A stretch of 64,000 nt of DNA from positions 1 to 64,000 of the forward strand of contig JAMDDH010000002.1 in the NCBI GenBank assembly GCA_023488885.1, given 5' to 3'. Positions 1 through 64,000 of this stretch are shown here, in pieces (position 1 is the first letter of the stretch; each line of letters opens with the position of its first letter). This DNA comes from Thermoplasmatota archaeon. Its GTDB lineage: Archaea; Thermoplasmatota; Thermoplasmata; Thermoplasmatales; Thermoplasmataceae. The notes beneath the pieces were generated by a model that saw only the letters and a list, made by a program, of their open reading frames with translations, had not been told where the DNA came from and did not search any database. The translations under genes and the position numbers were made by a program.

Positions 1-474
1 TAGGAGATTGAAGTAGTTTGCAAACATTATTACAAGATCTATTGTACCGTCCTTCAGATTAATGGGGATGCCGCTAACCGATGATGTCAGCATCGATATC
101 GCAATAAATGCAACAAGCAGCATTGAGAATCCGTATATTCTCATATACAGTGCCTCCTGACTGGTTTTACCAATGTATTCTGCATACGCAATGTATCCAT
201 TGTGAGCCATGAACACCGTGATCGTGAGAATAACCGGAATAACATAAATAGTGCCAACAAGCGGAACGGCAGACGGATACGTGGCCTCAAGATTGACCAC
301 ATAGAATACACCGAATGTCCCATTTATTTCCCATATTGGCACAATGTATCTCATCAGTTTCTCCCTGTACTTCCCGAAAGCTATCAGAGACAACAGGCCA
401 ACGCCTACCTCAAGTAGGAACAGGAGAATAAATGCGGAAAAGATTCCGTAGTTTATAAAATAAGAGATATTCAT
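1..474 (-). CDS. CydB-like subunit of cytochrome bd quinol oxidase, 3' end cut by window
   Basis: The frame is open from an ATG at 474 to the window edge (about 158 residues, no stop). It is a polytopic membrane protein. The segment PIWEINGTFGVFYVVNLEA, followed by TYPSAVP, lines up with the CydB pattern in which a GPVWDGNEVWL stretch leads to a FPxxYA-like segment. The N-terminal helix ends in LLEVGVGLLSL, like the FDLGVG segment of CydB. It starts 4 bases after the cydA stop, so the two are co-transcribed. CydB supports the heme-bearing CydA in quinol-dependent O2 reduction in the membrane. The sequence is divergent, so the call rests on position plus these local similarities. Confidence 0.65.
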   Translation of the reverse strand, partial: MNISYFINYGIFSAFILLFLLEVGVGLLSLIAFGKYREKLMRYIVPIWEINGTFGVFYVVNLEATYPSAVPLVGTIYVIPVILTITVFMAHNGYIAYAEYIGKTSQEALYMRIYGFSMLLVAFIAISMLTSSVSGIPINLKDGTIDLVIMFANYFNLL

Positions 475-478
475 AATT

Positions 479-1903
479 TCACCTCATCGTACTCTCCGTT
501 TGTGGATATTCAGTATCAGTCTTTCCGAATCTTTTTTCCGCGGCATAATTCTCAAGATCTTTTGACAGATCCCTGTTGATAAATATTCTCCTGAGAATAT
601 ATATGGTAAAAATGAACATGAATACATAGAATGCCATCAGAAGAATCGCTACCGGCAATACGCTGCTCGATACATTGGCGGCCTGTGCAGTCCTCATCAC
701 ATTATAAACTATCCACGGTTGCCTGCCCACCTCATCGGTTACCCAGCCCGCTTCCATAATGAATAGCGAGATCAGGGAAAACAGCAGAGTTAGTCTCAGC
801 ATTACCGGATTGCTGAACGGTTGAAGACGTTTCCAGTAGCTCCTTTCGCTGAGAGTCCTTCCTTTCAGCCGAACGTAAAAAGATACTACAAGTGAGAGGA
901 AAGAGAGGAGAAAGAATATTCCAATCAGTATTCCGCCTATGACCATTGCGTCAAACGTATTATGCACTAGTAGTGGAGGCCAGTCAGTCACAGGGAACTG
1001 GTCGAGTCCTGGAACAAAACCTGAGAATGATCCGGTTGCCAGCAGGCTCTGAAGTCCAGGGATCGGAATCGTAATCCCGAAAAAGACTTCATTGGCATAG
1101 TTATGGCTGATCATGTTCAGATCCAGGGCGGCATATTTTGCCGGCTGGTGAGCATACAGCATATCCATTGACAGACTTCCGGCCAATCCTGCCGGAATGA
1201 AAAGAATGATGGTAAGGGCGAAGGATAACTTCAAGGCATTTCCGAAATATTTTTTTGTGTCTGAGGTGTGTGATCCCAGCAGCCTGAAGGCAAAATACCC
1301 TGTCATGAGGAACGAACCGGTGAATAATGTGCTTACGAGTCCATGCACAACCATAACGGGTGTCGACGGGGTCATGAAAACTGCAAGCGGGTTCAGGTCG
1401 GCAATCGTCCCGTTCTGTAAATAAACTGCTATGTTGAAACCATTTGGTGTGTTCATCCAGGCATTAAGCATTATGATGAGTACACCGGACATATTGGCAA
1501 AAAATGCTATCATGGAGCCAAGTAATATATGCAGTCGTCTGCTTTTTATTCTGTCCCACGAATAGACATATGTGCCCAGAGCTATTGATTCTCCAAAGAA
1601 GGCGAATACCTCAACGTAAAGGGGCAATATTGCCACCTTGCCCACAAATGACATAAACGCAGGGAAAAGAACCAGCATCTCGGCAGCTACAGCAATACCG
1701 GATGCGGTCCCGACAGCGAAGAAAATAATGAGGGCTATTGAAAGGCGTTTAGCAAGAACGTTATAGAATCGATCATTTTTTCTGAGACCAAGGTACTCGG
1801 ATACAACCATCACTACTGGAAGACTTAGACTGACACACACAAACAGTATGTGAAATGCCAGGGTATATGCCATGGTTATACGATCAACATCAACCGTAAA
1901 CAT
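479..1903 (-). CDS. cydA: Cytochrome bd quinol oxidase subunit I (CydA)
   Basis: 474 residues, the normal length for CydA. The N-terminal His sits in LAFHILFVCVSL (heme ligand position). A conserved Glu lies in YVEVFAFFGE, a NAWMNTPNGF segment corresponds to the family NSWMQTPVGY, and a second heme-ligand His is in VHGLVSTLFTGSF. The GRQPW signature is intact in VGRQPWIVYNVMRT. Together these support a quinol-oxidising, O2-reducing subunit with about nine membrane helices. A strong Shine-Dalgarno (GGAGGT) lies 9 bases before the ATG, as expected for an internal operon gene. The start lies inside the upstream membrane gene (14-base overlap), and a CydB-like gene follows after 4 bases. Confidence 0.93.
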   Translation of the reverse strand: MFTVDVDRITMAYTLAFHILFVCVSLSLPVVMVVSEYLGLRKNDRFYNVLAKRLSIALIIFFAVGTASGIAVAAEMLVLFPAFMSFVGKVAILPLYVEVFAFFGESIALGTYVYSWDRIKSRRLHILLGSMIAFFANMSGVLIIMLNAWMNTPNGFNIAVYLQNGTIADLNPLAVFMTPSTPVMVVHGLVSTLFTGSFLMTGYFAFRLLGSHTSDTKKYFGNALKLSFALTIILFIPAGLAGSLSMDMLYAHQPAKYAALDLNMISHNYANEVFFGITIPIPGLQSLLATGSFSGFVPGLDQFPVTDWPPLLVHNTFDAMVIGGILIGIFFLLSFLSLVVSFYVRLKGRTLSERSYWKRLQPFSNPVMLRLTLLFSLISLFIMEAGWVTDEVGRQPWIVYNVMRTAQAANVSSSVLPVAILLMAFYVFMFIFTIYILRRIFINRDLSKDLENYAAEKRFGKTDTEYPQTESTMR

Positions 1904-2528
1904 TCGCTTCTACCTCCTTACTATCGTTCTCCTTAGCGATCAAACTTGAAAAATCAATGAAGCCGAACCACAGCAACAATATCCCTCCGAATTCAGCGTA
2001 ATACAGAAGTGCCGGGAACGAAGCGATATAGAGTGTACCTGCAATGCTAACGAGGGCTACTCCTGCCACAATGCTGAGGAGTCTGGAATCCCTTGTTTTC
2101 CTGTATGATTTTATGGAACTGATCACCAGTATCAATGCAGCAGGAAAAGTAGCCAAGGAGGAGGAGATTATGATGATTGACGGTACCTCGCCGTATACTA
2201 CGCCGCCGACAATTATGTTTCCTACTGTGGAAACAGAAAATGAGTAAACAAGGAATAATGCCGTTGCAAGGGTGTAAATCATGTAACCAATCCCGGATTT
2301 CCTGTTTCCGGACAGGAACACCGATCCCAGTGCGAGTATCTCAACAAGAAAAGCCACGAGAAACAAGTACAGATCAATCAGGGTCTCGCTGAAAACGCCC
2401 GCGGCGAAAACTACTTCAAGCCCCACACTGGCGGAGAATAACCATAGGCCAGCAGCCCACATGGCCATGCTGGCTTTTCTTTTCCTGAGGAAATTTCTCG
2501 TGAGAATAATGGACAGCAATGTACTCAA
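1890..2528 (-). CDS. Polytopic membrane protein leading the bd oxidase operon, unknown function
   Basis: 212 residues from a TTG codon, with six or more hydrophobic helices, a basic loop (TRNFLRKRKAS) after the first and a charged C-terminus. I do not recognise the family. It overlaps cydA by 14 bases, so it probably belongs to the oxidase. The in-frame sequence upstream of the TTG continues to encode a hydrophobic helix (YGFVVISAIIILLL), yet no standard in-frame start exists before an in-frame TGA. An ATG at 2584 is one base out of frame across a run of five C at 2578-2582. Either the TTG is used, an ATT is used, or there is a one-base indel. Confidence 0.75.
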   Translation of the reverse strand: MSTLLSIILTRNFLRKRKASMAMWAAGLWLFSASVGLEVVFAAGVFSETLIDLYLFLVAFLVEILALGSVFLSGNRKSGIGYMIYTLATALFLVYSFSVSTVGNIIVGGVVYGEVPSIIIISSSLATFPAALILVISSIKSYRKTRDSRLLSIVAGVALVSIAGTLYIASFPALLYYAEFGGILLLWFGFIDFSSLIAKENDSKEVEANVYG

Positions 2529-2610
2529 TAAAAGAATAATGATGGCTGAAATTACTACAAATCCGTAAATATCAACACCCCCATGTCATTCAAGACAACA
2601 TTTTGTAACA

Positions 2611-2626
2611 TTATTTATTTTTAAAT
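2611..2626 (-). promoter_or_regulatory. TATA-like box of the bd oxidase operon
   Basis: On the minus strand the sequence reads TTTAAAAATAAATAA, an archaeal TATA-like element. Initiation about 26 bases downstream would fall near 2592, just before the ATG codons at 2589 and 2584. This placement supports translation beginning near 2584 rather than at the TTG at 2528. Confidence 0.5.
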
Positions 2627-2755
2627 GAATAAAAATGAGTATTCTTGAGCATAAAAGTGCTAAAATACACACGCAACGATCTCGCTGGAAGAGGATATTG
2701 CAAAGTAAAATATCCGAGTCAGACGTTCTATCATGGAGATAAGGGGTAATGATGA

Positions 2756-3349
2756 ATGACAAGAATTAATGTATCTGTTAAAACAGAACTATTCAAGGAA
2801 ATTGTACGTTTCACCGAAAGCAGAGGCAAAAGTGTAAGTTCATTCTTCAGTGAAGCAGCAAATCTTTACCTTGAGTCTGATAAAAATAGCTTCAAGCCGG
2901 AAGATATTGTTAAATCATTTGAGACCCTGGAAATATTGAAGGAAATAAATGCGGTACCTGTCCCCAGTCTTTTGCTTGATGGAATGATAAAATACTCAGT
3001 CAAGTGTTCAAACAAGGAGGTCATGGAGAAGTGGTATGAAAGAGGACAAATCATCGGCGATATATTAAAGAAACGAGCAAAAAACCTGCAGGAATTCGCC
3101 GTTCTATTGGAAGAATACAAATTCATGCTGCCAACAGACATGTTTGACATAGAATTTGACGATGATACTGTGACAGTTGTCATTTCCGGTGTTGGATACA
3201 GTACTGAAGCTGCCAGCTGTACATCCGAGGGATTGAATGGTATGTTGCAGTCCTACGGGTACGATTCAGAGAAAGTTGAGGTCTCAGAAGGTTTCGTAAA
3301 AGTTATAGGTAGAAAATCTACGCACGAGGTTGTGAAGACGATCTCGTAA
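2756..3349 (+). CDS. Ribbon-helix-helix domain protein, putative transcription regulator
   Basis: 197 residues. The first 45 residues (MTRINVSVKTELFKEIVRF, then SVSSFFSEAANLYLES) fit a ribbon-helix-helix fold: a short basic beta strand with alternating residues followed by two helices, as in CopG/Arc DNA-binding proteins. The middle is helical. The last 60 residues look like a small alpha/beta domain (EFDDDTVTVVISGVGYS then VSEGFVKVIGRKS) that I do not recognise and that may bind a ligand or another protein. A GGAG/AGGGG purine stretch precedes the ATG. It is divergent from the bd oxidase operon and shares a 230-base upstream region, so it could regulate that operon; this is only positional inference. 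Confidence 0.7.
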   Translation: MTRINVSVKTELFKEIVRFTESRGKSVSSFFSEAANLYLESDKNSFKPEDIVKSFETLEILKEINAVPVPSLLLDGMIKYSVKCSNKEVMEKWYERGQIIGDILKKRAKNLQEFAVLLEEYKFMLPTDMFDIEFDDDTVTVVISGVGYSTEAASCTSEGLNGMLQSYGYDSEKVEVSEGFVKVIGRKSTHEVVKTIS

Positions 3350-3550
3350 ATTAGATCTAATGTTTGTCTGGAACAGAAGTCATGAGCTCATGCTCCATCT
3401 GTAAATTCTGCTGCTGTTTCACAACAATTCTGTTATGTTCGTACGACATGCGCGATACATGCAGATTTTGATAACATAGCTTCTTGACCGTTTCCAGAAT
3501 CAAAAAACGTTATTTTATGTGTATTTACCCGATTAGAACTCTGCCACATA

Positions 3551-3560
3551 AACTTTATTT
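3551..3560 (+). promoter_or_regulatory. TATA-like box favouring the start at 3583
   Basis: AACTTTATTT is centred about 27 bases before the ATG at 3583. That spacing fits a leaderless transcript starting on that codon, rather than on the ATG at 3568 or the longer frame starting at 3484. Confidence 0.45.
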
Positions 3561-3582
3561 GCATCAAATGACTGAAGACCTA

Positions 3583-3906
3583 ATGGGTGTATCTTCACAC
3601 TTCAAGAAGTCAGAGAATCCAAATAGGCTAATTGAGGAAAAGAGGGCGGAGAACAATCTCAGGGAGATTCCATATGTTCTTATCCCCGTGTGGCAGATCA
3701 AGATCAGGGAGCGCTTTGGAATCAGCGTGGACAGGGAGATAGCAGAATATATTGTACTCGCTGCACACGAAAGAGGTACTTGGAGAAGGCAGAGGGCTGT
3801 GAGAAAGATCGAGAAGATTTTCCTGAGTCGCGGTGAAACTAAAGAAGAATCCAGCAAGAAGGCCAGACAGGTGGTTGATCTTGCAGTTGGAACACCGGAA
3901 AGATAA
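3583..3906 (+). CDS. Conserved-looking small basic protein, unknown function
   Basis: 107 residues from the ATG at 3583; an in-frame ATG at 3568 and a longer frame from 3484 also exist. The product is charged and probably all-helical: a segment IPYVLIPVWQIKIRERFGI, then an Arg-rich helix (ERGTWRRQRAVRKIEKIF) and a Lys/Glu helix. I do not recognise the family. It ends at a TAA directly followed by the GTG of the next gene, so it is co-expressed and translationally coupled with an RNA N6-adenosine methyltransferase-like gene. The basic helices and that neighbour hint at RNA binding, which is inference only. Confidence 0.65.
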   Translation: MGVSSHFKKSENPNRLIEEKRAENNLREIPYVLIPVWQIKIRERFGISVDREIAEYIVLAAHERGTWRRQRAVRKIEKIFLSRGETKEESSKKARQVVDLAVGTPER

Positions 3907-4509
3907 GTGTATTCACCGTTGCGATCAAAGAAAGACCTCGAAATTATTCTTCAGAAATTAAAAAAACCGGAAAATTATAAAGGATATCTTGAGCAATATC
4001 CTACTGACGCTGCACTTGCAGCCGAAGTTCTTTTCATAGCGTATCTGGACGGAAACCTTGATGGAAAAACGATCGGGGATTTCGGCGCCGGGAATGGCGT
4101 GTTTTCTCTGGGTTCAGCAATGCTTGGAGCATCCAAGGTTTTTGCAGTAGAGGTCGATGCAGATCAATGCGAACTAATCAGGGAAAACACCAAGGGGTTT
4201 AATGTTGAAATAATTAACTCAAACATTGAAGAGTTTCATACTCGCGTTGATACGGTGATCATGAACCCGCCATTCGGGTCTATAGTTGAGCATTCAGACA
4301 GAGTCTTTCTAGAAAAGGCCGTTGAACTTTCTGGATTTATATACTCGCTTCATAACTTCAAATCTGCTGAATTTGTTGACAATTTTTATAAAGACAACGC
4401 CTCAATAATCCGCAGGCAGGTTGTGAACATCCGCATTCCAAGACTCTATAAGCATCACAGTAAGGATCACGAAAATATCAAAGCTTTGTTCTATACGTGT
4501 GAAGTATGA
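3907..4509 (+). CDS. METTL5-like RNA N6-adenosine methyltransferase
   Basis: 200 residues, starting at a GTG that abuts the preceding stop. It is a class I SAM-dependent methyltransferase. The SAM-binding glycine loop is GDFGAGNGVFSLG, the acidic end of strand 2 is VEVDAD, and the catalytic motif is NPPFG, typical of amino-group methylation of adenine. The N-terminal LEQYPT segment is characteristic of the METTL5/archaeal homologues that methylate small-subunit rRNA. The likely role is therefore rRNA N6-adenosine methylation in the cytoplasm. Eukaryotic METTL5 requires the partner TRMT112; no such gene is visible here, and the coupled upstream gene could be a partner (inference). Confidence 0.8.
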   Translation: MYSPLRSKKDLEIILQKLKKPENYKGYLEQYPTDAALAAEVLFIAYLDGNLDGKTIGDFGAGNGVFSLGSAMLGASKVFAVEVDADQCELIRENTKGFNVEIINSNIEEFHTRVDTVIMNPPFGSIVEHSDRVFLEKAVELSGFIYSLHNFKSAEFVDNFYKDNASIIRRQVVNIRIPRLYKHHSKDHENIKALFYTCEV

Positions 4510-4701
4510 ATTTATGGTTTATTGTTTTAGCAATTCTGATGTTCATCCAACTCTCTCAAGGGCTCCCAGCCCGTATTTAGATGGAGGATCTGGTGCACAA
4601 AAATAAAAAATCGAATGTATTCCTCCATAAATGCCCCTGCGTCATGAGGCTGTTGACAGAGAAATAATAATTAATGTGCGGAAAATCAGGTTACACGACA
4701 T

Positions 4702-4774
4702 GGCCGGGGTGGGGTAGTGGGTATCCTTGGGGACTGTGGATCCCCGGACCCGGGTTCAATTCCCGGTCCCGGCC
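4702..4774 (+). tRNA. tRNA-His (anticodon GTG)
   Basis: A full cloverleaf can be drawn. The acceptor is GCCGGGG/TCCCGGC with an encoded extra G (G-1, position 4702) facing the discriminator C at 4774, the identity mark of tRNA-His. The D arm lies around GGGTAGTGGGTATCC. The anticodon stem is GGGGA/TCCCC with loop CTGTGGA, giving anticodon GTG. The T arm is CCGGG-TTCAATT-CCCGG. CCA is not encoded. An AT-rich box (AATAATAATTAATG) lies about 30 bases upstream. Confidence 0.96.
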
Positions 4775-5284
4775 CTTCGCGCACTGAAAACAACAAAGCG
4801 TGAAACACAAATCTTGCATACGGATAAGCGAGAGTCCATTAGACAATTGCAAGTTCAATATCCACAGCAACTTCGCCGAGGACAAAATCGATCTTTCTGG
4901 TAACTCATTGTTTCTTCACTTTATGAAGTTTTAAATAAATTCAATGTGCTCATACGCGATAATATAGTAAAATAGTTACCTCCTCTTCAGATCCACGCAG
5001 GGATATTTCTGTTTCAAATGTTATCGGTGGATTCCACTCAGGCTTGAATTATCCTCCATCCGAAGATTTTCTCCATTCTCAATCATCTGTCTTTACGGGT
5101 GCAGGCACATGCGGTTCAACGTGTTATCTGGCAATTCACACTTAGGCATACCAGCGGAAGGAACGATATCTTCTGGTAAACAACGAACAACAGATCGCTT
5201 TCAACTAAAATCAAGCGAAGTGGGAATCATCATTCACAAATGTTAATTCGTCCACACAAAAGTGTGAAGAATCATACGGAATAA
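4775..5284. other. Intergenic region, no gene seen
   Basis: About 510 bases without a convincing reading frame on either strand. The only structure noted is a small hairpin CACAC-AAAA-GTGTG near 5252-5265. Just right of it an A-run at 5283-5288 reads as a T-run on the minus strand. Before the adjacent insertion sequence arrived, this T-run lay directly behind the Sm gene and could have been its terminator. Confidence 0.5.
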
Positions 5285-5292
5285 AAAAGTTA
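5285..5292. repeat. Target site duplication, left copy (AAAAGTTA)
   Basis: Eight bases identical to 6626-6633 on the other side of the insertion sequence. The right copy contains the stop codon of the Sm-protein gene (TAA on the minus strand, 6631-6633). Confidence 0.93.
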
Positions 5293-5322
5293 GGTTCTAT
5301 AGACAATATTAGGGCAAGAATA
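5293..5322 (+). repeat. Left terminal inverted repeat of the ISL3 element
   Basis: It pairs with 6596-6625 read on the opposite strand, with 24 of 30 matches. The outermost GGTTCT and the inner GGCA and GAATA blocks are shared. Confidence 0.9.
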
Positions 5323-5340
5323 AATATTGCCTTGTCATAA

Positions 5341-6591
5341 TTGTGCATGGATGACAGAGAGATTTGTGAACACCTGTACAAAGTGAAGAGACCATGGTTT
5401 GTATCACGTGTTTCTGTGTCTGATGAGGGAAAAAGGGTGGACATGTATCTGGAGCATGAGAAGGGTGTCAGATGGCCATGTCCATTATGTGAAAATCTCC
5501 TGTCAGTATCAGATCACGTCAGGGAGAGGGTATGGAGAGATCTTGACAGTGGCCTGTACAGGGCATACATCCATGCATCAATACCAAGGGTAAGATGCCC
5601 TGAACATGGAAGGATACAGGCAAAGGCAGAATGGTCCGAGAAGAGCTCAAGATTTACAGAACGTTTTGAAGCACATGCGATAGATGTCCTGTTATCAACA
5701 GACACGAAGAATGCTTAAAGAATACTGGGAATAAGCTGGGACGAGGCATGGAACATCATGGACAGGGCTGTCAAGAGGGGCATTGCGAGGAAAACATCTT
5801 CACCGAAAAGAATCGGTATTGACGAAAAATCTTATGGGAAGTACCATCGCTACATGACCATTGTATACGATATTGACAATCCTTCGGTTGACAATATTGA
5901 GCTTGACCGAAAGAAGGCATCGCTGGACAGATATTATGCAAAGATTGGAAAGGATGCAGCATCGAAAATAGAGGCGGTTTCAATGGATATGTGGGATCCA
6001 TTCATCGCATCCACAGAATCAAATGTGACAGACGCGGAATCGAAGATTGTCTTCGACAGGTTCCACATAATGAAGCACATGAACCAGGCGCTCGATGATG
6101 TCCGGAAGATGGAATCAAGGATGGCAGAATTCAGGGAAACCCTGAAGAAGACCAGATACCTGTGGCTCTATTCCTCTGAGAACCTCCCGGACAGATACAG
6201 GGAGAAATACGAGATACTGAGGGAATCCGATCTCAAGACGGCAAGGGCCTATGCAATAAAGGAGAATCTTCGTAACCTGTGGCAGTGCGGAACGGAAGCA
6301 GAGGCAAGATCATTCTGGAAGAAATGGTATTACTGGGCTTCACATTCCCGTTTAGAACCAGTGAAGAAGGTTGCAAGGATGATGAAGAACTATCTGTACG
6401 GCATCCTGTCATACTTCAGGCACCACATCACCAATGCAATCGCAGAGGGACTGAACTCAAAGATTGCAACAGTACAGAAGATGGCTTACGGGTACAGCAA
6501 CAAAGAGCATCTGAAAACTGCAATCTATTTTCATTGCGGGAATCTGCAGCTTTATCCGGGATGCATTAAAAGTAAGGATGTATCAGTATGA
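5341..6591 (+). pseudogene. ISL3-family transposase broken by one in-frame stop
   Basis: One continuous reading frame of about 416 codons from a TTG at 5341 (ATG at 5347), interrupted only by a TAA at 5716-5718. Both halves are in the same frame. The first half has a zinc-ribbon-like CPLCENL ... RCPEHG segment. The second half has the ISL3 catalytic core: GIDEKSYGKY (first Asp), SMDMWDPF (second Asp), IVFDRFHIMKHMNQA, and AEGLNSKIATVQKMAYGYSN (Glu). Apart from the TAA nothing looks degraded, so the mutation is young. The element may still be mobilised in trans if an intact copy exists elsewhere. Confidence 0.9.
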
Positions 6592-6595
6592 TTAA

Positions 6596-6625
6596 TATTC
6601 ATGCCACAATATACTCTAAAGAACC
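6596..6625 (-). repeat. Right terminal inverted repeat of the ISL3 element
   Basis: Read inward on the minus strand it begins GGTTCTTTAGAG and mirrors the left end at 5293-5322. Confidence 0.9.
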
Positions 6626-6630
6626 AAAAG

Positions 6631-6846
6631 TTATTTTGGCACAATTCTGACTACGTTGCTACCCCTGATTATGACGGTTCCAAGCCTTCTGGTGAGGCTT
6701 TCAGCATTCTCCTCAACTTCTTCCAAAACCATGTTCATGTATTCGTCATATCCCGAGAGCACTCCCTCAAGAATCCTGTTATCTTTCAAGAGTAAAGCTA
6801 CGTGTTTATTCAAATTCTCTTCCAGCATTTTCATTGGCATTATCAT
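6631..6846 (-). CDS. Archaeal Sm/LSm-like RNA-binding protein
   Basis: 71 residues, the usual length for archaeal SmAP. Sm1 motif: LNKHVALLLKDNRILEGVLSGYDEYMNMVLEE, quoted here in parts as LLLKDNRILEGVLSGYD. Sm2 motif: LGTVIIRGSNVVRIV (canonical I-R-G-x-N/S-V). It forms heptameric rings that bind U-rich RNA. A GAGGT Shine-Dalgarno lies 7 bases before the chosen ATG; later in-frame ATGs are also possible. It is the last gene of a minus-strand operon after Csl4 and a 53-residue protein. The ISL3 target duplication includes its TAA stop codon, so the protein is intact but its native 3' flank has been displaced by 1.3 kb. Confidence 0.93.
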   Translation of the reverse strand: MIMPMKMLEENLNKHVALLLKDNRILEGVLSGYDEYMNMVLEEVEENAESLTRRLGTVIIRGSNVVRIVPK

Positions 6847-6856
6847 TTTCTGTACC

Positions 6857-7018
6857 TCAGTTATATTCGTCTTCGTCCAAGCCTTCTTCTCGGCTCATTA
6901 TTACCTGGATCAGGCCCTTAAGAACTTCTTTTACATCGTCAAGTTCTTTTCTCATGGACACAACCTCACTTGATAGTTTTTCAACATCCTTCATTTTACC
7001 TACACCTACATTTTTCAT
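6857..7018 (-). CDS. 53-residue charged protein between csl4 and the Sm gene
   Basis: The ATG at 7018 overlaps the csl4 stop (ATGA), and the TGA lies 10 bases before the Sm gene start. The product begins MKNVGVGKMKDVEKLSSEVV, continues with RKELDDVKEVLKGLIQVIM and ends in an acidic tail (REEGLDEDEYN). The heptad-like spacing of V/L/M suggests a short coiled coil. I know no family for it. Tight coupling with two RNA-metabolism genes suggests an accessory role in exosome or Sm function, which is inference. Confidence 0.75.
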   Translation of the reverse strand: MKNVGVGKMKDVEKLSSEVVSMRKELDDVKEVLKGLIQVIMSREEGLDEDEYN

Positions 7019-7602
7019 GCCCATTCTCCAGTAATATCAATCATCCCGTAATCTTCTGCGACTTTCCTTATCTCAGAGCGTTCACAATTGTCGCAATAAA
7101 GGGAGGAATCTTTCTTCCGCATCGGGATTCTGCATTTTGAGCATAGAGTCCTTAGCACTCCAAGGTTCTTTCCGAATATTCCCAGTTCAAAACCTCGGTC
7201 CCCAATCCTGAGTATTTTTGTACGAACTATATCGCCTATATGGATATTTGGATTTCCATTTTTGTCAAACTGTGAAGATAATCCTATGCTACCTTCCGCA
7301 GTATATTCAACAAGACCAAGTTCTCTGTCAAGGACTGCACCTATTTTTACCGAAGCATGTCGTTGATCTGTTTTTATTACCTTTCCATAGGCAATTTCCC
7401 CTACGTGTACCGACAGTTTTTTCTTGACAGGAGAAATAGAAACCGTGAGATTCTTATCATCCTTGCGAACGCTACCGTATATGAGGGAAACAACAAGGCC
7501 ATTGCTCTCCGTAGCATTTCTGCCGGGGAGATACTCCTCTGCCGTTGCAATAACGTCGCCAGGTAGAACCAACGCGTCCGAGTCATTTGATGATTTCTGC
7601 AT
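7015..7602 (-). CDS. csl4: Exosome cap protein Csl4
   Basis: 195 residues from the ATG at 7602; the frame continues to a TTG at 7647, adding 15 residues that look non-native. N-terminal domain: LVLPGDVIATAEEYLPGRNA, the conserved Csl4/Rrp4 opening. Central S1 RNA-binding domain: from VHVGEIAYGKVIK to LGLVEYT and HIGDIVRTKILRIGDRGFELG. C-terminal zinc ribbon: CSKCRIPM ... LYCDNCE. It caps the archaeal RNA exosome with Rrp41/Rrp42 and recruits DnaG. Thermoplasmatales operons with RNA-processing genes are plausible. The stop overlaps the ATG of the 53-residue gene. Confidence 0.93.
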   Translation of the reverse strand: MQKSSNDSDALVLPGDVIATAEEYLPGRNATESNGLVVSLIYGSVRKDDKNLTVSISPVKKKLSVHVGEIAYGKVIKTDQRHASVKIGAVLDRELGLVEYTAEGSIGLSSQFDKNGNPNIHIGDIVRTKILRIGDRGFELGIFGKNLGVLRTLCSKCRIPMRKKDSSLYCDNCERSEIRKVAEDYGMIDITGEWA

Positions 7603-7709
7603 GTCTACCAGCTTATGTGAAGACTGAACCAATGAATTCAAAGTCAAGAGTAAATGCTATTTAATTAACCTTTCCACGGTTAACTTCATTTTTTGACAAA
7701 AGACAGAAA

Positions 7710-9323
7710 GTGAATTTAGTAGCAGTGCGATGCAGGAATATGTTTATCGACGAAGCCTTCTTCGGACTGGCCAGAGCTGGAAAGCTTGAAAACGGCCTGG
7801 ACTATCCAGCAATAATAAGAACTAAAGGCACCAAGGACGTTGATACAGATCAGGATATCATACATATTCTTGGAAAAGAAGTTCAGTTAAACGGTCTTAC
7901 AGCACCAGACGCTATTCACAACGCAACTTTTACGAAATTTGTCGAAACAGAAGACATAATGGTCATTGCTAATGGCGCAGAACTAATTCAACGTCCCAGA
8001 AAGTTAATCGAAAAGTTGAATCAACTGCGGGAACAAGCCGGCTTTGGAAAATTGATATATCTTCAGGGAGTGCTTGATCCTTACCTGATTCCTGTTCTGG
8101 TTTACGCCGGTGTCTCATTTTTTGACGACAGCATGCTTAGAATAGAGACCCTGAATGGAGTCAGATATACCATGTTCGGCAGAGAGAATACCAAGATCGG
8201 CGATTATGAGGCTAATTTCTCTTTCGTGTCAAGTGAGTTGAAGACACTGAGGGCAGCGATAATAAGCGGGTCTCTCAGGGAGATAATAGAAAAATTTCAG
8301 ATATCCTCAAAGGCACTGGAGTTTCTCAGGCTACTTGACAATGACGCTGACGGTTATGTGGAAAAGGCTTTTCCAAGAAGAACAAGGTACATCAAGGCAA
8401 ATTCTCTTGAATCACTGAGGAGGCCGGATCTTCGGAGGTACCGGTCATACATATCAACTCAGTACAAAAAACCGGAAACGAGGAAAATAGCGCTTCTGCT
8501 GCCGTGCTCTGCCAGGAAACCCTATTCAAACTCAAAATCGCACAGGAAGGTTATAGAGACACTCGGTAAACTGCGTACAGGCATACATGAGATAATAGTA
8601 ACATCTCCAGTCGGACTTGTGCCAAGAGAGTTGGAAAGGACATATCCTGCTGCATTTTACGACATTCCTGTCATAGGTGAATGGTACGAGGATGAGAAGT
8701 TGATGATAAATTCCATGCTGGAATCCTATTTCTCCAGGAACTTCTATGACCACATCGTTGCATTTGTTACTCCAGATCTCGACTTCATAAAGGAACACCT
8801 TCCCGACGGATCAGAATTCATTTATTGGGAAAAAGGGCAATCCGGGTCACTCAATGACCTCAGGCATAAAATGGAAACATTGCTCAATTTAAGTGGCAGG
8901 GACGAGAGGCACGTAAATTCAAGAATGGAAGCATACGTCCAGATCGCTAAATATCAGTTTGGAGACTGGATCGAAAGCTATCTTTCCGGATGCAAAATTG
9001 TCAGGAACTACAATAGTGAAATGCTGGTAAAAGATGGCAAACCCTGCCTTGTTTTCAATGAGCAGCTTGGAAAATTTACAATAAATAAAATATCAGGACA
9101 ATGGCTTCTGGATAACGGGAGTTTTGCGGTGGAAATCGACGATTTCAAGCCTACAGCCAACATCTATTCAGTGGGAGTTACAGGAGTCACCGATGACGTC
9201 AGGCCAGAAGATGAAGTTGTTTTACACTACAAAGGGCAGGTAAGGGGAGTCGGAATAGCAAAAATGTCAGGCAAAGCTATGGTAGATTTGAAGAAGGGTG
9301 TAGCGGTGAAGGTGAGAAACTGA
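7710..9323 (+). CDS. arcS: Archaeosine synthase ArcS (TgtA2)
   Basis: 537 residues from a GTG. ArcS converts the preQ0 base placed at tRNA position 15 into archaeosine. The N-terminal third is a degenerate transglycosylase barrel. The middle carries the ArcS-specific LLPCSARKPYSNSKSH motif followed by REL..TYPAAFYDIPVIGEWYEDE. The C-terminus is a PUA domain (RPEDEVVLHYKGQVRGVG ... VDLKKGVAVKVR). Length and domain order match archaeal ArcS. It is divergent from the csl4 operon. The partner TgtA is not in this window. Confidence 0.9.
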   Translation: MNLVAVRCRNMFIDEAFFGLARAGKLENGLDYPAIIRTKGTKDVDTDQDIIHILGKEVQLNGLTAPDAIHNATFTKFVETEDIMVIANGAELIQRPRKLIEKLNQLREQAGFGKLIYLQGVLDPYLIPVLVYAGVSFFDDSMLRIETLNGVRYTMFGRENTKIGDYEANFSFVSSELKTLRAAIISGSLREIIEKFQISSKALEFLRLLDNDADGYVEKAFPRRTRYIKANSLESLRRPDLRRYRSYISTQYKKPETRKIALLLPCSARKPYSNSKSHRKVIETLGKLRTGIHEIIVTSPVGLVPRELERTYPAAFYDIPVIGEWYEDEKLMINSMLESYFSRNFYDHIVAFVTPDLDFIKEHLPDGSEFIYWEKGQSGSLNDLRHKMETLLNLSGRDERHVNSRMEAYVQIAKYQFGDWIESYLSGCKIVRNYNSEMLVKDGKPCLVFNEQLGKFTINKISGQWLLDNGSFAVEIDDFKPTANIYSVGVTGVTDDVRPEDEVVLHYKGQVRGVGIAKMSGKAMVDLKKGVAVKVRN

Positions 9324-9337
9324 TTTCCAGCACAGTA

Positions 9338-9346
9338 TTATAAATA
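9338..9346 (+). promoter_or_regulatory. TATA box of the exoprotein-MoxR-DUF58 operon
   Basis: TTATAAATA lies about 60 bases before the TTG at 9403. Predicted initiation near 9368 leaves a leader of about 35 bases. No comparable box is seen between the six downstream genes, so it probably drives all of them. Confidence 0.6.
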
Positions 9347-9402
9347 CTTGCAAGTATCGATCATAGGAAATAACTAAATATCAGTTCTCTCTAGAACGAT
9401 CA

Positions 9403-12297
9403 TTGACGGCAAAATCAATAGCCCTTCTCGTAGTGGGGATGATGGTTATTTCTGGCGTGTTCCTATTCTTTCATGTTGATTACCCTGCGAATCCAGCGAA
9501 GCTGGTTCTGCATTTTCAGCCACCGAAAAACGTTAAGCCGCCTAAAATACCTCAGGTATTTCAGAACCAGACTTTCAATTATCCGGGGATGTATCTGAAT
9601 CAGACTTCATTCACACCAACCGGGAATACCACGATTATACTCCAGGGGTATGCTTACAACGCCTCAAGTGGGGCCCCTATTGCAAATCAGAAACTTGGAG
9701 TGTTTGTGCAACTTGCTTTTGGGAACACGACAACGAACTCAAAAGGTTATTACAGAATTACACTTCTGCAGTCAGGTACCGGTGTTTTTGCATTTTCTAT
9801 GTTTCAATTCGACCCATTATTCCTGAGGCTTTTTATTAGCTCAACGCCCGGGACAATGTGGAAGAATCTTTCTTTCAGCCCGGCTGAGAAATTCAGTGTA
9901 TCGGGAATCACTGAATCGCATGGAAAGAATGTTGGCAATGTAAAGATTTCAACGTTAACTCTGCTGGGAGGATACACAACCACCTCTTCCTCAACAGGTT
10001 ATTATAGCCTCAACATGGTAAACGGCACTTATCTTATACTTGTCAACAAATCGGGTTTCTCAGCCCTTCCGATACCTTCTGCCATAAATGTTACCGGTTC
10101 GCAAATACAGAATCACAATCTGGATCTTCAAGTAAATAAGAGCGCACCGGCTTATTACATAAGTGGTTATGTGTTCAATGACCTAAAAAAGCCCATAGGA
10201 AATATTGAAGTGTATTCCAGTACTTTGAATACCAAGGTATATACTAATGCTGCAGGATATTATAATATCACTGCTGCATTCTATTTGAACACACTTGTAT
10301 TTTCCGGAATCAGTTATAATACACTTCAACAGACCGTAACGGTTTTCAAAAATATTACGAACAATAATGTTACTCTCAGCAGCAAAAACCCATTCATTGC
10401 TCTACATCAAAATACCGGTATAACAAATACAAGTTTACCGGCCGGAATGTCGAATAACTCATCTGCAGTGAATTATGCCCACCTCCCTCTCACTCATCCT
10501 TATTTATCTGGTCAGGTGCTGCTGTATTCCCCTCGCATGCTTGTACCTAATTCGCAGTTCCTGATTTATACCAGTGTTAACGGTACCTATTTTTACGACA
10601 GGATCACCACTGATCCTGCTGGAAATTATACAATCGATACATCATATTACGGAAACTATAATTTTACTATTGTTTCAAGCATATTCAACCAGATTTACAA
10701 GAACACCCAACTAACCGGTCCAACAAATAACGTCCCGATATATGTCAATACCACCCCCTCACACATATTTAGCGTAAAAGGTAAGATTCAGAACTCATTA
10801 AATAATAGCTTATCCATCGGCGGAGCGACTATCAATTTAACCAGCGGCATCGGTTCCCCAGCCCTCGCATTATTTACCTCACAATCCAATGGAAATTACG
10901 CTATAACTGCGCTGGCGGGCAATTACTCTCTCAATATATCTGCGCCAGGCTATATACCACATAACTATCCGCTCAATCTGAATGGTAATCTAACAAACCA
11001 AAATTATGGTCTGACCCCTGATTTCAACCCTGTTAAGGGTGCGTCCGTATGGAATCCCTCTCAGGGTTCAGGCATTCCAGGAGCTAAATCTGGAAATATT
11101 ACAAACCAGATAAACTCAACCCAGTCAAAATATAACGGAGTTCCCCCATCCACAACCAATTATACTCCTTTCACACTGACATTAAAGTTTGTGAATATAA
11201 CGAATTCGCCAATAAAGAATACTTCTTTTGCAATATATATTGAAGTAAACAGTTTGCTTTTCACATTGATAAATACTACCAACCAGACTGGTCAGTACAG
11301 TATTACCTTCAACTATGGGGGCACGTTTATTCTTGTGCCGGAAATGATACAATATTCAAACCCCGGAATTTATATTAATACAAGCAATTTCTCAACTAAC
11401 ACTCCATTTATTGTTAACATGTCACTCTTGAAACTCTTCCACTTGAATCTAACTCTTTACAATCCTTTCGGGGTGTATAATCAGTCTACCATATATCCAG
11501 ACAACCTAACTTCTTATGGCTATGTATTACCAATACTCGCTGGAAGCAATTATACAAACGTCAACAACAATTACACACTTATGAATTTTTCACTTCCTAA
11601 TGGCCTTTATAAGTTCAATTACATAAGCAGCCACTTCGTCCCGACAAATTTCACCGTTAACATTTCTGGTAAAAATATCAGCCCTTCTAAAACAATTAAT
11701 CCATACGTGCTGAATCTGACCTGGAACACCTCTGTCATTTGGGGTTATAATATATCATCCAATACTGGAAAAATCTACTCGATTAATATGAACATGCCTG
11801 CCAACATTAGTCATGCGGTGATCTCGTTGACAGCAGGAAGTTTCACACTCAAAACTTATTTGGTAAATTACAGCAATAATAAATATGCGAATAACACCAA
11901 CTTTACTTTGAATAAGACCAAATTCAATAACACTTTGCATTTTGCAATGACAAACGGTAGTTCCAACCTCAGTACAATATATGACTGGCACTCTTCAGGG
12001 ATTTTATATGCGAACTATACATTTACTTCGGCTTCTAAATTGTACATTTCCCAAATTTATATCAATTTGAACCTAACGAATAATGAAACTACGCTATATG
12101 TGGATGGCGGAAATTACACCTCCAATGAAAATTATAGCAATCATTACTTCAATCTAACGAAATTTTTCCCATCAACATCCAAGGGAACGAGTTTATCTAT
12201 AACGTCATATAATTACGAATTACCAAAACCTGCACCTTCCACAGCGAATATCACACTCAGATACTACACAACAACCTTAAAATCAGGGGTCGCATAA
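9403..12297 (+). CDS. Giant exported protein with repeated carboxypeptidase-regulatory-like beta domains
   Basis: 964 residues from a TTG (no ATG or GTG in frame upstream). An N-terminal hydrophobic signal/anchor (SIALLVVGMMVISGVFLFF) is followed by a long extracellular region. At least five units share the pattern (I/V)xGxxx...(P)I.N..V........T...G.Y.I, ending in AGYYNIT, PAGNYTID or GNYAITAL; these are carboxypeptidase-D regulatory-like beta sandwiches. The protein is very rich in N-x-S/T sequons, especially after residue 760, suggesting a heavily N-glycosylated surface protein. No C-terminal membrane helix is seen. It is followed without a gap by a gene of unknown function, then MoxR and DUF58 genes, so it may be the substrate or scaffold of that machinery (inference). 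Confidence 0.8.
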   Translation: MTAKSIALLVVGMMVISGVFLFFHVDYPANPAKLVLHFQPPKNVKPPKIPQVFQNQTFNYPGMYLNQTSFTPTGNTTIILQGYAYNASSGAPIANQKLGVFVQLAFGNTTTNSKGYYRITLLQSGTGVFAFSMFQFDPLFLRLFISSTPGTMWKNLSFSPAEKFSVSGITESHGKNVGNVKISTLTLLGGYTTTSSSTGYYSLNMVNGTYLILVNKSGFSALPIPSAINVTGSQIQNHNLDLQVNKSAPAYYISGYVFNDLKKPIGNIEVYSSTLNTKVYTNAAGYYNITAAFYLNTLVFSGISYNTLQQTVTVFKNITNNNVTLSSKNPFIALHQNTGITNTSLPAGMSNNSSAVNYAHLPLTHPYLSGQVLLYSPRMLVPNSQFLIYTSVNGTYFYDRITTDPAGNYTIDTSYYGNYNFTIVSSIFNQIYKNTQLTGPTNNVPIYVNTTPSHIFSVKGKIQNSLNNSLSIGGATINLTSGIGSPALALFTSQSNGNYAITALAGNYSLNISAPGYIPHNYPLNLNGNLTNQNYGLTPDFNPVKGASVWNPSQGSGIPGAKSGNITNQINSTQSKYNGVPPSTTNYTPFTLTLKFVNITNSPIKNTSFAIYIEVNSLLFTLINTTNQTGQYSITFNYGGTFILVPEMIQYSNPGIYINTSNFSTNTPFIVNMSLLKLFHLNLTLYNPFGVYNQSTIYPDNLTSYGYVLPILAGSNYTNVNNNYTLMNFSLPNGLYKFNYISSHFVPTNFTVNISGKNISPSKTINPYVLNLTWNTSVIWGYNISSNTGKIYSINMNMPANISHAVISLTAGSFTLKTYLVNYSNNKYANNTNFTLNKTKFNNTLHFAMTNGSSNLSTIYDWHSSGILYANYTFTSASKLYISQIYINLNLTNNETTLYVDGGNYTSNENYSNHYFNLTKFFPSTSKGTSLSITSYNYELPKPAPSTANITLRYYTTTLKSGVA

Positions 12298-12852
12298 ATG
12301 AGTTTACTATCTGGAAACAAAAAGGCTAAAAGCGTAAAATCGAATCGCACTAGGAAAGGAAAATTCATACGTGAGAATGTTGAAACCGTGGTTGAGGTCA
12401 AGACCGTTGGTGACATACCTCCTGCACTCGAAGCTAGAAAACTTATAGGGGAAGATAACATGGCAAAGGCCGCTACAGTTACATTCAAAGCTGCGAGAGA
12501 TGACTATTCCAGATATTTTGGTTCAAAGGCAAACTCTTCTCTTGGCAACAGGCACTTTTTTATGAGCGAACTGGCAAGTTTCAAGATGAGGGTTCCCGAC
12601 ATCGGGTACGTTGACAGCTCAACTATGATCGAATCTCTTGATGAAATTAAAATTGAAGGAGAGGAACAGAAGAACAGAATCGGAGCATTCAGGAAGCTGA
12701 TGATCTTTTATCTAAACTATTATGAAAAGGCAAGATTTGCCAAGGAAGCAGGATTTAGTGGGGAAGAGTTGATAGATCGCTTCTCAGAAATATACAATTA
12801 TATGGATATAATGAGACTTTACTTCTCTGGTTATTCTGAAATAAGGGGGTGA
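12298..12852 (+). CDS. Cytosolic helical protein of the MoxR-DUF58 operon, DUF4129-like
   Basis: 184 residues; the ATG directly follows the preceding TAA. A basic, disordered N-terminus precedes a helical domain: EARKLIGEDNMAKAATVTF, then RDDYSRYFG, GNRHFFMSELASF and a C-terminal helix pair. The AR.LI...KA....A.RD.Y pattern resembles the soluble helical part of DUF4129 proteins, which commonly accompany MoxR-DUF58 genes in bacteria. The similarity is by eye only. There is no membrane segment. Confidence 0.6.
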   Translation: MSLLSGNKKAKSVKSNRTRKGKFIRENVETVVEVKTVGDIPPALEARKLIGEDNMAKAATVTFKAARDDYSRYFGSKANSSLGNRHFFMSELASFKMRVPDIGYVDSSTMIESLDEIKIEGEEQKNRIGAFRKLMIFYLNYYEKARFAKEAGFSGEELIDRFSEIYNYMDIMRLYFSGYSEIRG

Positions 12853-12856
12853 TTAG

Positions 12857-13360
12857 ATGGCAGCAGGCGGGTCTTCAGTGATAACACAATTATTTGGGCA
12901 ATTCTTGTCAAATATTCATAGCAATCCTCTTTTCCTACTGAGTTTTATTGTGCCTATAAGCCTCTTGATGGTAACATCCATGGCAATAAGAAGATCATCA
13001 AGAAAAACAAAAATTGACGGACCCCCTACGCTTGAACAGAAGAGGGAGAAATTCATAATCCCTAAGGATTTCTTTAACAGGGAAGTTGAAAGAGCCCAGC
13101 TGGACGATTACAACTATTTCCTGAAACCCATTTCTCAGGAGTTTTTGTCGCTGAAGGAATTTCACGATCGCTTCAAGGCACTGGAAAAAAAATACGTGAA
13201 ATACTCCAATATGAGTAAATCCGCCAGTAAGAAACGGAAGAAGAACGGGTTAGAAGGCAGGAAAGCGACATTTAACGACATCCTGAACCTTTATAACAGG
13301 CTGCGGAGCTCCAAATTCAATGTTGTGGAATTTGAACAGGGTGAGGAAAGAATATTATGA
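12857..13360 (+). CDS. Small membrane-anchored protein of the MoxR-DUF58 operon
   Basis: 167 residues. One clear membrane helix near residues 22-43 (NPLFLLSFIVPISLLMVTSM) is followed by a basic stop-transfer RRSSRKTK and a charged, helical cytoplasmic region with a Lys-rich linker (SASKKRKKNGLEGRK). Family unknown. It starts 4 bases after the previous gene and overlaps the MoxR ATPase start by 4 bases, implying coupled translation. It could be an adaptor that brings MoxR to the membrane (inference). Confidence 0.65.
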   Translation: MAAGGSSVITQLFGQFLSNIHSNPLFLLSFIVPISLLMVTSMAIRRSSRKTKIDGPPTLEQKREKFIIPKDFFNREVERAQLDDYNYFLKPISQEFLSLKEFHDRFKALEKKYVKYSNMSKSASKKRKKNGLEGRKATFNDILNLYNRLRSSKFNVVEFEQGEERIL

Positions 13361-14325
13361 CAGAAACTGAATTTGTTGACGTTACAGATCTGAGGAACGG
13401 AGTAAGAAGAATAGAGAGATCGATTGGAAAAAGAGTTATCGGCTCAGAAAAGATTGTCAGATTTATGTTTATTTCCCTGTTGAGCAATAATCATATCCTT
13501 CTTGAGGGAGTTCCTGGCTTGGCAAAAACCATGCTTGCCAGTGAATTTGCCACAAATCTGTGCATGGATTTCAAGAGGATTCAATTTACTCCCGATATGC
13601 TGCCCACAGACATAACCGGAACGATGGTGTTCAACCTGGAGGCAAGGAAGCTGGAATTCAGAAAAGGGCCCATTTTCGCAAATGTGTTGCTCGCTGATGA
13701 AATAAACAGAACCCCTGCCAAGGTTCAGTCGGCGCTGCTTGAAGGCATGGAAGAAAAAAAGGTATCGGTCGGCGGAGATGATTACAGTCTTCCACAGCCA
13801 TTCCTCGTGATAGCCACACAAAATCCCATTGAACAGGAGGGTACATACCCACTTGCGGAAGCGCTAGTAGACAGGTTCCTGTTCAGATCAATACTCACCT
13901 ATCCTTCAAGAGAACAGGAGATGGGTATCCTGAAATCACTATCGGTTCCCCGGGATGAAGTTGATAACTCTATTGACGCAAACAGGATATTAAGCCTGAG
14001 ATCTGAAGTGTCAAAGGTTTATGCAAGTGAGGAAATAATAACCTATATTGTCGACACTATCCGCAAAACAAGGGAACACGACCTCATTCTGGTAGGTGCC
14101 AGCCCGAGAACCTCAGCAAAGTATCTAATGGCTGCAAAGGCAAATGCTATGCTCAACGGCAGGGACTATGTCATTCCTGAAGATATTAGATATTTATCAA
14201 GGGAACTCTTGAACCACAGACTTATACTCAGGCCAGAGGCGCTCCTCGATGGAGGTGGAGATGCCTACGGAGTTGTAACACGAGTAATAGATAGCGTGAT
14301 GTCACAGGTAGAGTCTCCAAAATGA
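13357..14325 (+). CDS. MoxR-family AAA+ ATPase
   Basis: 322 residues. Walker A is EGVPGLAKT and Walker B is VLLADEINRTP. Sensor 1 is in VIATQNPIEQEGTYPLAEALVDRF, the MoxR signature, and an arginine-bearing GASPRTS lies in the lid. MoxR proteins are chaperone-like ATPases that act with von Willebrand A-type partners such as DUF58 proteins, often at the membrane. It overlaps both neighbours by 4 bases (ATGA type). Confidence 0.93.
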   Translation: MTETEFVDVTDLRNGVRRIERSIGKRVIGSEKIVRFMFISLLSNNHILLEGVPGLAKTMLASEFATNLCMDFKRIQFTPDMLPTDITGTMVFNLEARKLEFRKGPIFANVLLADEINRTPAKVQSALLEGMEEKKVSVGGDDYSLPQPFLVIATQNPIEQEGTYPLAEALVDRFLFRSILTYPSREQEMGILKSLSVPRDEVDNSIDANRILSLRSEVSKVYASEEIITYIVDTIRKTREHDLILVGASPRTSAKYLMAAKANAMLNGRDYVIPEDIRYLSRELLNHRLILRPEALLDGGGDAYGVVTRVIDSVMSQVESPK

Positions 14326-15635
14326 TAAAGAAGTCAGGATTCGCGATTCTGTCTGCAGTAACTTATTCGGTTCTGGAAGCAATAATTTTTGGGTACAGCT
14401 ACTTCATAATTTTTGCACTTATACTTTTCTTTGTACTGGCATCCGATATCATAATATTTAACAAAGGCGCTGGAAGGGACCTTTTCCGGATCAAAACTGA
14501 GAGAAGAATGCTAAATCCCAACGGACGCAAGTACATGAAAAAAGAGATCGAATTATTTTTCACGAATCCCACTAAAAAAGTCATAACGTTCCATTATTAC
14601 GACACCCTTTCTGATGTATTCAGGATTGACGGCGACTACGATGGCGATATCTCTCTTGCACCGGGAGAAAGAAGGAGGATAACCTATGAAATTGCTTCAA
14701 TTGCTATCGGGAAATACCAGATCGGTCCCCTGATCTTATTTGCCCAGGACCCTATGAAGCTGTGCATAACTCGTGCCATTATAGAGATAATTGACGAAGT
14801 GAAGATAGGTCCTTCCTATGCTGATATACATACTCAGAGAAGTGAACGTCTGAGTAATTTCCTGTTCACTGTGGGAATACATCACTCAAAGAAGAGTGGG
14901 CAGGGTTACGATTTCTACGGAATTAGGCAATACGTGGAATCTGACGATTTCAGGTACATCGCGTGGAACCGGTACGGTGCCGTAGATCTGGACGATCTTT
15001 ATATTAAGCAGATGGAGGAAGAAAAACAGATAGACACATACTTCGTAATAGACTACGGCGATGGAGTCAACCAGGGAACACCTGACGGCAAGATGTACGA
15101 CAGGATTGTGTCAACAGTTCTGAATGCAGCTTACGCAATAATAAAGAACAGGGATGGAGTAGGCTTCCAGATAGTTTCTTCGGACATTGACATATTCATC
15201 CCTGCGCAGAAGTCGGAAGAGCCGATTAAAAAACTCGAAAAGATAGTTTCAGAGATAAGGCCATCCGGCGAATTCCGAATGGATCACGCAGCTGATATGA
15301 TCAGGAAAAGGGTTAAGAAAAATGCAGTGGTCTTTATAATCACTCCATTCGTGTTTCCCGAGAATTTCACCGCGGTCATAGGCAAAACTTTTAACACGGG
15401 AAGATCAACCTACCTCTTCATATTAGATCCCTATGACTTTGTCGAGAAAAGAGAAGACATGATATACAAAAAACTCATACACAGCTCAGAGCTGAAAGAG
15501 AGAAGATATCTGGGATCAGTGACGAAATTCTTCAACGGTATAGGCATGAAAGCAGTTGTTGCCAGGGACAAAGATCTTCTGGTCAGGGTAATGGCTGAAT
15601 ACAGGTATGCAAGGATGCTTAACCTGGGGAGCTAA
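14322..15635 (+). CDS. DUF58 protein with von Willebrand A-like domain
   Basis: 437 residues. Two N-terminal membrane helices occupy about residues 8-45. A beta-rich region with FHYYDTLSDVFRIDGDY and LAPGERRRITYEI follows. The DUF58 signature is YDFYGIRQYVESDDFRYIAWNRYGA. It then enters a vWA-like domain (IDTYFVIDYGDGVNQ, quoted in part, then MYDRIVSTVLNAAYAI); the MIDAS D-x-S-x-S is replaced by DYGDG, so metal binding may be altered. DUF58 proteins are partners of MoxR ATPases. Confidence 0.9.
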   Translation: MIKKSGFAILSAVTYSVLEAIIFGYSYFIIFALILFFVLASDIIIFNKGAGRDLFRIKTERRMLNPNGRKYMKKEIELFFTNPTKKVITFHYYDTLSDVFRIDGDYDGDISLAPGERRRITYEIASIAIGKYQIGPLILFAQDPMKLCITRAIIEIIDEVKIGPSYADIHTQRSERLSNFLFTVGIHHSKKSGQGYDFYGIRQYVESDDFRYIAWNRYGAVDLDDLYIKQMEEEKQIDTYFVIDYGDGVNQGTPDGKMYDRIVSTVLNAAYAIIKNRDGVGFQIVSSDIDIFIPAQKSEEPIKKLEKIVSEIRPSGEFRMDHAADMIRKRVKKNAVVFIITPFVFPENFTAVIGKTFNTGRSTYLFILDPYDFVEKREDMIYKKLIHSSELKERRYLGSVTKFFNGIGMKAVVARDKDLLVRVMAEYRYARMLNLGS

Positions 15636-15637
15636 AC

Positions 15638-16516
15638 ATGGAAATTGTGGGTGAACGCATATCGATAAACATTGCGATCCTTCTCCCATCGTTCATTCTT
15701 ATACTTTATGTTGTTCCGCACATTCTTGGCGTAGTATACTTAGTTCCATTCTTCATTATTTCATTCCTGCCTCTGATAAAACGATTCTTACCTAAAAATA
15801 TTGCGGACTTGGTATATCCGCTGTCGGCAATATTCATTCTCCTGTTGTTCCTGTTCAACCTGCTGGTACTTTCCCGTGCAGTCAACGTAAACCGTTTTAC
15901 AGCTATCTTCGTAATACCTCTTACTGTTGAGACAATGATCACGCTCTCTATAGCCATGAGCATCGCTGCTGCAATCGAAGGAGTATTCTCAACGAGCCTG
16001 GCAAAAACAATAGCGGCACTGTCGTTTTCGCTGTTGCCACTCATGGATCAGGTATTTGTACTGTATCTTGTCAACGTGTTTGGATACACATATCTTCATG
16101 CCTACTTCGAGGCGTACACAATGCAGGAGGTATCTCTTATTGCCCTTGTATTTACGGGTTCGACAAATATATTCGGAGCCAGATTCCCCCCTCCTCTGGC
16201 AGCCTATTCATTTCCAATTGATCCAGTGATGCTCGTATCAATGATCATATCCATAATCGGGGTTCTTTCGTACTTTGTGATCGTCAAGGAAAAGAAACTG
16301 CGATCAGAAGTTATTTCAGGACTGTCCTCAGCAGTTTTCACAGGAGGAATTATCGGTCTTATCGTCTTCTATGCCGTACGAATCACTTCTTCCTCCGGGC
16401 TTGAACTGCTGGTGGCCGCCATAGCACTGGTGGTTACAATGGCATATGCCTCGAGAAGTTCACCCGACAGGCTAAATAAAAAGAGAAACAAGAGGAAAAT
16501 AAAGGATGACTGGTAG
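15638..16516 (+). CDS. Polytopic membrane protein ending the MoxR-DUF58 operon
   Basis: 292 residues with about eight hydrophobic helices and a very basic C-terminal tail (NKKRNKRKIKDDW). It starts 2 bases after the DUF58 stop. Family not recognised. As the last gene of the operon it could form the membrane core of a complex with the DUF58 protein and the single-helix protein (inference). Confidence 0.7.
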   Translation: MEIVGERISINIAILLPSFILILYVVPHILGVVYLVPFFIISFLPLIKRFLPKNIADLVYPLSAIFILLLFLFNLLVLSRAVNVNRFTAIFVIPLTVETMITLSIAMSIAAAIEGVFSTSLAKTIAALSFSLLPLMDQVFVLYLVNVFGYTYLHAYFEAYTMQEVSLIALVFTGSTNIFGARFPPPLAAYSFPIDPVMLVSMIISIIGVLSYFVIVKEKKLRSEVISGLSSAVFTGGIIGLIVFYAVRITSSSGLELLVAAIALVVTMAYASRSSPDRLNKKRNKRKIKDDW

Positions 16517-16546
16517 TTTTAATTATTGCTTAACAATTATTGGTGT

Positions 16547-17812
16547 GTGTCATCCTTATTCATTCACGACGCCATAATTGTAACTCAGAACTCCGCCAGA
16601 GAGGTTTTACGTGGAAACATTCTTGTTCGAGACGGGAAAATAGAATCTGTGGGAAAAGAACACATGGATGCTGATTCCACGGTAGAGGCAGGAGGAAAGA
16701 TAGCAATTCCTGGGCTCATAAATACTCATTGCCATGTGGCCATGACACATCTCAGGGGGAAGCTGGATGATATCTCACTGGAAAAATTTCTTGAACGCAC
16801 TTTCAAGCTTGATTCCGAAAGGAGCAACGCAGGAATCTACAACTCTTCGCTCCTAGGAATGTACGAAATGCTGGATTCCGGAATCACCTCTTTCGTTGAT
16901 CTTTATTACTCGGAAGAAGTGATAGCAAAGGCAGTCAGGGAGTCCGGAATTCGTGGCTTCCTCTCCTGGGTCACTCTTGATGAAGATAAAACAACACAGA
17001 AAGGTTCCCCGTTGAAGAATGCCGAGAGATTCATTTCCAATTTCAGGAATGATGAACTGGTTATTCCTTCAGTTGGAATCCAGGGAGTTTATGCGGCCGG
17101 GGATGAGGTATATCTTGGTGCAAAAGAGCTTGCGGAGAAAAAAGATACCATCATACATGGCCATCTTGCCGAGACAAGGGAAGAAGTGTATAATTTCCTT
17201 AACCAGCATAACGGGGTGAGGCCAACCGAGCATCTGGAGAAGATCGGTTTCCTGAATCCTCGATTCCTGGCTGCACACGGCGTCTGGAACACGTTGCACG
17301 AAGTCAGACTTATGGGGAAGAATGGGGTTAAACTGTCATGGAATCCTGTGAGCAACGCGAAACTGGGTATAGGTGGTATGGCTCCAGTACCAGAATATCT
17401 TGCCAATGGGGTTTCCGTAAGTATAGGATCCGACAGTTGCGGAAGCAACAACACTCAGGACGTTTTTCAGGGAATGAAATTCGGTTCCATATGGGTAAAA
17501 AGCGACAGATGGAACCCGGCAATAACAAACGCTCAGGCAATATTGGATATGGCTACTGTAAACGCAGCGGCATCTCTCAACAGGCCAGATCTAGGATCGC
17601 TGGAGCCAGGGAAATCGGCAGACATTGTTCTTCTGGATACTAGAACTCCAAGACTAATGCTTACGGACGAAATCACTGCTGTATCAAATATCGTTTATTC
17701 AGCCGATGCCTCGTGTGTCTCGGACGTTATTGTCAACGGGAGATTGATCAAATCTGATGGCCATCTGGCGAAATTCAATAGCAAAGATTTTCAGGATGCG
17801 GAGTTCGTTTAA
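16547..17812 (+). CDS. Amidohydrolase, 5'-deoxyadenosine/methylthioadenosine/SAH deaminase type
   Basis: 421 residues from the GTG at 16547; a TTG at 16526 also opens the frame. A TATA-like TTTTAATTATT about 27 bases upstream favours a leaderless start at 16547. Metal site: INTHCHVAMTHLRG (HxH), GHLAETREE (His), AAHGVWN (His) and SIGSDSCGSNN (Asp). These are the MtaD/TrzN-type signatures of the ATZ/TRZ amidohydrolases, which deaminate the adenine of nucleosides such as 5'-deoxyadenosine, methylthioadenosine or S-adenosylhomocysteine. The exact substrate cannot be read from sequence. The gene stands alone. Confidence 0.85.
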   Translation: MSSLFIHDAIIVTQNSAREVLRGNILVRDGKIESVGKEHMDADSTVEAGGKIAIPGLINTHCHVAMTHLRGKLDDISLEKFLERTFKLDSERSNAGIYNSSLLGMYEMLDSGITSFVDLYYSEEVIAKAVRESGIRGFLSWVTLDEDKTTQKGSPLKNAERFISNFRNDELVIPSVGIQGVYAAGDEVYLGAKELAEKKDTIIHGHLAETREEVYNFLNQHNGVRPTEHLEKIGFLNPRFLAAHGVWNTLHEVRLMGKNGVKLSWNPVSNAKLGIGGMAPVPEYLANGVSVSIGSDSCGSNNTQDVFQGMKFGSIWVKSDRWNPAITNAQAILDMATVNAAASLNRPDLGSLEPGKSADIVLLDTRTPRLMLTDEITAVSNIVYSADASCVSDVIVNGRLIKSDGHLAKFNSKDFQDAEFV

Positions 17813-17833
17813 TTTCAAACTTGAAAAGTTTAC

Positions 17834-17846
17834 TATCTTTTTTTCA
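17834..17846 (+). terminator. T-rich terminator after the deaminase
   Basis: A run TATCTTTTTTTCA lies about 20 bases after the stop, without a hairpin, which is the archaeal type of intrinsic terminator. Confidence 0.5.
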
Positions 17847-17849
17847 TAG

Positions 17850-17860
17850 AAAATATATAA
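17850..17860 (+). promoter_or_regulatory. TATA box of the aIF5A-agmatinase operon
   Basis: AAAATATATAA is centred about 33 bases before the aIF5A ATG. Predicted initiation near 17882 leaves a very short leader. A GGTGA Shine-Dalgarno-like element overlaps that point. Confidence 0.6.
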
Positions 17861-17888
17861 TGAGTGAAATCATTAGGGTGAGACAGAT

Positions 17889-18278
17889 ATGAGTTGGCAG
17901 GAAGCCGAAGTTAGGGAACTTAAAGTTGGTAGATACATGCTTGTAGACGATGCACCATGCAAGTTAGTCGAAATTACAATGTCTAAACCAGGCAAACATG
18001 GAGAGGCTAAAGCCCGTATTGTCGCAATTGGTGTATTTGACGGTCAGAAAAGGAGCGTCGTTTTTCCGGTAAAACACAAAGTTAAGGTTCCAATTATTGA
18101 AAAGAAGAATGCCCAGGTTCTTTCGTTAGCCAATAAGGAAGTACAGTTAATGGATTCTGAGACTTTCGAGACTTTCGTTGTACAGGTTGATCAGGAAGAG
18201 GTGGCCAGGATCAAGCCGGGTACGGAGGTGTCATATTGGGAAGCGATGGGCGTCAGGAAAATAATGTTTCAGAACTGA
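17889..18278 (+). CDS. eif5a: Translation factor aIF5A
   Basis: 129 residues, standard for archaeal IF5A. The hypusination loop is [13 protein letters not shown], with Lys36 as the expected modified residue; the rest has the SH3-like and OB folds. It rescues ribosomes stalled at proline-rich stretches, and the modification needs a spermidine-derived aminobutyl group. The last 43 bases overlap the first codons of the agmatinase-family gene, a polyamine biosynthesis enzyme, so the factor and the supply of its modifying group appear to be co-expressed (the functional link is inference). Confidence 0.96.
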
Positions 18279-19135
18279 CTAACCTTTTCTCTCTCAGGAA
18301 GATTGCGGACGCGACTTCCGGGTTTGACGAATCCAGGTACGTGATTTTCGGCGTCCCTTTTGATGGTACATCAAGCTTCAGACGAGGTTCAAGACTTGCT
18401 CCTGATACAATAAGGCTGGCTTACGATAACCTTGAATCTTACGAGTTCCATTACGGGGTGAATTTCAGCGATATACCGATCTGTGATCTGGGAAATCTGT
18501 CTGTGGGAGAGGATGTTTCCGAGGTCATTGATGATATTGAAATTGCTTCAAGAGCTATAGTTTCTCGCGGAAAGATCCCGATTATGCTTGGAGGCGAACA
18601 TTCGCTTACTGTTGGGGTAGTAAGAAACTTCAGTGACTGCTCCATGATCATAATTGACGCCCATTCCGATTTCCGGGAGGAGTACATGGGAAACAGGTTC
18701 AATCATGCATGCATAACGAGACGGTCGCTGGACATTCTCGGGCCAGGCAGGATAGTTTCACTGGGCACTAGATCAGTATCAATGGAAGAACGAGAATCAC
18801 TCCAGTGGAAAGACGTGAGATTTGTCAGTGCTAACGAAGTAAGGGAAAAGGGCATAGATAAAGTGATAAATGAACTGGACAGTCTTGGAATGCAGAAGAT
18901 ATATTTTTCCATAGACATGGACGGCATTGATCCCTCCGAAGCACCGGGCGTTGGAACTCCAGAGCCTTACGGGATTCATGCTACCGATGTAAGGGCCTTA
19001 ATCAATCACTTTGCAAAAAAAATCGTGGGCTTTGATATAGTTGAGATGACTCCAGTGTATGACAACGGCAACACCTCCATGTTAGCTGCGAAATTGGTCC
19101 AGGACTTCATTGGAAGCAAAGAGAAACCTCGTTAA
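18236..19135 (+). CDS. speB: Agmatinase/ureohydrolase (SpeB-like)
   Basis: 299 residues from a TTG inside aIF5A; no ATG or GTG is available in frame near the natural N-terminus, and a CTG at 18275 would avoid the overlap. Mn site: GGEHS (His122), DAHSDFR (Asp141, His143, Asp145) and [20 protein letters not shown] (Asp227, Asp229). These residues define the arginase/agmatinase superfamily. In archaea agmatinase-like enzymes hydrolyse agmatine or aminopropylagmatine to polyamines plus urea. The neighbour aIF5A supports a polyamine role. Which guanidino substrate is used cannot be decided here. Confidence 0.9.
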
Positions 19136-19174
19136 ATTCAAAATTACTCTATTATACACGCATTCAGTGATTAT

Positions 19175-19207
19175 ACATCGTGGCGTCTTTCCACGATGTT
19201 AAAAAAA
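19175..19207 (-). terminator. Hairpin and T-run between converging genes
   Basis: A perfect 9-bp stem ACATCGTGG/CCACGATGT with a 7-base loop spans 19175-19199. On the minus strand a run of seven T lies directly behind the L10e stop and before the hairpin. It can terminate the L10e transcript, and the hairpin may also serve the speB transcript arriving from the left. Confidence 0.6.
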
Positions 19208-19738
19208 TTATAGACCCAGTTTGCCGGCCAGTTCTTTTCCCTTTGCGATTTCAATGTGGCACGGTGTAGGGAGTTTTATAGATGCCTTATGCAGGGCATT
19301 TCTCAAAATAATTGCTTTGTCTGGCGTGGTTTTTCCAACCATTATGATATCATTGGCCTTTATTCTCGCCGCAGTGCCTACAGGTCTTCCAAAGGCAGCT
19401 CTCATACCGCTGGAAATTCTATCTGCACCAGCCCCTGTTGCCATTTTGTGCTCCCTGAGGACCTGATGAGGATAAGGTCTTATTTGAAGATAGTAATTAT
19501 CCGGACTTGACCCTTCAAGCATTTTCCTGTTAACAGATACCCTGGCAGCTTCAAGAGCCACATGCCTGACCTGGCAGGATTCGTTAGCTATCAGCCGTAA
19601 TTCAATCTCAAAATCTCGTTTCTGATTTCCCTGAACGAACGTGGTAATCTTAGGATAGGGGACTCCTCCCATGAACTCTCTTCTAGTATAGGCGGGTCCT
19701 GAAATTTTTGTGTACATTCTTGCCGGTTTTGTAACCAT
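19208..19738 (-). CDS. rpl10e: Large-subunit ribosomal protein L10e (uL16)
   Basis: 176 residues. Recognisable segments are GPAYTRREFMGGVPYPKI, QVRHVALEAARVSVNRKM, RPYPHQVLREHKMATGAGADR and SGMRAAFGRPVGTAARI; they are colinear with archaeal L10e throughout. It is a universal 50S component near the tRNA acceptor path. It is a single gene, convergent with speB. Confidence 0.97.
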   Translation of the reverse strand: MVTKPARMYTKISGPAYTRREFMGGVPYPKITTFVQGNQKRDFEIELRLIANESCQVRHVALEAARVSVNRKMLEGSSPDNYYLQIRPYPHQVLREHKMATGAGADRISSGMRAAFGRPVGTAARIKANDIIMVGKTTPDKAIILRNALHKASIKLPTPCHIEIAKGKELAGKLGL

Positions 19739-19899
19739 GGAAATTCCATTCGAGAGCCATTATGAATATAAAAACTAAACGTTAGTGCTAGTTCAGTCGA
19801 AATTGCGGGGTTGCAATTATTGGTCAATACCAACTTTACCCGTATTCTTAATTTATAGCATTACTATAAACATTATATTTATGGTAACAATTTCCTGAT

Positions 19900-20061
19900 A
19901 TGGAAAAAAAGAAGCTCATAGACGTTACGCACATATCATCAAGAGGATCGTCCTTTCGAATCACGCTACCCAGAAGGGTAATCAATAGACTTAACCTCAC
20001 GGAAGACGACATAATCGCCTTTTATGATGACGACGGTGTAAAGATCGATAAAATTCAATGA
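19900..20061 (+). CDS. AbrB/SpoVT-like DNA-binding protein, 53 residues
   Basis: The product runs MEKKKLIDVTHISSRGSSFR, then ITLPRRVINRLNLTEDD and ends FYDDDGVKIDKIQ. The swapped-hairpin pattern (SSRGS.RITLPR.V...L.L...D.I.FY) is that of archaeal AbrB-type transcription regulators or antitoxins. A TATA-like TTATATTTA at 19873-19881 sits about 23 bases before the ATG, as in a leaderless gene. There is no toxin gene beside it, so it is more likely a regulator. Confidence 0.8.
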   Translation: MEKKKLIDVTHISSRGSSFRITLPRRVINRLNLTEDDIIAFYDDDGVKIDKIQ

Positions 20062-20179
20062 TCCAATTCATATTACGGGCCGGATGTTATCAATAATTCG
20101 TTCGGATTGCAAAACCAATGAGAAGTAAAAAGCTTTGGTGAATCCCTCAGTCTGTTATGAATAGAAATCCAAGAAGCAT

Positions 20180-21259
20180 TCAGGTTTTGTTAACCCTTCT
20201 AAATTCTATGGATATATTCATCTCTCCGGTGGCGTCTTTTTCAAGCTCTTTTCCACATCTTGCACACTTCAGACCCATGTCGTCCTTCACGTGAAAAACG
20301 GTATGTCCACAGTCAGAGCAGTTACTTCTGATGAATGGTTCCATTCTTGGTATCTTTCTCTTCTTCACTTTCTCAGGTTCAATATTTTGGCGATCCTGAC
20401 TGGGGAGATATTTGGGCAGACTCATTCCAATCTGTACAGCAGAATACATTCCCAGGAAACCCAGGTAAAATAAGAATATTGGCAGAATATTGCTTAAGAT
20501 TGCATTTCCGGATATTAGTGTGGCTGTCACATTTGTAATTGAGACGGTGAAGTTAGTAAGAAATGCCTTTAAAAAACCGAACCGGACAAAAATGAAGTTA
20601 AGCATAAAAAATGTGACAAAATCTGATAAGAAATTAAGAACGGGACCACCAGCAATCAGGCTCACAGTAGCTGAGATCACGCCTGATATAAGGAAAGTTT
20701 CTCTAATACCAACCTCAGGAGAAAGAACAGTTTTTCTATTCAGTTTACCAGTGAATAGCAGAAGTAACAGGATGGCTACTGTAATTGGTAAAAGCTGGAA
20801 GATAAAACTCTGGAAAAAAGTTTCGAATACAAAAACAAAGTTCTGAATTGCGACAGGTTCGTTAAAAGGGAATCCGGTGCCAAATGTCGGGACAAAATAT
20901 GCAATAATCTCCGTGAGAATGATCTGAACAAGTATGAAAATCATCAGGTAATGAAAATATTCCATGTTTTTTGTTTCCTGAAATCCAATTGAGATGTTCT
21001 GCCTGTGAACAAACAACGAAAAGATGGAAACCAGGAGTGTGAGTAGTGTTAATGCAATGAAAAGATAAAATAGATCGGGAGTGAGGGAGAACCCGGGGAT
21101 ACCGGTAAGCTGAGAGCCCAGGGCAATAGCTGAATTCATTGCATCCAAAGTTCCTGGAATAAGGTATGCAAACGTGATCAGCGACATTGTGATCAAAGCA
21201 ATTCCAGAATAGCGTATTATCCGGTCTCCGGTGAGAACATTCTTTCCATTATCAGTCAT
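20180..21259 (-). CDS. Membrane protein with C-terminal zinc ribbon, unknown function
   Basis: 359 residues with about seven to eight membrane helices, and Pro-rich linkers at residues 275-300. The cytoplasmic zinc ribbon is CSDCGHTVFHVKDDMGLKCARCGK. The middle of the membrane part (FVFETFFQSFIFQLLPI) faintly recalls the CPBP family, but the Glu-Glu motif is absent. Nothing in the neighbourhood indicates a role. It ends 19 bases before the AlaX-like start on the same strand, so the two genes may be co-transcribed. Confidence 0.65.
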   Translation of the reverse strand: MTDNGKNVLTGDRIIRYSGIALITMSLITFAYLIPGTLDAMNSAIALGSQLTGIPGFSLTPDLFYLFIALTLLTLLVSIFSLFVHRQNISIGFQETKNMEYFHYLMIFILVQIILTEIIAYFVPTFGTGFPFNEPVAIQNFVFVFETFFQSFIFQLLPITVAILLLLLFTGKLNRKTVLSPEVGIRETFLISGVISATVSLIAGGPVLNFLSDFVTFFMLNFIFVRFGFLKAFLTNFTVSITNVTATLISGNAILSNILPIFLFYLGFLGMYSAVQIGMSLPKYLPSQDRQNIEPEKVKKRKIPRMEPFIRSNCSDCGHTVFHVKDDMGLKCARCGKELEKDATGEMNISIEFRRVNKT

Positions 21260-21277
21260 TTGCTGGGCTCCATTAAT

Positions 21278-21991
21278 CTACTTCAGGGTAATGTTAATCC
21301 TTCTGCTGATCTTACCCTTTACGAGGTTTGTCTTATACTCGACAAGTCCTATTTCTCTTGTGTTCTTAACGTTAGTTCCAAACTCCATCTGGTCAGGAAT
21401 ACCATCAATCTTCAATACACGGATCTGGTCAAAATCAGGCACCCTTCCCTTGCAGATTTTCATCATCTGTTCTTCCTTGAGAAACTCATCCCGGGGCGTG
21501 TTCGTGAATTTTACCTCTTTACTTTCCTGAGCCATCTTATTTACAACTCTGAAGAGTTCGTCCACATTTTCCTGGGTTATCTCGTCCATTTCGAGATCGA
21601 ACCATGCCTGGTCGTCATAGGTCTGGTTGATTCTGGTTGTCGATCCGAACAGTTGGAACGCCACACCGCTGATCATCTTTAGCGCAGTCCTGAATCTCAT
21701 GTGTAAATATCGCACGTCCCAGTCGATGATTTGCTGAACTTTTTTTCCATCTATGTCATCCGGGAATGTATCGTGCGACATGAGATGAACACTGTCACCG
21801 TCAGACCATGCATCAACAATGGTATATTCCTTGCCGTCGATTTTAACTTTCCCGCGGTCATTAGGTTGTCCTTCTCCTGTTGGATAGAATATTGATTGAT
21901 CAATGACTAAATCCGTAAATTCGTGCCACAACGCAGTGCTTTCACACTCTTTCTGGTACTGGTCGTCGAGATAAAGAAGCTTTGTTTCCAT
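21278..21991 (-). CDS. AlaX-type tRNA editing domain protein lacking zinc ligands
   Basis: 237 residues, the size of AlaX-M. The family features are clear: FYPTGEGQPNDRG (family FYPxGGGQPxDxG), then a helix that normally carries HTALH, then a CGGTHVKNTxEIG block near the C-terminus. Here the first metal motif is RTALK (residues 101-105) and the second is EFGTNVKNTREIG (203-207), so His/His and Cys/His are Arg/Lys and Glu/Asn. AlaX enzymes hydrolyse Ser-tRNA(Ala) or Gly-tRNA(Ala) using zinc. This protein keeps the fold but all four ligands are changed, so it may bind without hydrolysing or use another mechanism. It lies upstream of, and on the same strand as, the zinc-ribbon membrane gene. Confidence 0.85.
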   Translation of the reverse strand: METKLLYLDDQYQKECESTALWHEFTDLVIDQSIFYPTGEGQPNDRGKVKIDGKEYTIVDAWSDGDSVHLMSHDTFPDDIDGKKVQQIIDWDVRYLHMRFRTALKMISGVAFQLFGSTTRINQTYDDQAWFDLEMDEITQENVDELFRVVNKMAQESKEVKFTNTPRDEFLKEEQMMKICKGRVPDFDQIRVLKIDGIPDQMEFGTNVKNTREIGLVEYKTNLVKGKISRRINITLK

Positions 21992-22110
21992 CTGTTCTTG
22001 AATGCTCTGCCGTATTTATTTTTGATTACGCTTCCAGTCAAGGTTACAGAAAACGAAAAAAGGTATCCATAGGGAAATAACTATAAGATTAGATGTAACA
22101 TACACGCTTT

Positions 22111-23397
22111 GTGGTTACGGACGAACTCAGCTATCTTTATGGGTTGGCTAGGGAAGGTATAAAACTTGACTTATCTGTTATGAGGGAATTCTCAGGCATT
22201 CTGGGGAATCCTGAACAGAAATTCCGGGCATTCCATGTTGCCGGTACAAATGGTAAAGGTTCGACTTCCGCTTATATATATAACATTTTAATGAAGAAAT
22301 ACTCGAGCGGTCTCTACACCTCTCCACACCTGATCAAATTCAATGAACGAATACTCATGAACAGGGAACTGATAAAAGATCAGGAAATAGAAGATTTCGT
22401 CGCAAAAAACAGGTCTGTTATGACTTCAATGGCGGAATCAAACAGGAATCCAACTTTTTTCGAGACCACAACTATGCTTGCATTTACACATTTTGCTGAT
22501 AGTGGTGCCCAGTATGCAAGCATTGAAGTTGGACTTGGAGGCAGGCTGGATGCAACAAACATAGTGAACCCCGAAGTCAGCATCATAACGCAGATAGGAT
22601 ACGAACATTTCGATAAACTGGGTTGTTCTCTGACTTCGATAGCTATGGAGAAGGGCGGCATAATTAAACCAGATGTCCCGGTAGTCCTCGGAGACACAAA
22701 ACCGGAAGTCGTAAATACAATCCGCAAACTTGCAGAAGTGAGGCAGTCAAAATTCATTCACGTACCTGCGAACTGTGAAATCACTGACCTGTCCAGTGAT
22801 CTGGCAGGAACATCTTTCGTCTTGAAGACTCCAAAAAAGGAGTACAAGCTCAAGACATCATTGATCGGCAATTTCCAGCCTAGAAATGCGGCAGCTGCAG
22901 TTCTCGCATTAGAGAATTCCAGTGCGGACAAAATAATGAAACGTGACATTGAAACTGGAATCAAGAACACTCGCTGGCCTGGCAGAATGGAAATTATTCG
23001 AAACGATCCAAAGGTAATGGTAGATTGCGCCCATAATCCCCCTGCGGCTAACGCTTTGAAGAATTCGCTGAGCGAATATAATTTCCCGAATCCGTTGCTT
23101 GTCATCGGGATACTTTCTGACAAGGATTCTTATTCTTACCTCCACGCCATAAGGGGTATTTCTGACAGAGTGATATTTACTTCACCAAATGAGCCGTTGA
23201 GGGCTATACCGCCTGAGAAACTGGCATCCATGTCGTCTGGACTGTTTAGGGAATCTGCGGTGATAAATGATCCTATCGAGGCTTATGAAAAGGCAATTTC
23301 AACTTCTGATCTTGTACTGGTAACCGGTTCAATGTACCTCGTGGGAGCGATTATGGAGCATGAAGGAAAGGCGGTCATGCCTTTCCATAATGATTAA
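22111..23397 (+). CDS. folC: Folylpolyglutamate/dihydrofolate synthase (FolC)
   Basis: 428 residues from a GTG. The P-loop is HVAGTNGKGSTSAYI. GLYTSPHLIKFNERI, a THFADSGAQYASIEVGLGGR segment with the family Asp/Glu pattern, and DCAHNPPAANAL near the C-terminal glutamate ligase domain are all FolC signatures. It adds glutamate to folate or a related pteridine in an ATP-dependent reaction. A TATA-like AACTATAAGATT at 22079-22090 sits 26 bases before the GTG, so the mRNA is probably leaderless. Confidence 0.92.
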   Translation: MVTDELSYLYGLAREGIKLDLSVMREFSGILGNPEQKFRAFHVAGTNGKGSTSAYIYNILMKKYSSGLYTSPHLIKFNERILMNRELIKDQEIEDFVAKNRSVMTSMAESNRNPTFFETTTMLAFTHFADSGAQYASIEVGLGGRLDATNIVNPEVSIITQIGYEHFDKLGCSLTSIAMEKGGIIKPDVPVVLGDTKPEVVNTIRKLAEVRQSKFIHVPANCEITDLSSDLAGTSFVLKTPKKEYKLKTSLIGNFQPRNAAAAVLALENSSADKIMKRDIETGIKNTRWPGRMEIIRNDPKVMVDCAHNPPAANALKNSLSEYNFPNPLLVIGILSDKDSYSYLHAIRGISDRVIFTSPNEPLRAIPPEKLASMSSGLFRESAVINDPIEAYEKAISTSDLVLVTGSMYLVGAIMEHEGKAVMPFHND

Positions 23398-23484
23398 CCT
23401 TTTGATCAGGTATTTGGTTCTCCGGATGGTCAAAAAAGCTTTTAGTACTAATTAGAGCTATGTCTTTCTTACCGGTAATTAACC

Positions 23485-24792
23485 ATGAATTTATTCACTA
23501 AGTATTCTCGGATTTCAAATATTTTAGAGGGAGACCTTGAACATTTGAGTGGATCATACGTTCCTGATTCTTTTCCACACAGGGAAACTGAAATAGATCA
23601 TATTGTGAGGGTCCTGAGCAGTATTTTACGGCATACAAGACCTTCCAACATCCTTATCTATGGAAAGACAGGCACCGGTAAAACTTCCACGACCCATTAT
23701 GTTACGAAGATGCTGAGTGAAGCTTCCTCTGATGGAGTAAAGGTATGCTATGTGAACTGCCAGGTCTACGACTCACCATATTCAATACTCATAACTATTG
23801 TGAACACGCTAAGTGAGAGCGAATCCGATATGATTCCCCCACTGGGCTGGCCGCTTGACAGGATATACTCAGAGCTCATATCCCGGATCAACAGGCGCAA
23901 GGGTTTTTATCTCCTTGTCCTGGACGAAGTGGACAAACTTATCGAAAAGAATGGGGGGGATTCACTTTATGTAATTCTCAAGGTACTAGACGATTCAACG
24001 GTTTCCCGTACTTCATTGATAGGTATAACCAACGACGCAGGATTTCTCGATGGACTTGAGCCAAGGGTAAGGAGTAGGATGAATCAGGAGAGTGTGCTCT
24101 TCACACCTTACAATGCTTCAGATCTTAGAGACATAATTTCGTTCAGGCTTAATGGTGTCGTCAAGAAAAACACTGTGACAGAATCCGCGGTGAATCTATG
24201 CGCTGCCATAGGGGCTCAGGAACATGGGGACGCAAGAAAAGCTCTTGACCTCATGCGAATTGCTATAGAAATCGCTCTAAGGGAAGGACGGGAGCAAATA
24301 ACCGATGAGGAGATCTATCAGGCGAGAGATAAATTTGAGATGGATGTTGTGAAGGAGGCGATAAAAACCCTCCCACTGCAGAGTAAGATCGTTATGCTGA
24401 GTTCCGTGGTAACTCAGGAGCTCAACAGCAAGCTCATGGTAACAGGAGAAATTTTTGCGAACTATAGGAATATCTGTGCAGAACTAGGTTTTATGCCGCT
24501 GACTTCCCGCAGAGTAAGTGACATCCTTTCAGAACTTGAAGATTTTGGTCTTCTCTCCGCAACAACAAAGAGCATGGGCCGTTATGGACGGACCAGGTTC
24601 ATCAGCGTCATGGGCCAGCTTGACCTTTTCAAGAAGTACATCCTGGAAGATGAGAATCTGTCAATGTTTCGCGGTTCAAAAGTCACACGTCAGTCCAGAT
24701 TTGAAAATGTGGTAGACAGTCGGAAACAGGAAAACGGAAACCTTGAAAAACGCTTATCCGAGATCGCGGATTCTGAGATTCAAAAAGATTAG
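23485..24792 (+). CDS. cdc6: Orc1/Cdc6 replication initiator
   Basis: 435 residues. It opens with PDSFPHRETEIDHIVRVL, the Orc1/Cdc6 entry motif. Walker A is IYGKTGTGKTSTTHYV and Walker B is LLVLDEVDKL. Sensor 1 lies in LIGITND with the Arg-rich LEPRVRSRM segment. The C-terminal winged-helix domain includes LGFMPLTSRRVSDILSELEDFGLL. Archaeal Orc1/Cdc6 binds origin repeats and loads MCM. Archaeal origins often lie next to this gene, but no repeated origin-recognition boxes are seen in its 87-base upstream gap. A TnpB element sits directly behind its stop. Confidence 0.94.
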   Translation: MNLFTKYSRISNILEGDLEHLSGSYVPDSFPHRETEIDHIVRVLSSILRHTRPSNILIYGKTGTGKTSTTHYVTKMLSEASSDGVKVCYVNCQVYDSPYSILITIVNTLSESESDMIPPLGWPLDRIYSELISRINRRKGFYLLVLDEVDKLIEKNGGDSLYVILKVLDDSTVSRTSLIGITNDAGFLDGLEPRVRSRMNQESVLFTPYNASDLRDIISFRLNGVVKKNTVTESAVNLCAAIGAQEHGDARKALDLMRIAIEIALREGREQITDEEIYQARDKFEMDVVKEAIKTLPLQSKIVMLSSVVTQELNSKLMVTGEIFANYRNICAELGFMPLTSRRVSDILSELEDFGLLSATTKSMGRYGRTRFISVMGQLDLFKKYILEDENLSMFRGSKVTRQSRFENVVDSRKQENGNLEKRLSEIADSEIQKD

Positions 24793-24883
24793 TTTTTCAA
24801 CGACCATCCCCCATAGAAACTCCGACCTTCAGGGAGGAGAGGAATTGCGACACCCTTAAATATCGATAAAATGTATCTATATT

Positions 24884-26014
24884 GTGCTTAAGACCCTTCA
24901 GATCAAGCTGCTTCCCAATGATGCACAGAGAGAAGCACTGATCGATACGTTCGTCCAGTTCAACGGAGCATGCAATTTCGTGTCCGGGATCGCCTTTGAG
25001 AGGAGGCTTTTCAATAAGGTATTTCTCCAGCGGATTGTCTATAGAGACATCAGGGAAAGATTTGGGCTTGCCTCCCAGCTTGCCGTCAGGGTCATTGCGA
25101 AGGTTGTTGAAACCTATAAGACTGACAAAACAGTCTTCCATGAATTCAGGGATTATGGATCCATTGTCTACGATCCACGAATCATGAGCTTCAAGGGTCT
25201 CGATCAAGTCAGCATCAACACCGTTCATGGCAGGATTCGCATACCCATTACCATCGGGAAATATGGTAAGATACCGTTCCAGAGAATAAGAGGGCAGTGC
25301 GATCTTATCCGGAAGAATAAGATATTCTATATCATGGTCGCCATTGATGTGCCAGACGAACCGGCAATCAAGCCGAAAGACATCATTGGCGTCGATATGG
25401 GCATCGAAAACATCGCAGTTGATTCCACTGGCAAATACTATTCCGGCGATGATATCAGGGAAGTAAGAGAACGAAATGCTGATCTCAGGGACAGGCTCCA
25501 ATATGTCGGAACCAAATCTGCAAAAAAACATTTGAAAAAACTCTCCGGAAAGGAAAGCAGATTTGCCAGAAACACCAACCACACCATATTGAAGGAGATC
25601 GTTCAGAAAGCCAGAGGCACCTCCTCCGCAATAGCCATTGAGGACCTAAGTGGCATCCGGAAGAGGACAACTGTCAGGAAAGGCAATCGATATATCCATA
25701 ACTCGTGGGCATTCTACCAGCTCAGGTTGTTCATCGAGTACAAAGCCAGGGAGGCTGGCATTCCCGTTATTGTGGTCGACCCACACAACACCAGCAGGGA
25801 GTGTCCGGAATGCCACACCATCGACAGAGGGAACAGACCTGAACGATCCAAATTTAAATGTATTTCCTGTGGACTTGAGGGAGAAGCGGATTTCATCGCT
25901 TCCCTCAATATCAGGAACAGGGCTGCTGTCAACCAGCCTATTGTGACGGGTGCTATTTTTGATCATTCGATCCTCCCAGTTGCAAGCTCCAAAGCTTTAG
26001 CGAGGAGTTGTTGA
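24884..26014 (+). CDS. tnpB: TnpB RNA-guided nuclease
   Basis: 376 residues, starting at a GTG about 25 bases after a TATA-like CTTAAATATC (24855-24864), so probably leaderless. An N-terminal wedge/REC region is followed by a split RuvC domain: Asp171 in GVDMGIENIAV, Glu253 in AIEDLSGI and Asp336 in GEADFIASLNI. The zinc ribbon Cys307/Cys310...Cys326/Cys329 (SRECPECHTI, FKCISCG) lies between the last two. All catalytic residues are present, so it may be active. TnpB cleaves DNA matching an omegaRNA guide next to a short motif, which helps the element persist. The stop codon lies within the element's right end. Confidence 0.93.
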   Translation: MLKTLQIKLLPNDAQREALIDTFVQFNGACNFVSGIAFERRLFNKVFLQRIVYRDIRERFGLASQLAVRVIAKVVETYKTDKTVFHEFRDYGSIVYDPRIMSFKGLDQVSINTVHGRIRIPITIGKYGKIPFQRIRGQCDLIRKNKIFYIMVAIDVPDEPAIKPKDIIGVDMGIENIAVDSTGKYYSGDDIREVRERNADLRDRLQYVGTKSAKKHLKKLSGKESRFARNTNHTILKEIVQKARGTSSAIAIEDLSGIRKRTTVRKGNRYIHNSWAFYQLRLFIEYKAREAGIPVIVVDPHNTSRECPECHTIDRGNRPERSKFKCISCGLEGEADFIASLNIRNRAAVNQPIVTGAIFDHSILPVASSKALARSC

Positions 26015-26015
26015 C
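25880..26015 (+). ncRNA. Predicted TnpB omegaRNA (right-end RNA), 5' end approximate
   Basis: TnpB omegaRNAs overlap the 3' end of tnpB and stop at the element's right end, with the guide read from the flank. The terminal hairpin CTCC...GGAG and the GTTGTTGAC tail are present. The guide would begin at 26016 (CTTGGGAAGATGAAAC). The 5' boundary is only a guess from typical lengths. Confidence 0.5.
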
Positions 26016-26647
26016 CTTGGGAAGATGAAACACATATCGTCTACTACATTGATGAGATTAAGATCATACTTTTTTGCGAAATCAATAGGTGCTTCAGTCC
26101 AGTCAAAGTTGTCAACGACAATAAGGAATTTCTTCCGGAGATTTGCATAAGCTGTCTCCAGCTCAAAGGTAACATGATCATACGTATGTTCCGAATCATG
26201 GAAGAACACGTCAAATGGCCCAAAATAGCTAAGCTTTCCATTCAGTGTCTTTTTGGTATCGCCAAGAACCAGGGTCCAGCGATCTTTTACATCTTCAGGC
26301 ACAAGGAACCCAACGGGACGATCCTCAGATTCACCATATTTTATTCCGAGATCGAAGCTGAAAAGCTTTCCTCGAAATGGCTTAGAAGCCTCCAGAATAG
26401 CTGTAGTTGTGCTCCCCGGCCCGACTCCAGTTTCCGCTATAAACGGTCCTCGCATCGTGTGCACTCCTGCATACAGCCACCCCAGTTCATTGTACGAAAC
26501 TTGCCAGTAGTTTGATTCTCCAAGCCTCTCGTGTACGTATTCAATTACTTTCTGAGCACTGTTGAAAGCGTTGTTCATTTCCTGCGGAGAGCATTCAAGA
26601 TACTCCAGCAGGGTTTCTTTTCCCGTCAAATCTGGTTTTATTATCAA
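25997..26647 (-). CDS. Class I SAM-dependent methyltransferase, last codons replaced by the TnpB element
   Basis: About 216 residues from a TTG at 26647 (another TTG is at 26662); the frame extends further upstream only as antisense to the LysE gene. SAM-binding region: FIAETGVGPGSTTTAILEA (glycine loop), then FSFDLGI (acidic strand 2), LVLGDTKKTL and DVFFHDSEHTYDHVTFELE, as in the Methyltransf_24-type families. The substrate is unknown. The final codons (STTPR, stop at 25997-25999) lie inside the TnpB right end. Removing the element gives ...CFIFPS followed by TGA, so only the tail was changed and the enzyme may remain active. Confidence 0.8.
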   Translation of the reverse strand: MIIKPDLTGKETLLEYLECSPQEMNNAFNSAQKVIEYVHERLGESNYWQVSYNELGWLYAGVHTMRGPFIAETGVGPGSTTTAILEASKPFRGKLFSFDLGIKYGESEDRPVGFLVPEDVKDRWTLVLGDTKKTLNGKLSYFGPFDVFFHDSEHTYDHVTFELETAYANLRKKFLIVVDNFDWTEAPIDFAKKYDLNLINVVDDMCFIFPRSTTPR

Positions 26648-26729
26648 CCTGACACCTGTCAAATGAATTGCGGCAAATACATTAACTTTAATCCATGATT
26701 CTGATAACTGGACACCTGAGGGACTCACT

Positions 26730-27320
26730 TTGAATTTTTTTCTCGTTGCTTTTCTGGGTATTCTTCTGGGTATCTCTCTTGCAGGGCCTCCCGGTCCGGT
26801 TACCGCTATAATGGTTGAACGCTCCACGAAATCAGTTTTGAGGGGTATTTCTGTGGGACTTGGTGCAATGACAGCCGATTTCATACTCATGGTCGCCATT
26901 CTCCTTTTCGGAACCGCTTTAGATATTTCACGTTTCAACTATTATATATATGCCCTCGGTGCAGTGTTCTTTATCTATCTTGCTTATGGTATAGCAACCA
27001 GTAAGCCTCAGGAATCATACGCAGAAATCAGGTCGTCAGGTTACATTGCAGGCCTCTCCATCGGGTTGATCAACCCATTGCAGGTAGGGTGGTGGCTGAC
27101 GGCAGGCTTGAGTGTATTCCAGATGTTCGGCATAACTCCGTTGATTTTCCTTTTTGTGGGCATAATAATCTGGGTAGTTTTTCTCACTGTAATGGTTTAT
27201 GCTGCGTCCGCAAGGTATGGAGATAAGGTTCGGCTGGGTGTAAAAATATTCAGCGTTGCTTCGCTTTCATTTTTTGGAATACTCTTTCTGTATCTATCGC
27301 TGATCGGAATCCTTCATTAA
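26730..27320 (+). CDS. LysE/RhtB-family amino acid exporter
   Basis: 196 residues from a TTG, with six membrane helices. The family signature SLAGPPGPVTAIMVE lies in helix 1, RGISVGLGAMTADF follows in the second conserved block, and GLINPLQVGWWLTAG carries the mid-protein NP motif. These exporters expel amino acids such as lysine, homoserine or threonine using the proton gradient. Substrate unknown. It is divergent from the methyltransferase. Confidence 0.85.
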   Translation: MNFFLVAFLGILLGISLAGPPGPVTAIMVERSTKSVLRGISVGLGAMTADFILMVAILLFGTALDISRFNYYIYALGAVFFIYLAYGIATSKPQESYAEIRSSGYIAGLSIGLINPLQVGWWLTAGLSVFQMFGITPLIFLFVGIIIWVVFLTVMVYAASARYGDKVRLGVKIFSVASLSFFGILFLYLSLIGILH

Positions 27321-27334
27321 AAATGTGGGTAAAA

Positions 27335-28261
27335 TCAATAAATGATTTTATCCTCAAAGGTTTTGTACGGGTCTATTGGAGTATAACCATCGCTTCCAGA
27401 TATTAGTTGAGTTGCCGGAGGGTTACTCAGGTATCCGGGCACGTATTCGTTAAGTCTCTTAGTAAAGCTTGGTATTGTCCTGTTATCGTAGAATATTCCT
27501 GTAGGAATCCTGTCTCCCCATTCCAGACCCCTTTCATATGCTTTCTGGAATTTCTCAGTTGCCTGGTTCTCATTTCCTGAATTTATTACCGGGTCCCACG
27601 ATTTATCATCCTCAAGCTTGTATACTCTCTGTTTGTACCATTCCATTGTATTTATGTTGTTGTAGGTCGGACAAGGCTGCAGAACATCGACGAGAGATGA
27701 CCCTTCATGCAGTATTGCAGTTTTCAGGATCTCTTTCAGCTGCTTCATATCGAATGAAAAGCCACGGGCAACAAACGAATAACCTGAAGAAAGTGCAAGA
27801 GTAATCGGGTTTACCTTGCCAAATATATTTGCCCTGGTCAGACCCTTGGTCTTTTCGCCAAGTTCCATTGTGGGGGCAGCCTGACCCTTAGTGAGACCAT
27901 AAACCTCATTATCATAGAGAATAAGCGTTAATCCGGTATTTCTTCTCCCCTCCGCGACAAAATGTCCTGCACCTATTCCTAGCATGTCTCCGTCTCCGCT
28001 AGGGATGATTACCTTCAACTTCGGGTTGGAAAGCTTGACACCTGTTGCAAATGGGATAGATCTTCCATGAAGTGTGTGCACTCCACCTATGTTGAGATAA
28101 TGTGGTGTCTTGCCGGAACATCCTATTCCAGATACGGCCACTACATCCGTGGGCCCCAGATTCAGTTCAGACAGTGCCTGGGTGATGGAAGTCAGAATAC
28201 CAAAATCACCACATCCAGGGCACCAGTCAACAGCGATATTGCTTTTGAAATTATGTACCAT
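27335..28261 (-). CDS. 2-oxoacid:ferredoxin oxidoreductase, beta subunit
   Basis: 308 residues. Thiamine pyrophosphate site: [15 protein letters not shown]...[11 protein letters not shown], the GDG...N motif. WCPGCGDFG at the N-terminus, [13 protein letters not shown] and [10 protein letters not shown] supply the cysteines of the [4Fe-4S] cluster and its surroundings. With the fused gamma-alpha subunit upstream it forms the two-subunit enzyme known from Sulfolobus and Thermoplasma, which oxidises pyruvate and 2-oxoglutarate to acyl-CoA and reduces ferredoxin. It overlaps the alpha gene by 11 bases. Confidence 0.94.
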
Positions 28262-30146
28262 TTTCTAGCACCTCTATAACAGTCTTTGTTTTGTCAGACA
28301 TTATTTGTTTGGCGGCTTTCAGGAGTTCATCCTCGGTCATGTGCCTGCCGTTGTATTTCAGTATTGCTTTTTCAATTTCTATTCCGGTATTCAGTTTAAT
28401 CACTCTAGCAGCCTGGGCGAGTATGTTGCTTTCCACGTCAACCACAAGTTTTGCATTGCTCAGTACACTTTTTACAAACTCTGAAGGGAACGGTTCGAAC
28501 ATTCTCAGGTAAAGCAGATTTGCTTTTACTCCCTCCTCTCTGAGATCTTCTATAACGTCAAGAAGAGGTCCTTTCTGGCTTCCCCATGTCACAAATGTGA
28601 TATCTGCATTTTTCTCACCGTAGAGAATAGCCATATCACTCTGCGGTATCTCTGCAAGGGCGGTTTCCAGCTTCTTGAATCTTTTCCTCATCTGTCTGTC
28701 CCTGATTTCCGGGTCTTCAGTAACATGGCCAACTTCATCGTGTTCATCCCCGGTCATCCAGAATATGTCCTGACCGAGAAATCCTATCTCGGAGATACCG
28801 TTTTCCGTGTCAAGGCTATACCTCTTGAAGTCAAATCTGGTCTCAGACCTGAGCGTCTGAGGTACCTGAACTCTCTTCACATCAATGTCCGGCACAAAGT
28901 CAGAGGTGTTAGCGAGATTCTTGTCGATCAGGTGAATAACAGGAAGCTGGTACCTGTGAGCATAATTCAATGCTTTCATTGCGTCGTATAAGCATTCTTC
29001 AACATCTCCTGAAGAGATCACAATTCTCGGAAACTCACCGTGTCCTGTATTCAGTGCGAACAGTAAGTCAGACTGCCCGTTTCTTGTTGGCAATCCAGTA
29101 CTTGGACCTCCTCTCTGATACAACGTAATAACGATAGGAACTTCATCCATTCCAGCAAAGGATATGCCCTCAGCCATGAGTGAAAAACCGGGTCCGCTGG
29201 TCGCTGTAGATGAACGTGATCCTGTAAGTGCTGCTCCCATTGCCATTGTAATAGCGGAGATTTCGTCCTCGGTTTGAACAACTACGACTCCACCCTCCTT
29301 CAGTCTCTTCATTTCCTTATCTATTAACTGAAGGTGCTCATGTTCTTCCATTATGGAACTCTCGTCGCTAGCAGGTGTTATTGGGTAATATGTCTGGAAC
29401 CTCAGTCCACCCATTATCTTTCCGATGGCTGAACCGTCATTACCTGTCATAAGGAATCTCTTCTTCTTTGGAAGAACTTTCAGTGGTGTTCCGGCAATGT
29501 TATTGCTGGAAGCAAATTTGTAGGCTGCTTCAACGACTTTAACGTTTTCCTCAACAACTTTCTGCTTGTTTGAAAAAACCTGTTTTATCGCTTCATCAGC
29601 AAATTTCCTGTCCAGTCCTGCAATGGATAACGTTACGGCGGAACCAAGCGTATTAAAATAACGTGCGGCAGGGCCATCATCTATGGCACCAGTCACGACA
29701 TCGCTGAACGGGATAGCTATTGGTATCCCGCCTCTCTTCTTCATATACTCAAGGGCTCCATTGACGTTGTTAGGAAGTTTTTCGGAATCAAGTTTTTCCT
29801 TAATTCTTATGGAGGTGTCTCTCATTATTAACCTGGCCTGAGCCAGATCAGAGGTCTCAAAAGATTTGTCGTAAATTATTTTTGTGCCGGGACCAACATC
29901 TTCAAGATGTTCAAAAATTGTGTCCGGATCGAGTGCAACAAGGATATCAACGGGATACTTGAGGGATCGAGGCCTTTCTTCTTTCACCCTAAGGTGATTG
30001 TAGCTATGCCTTCCTTTTATGTTTGAATGGTACTCTCTCACACCAAAGACGTTATATCCAGCTTCTGCAAATGCCCGATTTATCATGTTGGAAGAGGTAT
30101 CGATACCCCCTCCCTGCGGGCCGCCGATAGTCAAGCTTATGTCCAT
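28251..30146 (-). CDS. 2-oxoacid:ferredoxin oxidoreductase, fused gamma-alpha subunit
   Basis: 631 residues. The N-terminal gamma domain ([20 protein letters not shown]) is joined to the alpha domain, which carries the [10 protein letters not shown] motif that defines two-subunit OFORs and contacts CoA and substrate. Other landmarks are [34 protein letters not shown], cited by its end [12 protein letters not shown], and a C-terminal DVESN segment. A TATA-like ATATTTTAATTGG lies about 35 bases upstream (30176-30187). It transcribes into the beta gene. Substrate range is broad in characterised homologues. Confidence 0.94.
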
Positions 30147-30252
30147 ATGGTTATCCGCTACGGATTGTATTCCAATTAAAATATTTTGTTAGAAGATGCA
30201 AGCGAAATTCTCATGTTGTAGTAATTACTCATTTGCTATTGACAGCTGTCAA

Positions 30253-31020
30253 CTATTCCGTCATTCTGACGGTTTTGAGTACATTTCTTGATGCAACAAT
30301 AAACATGAGGGGTGCGACAACCTCAAGAAAATTTGCACCAATAGAAGACCCTATTATTCCAATAATTATGCCAACTATGATTGCATATTTAATCAGATGT
30401 TCATTCAATCCTTTGGAAATTCTCAAAAGGCCAATAAGCAGCCCAACAAGTCCCAAAATAATGAACAATATCCCTATTGCTCCAAGGATCAGGCCAGGAA
30501 GGAACTGATACAGCAGGCTTATGGCAGAAGCAGATCCTGGCGGGTAGGTGGTAAATTTCTGTAAATTGGACAGAGACGGATAAAAAAACAGGAATACACC
30601 AAGCAGAATCAGGTCTCCCAGCCCAAGCAATATGATTAAAATGGCAGGAGTATGCAATTTCCTGAATCTGGTCGAAACTGCAAGCATACCTCTTGCAAGC
30701 CATAAAGATGCAATAGATGCAGGAATTAATTCCCAAGTGGAGATAATGTAAAACATCTCCGTAGGAATCACCCCATATGTGTAAACGTATACTGAATTTA
30801 GAACAGAAGCAGATAATGAAATTATAAAAATAATCGACGAGATTAACAAAGCCCTCGCCAATATCACTTTCTCAACGACTGGCTCCTGTTCGATCTTTTC
30901 ATACGAAACCGGTGCAGGTTCTCTGAACTCAACCTGGTGATGACAAGAAGGGCAGTAGAACTCGTCTTTAGCGACCTGGTAACCGCAATTAGGGCAGTTG
31001 AAATAGTTATTTCTTTCCAA
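30253..31020 (-). CDS. Membrane protein with N-terminal zinc ribbon
   Basis: 255 residues from a TTG. The N-terminal zinc ribbon FNCPNCGYQVAKDEFYCPSC is followed by four to five membrane helices, two of them rich in Ile/Gly (LVGLLIGLLRIS, YAIIVGIIIGIIG). Many archaeal genomes have such zinc-ribbon membrane proteins without known roles. It lies between the OFOR operon and a divergent small gene. Function unknown. Confidence 0.65.
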   Translation of the reverse strand: MERNNYFNCPNCGYQVAKDEFYCPSCHHQVEFREPAPVSYEKIEQEPVVEKVILARALLISSIIFIISLSASVLNSVYVYTYGVIPTEMFYIISTWELIPASIASLWLARGMLAVSTRFRKLHTPAILIILLGLGDLILLGVFLFFYPSLSNLQKFTTYPPGSASAISLLYQFLPGLILGAIGILFIILGLVGLLIGLLRISKGLNEHLIKYAIIVGIIIGIIGSSIGANFLEVVAPLMFIVASRNVLKTVRMTE

Positions 31021-31112
31021 GACCTATCTCTCGCAAACTTTCAAAGCAATAACTGTATTTTATGCTTTGCAGTCTTGAAAGAAGTTTTTTAACCATTTCG
31101 CTCTGACCGGTT

Positions 31113-31406
31113 ATGTACGCAATATATCTCCTTAAGAAGAGTGACAGGGTAATTGTCGACAACTTATTGTCTGACGATCTTCTCGGGAGGCAGACTATAA
31201 CACAGAAAGACGGTAGCAATTTCTCTGTCGGAGATGAAAACCTCATAATTCTGTATGAGGGTTCAGAAGAGGGAAACGCCAAAATTAAGCAACTCTTCTC
31301 AGAGAAAATGAAAGCATTGGATTCCAAGGCCTCCAAGGAAATTTATGATAAGATCAAGGAAGAGGACGCACGCGCAGAAGGCGGACTGGGTTTCCTATTC
31401 GGATAG
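31113..31406 (+). CDS. Small acidic protein, unknown function
   Basis: 97 residues. It starts MYAIYLLKKSDRVIVDNLLS with a beta-alpha pattern, has a central strand ENLIILYEG and ends in a Lys/Glu-rich helix with a Gly-rich tail (AEGGLGFLFG). No family is recognised. It lies 6-15 bases upstream of the UPF0200 kinase-like gene on the same strand, so the two form an operon. Confidence 0.65.
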   Translation: MYAIYLLKKSDRVIVDNLLSDDLLGRQTITQKDGSNFSVGDENLIILYEGSEEGNAKIKQLFSEKMKALDSKASKEIYDKIKEEDARAEGGLGFLFG

Positions 31407-31421
31407 TTTGAAGTGTTTCGT

Positions 31422-31958
31422 ATGATAGTTGTCACCGGAATGCCGGGTGCAGGTAAAGACGAATTCGTACAGATCGCCAAGTCATTTGGAATGAAAGACG
31501 TCCACATGGGAGATACCGTGAAAACTTATGCCAAAAGAACCGGAGTGAATATGACAGACAGGGATATAGGAAGCTTTGCCACTGTCGAAAGGAAGAACTT
31601 TGGCATGGATATCTGGGCAAAAAGAACGGGAGAATCAATCAGCGATCCTGACAGAACAATAGTCGACGGTTTAAGGAATACAGAAGAACTTGAATATTTC
31701 AGGAACAACTTCAACAACGTAAAGGTGGTGGCAATTTATGCCAACAAGCACGATCGACTGGACAGAATAATGCATAGAAATCGTATAGATGACGTGAAAT
31801 CTGAAAACGAGCTTGACATGAGGGATGGAAGGGAACTCTCATGGGGAATAGGTAAAACCATATCCCTGGCTGACTACATGATAATTAACGATGGAACGCT
31901 TGAAGAATTCAAGGCAAAATCAAGGGACTTTATGGAAAAAATTATGTCTATTCAATAA
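31422..31958 (+). CDS. UPF0200-type P-loop NTPase/kinase-like protein
   Basis: 178 residues from the ATG at 31422; a GTG at 31413 adds three residues. Walker A is VTGMPGAGKDEF. A DR.IVDGLRN..E segment and an Arg-rich lid (RLDRIMHRNRID) resemble nucleotide kinases. It ends with ADYMIINDGTLEEFK, typical of the archaeal UPF0200 proteins. These look like adenylate- or dephospho-CoA-kinase relatives of unknown substrate. It is in an operon with the small acidic gene. Confidence 0.8.
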   Translation: MIVVTGMPGAGKDEFVQIAKSFGMKDVHMGDTVKTYAKRTGVNMTDRDIGSFATVERKNFGMDIWAKRTGESISDPDRTIVDGLRNTEELEYFRNNFNNVKVVAIYANKHDRLDRIMHRNRIDDVKSENELDMRDGRELSWGIGKTISLADYMIINDGTLEEFKAKSRDFMEKIMSIQ

Positions 31959-31977
31959 GGTTTTCAAAAACCTTTTT
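31957..31977. terminator. Inverted repeat with T-run between converging genes
   Basis: AAGGTTTT and AAAACCTT flank one to two bases, followed by TTTTT on the plus strand. It overlaps the stop of the kinase-like gene and the last codons of purQ, so it could end transcription from the left. Short and A/T-rich, so only moderately convincing. Confidence 0.4.
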
Positions 31978-32725
31978 CAATAATATAATCTCTTATTGAC
32001 CTAAAGAACAGCTCCCCTATTGCTTCACGGCCTCTGGATAACTTATCGACATTCCTATAATTATAAAACAGTCTTTCCGGGTGCGGCATCAATCCTATGA
32101 CATTTCCTGCTTTGTTCGAAATAGCTGCTATGGAATAGTCTGATCCGTTAGGATTCCATGGATAACTGTCAAAATTGCCCTCGTCATCGCAGTATCTGAA
32201 GAGGATCTGGTCGTTGCTCAAGAGGCGTTCAAGATTCTCATCCTTGTTCTGTATCTGTACCTTACCTTCAGAGTGGGCAACCGGAATGAGATACCTCCTG
32301 CCTTGTTCAAGATATTTTGCGAAAATCGGATTTCTTGAAGTTAAACGGATATAGGTATATCTGCATTCATACCTGTTCGAGGTGTTCTGCCCTAAAACAA
32401 TTTCGCGCTGGTTCGTCAGGTTCCATCCAGGAAGGAAACCGAGTTCCGACAGAACCTGAAAACCATTGCAAATTCCAACGATGGGTTTCCCTGAATCCAC
32501 AAAATTCTTCAGGTCATCATACGAAGAATGTCCAATCCTGCTTGCGAAGATGACTCCAGCCCTGATGTAATCTCCGGCAGAGAAACCACCGGGAAGAAAT
32601 ATTGCCGAAAAGTCCTCAAGTGAATTGTGTCCCTTCTTCAGTTCGTTAATATGCACATATTGAGGTTCAAGGCCAACTCTGAGGAAAGACTGGAATGCCT
32701 CGTACTCATTGTTGGTACCCTCCAT
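31964..32725 (-). CDS. purQ: Phosphoribosylformylglycinamidine synthase glutaminase subunit (PurQ)
   Basis: 253 residues from the first in-frame ATG. It is a class I glutamine amidotransferase: the nucleophile Cys lies in GICNGFQVLSELG, the catalytic pair in GLMPHPERLFY, and the oxyanion region in LPGGFSAGDYIRAG. It supplies ammonia to PurL in purine synthesis. The family's first beta strand (V-A-I-I-R before MEGTNNE) is encoded upstream of the ATG, in frame right after the L40e stop, yet that stretch has no standard start codon. Either an unusual start is used or there is a small frameshift between rpl40e and purQ. Confidence 0.9.
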   Translation of the reverse strand: MEGTNNEYEAFQSFLRVGLEPQYVHINELKKGHNSLEDFSAIFLPGGFSAGDYIRAGVIFASRIGHSSYDDLKNFVDSGKPIVGICNGFQVLSELGFLPGWNLTNQREIVLGQNTSNRYECRYTYIRLTSRNPIFAKYLEQGRRYLIPVAHSEGKVQIQNKDENLERLLSNDQILFRYCDDEGNFDSYPWNPNGSDYSIAAISNKAGNVIGLMPHPERLFYNYRNVDKLSRGREAIGELFFRSIRDYIIEKGF

Positions 32726-32764
32726 TCGAATAATTGCAACCCTGCCAGCACCGTTGCTATCCGT

Positions 32765-32914
32765 TTACTGTCCGCCTCTTCTCTCCTTAGCTTTCATTCT
32801 CAAGCCAGTATAGCCACATTTCCGGCATGTTAAAGCCTTGGGTGAGTTTCTGGCATCGCATCTCATGCAAATTTTTTTGTTAAGTCTTCTTTCTACAGCT
32901 TCTGGAAATGCCAT
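32765..32914 (-). CDS. rpl40e: Ribosomal protein L40e
   Basis: 49 residues, too short for most ORF filters. The product begins [20 protein letters not shown] and contains the C4 zinc knuckle CMRCDARN...[10 protein letters not shown] with the basic tail KAKERRGGQ, colinear with archaeal L40e. It is the first gene ahead of purQ on the minus strand; the two are separated by only 39 bases, all of which stay in the purQ frame. Confidence 0.95.
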
Positions 32915-32980
32915 TGTAAATCTACCATTTTCCTGATTCAGGAATACTTCGTCGTATTGAACTTGACTATAATAATGTAA

Positions 32981-34552
32981 TCATATGATTCTTGGTACGA
33001 TCACCTGCCAGAACAGCAGAAAGAGTACAATTACGTTCGAGAGCATCATTACCCTCTTCATCGACTTTTCATTTTTCAAAAAGCTGAATATTCTCCTTCT
33101 GCTCAATATATGCAGCGTATCTCTGAAGAACTGCCCTCCGTCGAGAACGAAAAGAGGCAATGCGTTTGTGACCCCAAGTAAAAAGTTTATCCAGAAAAGC
33201 CAGTAGAACATGTTTACCGTTCCCCAGAAGATGAATGGAGAAAACGGAACCGTGAAGAGCCCAGCAAGCGAGGATGGTATGGGATAAAGAGAAGCGAAGG
33301 GAAGGGATATGAATATGAGCGCACCGGTCCATGGATTTGTAAATATCTCGATTCCGGACATAATGGATTTCATCTGTTCCATGGGCACGCCGAGGATGCC
33401 CCCATAGGTAGATGTTATCCCAATGAAACTCTCGTTCTTGTAACTATTTTGATTGGCCGATGGATCATACTGGGAATAGTAAGCGAACTTGGACATTGTT
33501 GTTACGTTGTAGACGTGCTGGGTTCCGGACAAGTTTCCAGTGCTGCTTATGGTGTAAGTTACCGTTTTGACGCTTATGCTGGTTCCCGGTGTCGTGTTCG
33601 CAAGTAAATTCCCAAGGGTAGTATCATTGAATATGGTCACTCCATTTACAGAAAGTATGACTGATCCGACGGAAAGATTGGCTGTATCAGCTGGCAAGCC
33701 TTTCACAATTGAATCTATCACTACTCCCGCAGGAATCTGGATTATTGTCGAATGATTTCCGTTATACACAGTGGCGTTGTAGAGTTTTCCAGGTTCCATA
33801 TTGGATGTGAAAAGCAGGTTGCCCAATTGAGAGCCTGAATAATTTCCAAATGAGGTTACCTCCGTTCCAGTGCTGATAAGGTATGAAGCTGGAGAATGAG
33901 CATCAACACCTTCAACGTAAATACCATCGTGAGTTGGAGAAGCTGATGGGAACAGAAGCAACGAGATAATGAGGAGGGACACCAGGGCAAGTATGATGTT
34001 TATGCCGGGCCCTGCAGCTATTATCCTTCTCCTGTGGACAGGGTCTGCAGCCTGAATCTCCTGTTCATCCGGCTCCACAAATGCTCCTACAGGTATTATG
34101 AAGAATAAAGCACCTACTGAATTAACCTTTATTCCGTGATTTCTGGCAACAATTCCATGAAAGACTTCGTGTACAACCACTGAAATTATTAGCGCTGCGG
34201 CACCGAAACCAATAGGAATAGCAGGATTAAGTCCTGGAATCCCGATTAGTAATCTCAAGGAAGGAACATTTGACGGTTTAATGCTCAAGGACAGATATGC
34301 CCCGTATATCAGCATAGCCATAGCAACAAAAGCACTCAGTATCACAATTATAACTGAAATCCTTCCGAAGATCTTGCCCGGAAAATGCTTTGAAATTCTG
34401 TCAAGAAGCTTTCTATTCTTTACGATTTTGAGCATAAGTGCAGGACCATAAACGGCAAAGTGTTTTGTTTTGGAAATTGTCGGCGCAAGGTACATTATGG
34501 ATATTGTCCAGAGAAATATGGCGAATATAGCAATTTCGAGCCCGTTCACCAA
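32981..34552 (-). CDS. Site-2 protease family zinc metalloprotease with PDZ domain (M50)
   Basis: 523 residues from a TTG (GTG one codon later). Zinc motif: VVVHEVFHGIVARNHGI, with HEVFH at 128-132. The third ligand is in LPLFVLDGGQFFRD near residue 470. Between them lie membrane helices and a luminal PDZ-like region (GIYVEGVDAHSPASYLIS, and VIDSIVKGLPADTANLSVGSVILSVNGV cited by its end SVILSVNGV). The architecture matches archaeal S2P proteases, which cut membrane-bound substrates within the bilayer. The PDZ region carries several N-glycosylation sequons, fitting an outside location. Confidence 0.92.
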   Translation of the reverse strand: MVNGLEIAIFAIFLWTISIMYLAPTISKTKHFAVYGPALMLKIVKNRKLLDRISKHFPGKIFGRISVIIVILSAFVAMAMLIYGAYLSLSIKPSNVPSLRLLIGIPGLNPAIPIGFGAAALIISVVVHEVFHGIVARNHGIKVNSVGALFFIIPVGAFVEPDEQEIQAADPVHRRRIIAAGPGINIILALVSLLIISLLLFPSASPTHDGIYVEGVDAHSPASYLISTGTEVTSFGNYSGSQLGNLLFTSNMEPGKLYNATVYNGNHSTIIQIPAGVVIDSIVKGLPADTANLSVGSVILSVNGVTIFNDTTLGNLLANTTPGTSISVKTVTYTISSTGNLSGTQHVYNVTTMSKFAYYSQYDPSANQNSYKNESFIGITSTYGGILGVPMEQMKSIMSGIEIFTNPWTGALIFISLPFASLYPIPSSLAGLFTVPFSPFIFWGTVNMFYWLFWINFLLGVTNALPLFVLDGGQFFRDTLHILSRRRIFSFLKNEKSMKRVMMLSNVIVLFLLFWQVIVPRII

Positions 34553-34664
34553 TGGTTAGTTAATTTCATGATAAATAATTACACTTTTTTGACTCAATAC
34601 GTCAAATTACGATTCGACTTAATAGAAACTACGGTATATAACGAAGTAACGAAATAACTAACAA

Positions 34665-34676
34665 AAATATTTAATA
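34665..34676 (+). promoter_or_regulatory. TATA box of the FBP aldolase/phosphatase gene
   Basis: AAATATTTAATA is centred about 28 bases before the ATG at 34699, the spacing of a leaderless transcript. Confidence 0.65.
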
Positions 34677-34698
34677 CTGCCGTTGCCAATAGTAGACA

Positions 34699-35856
34699 AT
34701 GAAGGCTACAATATCCCATATTAAGGCAGATATAGGGAGTCTGCCCGGGCATACGACAGTGTTCGACCCAGTAATAAATGAAGTTAAGAATTTTATCAAG
34801 GAAAAAAGTGAATCTATCCTTACAGATTCCTTTGTTTCCCATGTCGGTGACGATATCCAGATAACCATGATACACAATCGTGGGATAGACGATTTCGAAG
34901 TACACCAGCTTGCCTGGGATGCATTTAAGGCCGGAACGGAAGTAGCCAAGAAATTCGGTTTATATGGTGCAGGACAGGATCTTCTAAAGGATTCATTTTC
35001 TGGAAATATAAAAGGAATGGGTCCAGGAGTCGCTGAAATGGAAATAACTCCGAGAAAGTCTGAACCATTTATAATATATATGATGGATAAAACTGAGCCT
35101 GGAGCTTTCAATTTCCCCATATTCAAGATGTTCGCAGATCCGTTCAACACACCAGGTCTCGTAATTGATAATAATATGCATGACGGGTTTATTTTCGAAG
35201 TCTGGGATATAGTGGAGGCGAAAAGAATCTTCTTCTCAACCCCTGAGCAAATGTATGATATGCTCGGGTTGATAGGATCGAAGAGCAGATACGTAATTAA
35301 GCGAGTTTACACAAGACCAAATCATGAAAAACTTCCAGACGAAAATGTTGCTGTGATAACGACCGATAAACTTTCATTCATTGCCGGAGAATACGTTGGA
35401 AAGGACGATCCGGCCGGCATTGTTAGGATACAATCAGGTTTACCTGCCTCAGGGGAGTCTCTGGAAGCGTTCTCTCATCCTTACCTCGTGTCTGGATGGA
35501 TGCGTGGCTCCTTTAATGGCCCACTAATGCCTGTTGGTCTCAAGGATGCCAAGATGACCAGATTTGATGGACCTCCAAGAGTTGTTGCCCTTGGTTTCGT
35601 GTTAAAAGACGGAAAATTGTCAGGGCCTGTTGATATGTTCGACGATGTTGCATTCGACGGAGCAAGAAAAACTGCACTCAACGTAGTCGATTATCTCAGA
35701 CGCATGGGGCCATTCGAACCGCACAGACTTCCGGAAGAGGAAATGGAATACACAACCCTTCCCAGGGTGCTGGAAAAGTTCAAGGGTAAGTTCGAAACCA
35801 TCGAAAGCCCGAAAAAGAAAAAAGAATTAAAGGTCACAACCAAGGATGTTGACTGA
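34699..35856 (+). CDS. fbp: Bifunctional fructose-1,6-bisphosphate aldolase/phosphatase
   Basis: 385 residues. It is the archaeal type V enzyme: ISHIKADIGSLPGHTTVFDP carries metal-binding Asp and His, VGDDIQITMIHN follows, and GAGQDLLKDSFSGNIKGMGPG, cited by its start GAGQDLLKDSFSGN, forms the acidic metal cluster. YLVSGWMRGSFNGPLMPVG is typical of the C-terminal half. It condenses triose phosphates and removes the C1 phosphate, making gluconeogenesis unidirectional. Fructose-6-phosphate, its product, is also the end product of the amino sugar genes at 58-63 kb. Confidence 0.96.
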   Translation: MKATISHIKADIGSLPGHTTVFDPVINEVKNFIKEKSESILTDSFVSHVGDDIQITMIHNRGIDDFEVHQLAWDAFKAGTEVAKKFGLYGAGQDLLKDSFSGNIKGMGPGVAEMEITPRKSEPFIIYMMDKTEPGAFNFPIFKMFADPFNTPGLVIDNNMHDGFIFEVWDIVEAKRIFFSTPEQMYDMLGLIGSKSRYVIKRVYTRPNHEKLPDENVAVITTDKLSFIAGEYVGKDDPAGIVRIQSGLPASGESLEAFSHPYLVSGWMRGSFNGPLMPVGLKDAKMTRFDGPPRVVALGFVLKDGKLSGPVDMFDDVAFDGARKTALNVVDYLRRMGPFEPHRLPEEEMEYTTLPRVLEKFKGKFETIESPKKKKELKVTTKDVD

Positions 35857-35857
35857 T

Positions 35858-37840
35858 CTAGCTCCTTTTTTTCTCCCTCAATAAATTTCTTATATCGTAA
35901 AAGTAGATGTTTTCATAGGGACAAGCTTCCAGACATGAACCCGATCCAACGCATTTTGAGCTCTTGAAGTAACCCTGTTTTATGAACTGTCCTGCGAGGT
36001 CGCCCAGTCCAACTTCGCATGCGGTCACGCAGTCCTTTGTAGGACAGGTGACACAGGTGCTAGGGTCTCTGACTTTCAATTTGAAAAGACCTATCCTGCT
36101 AAAGAATCCAACAAATGTACCGGTTGTGCACCATCCATATCTCCTGCATGGGCTCATTCCCAAAAACGGGACGGAGACGAAGAAAAGATACCAGAGGAAG
36201 TTCCATACAAAAAATGAGAAAAAGACAATGGGGTCAATGCCAAATATGCTGAAATTGTCAAATCCTCCTGCAGTCAGGTATGAAAGATATGATAGCGAGA
36301 TCATCAGAACCCAGGATACTGAGATAAATGGATAGACAGAGGCTTTGAACCTGCTCCCGATGTGTCTCTTGCTTATTTCCGATTCGTAATTATAAGCAAT
36401 CATTGCCTGTCCAAGTGTCCCTCCATACATGACCGCCGATGGACACAGTGTACTGCAGTAACTTCTTCTCCCGAAAAGCAGCGCAAGAATGGCATAGATG
36501 GCATAACTTCCAACAATGACTCCTATCATGGATGGATATAACGGCCCTAGTGAGCCAGCGTTTGCCCATACTGGTAGGACAGAATAGAAACTTTCTGGCC
36601 CGAAGTTCGGCCAAATTGTGGTGTAAAGGGCAAACGAGATCAGTGCAAGAGTTAGGTTGACCCTCTTCTCCCTCCACTGAATTTTCCTCATCCTTAAAAC
36701 CACGAGCGCTCCCATCTCAATCCCCATTATGGTGAGAAAAACGTAAGAGTTGGCAATGGCCCCTATTACATACGGTACATCTAGAATCACTGCTGGAATG
36801 CTGGAAGAGTCAACGCCTTTCAACAATGCTGATAAAGCTATAAAACCAGACCAGCCGGAAGACGGTGACCCGTGGTTCATGAAAATGATGGATGCAGATA
36901 GGAAAAGTTCCGATACAAATGAGAACATTAGAACCAGAAACAGGAAACGGGGATTTTTTCTCCAGCCTACCATGGGGCTCCCATTCTGGGCAGGCAATAT
37001 AGCTTCATAAAAATAAAAGATCATTGTACATGTCATAGCAATGCCATATGGGAGCCACGCGATGTAAAACGGTGTCTGGAACACGTCTCCGAAGAAAACT
37101 CCGAAAGACATCAGGAGAAAAATAGAAAAAACGAACTTAAGAGATGCCGCCTCATTTAACTTCAATGAATTACGCCGGTTAGCGATCCATTCATAAAGCG
37201 GTATCATAAACAGGACCATAACTGAAGCGAACACGATAGTACCAGCGAACCTGAACTGGGTGTTTTCAATCATTGACGGGGTTGAGAGCGCCATTGCGAT
37301 CAACGAACCAAAGATTATTTTCTTGAGTCTAGTCTCTTTGAAATAAAGGAAAATGAAAATCATCTCCCCCACCATTGGTGCAATAAACAGGTAGCTATTC
37401 ACTCCCGATACAATGAGGGCAAGGAATCCGGAGCTTCCAGACATTACGTACCTCTCGGGTGTCGAATATGCAATTGTAAAGAGCAAAGAACCCATTGACA
37501 CCTCGTTCCAGACCATAAGCAGAGATAAGCCGAGGGCAACTTTTTTGGATATAGTGTGAATTTTGTATCTTGAGGAGATCCACAATAAGTATACTATTGC
37601 AACAGTCATTTCCATCATTGAGATATTTACTGCCGCAATAGTGTTGAAAAAATTCGGGGGAGTGGCCAGGTAATAGTTAAGGGAATTCAGCATGCTCCCC
37701 ATCATTGTCAGAAATATGACCGTGTATGACAGTTTTCTTACAGAAAAGCTTCCAGCAATATTCCTGAGGTATATCAGAACGTATCCGACACTTACTGTCA
37801 TCAAGGTGATGGTAAGGGATACCCAGAAAATATTCTGCAT
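35858..37840 (-). CDS. Polytopic membrane iron-sulfur protein, NapH/CcoG-like C-terminus
   Basis: 660 residues. About twelve membrane helices are followed by a NapH-like segment RRSYCSTLCPSAVMYGG and MSPCRRYGWCTTG, then two ferredoxin-like cysteine groups, CVTCPTKDCVTAC and CVGSGSCLEACPYENI. NapH/CcoG proteins pass electrons across the membrane or help assemble copper-heme oxidases. It is divergent from the heme-copper oxidase operon, with a 139-base shared upstream region, so a role in electron supply to, or maturation of, the oxidase is plausible (inference). The long N-terminal membrane half is not part of classical NapH. Confidence 0.75.
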   Translation of the reverse strand: MQNIFWVSLTITLMTVSVGYVLIYLRNIAGSFSVRKLSYTVIFLTMMGSMLNSLNYYLATPPNFFNTIAAVNISMMEMTVAIVYLLWISSRYKIHTISKKVALGLSLLMVWNEVSMGSLLFTIAYSTPERYVMSGSSGFLALIVSGVNSYLFIAPMVGEMIFIFLYFKETRLKKIIFGSLIAMALSTPSMIENTQFRFAGTIVFASVMVLFMIPLYEWIANRRNSLKLNEAASLKFVFSIFLLMSFGVFFGDVFQTPFYIAWLPYGIAMTCTMIFYFYEAILPAQNGSPMVGWRKNPRFLFLVLMFSFVSELFLSASIIFMNHGSPSSGWSGFIALSALLKGVDSSSIPAVILDVPYVIGAIANSYVFLTIMGIEMGALVVLRMRKIQWREKRVNLTLALISFALYTTIWPNFGPESFYSVLPVWANAGSLGPLYPSMIGVIVGSYAIYAILALLFGRRSYCSTLCPSAVMYGGTLGQAMIAYNYESEISKRHIGSRFKASVYPFISVSWVLMISLSYLSYLTAGGFDNFSIFGIDPIVFFSFFVWNFLWYLFFVSVPFLGMSPCRRYGWCTTGTFVGFFSRIGLFKLKVRDPSTCVTCPTKDCVTACEVGLGDLAGQFIKQGYFKSSKCVGSGSCLEACPYENIYFYDIRNLLREKKRS

Positions 37841-37950
37841 AACCCCTGATTCAGGGAAACTATAAAATCGTTAGATTTGCAAAGTTCATATAATTGAAGT
37901 GTATCAAGGAGCCAATATTTTCAAGCTTCATCTATTAAAACCCAAAAAAA

Positions 37951-37960
37951 GTTTAAATAA
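37951..37960 (+). promoter_or_regulatory. TATA box of the heme-copper oxidase operon
   Basis: GTTTAAATAA is centred 25 bases before the ATG at 37980, so transcription probably starts on or just before the start codon. It appears to serve the run of overlapping genes up to 43934. Confidence 0.7.
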
Positions 37961-37979
37961 GGTTGTTTAATGCAACTTT

Positions 37980-38228
37980 ATGGATGAAAAGGGAAGACTC
38001 ATTGTCACCTTTTTGGTTGTTTCGATATTTATAGGGATAGCGTCTTATTTCATTCTGGGATACTTTTTCTCAACGATGTTTGCAGGATACCCGGGGATTG
38101 CTGCCAGTTATGATGCAAACGATGTTATGTCTGCCGGTATAGCCGCAGCAGCGTTCTCAATTATGTTTCTCATGTATCCGGTAATAAAATACGGTGACAA
38201 TTCCATCGAAGGAGATGATTTCAGATGA
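37980..38228 (+). CDS. Small two-helix membrane subunit of the oxidase operon
   Basis: 82 residues with two membrane helices (LIVTFLVVSIFIGIASYFIL and AGIAAAAFSIMFLMYPVI). It overlaps the subunit II gene by 4 bases (ATGA). Its size and position suggest an accessory oxidase subunit, but no diagnostic residues are visible. Confidence 0.7.
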   Translation: MDEKGRLIVTFLVVSIFIGIASYFILGYFFSTMFAGYPGIAASYDANDVMSAGIAAAAFSIMFLMYPVIKYGDNSIEGDDFR

Positions 38229-38674
38229 GTGCAAAATCTACACATGAATACCTTTGGTTAATAGGTGTCTTACTGGTTCTTTTGGGTGCCGCAGTTCTGA
38301 ACTTCAATTACGTGCTCGGACATCAGGCTAACATTGCTCAACCGGAAAATAATGGCGCAGTGCCTGCTAATTCAACCATAATAAATGTGACCGGTTATCA
38401 ATGGGCGTGGAGTTTTACATATCAAAATGGAACCACTTCAACGGATTATCTATATGTTACTGCTGGACATAATTACACTCTTCAGGTTGTATCCAAGGAT
38501 GTAATTCATGATTTGCTGATACCGTCACTAGGGCTACAGGTCTACGCTGTGCCTGGACATCCCAATCAGGTAAGTTTCGAACCTACAAAGGCAGGTAAAT
38601 ATATTTTCGAATGCGTCGAGTACTGCGGAAAGGATCACTACCTCATGAGGGGATACATGGAGGTGTCGGCTTAA
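38225..38674 (+). CDS. coxB: Heme-copper oxidase subunit II with CuA site
   Basis: 149 residues with a single N-terminal membrane anchor (LWLIGVLLVLLGAAVL), as in short ba3-type or archaeal subunits II. The cupredoxin domain contains VTGYQWAWSFTY (aromatic electron-entry patch), DVIHDLLIPSLGLQ (first His) and FECVEYCGKDHYLMRGYMEV. The C-x-E-x-C-x3-H-x2-M series is a complete CuA centre. It passes electrons to subunit I, encoded 2 bases downstream. Confidence 0.93.
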   Translation: MSAKSTHEYLWLIGVLLVLLGAAVLNFNYVLGHQANIAQPENNGAVPANSTIINVTGYQWAWSFTYQNGTTSTDYLYVTAGHNYTLQVVSKDVIHDLLIPSLGLQVYAVPGHPNQVSFEPTKAGKYIFECVEYCGKDHYLMRGYMEVSA

Positions 38675-38675
38675 G

Positions 38676-40349
38676 ATGTCTACATTTACTCTTTTGATAA
38701 CCGCATCTGTTGTTACTTCCCTGGCGGCTATTTTAGTGTTTCTTCTGTACTATCTGGCTGCGTCAAAGAACGAAGCGGCTGAAATTAAGGCCAGAGATGA
38801 AGGTTACCCGGAGAGAGGAGCTTACATTAGGGAACAGATGTATGGCAAACCACATCCACTTAACTGGTCTATATTCATTTATGATGACGCAAAAAGCATT
38901 GGACTCAGATATATCTTTACATCTTTGATGTTCCTCTTCCTGGCTGGTGCTTTTGGCGTATTAATGAGGGTGAGCCTCACCGATCCGAATCCAACCATTA
39001 TTAATCCTATAATCTACAACATCTTTCTGACACAACACGCAGTCCTGATGATATACATGTTCGCCATAGGATCGGCGTTTGGTTCTGCGTATTACTTATT
39101 GCCCAGCTATCTCAGACTGAAAAGAGATAACATGGGTCACTTCTCATCGATTGGTTATTGGTTGTGGTTTCTGGGTGGTTCACTGTTTCTGGTATCAAAA
39201 TCAAGTGCCAGATGGTATTTGTATCCTCCACTTTCCCTTCAATTGCAACCATTCGGCGGTGGTGCCTATGACTGGCTCGCCATAATCGCGATGGAGATGA
39301 TATTCATCGGAATAACCTTGACTAGCGTAGTAGTATTAAAAATCATATTCATCGACAGGTCAGACGATATTCCCCTCGCTGAGATGCCAGTGTTTGCCTG
39401 GTCAGTAGTTTTTACTCTTATCATGTTAATATCTGCTGATCCTCCCCTTATGATCGGGCTCGGCATGTTGTTCTACGATCTGTTCAACCCCATATTTTTC
39501 ACAGGGTCGACAAGCAATCCATTGACATTCGCCATTCTCTTCTGGTTCTGGGGACATCCTATAGTTTACATCGCAATTCTTCCGTTTTTCGGGCTTATGT
39601 ACGATATAATATCCAGATTTACAGAAACTCCAGTATACAGCTATTTCTCGGCAGTATTTTCTCTTGGACTGCTTATGATACTCAGTGAAGTAGTCTGGGG
39701 GCATCACCTTCTCAACTCCGGACTTGGAATCGACTGGGTTCTGTTCTTTACCACTACCTCATTCCTCGTAGTTATACCATCAGCCCTTACAGTTTTCAAC
39801 ATGATTGGAACAATGTGGAACGCGAAGAAAATCAGGCTGACAACTCCTATGCTCTTCGTTATTAATGGCATATTCGATTTCATCCTAGGCGGAGTCTCAG
39901 GAGTTATGCTGGCAAATCAATCGGTTAATGAAATAGCGCACGGAACATACTTTGTGACCGGTCATTTCCATTTTGTTTTCGTCGGAGTAACTCTCGGAGT
40001 CACGGTAGCAGTTTTCTATCTCCTGTTTCCCACATTTTCCAACGGCAGGATATACGATGAACGCCTCGCGAAATGGCACCTTTACATTACTGCAGTAGGT
40101 TCTTTTCTCATGTCCATGTCATGGGAAATCGGCGGATTTATCGGAATGCCTAGGGCTGTAGCAGGATATTTCGCGCAGTTCCAGGTATATCAGGATAGTG
40201 CAATTCTTGGTGGCGTCATAATTGGAATAGGACAGCTTGTGTTCCTTTACAATATAACAAAGAGCTGGTCCAGAGAACCAACAACTGATCCTCTTAATAT
40301 ACTTGAACACAGGACGGAAACGAACCAGATCATTGGGGGTGGTGAATAA
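38676..40349 (+). CDS. coxA: Heme-copper oxidase subunit I
   Basis: 557 residues, with one extra N-terminal helix before the conserved core. Ligands visible: TQHAVLMIYMF (low-spin heme His), WFWGHPIVYIAILP (CuB His with the cross-linked Tyr), VVWGHHLLNSG (two CuB His) and TYFVTGHFHFVFVG (both heme ligands). It is therefore a complete O2-reducing, proton-pumping site. Its partners are a CuA subunit upstream and a blue copper protein and heme O synthase downstream. Confidence 0.95.
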   Translation: MSTFTLLITASVVTSLAAILVFLLYYLAASKNEAAEIKARDEGYPERGAYIREQMYGKPHPLNWSIFIYDDAKSIGLRYIFTSLMFLFLAGAFGVLMRVSLTDPNPTIINPIIYNIFLTQHAVLMIYMFAIGSAFGSAYYLLPSYLRLKRDNMGHFSSIGYWLWFLGGSLFLVSKSSARWYLYPPLSLQLQPFGGGAYDWLAIIAMEMIFIGITLTSVVVLKIIFIDRSDDIPLAEMPVFAWSVVFTLIMLISADPPLMIGLGMLFYDLFNPIFFTGSTSNPLTFAILFWFWGHPIVYIAILPFFGLMYDIISRFTETPVYSYFSAVFSLGLLMILSEVVWGHHLLNSGLGIDWVLFFTTTSFLVVIPSALTVFNMIGTMWNAKKIRLTTPMLFVINGIFDFILGGVSGVMLANQSVNEIAHGTYFVTGHFHFVFVGVTLGVTVAVFYLLFPTFSNGRIYDERLAKWHLYITAVGSFLMSMSWEIGGFIGMPRAVAGYFAQFQVYQDSAILGGVIIGIGQLVFLYNITKSWSREPTTDPLNILEHRTETNQIIGGGE

Positions 40350-41008
40350 TGAATTCAAATAAGGGCGGAATAACGTTCGCTGCAATAGTTATCGTAGTTA
40401 TTGCTCTCAGTTTTAGTTATATCTTAACCACTCCAGTAACTACTGGGGTTGCACCAACTGACTTTAGCCATACCTCAGTTCAATACGTGGATCTCGGGGC
40501 AAATGCAGCAGGATGGAAAAACCTTAACAACTTTGAAAATGCAAGCGCAGTTAATCCTACATTATCATTTGCCCTGAACACTCTAGTGTATTTCAATGTA
40601 ACAGAGGAGGATGGTGCGCCGCATAACCTGTATATAAGCTATGATGGTGCCTACTCATCCTCACTCTTTTCGAAGATCAACAGTTCAATCACCTCAAATC
40701 CGGCAAAGTGGGAAGGTACTACTAACTACGGAATACTCAGCACATCGCAGATTACTCAGACCATTGGACACGTCGCACAGGGAAAATATCCTTTCCATAC
40801 CGCTGGCATATATACATACTGGTGCACAATACACTTCGAAGCAATGTACGGAATCATAGTTGTCAGCACAAATTCCACACCAATCCAGCTGGCTATACAT
40901 TCTCCTGTGGCAAACGGGGGCTCTGATAATGGGATGACAGCACAAATGCAAGGATCAAACAGCGAGAATGTTGATCTCTACCCTAACTCAAACGATCCGG
41001 TGGAGTAG
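40349..41008 (+). CDS. Membrane-anchored blue copper protein (sulfocyanin/rusticyanin-like)
   Basis: 219 residues. The N-terminal signal anchor is GITFAAIVIVVIALSFSYIL. In the cupredoxin fold the type 1 copper ligands are His in EDGAPHNLYI and Cys, His, Met in YWCTIHFEAMYGIIV (C-x2-H-x3-M). The region outside the core is rich in Ser/Thr/Asn, with a flexible C-terminal tail. In acidophilic archaea such proteins carry electrons to terminal oxidases, and the gene sits directly behind subunit I (1-base overlap), fitting that role. Confidence 0.88.
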   Translation: MNSNKGGITFAAIVIVVIALSFSYILTTPVTTGVAPTDFSHTSVQYVDLGANAAGWKNLNNFENASAVNPTLSFALNTLVYFNVTEEDGAPHNLYISYDGAYSSSLFSKINSSITSNPAKWEGTTNYGILSTSQITQTIGHVAQGKYPFHTAGIYTYWCTIHFEAMYGIIVVSTNSTPIQLAIHSPVANGGSDNGMTAQMQGSNSENVDLYPNSNDPVE

Positions 41009-41009
41009 A

Positions 41010-41876
41010 TTGAATGGAAGGGACTTCTCCAGAATTTACAAAATCGAAATAACTTTTCTCGTAGATATTGTGGCTCTAGCTGGTTTCCTTTCCAACCCTG
41101 CTTTTTCAGCAAGGATCCTCCTGCTTGCACCTTTGATTATTTCTGGGACTCTCGCATCAATGTCTGCAGCACTGTTCAACAACCTCTATGACATGGATAT
41201 AGATGCGAACATGAACAGGACATCTTATCGCAGCAGAATTGTGAACGACAAGACTTATAAACGGATGTTTTTCAACGGCACAGCAATGATCGCTGTGGCA
41301 ATGCTACTTTCCATTTTTACGATAAATCTCCTAACCGCTATTTTCATTTTCATGGGGTTCCTCAGCTATACGCTACTTTACACGATTCTCCTGAAAAGAC
41401 GTACAACCTGGAACATTGTAATAGGTGGAATAGCCGGGAGCTTCCCTGCACTTGCAGGATGGGCTGCTGTCAGTAACGCAGTGTCCATGACAGCAATCTT
41501 CATAGCATTACTTGTTTTTGCGTGGACTCCTACACACTTTTGGGCTCTTGCAACTAATAACACAGAAGATTACAAAAAAGCAGGCGTTCCAATGCTCCCT
41601 TCAGTCGTAGGCATTGAGCGAACTTCATGGATCATACTTGCAAACTCGGTAGTTCTATTCGTTTACTCGCTCCTACCTCTTTTCTTTCATCAGATCAATG
41701 TAGGCATAGTGTACTATGTATTGGCAATAGTTCTCGGGATCGTGATGCTGTATTATTCTATAATTCCGATAATCAGGAATTTTTCAATGAGTGATTTCAA
41801 ACGGGCATTTCACTACTCCAACTATTATCTGCTCATACTGCTGGTATCAATATGTCTGGTGAATTTCATCCATTAA
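41010..41876 (+). CDS. ctaB: Protoheme IX farnesyltransferase (heme O synthase)
   Basis: 288 residues from the TTG at 41010, one base after the preceding stop; a longer frame from 40968 would overlap that gene. UbiA-family prenyltransferase: FNNLYDMDIDANMNRT is the N-x3-D-x3-D Mg-diphosphate site. TTWNIVIGGIAGSFPALAGW and WTPTHFWALATNNTEDYKKAGVPMLP are typical of heme O synthase. It makes heme O, the precursor of heme A, for the oxidase upstream. Confidence 0.93.
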   Translation: MNGRDFSRIYKIEITFLVDIVALAGFLSNPAFSARILLLAPLIISGTLASMSAALFNNLYDMDIDANMNRTSYRSRIVNDKTYKRMFFNGTAMIAVAMLLSIFTINLLTAIFIFMGFLSYTLLYTILLKRRTTWNIVIGGIAGSFPALAGWAAVSNAVSMTAIFIALLVFAWTPTHFWALATNNTEDYKKAGVPMLPSVVGIERTSWIILANSVVLFVYSLLPLFFHQINVGIVYYVLAIVLGIVMLYYSIIPIIRNFSMSDFKRAFHYSNYYLLILLVSICLVNFIH

Positions 41877-43336
41877 ACCGGTTTCTCAGTCATTCTGCTC
41901 TTCTTCAGATAGCGGGAATCCTGTCATTTTTGTTTGGCACCTGGACAGCATACGCGTCAGGCATAGTTATCGTGGATTATAACGTTTATTTGCAGTTTTT
42001 TGCAATGATACTTCTCGCAGTAATGCTGGGGTTAATGTTTTTAGTTACCAAGCCGGGGGGATTCAATTTTACGGTCGGGGCTCTCCTCATAATCTTCTAT
42101 TCCTTCCTCCTTTTTTTGTCGATACCTTATTTCAGAATTTCGATATTCTTCCTTTTGTCTCTTCTGATAATGCTGAAGTCATACCTGTCGAACTACGGTG
42201 CCGACAAAGCATCGTCCCTGAGGCTGATAGGGATAGGGCTTGCAATTTTATCCATGATCCTTATTTCCGGACTCATAAGATTCAATTATGTACCACAGGG
42301 AATAGGTCTTCTGGTGGCTTCTATCGCAGATGATGTAATAACGGGGGGCACTCCCCCCTTATTTCTCGGTGGTGTGGTTTTCTTCACCAGGTACATTGTT
42401 TTCTCAGTAAGCATCCAGTCTCTGGCGATGTTTTCTTTACTTTCCGTACTGCTGGTTCAAAATTACTTCCTGATTATAAGTTATGTCAGGATGAGGGCAA
42501 AGGCAGCAATAGGCGGACAGCTATCTGGAGCTCTTTCTGCCCTCAGCTGCCAGTGCGAAAGCATAACCGCCGCATTTCCTTCTATAATCTCCCTGGTTCT
42601 TTCTATTGCGGTTATACCGTTGATTCTTGAAAGCATAATTCTGGTTCTTTTGACCAATTACCTTCTTAGATTGAAGTTCATGAAAGGCGTTAGTGTAGGT
42701 TTCTTTGATCGTATCTGGCCAGTGAGAAATAAACGCGGTTTCCTTTTCTGGTCGTCTCTTCTGATCCTTGCAATGCCGCTGATTGAAACATACGGTGTAT
42801 ATCTGCATCTTGAGAACAGCCTCTACTTTTTCGGGGGAATCAATTTTCTCATGCTGTTCACTGGAATCCTCATTTCACTTCTAATTTCCGAATTTTTCCC
42901 AAGATTTAGGCATTTTCCAGGAAAATATGGCGTTACAGGACTTGTTCTGATTTCATCAACACTAATGTTCATGTGGTTCTACCCGCCCCTGACAATACTC
43001 GCGTCAGGCGATGGGGCATATTTCGCACTGATGAGCATATCTTCTTTTGCGGGAGGAATGATTTCAGGGATTGCATATTCGGGTTTGTCAGATAACAGCA
43101 AAAAACTCTTCCTTGAATTCTTATCCATGATGCTGGCAATGTTTGCCATAATCGTATTTTACGTATCGATACTTTTCTCGTATTCCATATGGAATAATTT
43201 CGGATTAGCGCAACAGACACTCTTCAGCCTCATAATGTGGATATTTGCTCTTCCTTTCATGTGGCTGACTACGAACCTTGTTTTAAACAGTTATGCAAAA
43301 CACACGGAGGTAGACAGTCTTGGGACGTCGGTTTGA
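41852..43336 (+). CDS. Fourteen-helix membrane protein in the oxidase operon, unknown function
   Basis: 494 residues, almost entirely hydrophobic helices. A distinctive conserved-looking stretch, GGQLSGALSALSCQCESITA followed by AFPSI, places a C-x-C-E pair between helices and could bind a metal. It overlaps ctaB by 25 bases and the next gene by 17 bases, so it is co-translated with oxidase maturation genes. I do not recognise the family. Copper or heme delivery is possible but unproven. Confidence 0.7.
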   Translation: MSGEFHPLNRFLSHSALLQIAGILSFLFGTWTAYASGIVIVDYNVYLQFFAMILLAVMLGLMFLVTKPGGFNFTVGALLIIFYSFLLFLSIPYFRISIFFLLSLLIMLKSYLSNYGADKASSLRLIGIGLAILSMILISGLIRFNYVPQGIGLLVASIADDVITGGTPPLFLGGVVFFTRYIVFSVSIQSLAMFSLLSVLLVQNYFLIISYVRMRAKAAIGGQLSGALSALSCQCESITAAFPSIISLVLSIAVIPLILESIILVLLTNYLLRLKFMKGVSVGFFDRIWPVRNKRGFLFWSSLLILAMPLIETYGVYLHLENSLYFFGGINFLMLFTGILISLLISEFFPRFRHFPGKYGVTGLVLISSTLMFMWFYPPLTILASGDGAYFALMSISSFAGGMISGIAYSGLSDNSKKLFLEFLSMMLAMFAIIVFYVSILFSYSIWNNFGLAQQTLFSLIMWIFALPFMWLTTNLVLNSYAKHTEVDSLGTSV

Positions 43337-43934
43337 ATCGCTGATATTCATATTTTCTGAACTGGCAATTTTCTCCATGTTCTACCTGATGCAGGTCGGG
43401 ACGTTATTCTACTATCTCTATCTCGGCATCACTCCTCTGCTATTTGCGTTGATAACATACAGCGTTCCAGAGATAAGAAAGGCCGTTTCCTCAACTCTCC
43501 TCTCAAAGGACTTTCTGTTTCTCATTTCAGTCCTTCTATTATGGCTGTATCTTTACGCCCTGACTCGTAATGGACCGGTTTATGTTTTTGAGACAGCTTA
43601 TTACCCAGTATTTCTGGAAGAATTCAACTTCCGGTTTCTAATTATAATGTTCCTGCAGAGAAGATTCCAAAATGGCCAGGCAATCATCATCCAGGCCGTG
43701 TTTTATTCTGTGCTTTACCTGAGTTTTATTCTGTTTCAGGGTCCGGGTTATCCGGGGATATTCATGGAGCTTTTTATAATTGACAATTTTGTGATGGCTG
43801 TGATGTATGGGGCCATCTATTATTTCAGGAAGAATTTTTACATTGCTGCAACAGTTCATTTGAGCCTGTATCTTATGGACGTTTTCCTTCCGCCATCGCT
43901 CGGATGGATTGCCTACGTAACCACTCCTGTCTGA
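43320..43934 (+). CDS. CPBP-family intramembrane protease-like protein
   Basis: 204 residues from a TTG, with six or more helices. CPBP motif 1 is FLEEFNFRFLI (E-E-x3-R). Motif 3 would be VHLSLYLMD (His kept). The His expected in motif 2 is not evident (FYSVLYLSF), so activity is uncertain. CPBP proteins include prenyl-protein proteases and bacteriocin self-immunity proteins. Here it is the last gene of the oxidase operon. Confidence 0.7.
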   Translation: MGRRFESLIFIFSELAIFSMFYLMQVGTLFYYLYLGITPLLFALITYSVPEIRKAVSSTLLSKDFLFLISVLLLWLYLYALTRNGPVYVFETAYYPVFLEEFNFRFLIIMFLQRRFQNGQAIIIQAVFYSVLYLSFILFQGPGYPGIFMELFIIDNFVMAVMYGAIYYFRKNFYIAATVHLSLYLMDVFLPPSLGWIAYVTTPV

Positions 43935-44132
43935 GTCCAGAATAGATTAAGTCCATACTCAACACGCTGTGTAATATGCCGATACCTCAGTTCCATTCGC
44001 AGTTTAGACCGTGTCTCTGTATTATATGATACTTCCCTGGAGAATACAAGGAAGATAACAGGAGAATTAGAAATTATGGCCCTTGCATAAAAGATTAACC
44101 CGAGCTTATGGAAAAACTCAACATGATGATAT

Positions 44133-44537
44133 TTAATGATCGCCGTCAGCCGCCAAGGCCCTGAGTTGATCCGGTACTCTCATGGGTTTCCCGTTATCAT
44201 CAAGCGAAACAGCTACGATCTTTCCATTACAGAATACTTCTCCCGTATTCCTTTCCAAAATTCTGTGTACAAAGGTGAAACTCGAGTTCCCAACACTTTC
44301 AAGTGAAGTTTCAAGCATTACCTGATCTTCCATCTTTATTGATTTCCGAAAATCAATCTCTGCTCTTGCTATAACAAACTTTATATTTTTCACGTCAAAG
44401 CGCTTCATGAAGTTGCGGAAGTACAGTACTCTCCCCAGCTCAAAGTATGTGAGGTAAACAGCATTGTTCACGTGACCGAGCGTGTCCAGGTCTCCGTATC
44501 TCACCTGTATATCGGTTTTCAACGTAGGACTACTCAT
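44133..44537 (-). CDS. 4HBT-family acyl-CoA thioesterase (hotdog fold)
   Basis: 134 residues from the ATG at 44537. The YbgC/FcbC signature VRYGDLDTLGHVNNAVYLTYFE includes the catalytic Asp in the Y-x-D-x-D-x2-G-H-V-N-N pattern (quoted in part DTLGHVNNAVYLTYFE). The ATG overlaps the stop of the upstream gene, so the two are coupled. It cleaves acyl-CoA thioesters; the chain specificity is unknown. Confidence 0.88.
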   Translation of the reverse strand: MSSPTLKTDIQVRYGDLDTLGHVNNAVYLTYFELGRVLYFRNFMKRFDVKNIKFVIARAEIDFRKSIKMEDQVMLETSLESVGNSSFTFVHRILERNTGEVFCNGKIVAVSLDDNGKPMRVPDQLRALAADGDH

Positions 44538-45105
44538 CTGCAAGGAATTTCAACATTGAATTAAATGATTGCGTGAATTTCTCGAACAGTGGATTCCCGG
44601 TAGTTTGCCTGATATATGTGATACTGGACGAAGACATCAAATCGTGATACTTTACTGAATCAATATTATAGCCATTCTTCCCTCTTGTCGACGATATTAT
44701 GAGTGAGGGAACATCTATCCTGGACAGAAGCGTGATTATATCCGAATCAAATTCTGGATTCACCATTATAAGTTTGGTGATTGCCAGACCACTCGCTATA
44801 AGCCTGATTATGGCTGGAACAATTCTCCCAAATGCTACAAGAACAAACTTCCTTGGTTCAGATCTCAATTCATGAAGAACTTTCTCTGTCTCCAGAATGT
44901 ATCTGCTGATGCCCTGCCCGGGGTTGGGAAACAGTACCTCAAGTTCGTCACATTGATTTTTGAAATTCTCCAGAAGGCACAACTGTTCTTCATTCAGGTA
45001 TTCGTCAAACAGGAATACGGCAATGCAGGAACGATTTCCAGAACGCATATTAAGTCTGGAGTAAAAATCATTTTTCAGGGCTACGGCATTGAATTTTGTA
45101 GTCAT
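44530..45105 (-). CDS. Alpha/beta-hydrolase-like protein without a clear nucleophile
   Basis: 191 residues. Alternating strands and helices (SCIAVFLFDEYLN, RKFVLVAFGRIVPAIIRLIA, LIMVNPEF, DVPSLIISSTRGKNGY) follow the core of an alpha/beta hydrolase. Where the G-x-S-x-G elbow should be the sequence is AFGRIV, so the nucleophile is missing. It may be a degenerate or non-catalytic member. It lies between a CoxG-like gene and a thioesterase in one operon. Confidence 0.6.
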   Translation of the reverse strand: MTTKFNAVALKNDFYSRLNMRSGNRSCIAVFLFDEYLNEEQLCLLENFKNQCDELEVLFPNPGQGISRYILETEKVLHELRSEPRKFVLVAFGRIVPAIIRLIASGLAITKLIMVNPEFDSDIITLLSRIDVPSLIISSTRGKNGYNIDSVKYHDLMSSSSITYIRQTTGNPLFEKFTQSFNSMLKFLADE

Positions 45106-45130
45106 TTTATGAACAGGAAAACATTTGTTG

Positions 45131-45571
45131 TTATTCGGACAGCAGTTTGTCCCTCAACGAACTGAAGAGCTCATCGATCATTTTCCGGGACTGGCTTCCA
45201 ATTACTCTCTGGCCAATAGATCCAAGTTTACCGCCAATCTTTGTATCCGCAGTCCAGTTCATTGTCGTCAGGCCGTCATTCTCAGACAGATCCATTACTG
45301 CCTCGATATCCAGGGTTCCTCCGAGACCGGTGCCGTTTCCTACCAGTTTGGCATGATCGCTTGGCACACTCTCGACCACCTTGAATTTTATGTTAAAATC
45401 TCCCTTTATGAAAGCAACGCCCGCTCTCACCACAACAGAAAATTCATTGGGCGATGTCACATTAAGGCTTTTAAACCCCGGTATGCAGGAGGATAATTTT
45501 TCCGGAGTCATTAACACATCAAACACTCTGTCCTTCGGTACCTTTACTTCAAAAGTTCCATTAAAATTCAT
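45131..45571 (-). CDS. CoxG/SRPBCC-fold protein
   Basis: 146 residues. It begins MNFNGTFEVKVPKDRVFDVL, then SSCIPGFKSLN and GTGLGGTLDIEAVMDLSE, matching the CoxG (carbon monoxide dehydrogenase subunit G) subfamily of START-like ligand-binding proteins. No CO dehydrogenase genes are present, so a role in membrane or lipid handling is more likely (inference). The start codon is now supplied with upstream sequence by the IscB element; its native ribosome binding site, GAGGCGTTTGA before ATG, was moved to 47068-47078. Confidence 0.82.
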   Translation of the reverse strand: MNFNGTFEVKVPKDRVFDVLMTPEKLSSCIPGFKSLNVTSPNEFSVVVRAGVAFIKGDFNIKFKVVESVPSDHAKLVGNGTGLGGTLDIEAVMDLSENDGLTTMNWTADTKIGGKLGSIGQRVIGSQSRKMIDELFSSLRDKLLSE

Positions 45572-46809
45572 CTAACTATCCCCAAGGAGACCCCATGCGC
45601 AAGCGTGGGGAGGAATTGGGGTGCAAATTGTATTCCTCTCCCATATTTTACCAACTTTACTTTTTTTACATTAGCATCCGTCTTCTGATCGCCTTTTCTT
45701 ATTATTACATATTTTCCATAATTGTGCACTCCTACCACCGAGAACCTGGAATGATTAAATGCAACAACGTCACCGGGCTGAAACGAGTATCTTTTTCTTC
45801 TTATGGAGGGTTTGAATCCCTTCCTGTTTGTCTGAAGAGAACGATTATTCCTTCTTCTCTGCGTAACCATGTGCTGCGGCGTTCTGACCTGATTCGCCCC
45901 TCCGGCTATGACAAACGCGTCGTTCGCATGGCTCTTTTCCATGCCCATGGAAATGCGGGTCTTCTTTGTGATGTGTCCGAATGTGTAATCTGATCCTGTG
46001 AGTTGTGTGATCTTCCATCTCACGATATTCATGAAGGCGGTATCCTTCAACGTTTTCAGCGATTTCCCCCGTACTTCCGGAAAACCAAATTCTTCGGCTG
46101 TGAGATTGTTTTTTTTCTGGTTGCATTCATGACAGGAGATTGCGAGATTGGAGACCATGTTTGATCCGCCCCTGGATTTAGGTGTGAGGTGCTCTATTTC
46201 AAGCGGCACATTGGTCTTGCCGCAATAGACGCACTTTCTATGGAACTTCTCCAGCAGGTATTCCCTGATCTCATATCCCTGGAGATCACCCTGCTGGTAT
46301 TCTATTCCGCTGATCTCAGGATTTCTCATTTTCTGGGTATCAAATGAGGCAACCTCGATGATAGTCCTGGATATGGGAAGGATACTCTTCAGCTTCTCAA
46401 TGATCCTGATGTGTGTCTGGAGTTTGTGATCGATGCTGGGTGCAAACCACCCTTCCTTGTGGTTCCCCCTGTTCATGAATCTCGCCTGCCTATACCATAG
46501 CCTGTTTCGTCTGTTCCTGCGATACATTGCCTTTTCCAGGTTCTGCTTCGGTATGTCCGTTCTTATGATCGCTTCACCTGAGATCAGTTCTGCCTTTTCA
46601 GTTACGGCGGAGAATCCAATGTGTTTGTATCCCGCATCTATTCCGAGGGTCACGGGTTCCACATTTTCTTCACAGTGCCAGAGCAATTGGATTGTGAATG
46701 GATTGGTGGAAAACATCTTTGCTTTCCTTTCCCTGAGAAGGTGCCTCGCCTTCGCCGGTTTACACGGCATCAGTGGCTTTCCATCATCATTTAGAATAAA
46801 TACCGGCAT
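45568..46809 (-). CDS. iscB: IscB RNA-guided HNH/RuvC nuclease
   Basis: 413 residues from the ATG at 46809, which begins the PLMP domain (MPVFILNDDGKPLMPCKPAK). The frame stays open 61 codons further upstream to 46992, but that stretch is better explained as omegaRNA. Counting from 46992: RuvC-I Asp119 (LGIDAGYKHIG), Arg-rich bridge helix 156-175 (MYRRNRRNRLWYRQARFMNR), RuvC-II Glu213 (TIIEVASFD), HNH 254-291 with CVYCGK, EIEHLTPKSRGG and SCHECN, and RuvC-III His355/Asp358 (KSHANDAF). All catalytic residues are present. Its TGA is formed from the ATG of the next gene (ATGA overlap). Confidence 0.93.
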   Translation of the reverse strand: MPVFILNDDGKPLMPCKPAKARHLLRERKAKMFSTNPFTIQLLWHCEENVEPVTLGIDAGYKHIGFSAVTEKAELISGEAIIRTDIPKQNLEKAMYRRNRRNRLWYRQARFMNRGNHKEGWFAPSIDHKLQTHIRIIEKLKSILPISRTIIEVASFDTQKMRNPEISGIEYQQGDLQGYEIREYLLEKFHRKCVYCGKTNVPLEIEHLTPKSRGGSNMVSNLAISCHECNQKKNNLTAEEFGFPEVRGKSLKTLKDTAFMNIVRWKITQLTGSDYTFGHITKKTRISMGMEKSHANDAFVIAGGANQVRTPQHMVTQRRRNNRSLQTNRKGFKPSIRRKRYSFQPGDVVAFNHSRFSVVGVHNYGKYVIIRKGDQKTDANVKKVKLVKYGRGIQFAPQFLPTLAHGVSLGIVR

Positions 46810-47067
46810 ATCGGCTTTATGCCCTCCTGCCGGCTGGAGTGTGTCCACATCGGGGTTGTTAGAAGGGGTTTTTAAGTCATGCACACTGTCCGTTTCCGGA
46901 TTGTTTAATGCATGGCCACAGTTGCTGCGGACTTGTGGAGCATCCGCAGGTGTGTATGTATTTCTCCGATCTAACTTCTGCTTTTCTTTCATGTTTTCAA
47001 AGCCCCCTAATCAACTCTTGCGTTGTTCCTCACGGAACAAGCCCCTTCCGTCAGAGGGGTAGTTGAC
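45572..47067 (-). mobile_element. IS200/IS605-group element carrying iscB and its omegaRNA
   Basis: About 1.5 kb. On the minus strand it starts with GTCAACTACCCC (47067) and ends in a hairpin-rich right end (CCCCACGC...GCATGGGG, then CTCCTTGGGGATAGTTAG) at 45572. Joining the flanks gives GCAACGAGGCGTTTGA directly before ATGAAT, a continuous gene start with a GAGG ribosome binding site for the CoxG-like gene. No transposase gene is included. No target duplication is seen, as expected for this group. Confidence 0.82.
46810..47067 (-). ncRNA. IscB omegaRNA (HEARO RNA)
   Basis: This lies directly upstream of the iscB PLMP start, where HEARO/omegaRNAs are found. From its 5' end it contains an outer stem TCAACT/AGTTGA, a hairpin CCCCT/AGGGG, and a perfect stem TTGTTCC-GTGA-GGAACAA. 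Further down come a 7-bp hairpin CTGCGGA/TCCGCAG (46925-46949), a TCCG-GAAA-CGGA GNRA tetraloop hairpin (46889-46900), GTGTG/CACAC and CTCC/GGAG. AGGGG near the start of the scaffold could pair with CCCCT downstream as a pseudoknot. The guide is read from the flank: 47083 to 47068, GCAACGAGGCGTTTGA. Exact ends are approximate. Confidence 0.82.
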
Positions 47068-47178
47068 TCAAACGCCTCGTTGCAGCCCGAGATATTGCAG
47101 GTTCTTAGTACATTCACAGTAAAAAAACTATTGGTAGTCTACTTCATCATAAAATACGCGGAGGGAATTTACCATAGA

Positions 47179-49014
47179 ATGAATCCAAAACCCTCATCTC
47201 TAGATTTCTACGCCTTTATACAGAATTACGGAGAAACCATTTCAGGAAGTTTCATAAAAAAAGTGTATCAGATCGCCGAAACTGATTTCCTGTTCCAGCT
47301 TTACAACTCTTCCGTCGGCAAACGCTACCTGCTGGTATCGCTGAAGAAAGGTCTCGTTTTCTACGAAGCTGAACGCCCGGAAGATGCAACCCCACTATCC
47401 ATGCTACTCCGGAAATCGTTATCAGAGCGGCGTATAGTTGGAATAAGACAGATTAACTTTGACAGAGTTGTAAAGATCAATCTCCACACTGGACAGGAGA
47501 TAATTCTTGAGCTATTCAGGGAAGGTAACTTCATCATAACAAATAATGGTCTGATAGAATTCGCCACAGACCTGAGGGAATGGAAGAATCGTAAAATCAT
47601 GAAGGGAGAGCCATATTCACCACCTTCCGCAAACGATCCTCTTGCGCTTGACCGAGACGGTTTCGCCAAAGTTTTCAGTGCCAGCAAAGCCTCGATAGTG
47701 CAGACGCTGGCAACCAGACTTAACCTGGGGGGCGACATGGCGGAGGAAATACTTTTTCGCGCCACTCTTGACAAAGATATTCCCGCGAAGGAATCACTGG
47801 CAAATATCGAGGCAATCAGGAATGGCATACAGGATATACTCAGTGAATCAAAAGAAAACAAATCATATTATTACAGGGATCAAAACATTGTTTCTCCTGT
47901 GCAGATGACACATATAAATGTACATCCGGACATAACTTACCCGGATCTCAATTCCGGTCTTCTCGACTATGTTACAAGCCATTTTCCATCAGAGGAGGAG
48001 AAAGACCCGATCGCTAAAAGACTGGACTCCATGAAAAAGAGCATCGAGGAGTTTGAGAAACAGCGTGACCTCAGCTTCAGGAGAGGGAATCTGATAATGC
48101 AGAATCTTCCCCTTTATGAAAACATGATTCGCAAACTTAACAAAATCCGTATGCAACGCGATCTTAATACTGTGAAGGAATTCGAAGGCTATACGGTCAC
48201 TTCGTATAAAGCGGCAACAAGAGAAATGTCTTTTGTTATTGATGAAACAGAAGTTATTCTGGACTTAAATCTGAGTGCGGGACAGAACGCTAACCAGTAT
48301 TTCCAGAAAGCAAAGGACTTCAAGAGCAAAATTGAAGGCGCTTTCAAGGCGATTGAAGATACAAAAAAACGTAATGTTCCATTAGCAGTTTCAACAAAAA
48401 AGAAAAGGAAAAAGGAATGGTTTGAGAATTACCACTGGTTCATATCTTCTGAGGGATTTCTCGTAATAGCAGGAAGGGATGCAAAGAGCAACGAAAAGGT
48501 AGTAAAGAAGCATCTCAAGGATCATGATCTGTACGTCCATGCTGATGTGTACGGGGCACCGAGTACAATAATCAAGGTTGACGGAGAAACGAAGCCAGGC
48601 GATTCAACTATTTACGAAGCATGTGCTTTTTCGGTAGCATTCTCAAGGGCATGGCCCGCCGGCATAAGGAGTGGTTCAGCTTACTGGGTTCTGCCTTCTC
48701 AGGTGAGCAAGACACCAGAGTCTGGGGAGTTCGTGTCCACAGGTGCCTGGATCGTCAGAGGCAAGAGAAACTACCTCTTTGATCTTCCCATTAAACTTGG
48801 AATAGTGATGAAAGACTACAAAGGTAACGTGATCCCGATGATCTTTCCAGTGACTGAAAGCAGCAGTTTATCTGACAACACCGTAATAATTACGCCTGGA
48901 GACGAAAAAAGAACATTAATAGCACAGCAGGTTTCAAAAATTCTGGGAATAGACAGGGAAGAAGTGGAATCAATCCTCCCTCCGGGAAATTCCCAGATAC
49001 TTTCCCGGGACTAA
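47179..49014 (+). CDS. rqcH: RqcH/NEMF (Rqc2) ribosome quality control factor
   Basis: 611 residues from the ATG at 47179, about 27 bases after a TATA-like ATAAAATACG (47148-47157). The frame runs back to 47023, but that part is mobile element. NFACT-N domain: LYNSSVGKRYLLVSL, then ELFREGNFIITN and ATDLREW. A helical coiled-coil middle contains MKKSIEEFEKQRDLSFRRGN. The NFACT-R domain contains WFENYHWFISSEGFLVIAGR, DLYVHADVYGAPSTIIK and GSAYWVLPSQVSKTPESGEF. It binds split 60S/50S subunits with peptidyl-tRNA and tags stalled chains. Confidence 0.93.
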   Translation: MNPKPSSLDFYAFIQNYGETISGSFIKKVYQIAETDFLFQLYNSSVGKRYLLVSLKKGLVFYEAERPEDATPLSMLLRKSLSERRIVGIRQINFDRVVKINLHTGQEIILELFREGNFIITNNGLIEFATDLREWKNRKIMKGEPYSPPSANDPLALDRDGFAKVFSASKASIVQTLATRLNLGGDMAEEILFRATLDKDIPAKESLANIEAIRNGIQDILSESKENKSYYYRDQNIVSPVQMTHINVHPDITYPDLNSGLLDYVTSHFPSEEEKDPIAKRLDSMKKSIEEFEKQRDLSFRRGNLIMQNLPLYENMIRKLNKIRMQRDLNTVKEFEGYTVTSYKAATREMSFVIDETEVILDLNLSAGQNANQYFQKAKDFKSKIEGAFKAIEDTKKRNVPLAVSTKKKRKKEWFENYHWFISSEGFLVIAGRDAKSNEKVVKKHLKDHDLYVHADVYGAPSTIIKVDGETKPGDSTIYEACAFSVAFSRAWPAGIRSGSAYWVLPSQVSKTPESGEFVSTGAWIVRGKRNYLFDLPIKLGIVMKDYKGNVIPMIFPVTESSSLSDNTVIITPGDEKRTLIAQQVSKILGIDREEVESILPPGNSQILSRD

Positions 49015-49928
49015 ATTTTCTTTTTCAAAGATTCGATAAGAGACACATCGTTCGGGTCAATTCCCCTCAAGCCTGCAAGGTGGTATGACACATAGTCTCC
49101 GTAATGTATGAGGTAAAAAAGCTGTTCAAGCAGATTACTGCCCTTTATTTTTATAACATGGAACTTTGTTCCTGTAATCTCAGCAGTGACATTCATCCTC
49201 TTTGATATCCGGCTGTTTTGCGACCCGTCAAATGCCAGAAACATGAATTTATCCTTTTCATACGTGTCTTTCAGGGGCATAGTTTCATTATGGTTTAACT
49301 CCGGAAAATAGTTAGAAAAGGCCATTATCTTAGAATTTTCATTGAATTGCGTTTTCCACCTGTATGCTGCCCACCGGAACGGGTGATATCCGAGAATGAC
49401 AGGAATCGAGCGGTGTTTAAAAATCTCCGTGGCCAGATTCTTCTCTTCAGTATTGTCTTTGTCAACATTTTCCAGTAACTTCGAAATCCCGAGATAGGTT
49501 TCCTCAGGAAGATTAAGGAATGATGAGAGAAGTGGTTTCAGCATGTATCCGATCGCACTTCTTGGTTGGATATTCTGCGGGATCTTGACAGATGTGTGTC
49601 CAGAAGCTGCGAGTTTTCCACCAGAGGTTATCAAACGTATCTGGCATCCTCTCTTCTCAGCCTCTTCAAGCGCAGCAATGGTTTCCTCCGTGTTTCCGGA
49701 ATAACTGATTCCAATGAAAAGGGTGTCTTTGTCTGCAAATTCCGGAAGAACATAATCCGATACGACATGAACAGGCTTTCTGGAATAAATTTCTGAGAAT
49801 ATATTCCCTACGATGCCTGATCCACCCATTCCTGAGATGACTATATTTTTAAAAGCAGAATCCACACGCAAGTCTCCTTTAAACAGGATCTGTTCATGCA
49901 GGTTTCTTAGCTGGTCAACAAATTCCAT
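49011..49928 (-). CDS. Bifunctional phosphoglucose/phosphomannose isomerase
   Basis: 305 residues from the ATG at 49928; upstream TATA-like AATTATTATAATAT and a non-native hydrophobic extension argue against the longer frame from 49976. SIS domain: ISGMGGSGIVGNIFSEIY and ISYSGNTEETIAALEEA, where the family reads the same GMGGS and SYSGNTEET signatures. RSAIGYMLKPL and the His in ELNHNETMPL, a segment important for isomerisation, follow. It interconverts glucose-6-P or mannose-6-P with fructose-6-P. It overlaps rqcH by 4 bases at the 3' ends. Confidence 0.92.
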   Translation of the reverse strand: MEFVDQLRNLHEQILFKGDLRVDSAFKNIVISGMGGSGIVGNIFSEIYSRKPVHVVSDYVLPEFADKDTLFIGISYSGNTEETIAALEEAEKRGCQIRLITSGGKLAASGHTSVKIPQNIQPRSAIGYMLKPLLSSFLNLPEETYLGISKLLENVDKDNTEEKNLATEIFKHRSIPVILGYHPFRWAAYRWKTQFNENSKIMAFSNYFPELNHNETMPLKDTYEKDKFMFLAFDGSQNSRISKRMNVTAEITGTKFHVIKIKGSNLLEQLFYLIHYGDYVSYHLAGLRGIDPNDVSLIESLKKKI

Positions 49929-49983
49929 AGTGGTAATAATGGCCGATATTATAATAATTAAGGGGAACCATTTCATTCAAAAT

Positions 49984-50076
49984 TTAGAATGGATGTATCA
50001 CTACAGTGTATCCCCAAATTGCTGTAATCATAGCGGCAATGGTTATCAGCGTCCTTATTTTGGCGTCCGCATCCAT
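49984..50076 (-). CDS. 30-residue single-helix membrane protein
   Basis: ATG at 50076, TAA at 49984-49986. The product begins MDADAKIRTLITIAAMITAI and ends WGYTVVIHPF: a charged N-terminus followed by one hydrophobic helix. A TATA-like GGTTAAATACC centred 25 bases upstream (50096-50106) fits a leaderless transcript, which makes chance less likely. I know no family. It could be a small subunit of a membrane complex. Confidence 0.55.
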   Translation of the reverse strand: MDADAKIRTLITIAAMITAIWGYTVVIHPF

Positions 50077-50095
50077 GGATTAGCTATTTTCCTTT

Positions 50096-50106
50096 GGTAT
50101 TTAACC
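50096..50106 (-). promoter_or_regulatory. TATA box of the 30-residue protein gene
   Basis: GGTTAAATACC on the minus strand, centred 25 bases before the ATG at 50076. Confidence 0.5.
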
Positions 50107-50311
50107 ATTTTTCAATCTGTGTTTGTCAAATTAACTGTGCCCCCGAACACTGAAAAAAGTTTGTAAATCTAAAGTGATATGATCACTGGAATGCTCAGTG
50201 AGCCGATTCTAATAGCTATACGGGAATTAAGTATGAAGTCATAGAGATAACAAATGATTGCGGATAGCACTGATTAGGGAACTGTGAGACATCGCACTTA
50301 TCTTGAAAAAG

Positions 50312-50322
50312 TCTATATATGC
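50312..50322 (+). promoter_or_regulatory. TATA-like boxes of the EF-1A operon
   Basis: TCTATATATGC at 50312-50322 is one candidate. AGTTAAATAAAG at 50364-50375 is a second, giving a leader of about 25 bases that keeps the AGGTGA Shine-Dalgarno 6 bases before the ATG. Two start sites are possible for this highly expressed gene. Confidence 0.45.
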
Positions 50323-50421
50323 TCAACGGTATTCGGGTAAGGTCTTCAGAGACTTTGGACTTTAGTTAAATAAAGCCCTTATAGGCAGAAAGAATCTGGA
50401 TAATAAATTAGGTGAAAATAA

Positions 50422-51696
50422 ATGGCGCAGCAGAAACCACACGTAAACCTGGTAACAATCGGTCATGTCGATCACGGAAAGTCAACGCTAGTAGGAAGAT
50501 TACTTTTCGAGCATGGCGAGATTCCAGCACATATTATTGAAGAATACAGAAAGCAGGCCGAGGAAAAAGGAAAAGCTACATTCGAGTTCGCTTGGGTAAT
50601 GGATAAGTACAAGGAAGAAAGAGAGAGAGGAGTCACAATCGATCTTTCGCACAGAAAGTTTGAAACTGGCAAATACTACTTCACATTAATCGATGCCCCA
50701 GGACACCGGGACTTTGTCAAAAATATGATTACCGGAACCAGTCAGGCAGACGCGGCTATGCTTGTAGTTTCTGCCAGGGAAGGAGAAGGTGTAATGGCAC
50801 AGACAAGAGAACATGCTTTCCTTGCAAGAACTCTTGGCGTTCAGCAGCTTATCATAATCATCAACAAGATGGATGCGGTTCAGCCCCCATTCAACCAACA
50901 GAGATATGAAGAGGTTAAGAAAGATGTTGAAAAGCTGCTTGCTTCAATTGGATACAAAAACATACCGATGATCCCCATCAGCGGATATAAAGGGGACAAT
51001 ATAGTGAAGAAATCCGAGAATCTGAAATGGTACAACGGTCCAACACTTCTGGAGGCACTTGATGCTCTTAAGGTTCCCGAGAAGCCAACTAACAAGCCCC
51101 TCAGACTCCCGATTCAGGACGTATATTCTATCACCGGTATTGGGACTGTCCCTGTTGGAAGAATTGAGACAGGTGTCCTCAAGGTTGGAGATAAAGTAAC
51201 TTTCCTGCCTGCTGACAAGCAGGGCGAGGTAAAGACCATTGAAATGCATCATGAAAACATGCCCAGTGCAGAACCCGGAGACAATGTTGGTTTCAATGTT
51301 AGAGGAATCGCAAAGAACGACATCAAGAGAGGAGATGTCTGTGGTCCTGTAAGTTCACCACCAACAGTGGTCAAGTCATTCACAGCACAGGTTGTTGTAT
51401 TGAACCACCCTAGCGTTATCGCAAACGGGTACAAACCGGTATTCCATGTTCACACAACTCAGATTGCTTGCAGATTTGACGAGATTGTCAAGACACTCAA
51501 CCCGAAGGACGGTACAACGCTGAAAGAACATCCTGACTTCATCAAGACAGGAGATATCGCAATTGTAAAAATTGTGCCAGATCGTCCATTCGTAATAGAG
51601 AAAGTCTCCGAATTTCCGCAGCTTGGAAGGTTTGCCATTAGGGATATGGGTCAAACCGTGGCTGCCGGTCAATGCATAGAAGTTGAAGTAAAATAA
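50422..51696 (+). CDS. tuf: Translation elongation factor EF-1 alpha
   Basis: 424 residues. The GTPase motifs are GHVDHGKST (G1), DAPGHRDF (G3) and NKMD (G4), with switch [17 protein letters not shown]. They are followed by the two beta-barrel domains (from [20 protein letters not shown]). It brings aminoacyl-tRNA to the ribosome. The order EF-1A, S10 is the common archaeal arrangement. Confidence 0.98.
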
Positions 51697-51706
51697 GGTG
51701 ACTAAC

Positions 51707-52021
51707 ATGGCTTCCTACAAGGCTAGAATTTCCCTTAGTGGAACTGAGCACAAGATAGTGGACGTAGTTTGCAATGAGATCAAGGGAATAGCTACAAGGA
51801 CTGGAGTGGAAGTTCATGGCCCGGTTCCTTTACCAACCAAGAGATTGGTTGTACCAGTTAGAAAAAGCCCGGATGGTGAAGGTTCACCAACCTGGGATCG
51901 CTGGGAAATGAGGATTCATAAGCGTTTAATTGACGTTGACGCAGATGAAAGGACCCTGAGACAACTTATGAGGATACCCATTCCCGACGGTGTACAGATC
52001 GAAATCCAAATTAAATCCTAA
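51707..52021 (+). CDS. rps10: Small-subunit ribosomal protein S10
   Basis: 104 residues from the ATG at 51707; a GTG three codons earlier is less likely. [40 protein letters not shown] and [20 protein letters not shown] are the uS10 landmarks. It lies 10 bases after EF-1A and is co-transcribed. A T-run (TTTTTTTAAACTTTTT) follows its stop and can act as terminator before EF-2. Confidence 0.97.
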
Positions 52022-52095
52022 TTTTTTTAAACTTTTTAAACACTGTTTTATAATGCTTTTCTATTACCAGATGTCATATTGAAAGATGGTGTAAT

Positions 52096-54300
52096 ATGGG
52101 TCGAAAGGAAGACAATATTGCCAAGGCAATGAAATTAATTGAGAATGCTCAGAGAGTAAGAAATATGGGTATTGCTGCCCATATAGATCACGGTAAGACT
52201 ACCCTCAGCGATAACCTGATAGCCGGCGCTGGAATGATGAGTGAAGAGCTAGCTGGAAAACAGTTGATGCTCGATTTCGATGAACAGGAGCAGGCACGGG
52301 GAATCACAATAAATGCCGCTACGGCTTCAATGGTCCATGAATCCCAGGGAAAGGAATACCTGATCAACCTGATCGATACTCCCGGACACGTAGATTTTGG
52401 CGGAGACGTTACAAGGGCCATGAGGGCTGTTGATGGTTGCATTATAGTGGTGGATGCAGTTGAAGGCGTTATGCCCCAGACTGAAACTGTCATTCGGCAG
52501 GCTCTGAGAGAAAGGGTGAAACCCGTTCTTTTCATAAATAAAGTTGACAGGCTCATAAATGAGCTAAAGTTAAACGGAGATGAGATGCAGAAGAGATTCC
52601 TCAAGATTATCACCGATGTTAACAGACTGCTTGGAAAATACGCCCCCGATGAATTCAAACAGGCCTGGCAGGTCAATGTTCAGGACGGGAGAGTCGCTTT
52701 CGGTTCAGCATACCACAACTGGGCGATATCAGTTCCCGCAATGATGCAGTACAATATCTCTTTTAAGCAAATTGCTGAATTGGTGAGAGACGGAAAACAG
52801 AAGGATCTGGCCAAAAAAACTCAGCTGCATAAGATTATTCTTGACATGGTTATAAAACACCTCCCAAATCCACTCGAAGCGCAAAAATACAGGATCCCCC
52901 AGATATGGAAGGGAGATGCTTCTTCGGATATCGGTAAGGCCATGGCAAACTGTACTTATAACGGGCCGGTCAGCATGATGATCATCAAGATAATTGTTGA
53001 TCCGCATGCTGGTGAAATAGCTGTTGGCAGAGTATTCAGCGGTACTGTCAGGAAGGGAACCGATCTCTACATAGTCGGGCAGGGAGCAACAAAATTCAAA
53101 GTTCAGCTTCTGGCAATGATGGTTGGACCTGACAGGATATCCGTTGATGAAATAGCTGCAGGGAATATCGCTGCCCTCGTTGGGCTGAAGGCTGCTATTG
53201 CTGGATCGACGGTGTCGTCAATCCCAAACATGGATCCATTTGAGCCAATGGTTCACTATTCAGATCCTGTGGTTACTCTGGCGATTGAAGCCAAACACAC
53301 CTCGGATTTACCAAAGCTCATAGATGTTTTGAGAAGTGTATCTAAAGCAGATCCGTCCATTCAGGTTGATATTAACCAGGAAACCGGAGAACACCTGATT
53401 TCAGGAATGGGAGAACTGCATCTTGAAGTGACACTATACAGGGTAAAGAATGATTACAAGGTAGAGGTCCAGACATCTGATCCTCTTGTGGTTTACAGGG
53501 AAACCATCGATCACGTAGGTGGGCCTTTCGAAGGTAAATCTCCAAATAAGCATAACAAATTTTACTTCGAAGTGGAACCATTAAACGAAGAAGTAATACA
53601 ACTGATAAAGGAAGGAAAGATCCCGCAGGGTTCCAAATTCAAGGACAAGAAAGCTCTTATCGAGAATCTCGAAAAGGCAGGTCTTGCCAGAGAAGAAGCA
53701 AGGGGCCTGGTCGTAGTCAACGGGAACAACATAATGACAGACGTAACAAAGGGTATACAATACCTTGACGAAACCATGGAACTGCTTATCGAAAGTTTCA
53801 CAGAGGTTATGGCTAGGGGACCGCTGGCTAACGAGAAAGTTTATGGAATCAAGGCGAGACTGGTTGATGCAAAACTTCATGAGGACAGCATTCACAGAGG
53901 GCCTGCTCAGGTTATTCCGGCTGGAAGAAACTCAATTTATGGTGCCATGACTCAGGGAAAGAGGGTCCTGATGGAGCCGATGCAGAAAGTTTTCATCAAT
54001 GTTCCCCAGGAAATCATGGGATCTGTCACAAACGAAATCCAGCAGAGAAGAGGAGTTGTAGAAGAGATGACCCAGGAAGGCGATGATCTCGTGATCGTTG
54101 CTAAAGTACCTGTTTCCGGAATGTTTGGTTTTGCATCCGCAATAAGGAGCGCAACAGGCGGAAAGGTACTCTGGAGCTCAGAAAACCATGGATACCAGAG
54201 AGTCCCGTATGAACTGCAGAAGGAAATCGTTGCAAAGATCAGGGAGAGAAAAGGTCTCAAATCAGAGCCTTACGATGAGGCCTATTATTCCCAACTCTAA
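52096..54300 (+). CDS. fusA: Translation elongation factor EF-2
   Basis: 734 residues. GTPase motifs are AHIDHGKTT, switch I EQARGITINAATASM, DTPGHVDFGGDVTRAMR and NKVD. The later domains include the segment LHEDSIHRGPAQVIPAGRNS, where the diphthamide-bearing loop of domain IV lies. It translocates tRNAs after peptide bond formation. A TATTATAATG-like box (TTTTATAATGC, 52044-52054) sits 45 bases upstream. The stop is followed by a T-rich stretch near 54339-54350 facing the converging lysA. Confidence 0.98.
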   Translation: MGRKEDNIAKAMKLIENAQRVRNMGIAAHIDHGKTTLSDNLIAGAGMMSEELAGKQLMLDFDEQEQARGITINAATASMVHESQGKEYLINLIDTPGHVDFGGDVTRAMRAVDGCIIVVDAVEGVMPQTETVIRQALRERVKPVLFINKVDRLINELKLNGDEMQKRFLKIITDVNRLLGKYAPDEFKQAWQVNVQDGRVAFGSAYHNWAISVPAMMQYNISFKQIAELVRDGKQKDLAKKTQLHKIILDMVIKHLPNPLEAQKYRIPQIWKGDASSDIGKAMANCTYNGPVSMMIIKIIVDPHAGEIAVGRVFSGTVRKGTDLYIVGQGATKFKVQLLAMMVGPDRISVDEIAAGNIAALVGLKAAIAGSTVSSIPNMDPFEPMVHYSDPVVTLAIEAKHTSDLPKLIDVLRSVSKADPSIQVDINQETGEHLISGMGELHLEVTLYRVKNDYKVEVQTSDPLVVYRETIDHVGGPFEGKSPNKHNKFYFEVEPLNEEVIQLIKEGKIPQGSKFKDKKALIENLEKAGLAREEARGLVVVNGNNIMTDVTKGIQYLDETMELLIESFTEVMARGPLANEKVYGIKARLVDAKLHEDSIHRGPAQVIPAGRNSIYGAMTQGKRVLMEPMQKVFINVPQEIMGSVTNEIQQRRGVVEEMTQEGDDLVIVAKVPVSGMFGFASAIRSATGGKVLWSSENHGYQRVPYELQKEIVAKIRERKGLKSEPYDEAYYSQL

Positions 54301-54355
54301 TCTATTTTCATCTCTTCAAATTCTTTTATTCCAGCAGTAATTTTTTTAGAACAAC

Positions 54356-55654
54356 TTATTTTTTGGATTTATTTAACAGGCGATCCGGGATCTTTGTGTT
54401 CCGTACGAAGTCCTCAAATTCGTCGCGCTCTCTCACCACATCAACTCTCCCATCAGAGAGCAGTATTTCCTTGGCTCTTGCCCGTCCGTTGTAGGTACTG
54501 CTCATGCTGCTAACGTAGGACCCTGATGTAAATACAGCTATGATGTCATCAATCTTGGCCTCAGGGAATTCACGCTCTTTCGCAATCCTGTCGGTGTTTT
54601 CGCATATCTGGCCTACAATCTCCTTTGTTCCTGACAAAGCCCGAGAAAGATCATTCGCCAGAACCATATGGTGATACGAGCCATACAGTGGAGTCCTCAA
54701 CAGGATATTCATGCCGATATCAGTGCCTACAAAGGTCTTTGTATACTTTTTGATGTTGGTCACCTTCCCCAGAAGAGCGGTAGTGTCTGCAGAAATATAC
54801 CTTCCGGGTTCAATCAATAATTCCGGTTTCCCGAGGCCGTATTGCGTACTTGCCTTTTCCAGATTATCTATAACGCTGCTGGCAACATTATCAATGTCGA
54901 GTTCTTTATCTCCGGGTCTGTATGGAACTCCAAATCCTCCGCCGAGATCAATGAAATCGAATTTAATGCCCGTTTTCTGGGAAATTCTACCTGCAGCATT
55001 AAAAATCTCCCTTGAAACGTGTCCAAAATGATCGGGAGACAGTACATTCGAACCAATCATTACGTGGATTCCAAATTTCCTAACGCCAATTTCACGGGCT
55101 TTCTCATATGCTTCCGCCGCGTAACTTTCCGGCATTCCAAACTTTGCGTTTGGACCTGCAGTGGTTGTGCCCGGGAATTCTCCCTTCTCTATGTTAAGAT
55201 TTATCCTGAACGAGGCAGTTTCCGGATGCTTACCCCTGAGAACATTCATTTGACCGATGTCATCAAAATTTATGGCAGCACCGATTTTCAAAGCTTCCAT
55301 CAATTCATCTCTGCTGGCATTATTAGGCGAGAACAGTATCTTGTCAACTGAAACCCCACAATATCTGGCTATATTCAGTTCATTAATGGAAGAAACATCC
55401 ATTCCCGATCCCTCGTCTCTCAGGATAGAGATCACAGCAGGATTGGAATTTGATTTTATTGCGTACCGGATTCCAAAGTGCGAATACAGTGACGAAAATG
55501 CATCATGTATCCTTCGATAATTTCCCCTGAGTCTTTTCTCTGAAGTAACTAAGAGTGGTGTTCCATGAATGCTGCACAGCTCGCAGAGATCGTGATTCTC
55601 GAGAAATAGCCTGTTATTTCTGTTTGTGAAGGGGGGAAAAATTAGCTGATCCAT
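54356..55654 (-). CDS. lysA: Diaminopimelate decarboxylase (LysA)
   Basis: 432 residues. The PLP lysine is in RYAIKSNSNPAVI, the phosphate-binding glycine loop in FIDLGGGFGVPYRPG, LLIEPGRYISAD gives a substrate/PLP contact, and CENTDRIAKER takes the place of the family CExxDxxxxxR. It converts meso-diaminopimelate to lysine. A TATA-like TTTATTTATATC lies about 29 bases upstream (55677-55689), so it has its own promoter. The rest of a DAP synthesis pathway is not in this window. Directly upstream are murein peptide and sugar genes, so it may also use diaminopimelate released from bacterial peptidoglycan (inference). Confidence 0.88.
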   Translation of the reverse strand: MDQLIFPPFTNRNNRLFLENHDLCELCSIHGTPLLVTSEKRLRGNYRRIHDAFSSLYSHFGIRYAIKSNSNPAVISILRDEGSGMDVSSINELNIARYCGVSVDKILFSPNNASRDELMEALKIGAAINFDDIGQMNVLRGKHPETASFRINLNIEKGEFPGTTTAGPNAKFGMPESYAAEAYEKAREIGVRKFGIHVMIGSNVLSPDHFGHVSREIFNAAGRISQKTGIKFDFIDLGGGFGVPYRPGDKELDIDNVASSVIDNLEKASTQYGLGKPELLIEPGRYISADTTALLGKVTNIKKYTKTFVGTDIGMNILLRTPLYGSYHHMVLANDLSRALSGTKEIVGQICENTDRIAKEREFPEAKIDDIIAVFTSGSYVSSMSSTYNGRARAKEILLSDGRVDVVRERDEFEDFVRNTKIPDRLLNKSKK

Positions 55655-55706
55655 CGCTGGATGAATATCAGTAAAGATATAAATAAATCAATCACGGAAT
55701 TTGGGT

Positions 55707-56810
55707 CTAATTCTCGTGAATTTTTCTAACGGTGTTTATAAGCAGCTGATCCACTATTTCACTTGCAGGTTTTCCAGTGTCGGTATAATTATTGACTGCT
55801 ATGCTGAATGATACCCCAAGTTTTCTGATGTAGCCTGACAGAGTTGAAACTCCATAAAGGCTCCCCGTTTTTGCTCTGATTTTGAATTGGGAAAGCTCTG
55901 ACAGCCTATTTCTCAGTGTACCCTTTCCCGGGTATGGCAGGTAGTCGATAAAATCATAATCCCCTGACTGAATGATTTTGTGAATCAGTTGTGATAGAAA
56001 ACTGGTAGGGACAGCGTTGAGTCTTGAAAGGCCGGAACCATCTGCAATATTGATTCCAGAAATATCGAGCCCCAATTCACCAAGAAATTTCATTATTATT
56101 CTGATGGAATCGTTCCAGTTGCCCCTTCTTTTCTGTATCGAATGAGAAAGGTATTTTGTCAGAACCTCGGTGGAGAAGTTACAGCTCACCTCTTCAATGT
56201 GATCCAGAATATCTCCGACGGTTTCCCTGTGGGTAAAGAGAATTTCCCCTGTCTCCACATCCTTCCTGTGGATACTCGGTCTGCCGTCACCGCCTGCCAA
56301 CTTCCACAACGACTTTCCCAGATTCTGGATCTGATCGGAGTGCGCCAGAGTACCATCTGAATGGCAGGAATCAGGGGTTTGTATCTGTTCACCTCCTTTT
56401 ATGTAGCAACCCTCGCTCAACGAGAATGTGGAGATACCACTCTGATAACAGAATCGTTTGTCATCTATGGACCATCCTGGCGCGTATCTCTTTGTGTCCA
56501 GGACCTTATCGGTAAATACCAGTCTGTTGATCTTTCTTCCTACTTTGCCAATAACATCGGAAATGCTGATGAGATCTTTTTGAGAGAATAACGGCATAGG
56601 TCCGCCACTGATTATGAGGGTATCGCCATGAATTGAAAAGATAGTCTCAAGTTCGTGGTTTTTTCCAAGAAGTTTGTAAATTGCATATCCGCTGATGATC
56701 TTCATGTTTGAGGCAGGCATAATTGGGATATCCTCGTTCATGGAGGAGATGGCATTACCATCACTGTCACGAAATGAATATGAGAGGAGGTAATTCATGG
56801 AATGGAACAT
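55707..56810 (-). CDS. S13 (PBP4/DacB-type) D-Ala-D-Ala carboxypeptidase-like enzyme
   Basis: 367 residues from the ATG at 56810; a TATA-like TTTATAAATT 29 bases before the fifth codon suggests ATG 56798 may be the real start. The three penicillin-binding motifs are present: PASNMK (Ser34-x-x-Lys37), SCN (209-211) in EEVSCNFSTEVLTKYLS and KTG (314-316) in IRAKTGSLYG. DGSGLSRLNAVP and PGWSIDD are further S13 features. There is no signal peptide, unlike periplasmic PBP4, so it would act in the cytoplasm, for example trimming D-Ala from imported muropeptides. Such an enzyme is unexpected in a wall-less archaeon. Confidence 0.85.
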   Translation of the reverse strand: MFHSMNYLLSYSFRDSDGNAISSMNEDIPIMPASNMKIISGYAIYKLLGKNHELETIFSIHGDTLIISGGPMPLFSQKDLISISDVIGKVGRKINRLVFTDKVLDTKRYAPGWSIDDKRFCYQSGISTFSLSEGCYIKGGEQIQTPDSCHSDGTLAHSDQIQNLGKSLWKLAGGDGRPSIHRKDVETGEILFTHRETVGDILDHIEEVSCNFSTEVLTKYLSHSIQKRRGNWNDSIRIIMKFLGELGLDISGINIADGSGLSRLNAVPTSFLSQLIHKIIQSGDYDFIDYLPYPGKGTLRNRLSELSQFKIRAKTGSLYGVSTLSGYIRKLGVSFSIAVNNYTDTGKPASEIVDQLLINTVRKIHEN

Positions 56811-56912
56811 CTTAAAGTTTAATTTATAAATTTTGAAAATAATGCTGTTTCCTCGTTATTTTTTAATAAAAGGGGTATCTCCCCATCAGTAGCAGGTGAT
56901 ACAGTGAACATT

Positions 56913-58139
56913 TCATCGTCTTTTCAGCGCATAAACGACTATCCCTGCAACTGCCAGTATGATGGGGACAGCCAGAATCGAAACTGAAAACATTTCGTTA
57001 AGTCCAAATACGGATAACCCAGGCTCGCCATTGAATAATGTCATATTTGCATAAGCAGTTCCGTTACTTCCGGTCGATTCAACTTCGATGTTATTGTTTC
57101 CTGGGAACATAGAAAGATTGAAACTTTGGGACGTGGAGACCACAACACCATTATCAGTCCACCTGTATGTGTAATTCCCGAATCCTACTCCATCCGGGAA
57201 TGAAGCGATCATCAGCATTCTGGCGCCACCAGAAGTTATTGTCTGCGATGAATTTACAATTGTATCACCAAGTATTCCCGTAATCCGGACAGTTTTCAGT
57301 GGCAGTATAGTCGGCATATGTATGTAGAGAGCTGAGACATTTTGTCCATTAAGCGTCAGGAGCCCATAAAAACTGATATTATTATCAGTAGCTGGATTAT
57401 ACTGCCACACGTTTGCAGGATCAGTCTGAATAACAGTTCCATTTCCGACATAAAGCGTTGCATGGCCATTTCCAGCTCCACCGTCAATGATCACGTCTCC
57501 CGGGGAGAGGAAATATGAAGGAAACATACTGTCGTTCGTAACATAGTATACTGAAGCATGAGGTGATCCATAATACGAGGCAGGTATGGGTTGATATCTT
57601 ATTGTCTGCTCATCTGTTGCGTTATTTGGAAAAACCGGAAGATCGTAGCCAGCAAGATAGTCTGCAAGCCTGTAAACTCCAACGATTCCATAGCTTCCAA
57701 CGAAATAATTGTGATCATATCCAGTTAGATTATCTCCGGGAGGATTCGAAGCAAGGGATGTGAGTCCACCGGAAATCAATGCTTCGGAGACAAAATGGGC
57801 GCAGTCCTCTGAACCATAATAGTCCAAGTTCTTTTGAAACAGCCTCGTGTTTGCTCCGGATGGATAGGATGATGAATGGTAGTATTTCTGGTCTACCAGT
57901 CTCGCGTAATTTACAGCATCTTGGCCATTGTAAGAATAACCAGGATAATAACCCGATGATACCTTATCGTATTGAATATCATTTAATCCCGTCGCATGTC
58001 CTATCTGATTATAGTTAAAAATGTTGAAAGATAGCAGTACCAGAGTTAGAACCGATATGAACACAACCAGCATTTTCAAACTGGAAATTCTGTGGATATT
58101 GCCCAAAATGACCCTTTTACCCATGTTGCTAACACCCAC
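56913..58139 (-). CDS. Surface-anchored amidase-like protein (Amidase_6/CHAP-type cysteine hydrolase fold)
   Basis: 408 residues from a GTG (ATG at 58124). An N-terminal hydrophobic segment (MLVVFISVLTLVLLSF) and a C-terminal membrane helix ending in KRR (VSILAVPIILAVAGIVVYAL) place the middle outside the cell. The catalytic domain has DAVNYARLVDQKYY, then GSEDCAHFVSEALISGG with Cys113, and NGHATLYVGNG with His226. This is the pattern of putative amidase/CHAP-like papain-fold hydrolases, in which C-(x)-N/H-F-V-S-x-A-L is the signature. A beta-sandwich with sequons follows. It could cleave bacterial cell-wall peptides at the surface (inference). Confidence 0.75.
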   Translation of the reverse strand: MGVSNMGKRVILGNIHRISSLKMLVVFISVLTLVLLSFNIFNYNQIGHATGLNDIQYDKVSSGYYPGYSYNGQDAVNYARLVDQKYYHSSSYPSGANTRLFQKNLDYYGSEDCAHFVSEALISGGLTSLASNPPGDNLTGYDHNYFVGSYGIVGVYRLADYLAGYDLPVFPNNATDEQTIRYQPIPASYYGSPHASVYYVTNDSMFPSYFLSPGDVIIDGGAGNGHATLYVGNGTVIQTDPANVWQYNPATDNNISFYGLLTLNGQNVSALYIHMPTILPLKTVRITGILGDTIVNSSQTITSGGARMLMIASFPDGVGFGNYTYRWTDNGVVVSTSQSFNLSMFPGNNNIEVESTGSNGTAYANMTLFNGEPGLSVFGLNEMFSVSILAVPIILAVAGIVVYALKRR

Positions 58140-58218
58140 TGTACCATATTAATCTCTCTGCTAATTCACTTTTAGTAATATGGCAATTATCAGCAAAGTC
58201 ATTTATGCTTCACAACAA

Positions 58219-59319
58219 TCAGAATTTCACGTCTTTGAGGCCATTGAAAGTTACCTTGCCCAGCGGGATCAGTTTTTTTGCACCCGATGCCCCAGAATTC
58301 GACGCCTTAAGTCTTGATGAAAGGTAACCAATCACCGCAAATGCGAGTGCTTCACGGAATTCATGAGGCACTCCCATAGAATCACTTACCTGAAATTTTC
58401 CGGGAAATAGTTCCGACAATCTCCCGGTAAAATACTTATTCTTTACTCCACCCCCAGCACACACAAGCTTGAGGCCAGCAGGAAAATATTTCCTGATGTT
58501 GCGTTCTATACTTCGTACAGTGAACTCGGCAAGGGTAGTTATGATATCCTCCGGGGGATAGTTTGAAAAAGATGGATTTCCAAGTATTTTTTCAAGATAA
58601 TGAGATCCAAACCTCTCCCTGCCACAACTCTTTGGCGGGTTTGCATTTACGAATTCATCCTCCATCAGTGTATTAAGAAGCTCATGGATTATCTTTCCTG
58701 AAAGAGCTATTGTTCCATCATGATCAAACTCCTTTTTGAACAAAATTTTCATGGCTCCATCCAATAGCATGTTTCCGGGTCCCAAATCGAATCCGGCTAT
58801 GTTTTCTCCAGTAAAGGAAACATTGGAAATTCCGCCTATGTTAAGAACGAGCAGGTCAGGCCCGAAAAGTATACTATCCGCCAATGGAACCAGTGGTGCA
58901 CCCATTCCGCCTGCGGCCACATCACTTGACCTGAAATCCGAAATGACAGGCACGTTCAGATAAACTGAAAGTGGTTCCACAGCACCAATCTGGAATGTAC
59001 CTCCATGGACACCGCCAGACTGCTCCGCATGATACAGGGTGTGGCCAGAAAAAACTGCAATTTCAGGCTTATTCTTCATTTTGCCTGCTGCCCGAATCAA
59101 CTCCCGTCCTAAATTCCAATGGGCACTGTTAACGGTCTTCAGAGATCCCTCACCGCTGTTCGTTAACAAAAGAAGTTCATCGCGAACATGTGGCATGAAT
59201 TTGTGGACACCGCTTTCAATTATATGAAAATGTATTCCTTCCATATCCTCTTCCAGATCGGCAATAACCCAGCTTATCCCATCCGTGGAGGTGCCTGACA
59301 TCATGGAAAGGATTCTCAT
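58219..59319 (-). CDS. anmK: Anhydro-N-acetylmuramic acid kinase (AnmK)
   Basis: 366 residues, normal for AnmK. The signatures run in order: MMSGTSTDGIS (phosphate 1), SDFRSSDVAAGGMGAPLVPL, NIGGISNVSF, AGFDLGPGNMLLDG with the catalytic Asp, PPKSCGRERFG, CAGGGVKNKYF, and PHEFREALAFAVIGYL. AnmK opens 1,6-anhydro-MurNAc and phosphorylates it to MurNAc-6-phosphate, the substrate of MurQ encoded 3.2 kb away. There are no cell-wall biosynthesis genes nearby, so the role is catabolic. Confidence 0.94.
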   Translation of the reverse strand: MRILSMMSGTSTDGISWVIADLEEDMEGIHFHIIESGVHKFMPHVRDELLLLTNSGEGSLKTVNSAHWNLGRELIRAAGKMKNKPEIAVFSGHTLYHAEQSGGVHGGTFQIGAVEPLSVYLNVPVISDFRSSDVAAGGMGAPLVPLADSILFGPDLLVLNIGGISNVSFTGENIAGFDLGPGNMLLDGAMKILFKKEFDHDGTIALSGKIIHELLNTLMEDEFVNANPPKSCGRERFGSHYLEKILGNPSFSNYPPEDIITTLAEFTVRSIERNIRKYFPAGLKLVCAGGGVKNKYFTGRLSELFPGKFQVSDSMGVPHEFREALAFAVIGYLSSRLKASNSGASGAKKLIPLGKVTFNGLKDVKF

Positions 59320-59339
59320 GTGAAACGTCTCTCAAAACA

Positions 59340-59400
59340 ATCGGACTCCCGAAAGCAGGGAGGGCTGGCAACCGGTCGGCCTCTCCATTGAACGAGGCAT
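59340..59400. other. Structured intergenic stretch between anmK and the NlpC/P60 gene
   Basis: Two clean hairpins occur in 60 bases: CTCCC-GAAAGCA-GGGAG (59346-59362) and GCCTC...GAGGC (59379-59398), with GGCTGGCAACCGG between them. It is more GC-rich than its surroundings. It could be part of the anmK leader, a small RNA or a mobile-element remnant. I cannot assign it. Confidence 0.35.
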
Positions 59401-59434
59401 AGGCTTTTGAATTTTGTCTGATGCATTTGACACC

Positions 59435-60142
59435 TCAAAGGCTCTTCTGGACTCTTCCAATTTTTTCGAATATTGAAAGCAGTTCCCCGGAATATTCGCT
59501 CTCGTCAGAGAGATCCGTCATGCTAATGGAGGCATCATAGCCGTTTGCGTGTATTATTATGTTATTTCCAAGATATAATGCGACATGATTCTTGAAGAAA
59601 ACAAGGTCCCCCGGTATCGCTTTTTCAAATCCCGGAACATCTGCAGTGAAATCCCTCTGCCAGTCCGCGTTGCGGGGGAGCTCTTTTCCGATGAATCTGT
59701 ACAGCCTCTGGACAAAGCCTGAGCAATCAAAACCGAAGTCGGAGGTACCTCCCCAGAGGTATGGTATCCCGAGAAAACTCCTTGAAAGATCTGGCACGGA
59801 AAAATCGAAGTTGCCAATTCCTGTCAATATATTCCTCGGGATTCCATATTTATCAACATCTTCTTTGCTGACATAAGATCCAAAGGGGAATCTGGCAGTT
59901 TCTGCAATATAACTTGCCTTTAGCTTATGCGTTCTTGGTTTTCCATTAACTATGAGTCTCGATTTCATGTATCCTTGAAGGCCGTCTCGCCCCTCTATGA
60001 GGGAATATTCAGAGTGTGAAGAGATTACTCTGACTTCCTCACCATAAATCAATTGTGAATCTCTTTCAGATTCGAATTTTGGTTCTTTCCGGATATCCGC
60101 AACACTAATTCCGACAAAATACACAGTAGAGTATTCCGACAC
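59435..60142 (-). CDS. NlpC/P60 gamma-D-glutamyl-diamino acid endopeptidase (YkfC/DppVI-like)
   Basis: 235 residues from a GTG, with no signal peptide. N-terminal bacterial SH3-like domains (SVADIRKEPKFESERDSQLI, EGRDGLQGYM) are followed by a NlpC/P60 domain: GIPYLWGGTSDFGFDCSGFV (Cys130), LPRNADWQ, AIPGDLVFFKNHVALYLGNN (His176) and His188. This order is that of YkfC and Bacillus sphaericus endopeptidase VI, cytoplasmic enzymes that cleave the gamma-D-Glu-diamino acid bond of free murein peptides. It would release diaminopimelate-containing pieces, which LysA could use. Confidence 0.9.
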   Translation of the reverse strand: MSEYSTVYFVGISVADIRKEPKFESERDSQLIYGEEVRVISSHSEYSLIEGRDGLQGYMKSRLIVNGKPRTHKLKASYIAETARFPFGSYVSKEDVDKYGIPRNILTGIGNFDFSVPDLSRSFLGIPYLWGGTSDFGFDCSGFVQRLYRFIGKELPRNADWQRDFTADVPGFEKAIPGDLVFFKNHVALYLGNNIIIHANGYDASISMTDLSDESEYSGELLSIFEKIGRVQKSL

Positions 60143-60251
60143 ATATTAACAATTTTCGCCGGAATAGTCCCGGAAGCAACAAACAATCAGCTTTCAGTTG
60201 CTCAATTGCCCGAATGCAAAGTTGTGATTCAAGGTCACGGGCTTAGAGAAG

Positions 60252-60261
60252 TTATTTTAAT
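60252..60261 (+). promoter_or_regulatory. TATA-like box of the glmD-nagA-murQ operon
   Basis: TTATTTTAAT would start transcription near 60281-60284. GAGGT at 60290-60294 is well placed (8 bases) for the TTG start of the SIS gene. No other promoter-like element is obvious in the short gaps before nagA and murQ. Confidence 0.5.
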
Positions 60262-60302
60262 CGAATATCACTTGTGTTTAATGCAACCAGAGGTAGCTGA
60301 TC

Positions 60303-61283
60303 TTGGAACACATGATACGGGAAATATATGAACAGTCTGAGATTCTTGACAAAATACTGGACTCCACCTGGGATAGTATTGGAAAAGCAAATGTGGAAAT
60401 AAGGAAAGCTCGACGCATATTTCTTACTGGCAGCGGGACCAGTCTCCACGCTGCAATGCTCTACCAGATATTGCTGAATCGAACAGGAATATCACCAGTC
60501 TCCATTCCGGCATCAGAATTCCATTATTGGTTCACAAAGGGGGAAGTCTTTTCTGACAGTGTTCTCATAGTATTCAGTCAATCAGGAGAAAGTTCTGATG
60601 CCCTCAACGCGGCAGGCTTTGCAAAAGAGCTTGGAATGACGGTTATAGGGATTACAAACGGTGAGAATAGCGAACTATACAAATTATCAGACATTACGAT
60701 CTACACAAATGTCGGCAAGGAAATGGCTCTGGCGGCAACAAAATCATATATCGCACAAATTACAGTTGTACTGGAAAGTTATATGCTTCTCTGCAACAAG
60801 GAACTGAGGGATTCTATTCCGATGATAAACTCTTCAATCAGGGAAATATTCGCTGATGAAGATAACATTCGCGACATTGCAGACAGGCTCGGAAATCACG
60901 TAGTTTTTCTTGGTTCAAGATTATTATACCCAACAGCCCTGGAAGGGGCACTGAAGATGAAAGAATCCTCCAACACAATATCTGATGGTTATGCGGTCAG
61001 GGAATTCATACATGGGCCCAAACAGGTTGTAGGCAACGGGACGAGCATTATCCTGCTGGATGGGGGGACTGCAACCGGTGAAATTTCCAAGTTGAGGGAA
61101 TTCGGTGCATCTCTCATAGATATTTCAGAAAGCTCTGAATCAAAGATAAAGATTCCACACATAGACGATATCCTGAAGCCGATTCTCTATATAGTGCCTT
61201 TACAAATGATTGCTTATTACAGGGCGATAAGCAAAGGACTTGATCCGGATAAGCCTGATAAGTTGAGTAAAGTTGTCAGGTAA
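60303..61283 (+). CDS. SIS-domain glucosamine-6-phosphate deaminase (GlmD-like)
   Basis: 326 residues from a TTG with a GAGGT ribosome binding site (ATG at 60312 is an alternative). Two SIS domains are present and no glutaminase domain: FLTGSGTSLHAAMLYQILLN, VFSQSGESSDALNA, then FLGSRLLYPTALEGALKMKE and a terminal KSVT-like DKPDKLSKVV. It therefore equals the isomerase half of GlmS. The archaeal GlmD of Thermococcus has this size and layout and deaminates GlcN-6-P to fructose-6-P. It heads an operon with nagA and murQ, which supply that substrate. Confidence 0.87.
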   Translation: MEHMIREIYEQSEILDKILDSTWDSIGKANVEIRKARRIFLTGSGTSLHAAMLYQILLNRTGISPVSIPASEFHYWFTKGEVFSDSVLIVFSQSGESSDALNAAGFAKELGMTVIGITNGENSELYKLSDITIYTNVGKEMALAATKSYIAQITVVLESYMLLCNKELRDSIPMINSSIREIFADEDNIRDIADRLGNHVVFLGSRLLYPTALEGALKMKESSNTISDGYAVREFIHGPKQVVGNGTSIILLDGGTATGEISKLREFGASLIDISESSESKIKIPHIDDILKPILYIVPLQMIAYYRAISKGLDPDKPDKLSKVVR

Positions 61284-61340
61284 TCCTTCAGCAGCTTTGC
61301 ACGAATCGGAATGTAACAGTATGACCCTGAGGAGAATCAA

Positions 61341-62516
61341 ATGGTTGGGCTGAACAGAAATCCAGACAAGGAACTCAAAAAATATCGTTTCAAGAGAGTT
61401 ATTAGTGATGGCAATGTTATCGAAAATGGGCTAATCATCATCAGGGGAGAAAATATAGAAGAAGTCGGATCCTCGGAACATTCTGATTTCGTTGATTATT
61501 CCGATTACATTGCCGTTCCAGGGTTCATAGATATACATACCCATGGAATGAAAGGCGTTGATACCTATAACCTCGATTCCCGGTCTTTGGAAACATGGTC
61601 TGCTGAACTGCTCAAAACCGGAGTAACGGGGGTTATTCCTTCAATAGTTTCGGCTCCGGCTGAACGGATAGTCTCCTTCTTAAACACGATCACAGCTTTC
61701 TCCAATGGATTCCATCCGGGTAATCACGCAGTTATTTTGGGTGGAAGACTTGAGGGTCCATATATTAACAGGGAAAGAAAAGGTGCCCACGATCCTGCAT
61801 ATATAAGGAATCCACAGGTGGCCGAATACGAAAACCTTTTCAATAACTTTTCCGGGGTACTGAAAATTATGGATGTTGCTCCAGAATTAAATGGTGCCCT
61901 TGAAATGATAAAAGCGTCAAGAAAATCAGGAATCAGCATATCAATTGGCCATACTGCTGCTGATTTTCTGGAATCCATGGATGCATTTGAAGCCGGTGCA
62001 AGACTAGTGACACACTTTTACAATGCAATGAATCCATTTCATCACAGAGAAACTGGGGTGATTGGTTCAGGGATGCTGGATGAACGCATATACATTGAAT
62101 TAATATGTGATCTTAAGCATGTTTCCCGGGAAGCCTTGAGGATTGCATTAACCATGAAAACCTTTGACAAGGTGATAACGGTGACTGATTCATCTCCGGC
62201 CACTTTATGTCAGGACGGATTTTACAAACTTGGATCGCTTGATGTTGAAAAAAAAGGTGATGAATGCGTTCTCAAAGGGACTGATACCATAGCAGGAAGT
62301 GTGGTGACTATGGACAGTGAAATCAGGAACCTCAGAAACCTCGGTTATCCGCTTGAACTTATAATTAAAACTGTCACATCCAATCCGGCAAGATTACTTG
62401 GTCTGAAAAACATTGGATTCCTGAAACCGGGATACAATGCAAATGTGGTGCTGTTTGACAGGGAATTGAAGGTGAAATATGTTATTCTGGATGGAGAAGT
62501 GCTTGATGTTGCCTAA
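61341..62516 (+). CDS. nagA: N-acetylglucosamine-6-phosphate deacetylase (NagA)
   Basis: 391 residues; a GGAG precedes the ATG by 6 bases. Motifs: FIDIHTHGMKGVDTY (H-x-H), LEGPYINRERKGAHDP (metal Glu), SIGHTAADF (His), THFYNAMNPFHHRETG (His) and TVTDSSPAT (catalytic Asp). They are colinear with bacterial NagA. It deacetylates GlcNAc-6-P to GlcN-6-P. It lies 57 bases after the SIS deaminase gene and 42 bases before murQ on the same strand. Confidence 0.94.
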   Translation: MVGLNRNPDKELKKYRFKRVISDGNVIENGLIIIRGENIEEVGSSEHSDFVDYSDYIAVPGFIDIHTHGMKGVDTYNLDSRSLETWSAELLKTGVTGVIPSIVSAPAERIVSFLNTITAFSNGFHPGNHAVILGGRLEGPYINRERKGAHDPAYIRNPQVAEYENLFNNFSGVLKIMDVAPELNGALEMIKASRKSGISISIGHTAADFLESMDAFEAGARLVTHFYNAMNPFHHRETGVIGSGMLDERIYIELICDLKHVSREALRIALTMKTFDKVITVTDSSPATLCQDGFYKLGSLDVEKKGDECVLKGTDTIAGSVVTMDSEIRNLRNLGYPLELIIKTVTSNPARLLGLKNIGFLKPGYNANVVLFDRELKVKYVILDGEVLDVA

Positions 62517-62558
62517 GTTTGACGGGCGCTCCCGGGTAGATGTGCTGAGGCTGAAAAT

Positions 62559-63401
62559 TTGACCGGGGAAATAAAGAGGACAGAGGACAACAATCCAGAC
62601 AGCAGAGGAATTGCTGGTAAGAATGTCCGGAATATTCTGGAAATTATCCACGCAGAAGACTACAATGCATTTCGGGCCGTAGATGACGCAATGGATCAAT
62701 TATCAGTCGCGGTCACGGAAACACACAAAAGACTGGTATTAGGTGGCAGGGTGTTTTACGTAGGTGCCGGCACCAGTGGAAGACTGGCTGCCCAGGATGC
62801 TGTAGAACTTGAACCAACATACGGTATCGGAAACGATATGTTTGATTTTATAATGGCAGGCGGTAATAATGCACTCATACGCTCTGTTGAGGGCGCAGAA
62901 GATGATACTGATTCCTCAAAGGAAGAATTGAAAAAGCGAAACCTTTGTAAACTTGACACTGTTGTGGGGATATCAGCATCGGGAAGAACCCCATTTGTCC
63001 TAGGTGCTATTGAATACGGAAGAGAGACAGGTGCGCTGACTATCGGTATCGTGAACAATACTGGCTCAATAATCTGCAAAAGATCGGAGATTTGCATTCT
63101 TCTGGAAACCGGGCCGGAAGTGATACAGGGCTCTACGAGGATGAAAGCAGGCACCTCCCAGAAAATAGTATTAAATGCCTACAGCACTGCTCTCGCTATC
63201 CTTCTTGGCAAGACTTATGACAACATCATGTCGCATATGGGCGTGAAATATAATACAAAGCTCAAACAGAGGGCAGTTAACATTCTGATCTCAGAGTTCA
63301 AAATAGGGGCGACAGAGGCTGAAGCATTACTGGTCAAGAATAATTACCGGCTTGACAGAATAATAAATGGCTTGAGGAACGGTGAGGAATCCGGGAAATA
63401 A
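62559..63401 (+). CDS. murQ: N-acetylmuramic acid-6-phosphate etherase (MurQ)
   Basis: 280 residues from a TTG. SIS-fold etherase signatures: TEDNNPDSRGIAG, VFYVGAGTSGRLAAQDAVEL then EPTYG, IMAGGNNALIRSVEGAEDD, VGISASGRTPFV and GPEVIQGSTRMKAGTSQKIV. The two catalytic Glu positions (DAVELEPT, VEGAED) are kept. It removes the lactyl ether from MurNAc-6-P, giving GlcNAc-6-P and D-lactate, the step between AnmK and NagA. It is slightly shorter than the bacterial enzyme at the C-terminus. MurQ is essentially a bacterial enzyme and suggests lateral transfer. Confidence 0.94.
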   Translation: MTGEIKRTEDNNPDSRGIAGKNVRNILEIIHAEDYNAFRAVDDAMDQLSVAVTETHKRLVLGGRVFYVGAGTSGRLAAQDAVELEPTYGIGNDMFDFIMAGGNNALIRSVEGAEDDTDSSKEELKKRNLCKLDTVVGISASGRTPFVLGAIEYGRETGALTIGIVNNTGSIICKRSEICILLETGPEVIQGSTRMKAGTSQKIVLNAYSTALAILLGKTYDNIMSHMGVKYNTKLKQRAVNILISEFKIGATEAEALLVKNNYRLDRIINGLRNGEESGK

Positions 63402-63412
63402 ATGGGGTATAT

Positions 63413-64000
63413 CTACAGTTTTTCGTTGAGGAGATCGTGAAAGATCCTGTTGTGTATTATTCTCCTGAATCTGAGTATTTTCAGGTTATCTCTTGTGGGA
63501 TATACTCTGTTTGTAAGGATGATGACCATGATTTCAGTGACCGGATCTATACATACAGAAGTTCCAGTGAAGCCAGTATGTCCATATACTCCAAATGGGG
63601 CGTAATCTCCTACGAATTTCGCATATCCGAAATCCGGGCTGATGATATTTTGTCTGGGAAGATTAATCATCCATCCGAGTCCAAACATACCTCCAATGTA
63701 TTCGTTTGCAGGTCTTGTGGCCATTTCCAGGGTTGTTTTTGAAATGATGCGGCCCGAGACGTAACTCAGGTAAAAATTATGAAGATCATTCAGGTTCGAG
63801 AATAACCCGGCGTGTCCTGCCACCCCTCCCAGATAATATGAGTTCTCATCGTGTACTTTCCCCCATAATAATCCACGATCAGCTGTTACCTCTGTCGGAG
63901 CAATCTCTTTCCTGTCAAAGTCAGGTTGGAATCCCGTAGTTCTGAGATTCAGGGGAGCAGAAATGTATTCCGCAAAAAGTTCCCGTAATGTTTTTCCGCT
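63413..64000 (-). CDS. Serine beta-lactamase-fold hydrolase (YbbE-like), 5' part outside window
   Basis: The frame is open from the window edge to a stop at 63413 (about 195 residues). It is the C-terminal half of a class C beta-lactamase/carboxypeptidase-like protein: TLRELFAEYISAPLNL, GVAGHAGLFSNLNDLHNFY and GHTGFTGTSVCIDP (the H-x-G third motif), followed by LTNRVYPTRDN. The SxxK motif lies outside the window. In Bacillus subtilis the related ybbE sits in the murQ-nagZ-namZ muropeptide cluster, so its place next to murQ supports a role in cell-wall fragment catabolism (inference). It converges on murQ. Confidence 0.85.
   Translation of the reverse strand, partial: SGKTLRELFAEYISAPLNLRTTGFQPDFDRKEIAPTEVTADRGLLWGKVHDENSYYLGGVAGHAGLFSNLNDLHNFYLSYVSGRIISKTTLEMATRPANEYIGGMFGLGWMINLPRQNIISPDFGYAKFVGDYAPFGVYGHTGFTGTSVCIDPVTEIMVIILTNRVYPTRDNLKILRFRRIIHNRIFHDLLNEKL

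What the first reader, a model, noticed from the sequence alone, without database searches (positions are those of the whole stretch)
45568..47067. Intact IscB with full omegaRNA in an archaeal chromosome
IscB is mainly known from bacteria. Here PLMP, RuvC, bridge helix and HNH residues are all present, and a 258-base region directly upstream folds into several perfect stems including a GNRA tetraloop hairpin. The guide can be read from the flank as GCAACGAGGCGTTTGA. A thermoacidophile IscB might be stable at high temperature.
Basis: partly seen in the sequence, partly recalled or inferred. Interest (0 to 1): 0.78.

Follow-up and report, generated by a model that had tools for sequence, protein, structure and literature searches.

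The report
Archaeal IscB transposon at a start codon
An acid-loving archaeon carries several copies of a small, already known kind of mobile element that makes an RNA-guided DNA-cutting enzyme (IscB, the ancestor type of Cas9); the copy here sits exactly in front of another gene's start codon and borrows that codon's letters for its own stop signal, a detail that recurs in related elements but has not been shown to have a function.

Summary
The protein matches NCBIfam guided_IscB at 365 bits and the omegaRNA matches Rfam HEARO at 117 bits (46839-47067, minus strand); all catalytic motifs are present. Sister copies in the same genome and an empty NFACT|coxG site in four congeneric genomes fix the element at 45572-47067 (1,496 bp). 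The guide GCAACGAGGCGTTTGA is the coxG leader. The flanking motif is ATGA in 3/3 copies (ATGAAT in two).

"IscB in an archaeon" is not new: a 2016 title already says "bacterial and archaeal", and one scan returned dozens of archaeal loci. "Thermoacidophile" is not supported (composition proxy about 40 C).

Not found described: iscB has no stop codon inside the element. The TGA of the target ATGA is its stop; the ATG of the same four bases starts the next gene. Among 35 related loci with ATGA, 22 open an ORF of at least 100 codons there (control 15%, p about 6e-10, copies not independent). Fifteen of 41 take the iscB stop from the motif. HEARO insertion at ATGA/GTGA was, as I recall, reported in 2009; the stop/start sharing may be new. 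Cleavage and function remain inferred.

The parts
45572..47067 (-). whole ISC/IscB element, 1,496 bp, GTCAACTACCCC...GGGGATAGTTAG
   Evidence: same ends in three copies with unrelated flanks; empty site in four congeneric genomes
46839..47067 (-). omegaRNA (HEARO RF02033); the 3' end probably runs to about 46811, just before the iscB start
   Evidence: cmscan 117.1 bits, full model; 38/58 pairs with compensatory changes
47068..47083 (-). guide, GCAACGAGGCGTTTGA; native coxG leader with a GAGG Shine-Dalgarno-like motif
   Evidence: lies directly 5' of the omegaRNA; unique exact match in the genome; element boundary from copies
45568..46809 (-). iscB, 413 aa core (PLMP, RuvC-I D58, bridge helix, RuvC-II E152, HNH H207, RuvC-III H294/D297, C-terminal region)
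   Evidence: NF040563 365 bits; PDB IscB alignments; residues invariant among nine archaeal IscBs
46810..46992 (-). in-frame 5' extension of the iscB ORF through the omegaRNA; probably not translated
   Evidence: ORF list; frame also open in other archaeal copies
45566..45571 (-). target/TAM ATGAAT: ATG is the coxG start codon, TGA (45570-45568) the iscB stop codon
   Evidence: ATGA after the right end in all three copies; coxG starts ATGAATTTT in four congeners without the element
45580..45621 (-). right-end hairpin (CCCCAA...CCCCACGCTTGCGCATGGGG...TTGGGG), read through by the iscB ORF
   Evidence: sequence; same architecture in related loci
45131..45571 (-). coxG/SRPBCC-like gene whose start codon is the target site
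   Evidence: orthologues 64-67% identical in four congeneric genomes; the name rests on my reading of the sequence
47179..49014 (+). NFACT/RqcH-like gene, divergent neighbour of coxG at the empty site
   Evidence: orthologue divergent from coxG without iscB in L153-L156

Best explanation
This is a recently mobile, TnpA-less ISC element of the IS200/IS605 superfamily: omegaRNA plus iscB, 1,496 bp, inserted directly in front of the coxG start codon. By established knowledge of IscB, the omegaRNA takes the 16 nt upstream as guide and IscB cuts unoccupied copies of that site (guide followed by ATGA), which would favour retention of the element. It probably moves by a Y1 transposase acting in trans. 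Shown here: protein, RNA, copies, boundaries, empty site, ATGA. Inferred: transcription, cleavage, retention role, transposase. The iscB reading frame runs through the right-end hairpin and off the element, so the target's ATGA supplies both the iscB stop (TGA) and the next gene's start (ATG). Such an overlap could let ribosomes finishing iscB start the next gene and make the insertion less costly; that step is a proposal.
For: HEARO 117 bits; guided_IscB 365 bits; PDB IscB alignments; compensatory base pairs. Three near-full copies at 100, 98 and 88% protein identity in different contexts, with fragments. Joined flanks restore a VapB-like gene end overlapping a VapC-like start (C55) and a YrdC/Sua5-type gene end before PurE (C24). 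Empty NFACT|coxG site in G245, G307, G316, G324. A single Y1 transposase gene in the held genome, beside tnpB on another contig. The ATG of the motif opens an ORF of at least 100 codons in 22/35 loci against 119/791 control ATGAs (p 6e-10), and of at least 80 codons in 16/20 non-Borrarchaeal archaeal loci against 18%. Downstream proteins match models from near residue 1: Fmt, HisS, RqcH, CofE, PorD, ACDS gamma subunit, RpoB.
Against: No RNA or cleavage data exist here. The genome is 92.5% complete, so other transposases may be missing. The gene-start association is weak in an automated set from viral contigs (7/24 against 17%), and the motif positions in the main set were read by hand, so the association may partly reflect survival of harmless insertions or my choice of ATGA. 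Related copies are not independent, so p values overstate the evidence. Only 15 of 41 loci take the iscB stop from the motif; in most others the stop lies before the right end.
Confidence: 0.85

Rival explanations
1. A host-adopted IscB: the copy at coxG has been kept as an RNA-guided regulator of coxG rather than as a mobile element.
For: The guide covers the coxG leader up to the start codon, and the element is intact.
Against: Guide-to-flank identity is expected for any insertion; near-identical copies sit at unrelated genes; congeners lack the element at coxG; nuclease motifs are intact.
Confidence: 0.04
2. An inactive remnant: sequence intact but neither expressed nor able to cut.
For: Truncated and miniature copies exist in the same genome; no expression data.
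Against: Three copies have open frames and full omegaRNAs; 98-99% identity between two copies points to recent movement.
Confidence: 0.1
3. About the start/stop arrangement only (compatible with the main explanation): it is a by-product. The target is ATGA, insertions inside genes are lost, and no benefit follows from sharing the four bases.
For: ATGA is a common overlap between genes in operons (general knowledge), and several joined flanks rebuild such overlaps; the association is weak in viral contigs.
Against: In several lineages the iscB frame runs through the hairpin to the very end of the element, and right ends carry Shine-Dalgarno-like motifs shortly before the ATG in 25/41 loci against 7% background (copies not independent).
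Confidence: 0.6
4. A type II-D CRISPR effector rather than an OMEGA system.
For: Archaeal IscBs have been mistaken for II-D (PMC12988326).
Against: Equivalog match to IscB, Cas9d far below its cut-off; no direct repeats at 43-50 kb; HEARO RNA present.
Confidence: 0.01

Closest known systems
ISC transposons / IscB with omegaRNA (HEARO)
   Same: PLMP, RuvC and HNH motifs, HEARO RNA directly upstream, guide from the left flank, motif at the right flank; most such loci also lack tnpA
   Different: iscB stop codon lies outside the element, in the target ATGA, and the start of the next gene overlaps it
Archaeal IscB elements of Thermoplasmata (E-plasma, WH5 and TL bins)
   Same: 59-74% identical proteins in the closest loci, same RNA and right-end layout
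   Different: E-plasma and WH5.bin35 copies end iscB with a TAG at the last bases of the element instead of the TGA of the target
IS605-type tnpA-tnpB element in the same genome (C22)
   Same: IS200/IS605 superfamily; possible source of transposase in trans
   Different: encodes TnpB and has other ends; no proof that its TnpA moves the IscB element

Membership tests
IscB (RNA-guided nuclease, NF040563) | sequence match above curated cut-off | tested here: met
   365 bits against 175
IscB (RNA-guided nuclease, NF040563) | PLMP, split RuvC and HNH with catalytic residues | tested here: met
   alignment with OgeuIscB and relatives
IscB (RNA-guided nuclease, NF040563) | omegaRNA/HEARO directly upstream | tested here: met
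   RF02033 117.1 bits, covariation
IscB (RNA-guided nuclease, NF040563) | RNA-guided cleavage next to a TAM | not testable with these tools
   only the genomic motif ATGA is seen
ISC / IS200-IS605 transposon | defined ends shared by copies in unrelated flanks; empty site without target duplication | tested here: met
ISC / IS200-IS605 transposon | Y1 transposase inside the element (autonomous form) | tested here: not met
   one TnpA gene in the genome, on C22; only a few HEARO nucleases have one nearby (PMC9755519), so this bars autonomy, not kinship
type II-D CRISPR-Cas9 | CRISPR array beside the gene | tested here: not met
   no direct repeats at 43-50 kb

The most novel reading that the evidence does not exclude
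Some IscB elements have evolved a translation-sparing way of inserting: the target motif ATGA is at once nuclease motif, insertion target, stop codon of iscB and start codon of the next gene, with a ribosome-binding site at the element's right end, so that the host gene stays translated by coupling to iscB.
Probability: 0.3. Interest if true: 0.65.

Novelty: new member of a known kind. Interest (0 to 1): 0.42.

Why it matters
It gives a fully bounded archaeal IscB element with guide, motif, sister copies and empty sites, ready for a cleavage test. If the shared stop/start arrangement is functional, it would show how a transposon and its nuclease motif can be tuned to gene starts so that insertion costs the host little. 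It also warns annotators that the iscB ORF is over-long at its 5' end (into the omegaRNA) and ends on a stop codon that belongs to the target site.

Tried and rejected
Archaeal 16S rRNA for naming or temperature: none found in the held genome. Guide matches elsewhere in the genome: none closer than 2 mismatches, no more than the reversed control. Homology between the IscB right end and the C22 IS605 left end: only a loose resemblance, not counted as evidence. Gene-start enrichment in viral contigs: weak. CRISPR repeats near the gene: none. The 2009 HEARO paper, the 2016 ISC paper and the 2021 OMEGA paper are not held, and a search for HEARO with ATGA found nothing relevant; ATGA/GTGA insertion of HEARO is recalled from memory, not checked. 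No structure was predicted because sequence matches already decide the family.

Full report
Observation. The window holds an IscB gene and its omegaRNA. Rfam HEARO matches 46839-47067 (-) over the whole model at 117.1 bits. The protein matches NCBIfam guided_IscB at 365 bits and aligns with solved IscBs across PLMP, RuvC-I, bridge helix, RuvC-II, HNH and RuvC-III. Among nine archaeal IscBs, D58, E152, H207, H294 and D297 (core numbering) are invariant. The RNA shows compensatory changes at 38 of 58 pairs in 15 relatives, and the GNRA hairpin is present.

Extent. The 474-aa ORF begins at 46992, inside the RNA; the frame stays open there in other archaeal copies as well, but the conserved protein starts at 46809. 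The genome (1.86 Mb, 66 contigs, 92.5% complete) has three near-full IscB copies and several fragments, five HEARO matches, four above the cut-off, and a miniature copy on C9. The three full copies share GTCAACTACCCC at the left and GATAGT(T/G)AG at the right, and each is followed by ATGA. The element is therefore 45572-47067.

Empty site. In four genomes of the same genus the NFACT/RqcH-like gene and coxG lie back to back without iscB, and coxG there starts ATGAATTTT. Joining the flanks of the two other copies restores a VapB-like gene end overlapping a VapC-like start (C55) and a YrdC/Sua5-type gene end next to PurE (C24) (gene names from my reading of the sequences, PurE confirmed by Pfam). 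The guide is thus the coxG leader, and the motif is its start codon.

Stop codon in the target. The iscB frame has no stop inside the element. It reads through the right-end hairpin, and its TGA is the TGA of the target ATGA. Of 41 related loci whose motif I read by eye (36 ATGA loci among them, 35 with enough flank), 15 have this arrangement, in archaea and a few bacterial bins. In the 35 with ATGA and enough flank, 22 open an ORF of at least 100 codons at that ATG, against 119 of 791 other ATGAs in the same flanks (p 6e-10; non-Borrarchaeal archaea 16/20 against 18% at 80 codons). Most of these frames are closed shortly upstream in the joined flanks, and many of the products match family models from near their first residue, so most look like real gene starts. 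Several joined flanks rebuild the ATGA overlap of operon genes. A separate, automated set from viral contigs shows the ATGA motif but only weak gene-start enrichment, 7/24 against 17%. Shine-Dalgarno-like motifs lie shortly before the ATG in 25/41 loci (background 7%), but copies are related and the motif is part of the element.

Kin. A tree of 71 IscBs places the window protein with its two sister copies and Thermoplasmata proteins, within a large, mostly archaeal group that also holds some bacterial bins. Archaeal IscB is known from the literature. In 293 genomes of the phylum, six pass the IscB cut-off, so it is patchy there.

Host. The window's proteins give an IVYWREL estimate near 40 C (formula from memory, error of ten degrees or more). 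The closest named relative by IscB is E-plasma. Thermostability is therefore not supported.

Mechanism. That IscB cuts an unoccupied site next to the motif, and so helps retain the element, follows from established work on IscB, not from tests here. A single Y1 transposase gene was found, with tnpB on C22; movement in trans is an inference. Translational coupling at the ATGA overlap is a proposal.

Verdict. Real, intact, recently mobile, and a new member of a known kind; the shared stop/start codon is the part worth following.

Noticed in passing
L012 (G000:C9:544-741 region): Miniature element: omegaRNA-like sequence (76.8 bits, below the cut-off) followed by an internally deleted iscB, sitting before ATGAAAAAAGG, which opens a glycosyltransferase-like gene; a possible RNA-only guide source served in trans.
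   Followed up: partly
L051, L055, L052, L056 (G258, G088): IscBs of another Thermoplasmatota class carry a different HNH type (VHHINGK...CKTCH) in place of the usual one.
   Followed up: no
L060 (G088:C72:44540-45058): PLMP/RuvC protein without a recognisable HNH domain, IsrB-like.
   Followed up: no
L084-L141 (Borrarchaeum contigs): Many IscB copies in single Asgard (Borrarchaeota) genomes, with motifs ATGA, GTGA and ATAA.
   Followed up: partly
window 5347-6591: Two adjacent ORFs that look like a split ISL3-type transposase.
   Followed up: no
window 46810-46992: Reading frame open through the omegaRNA in several archaeal copies; will be annotated as an over-long iscB.
   Followed up: partly
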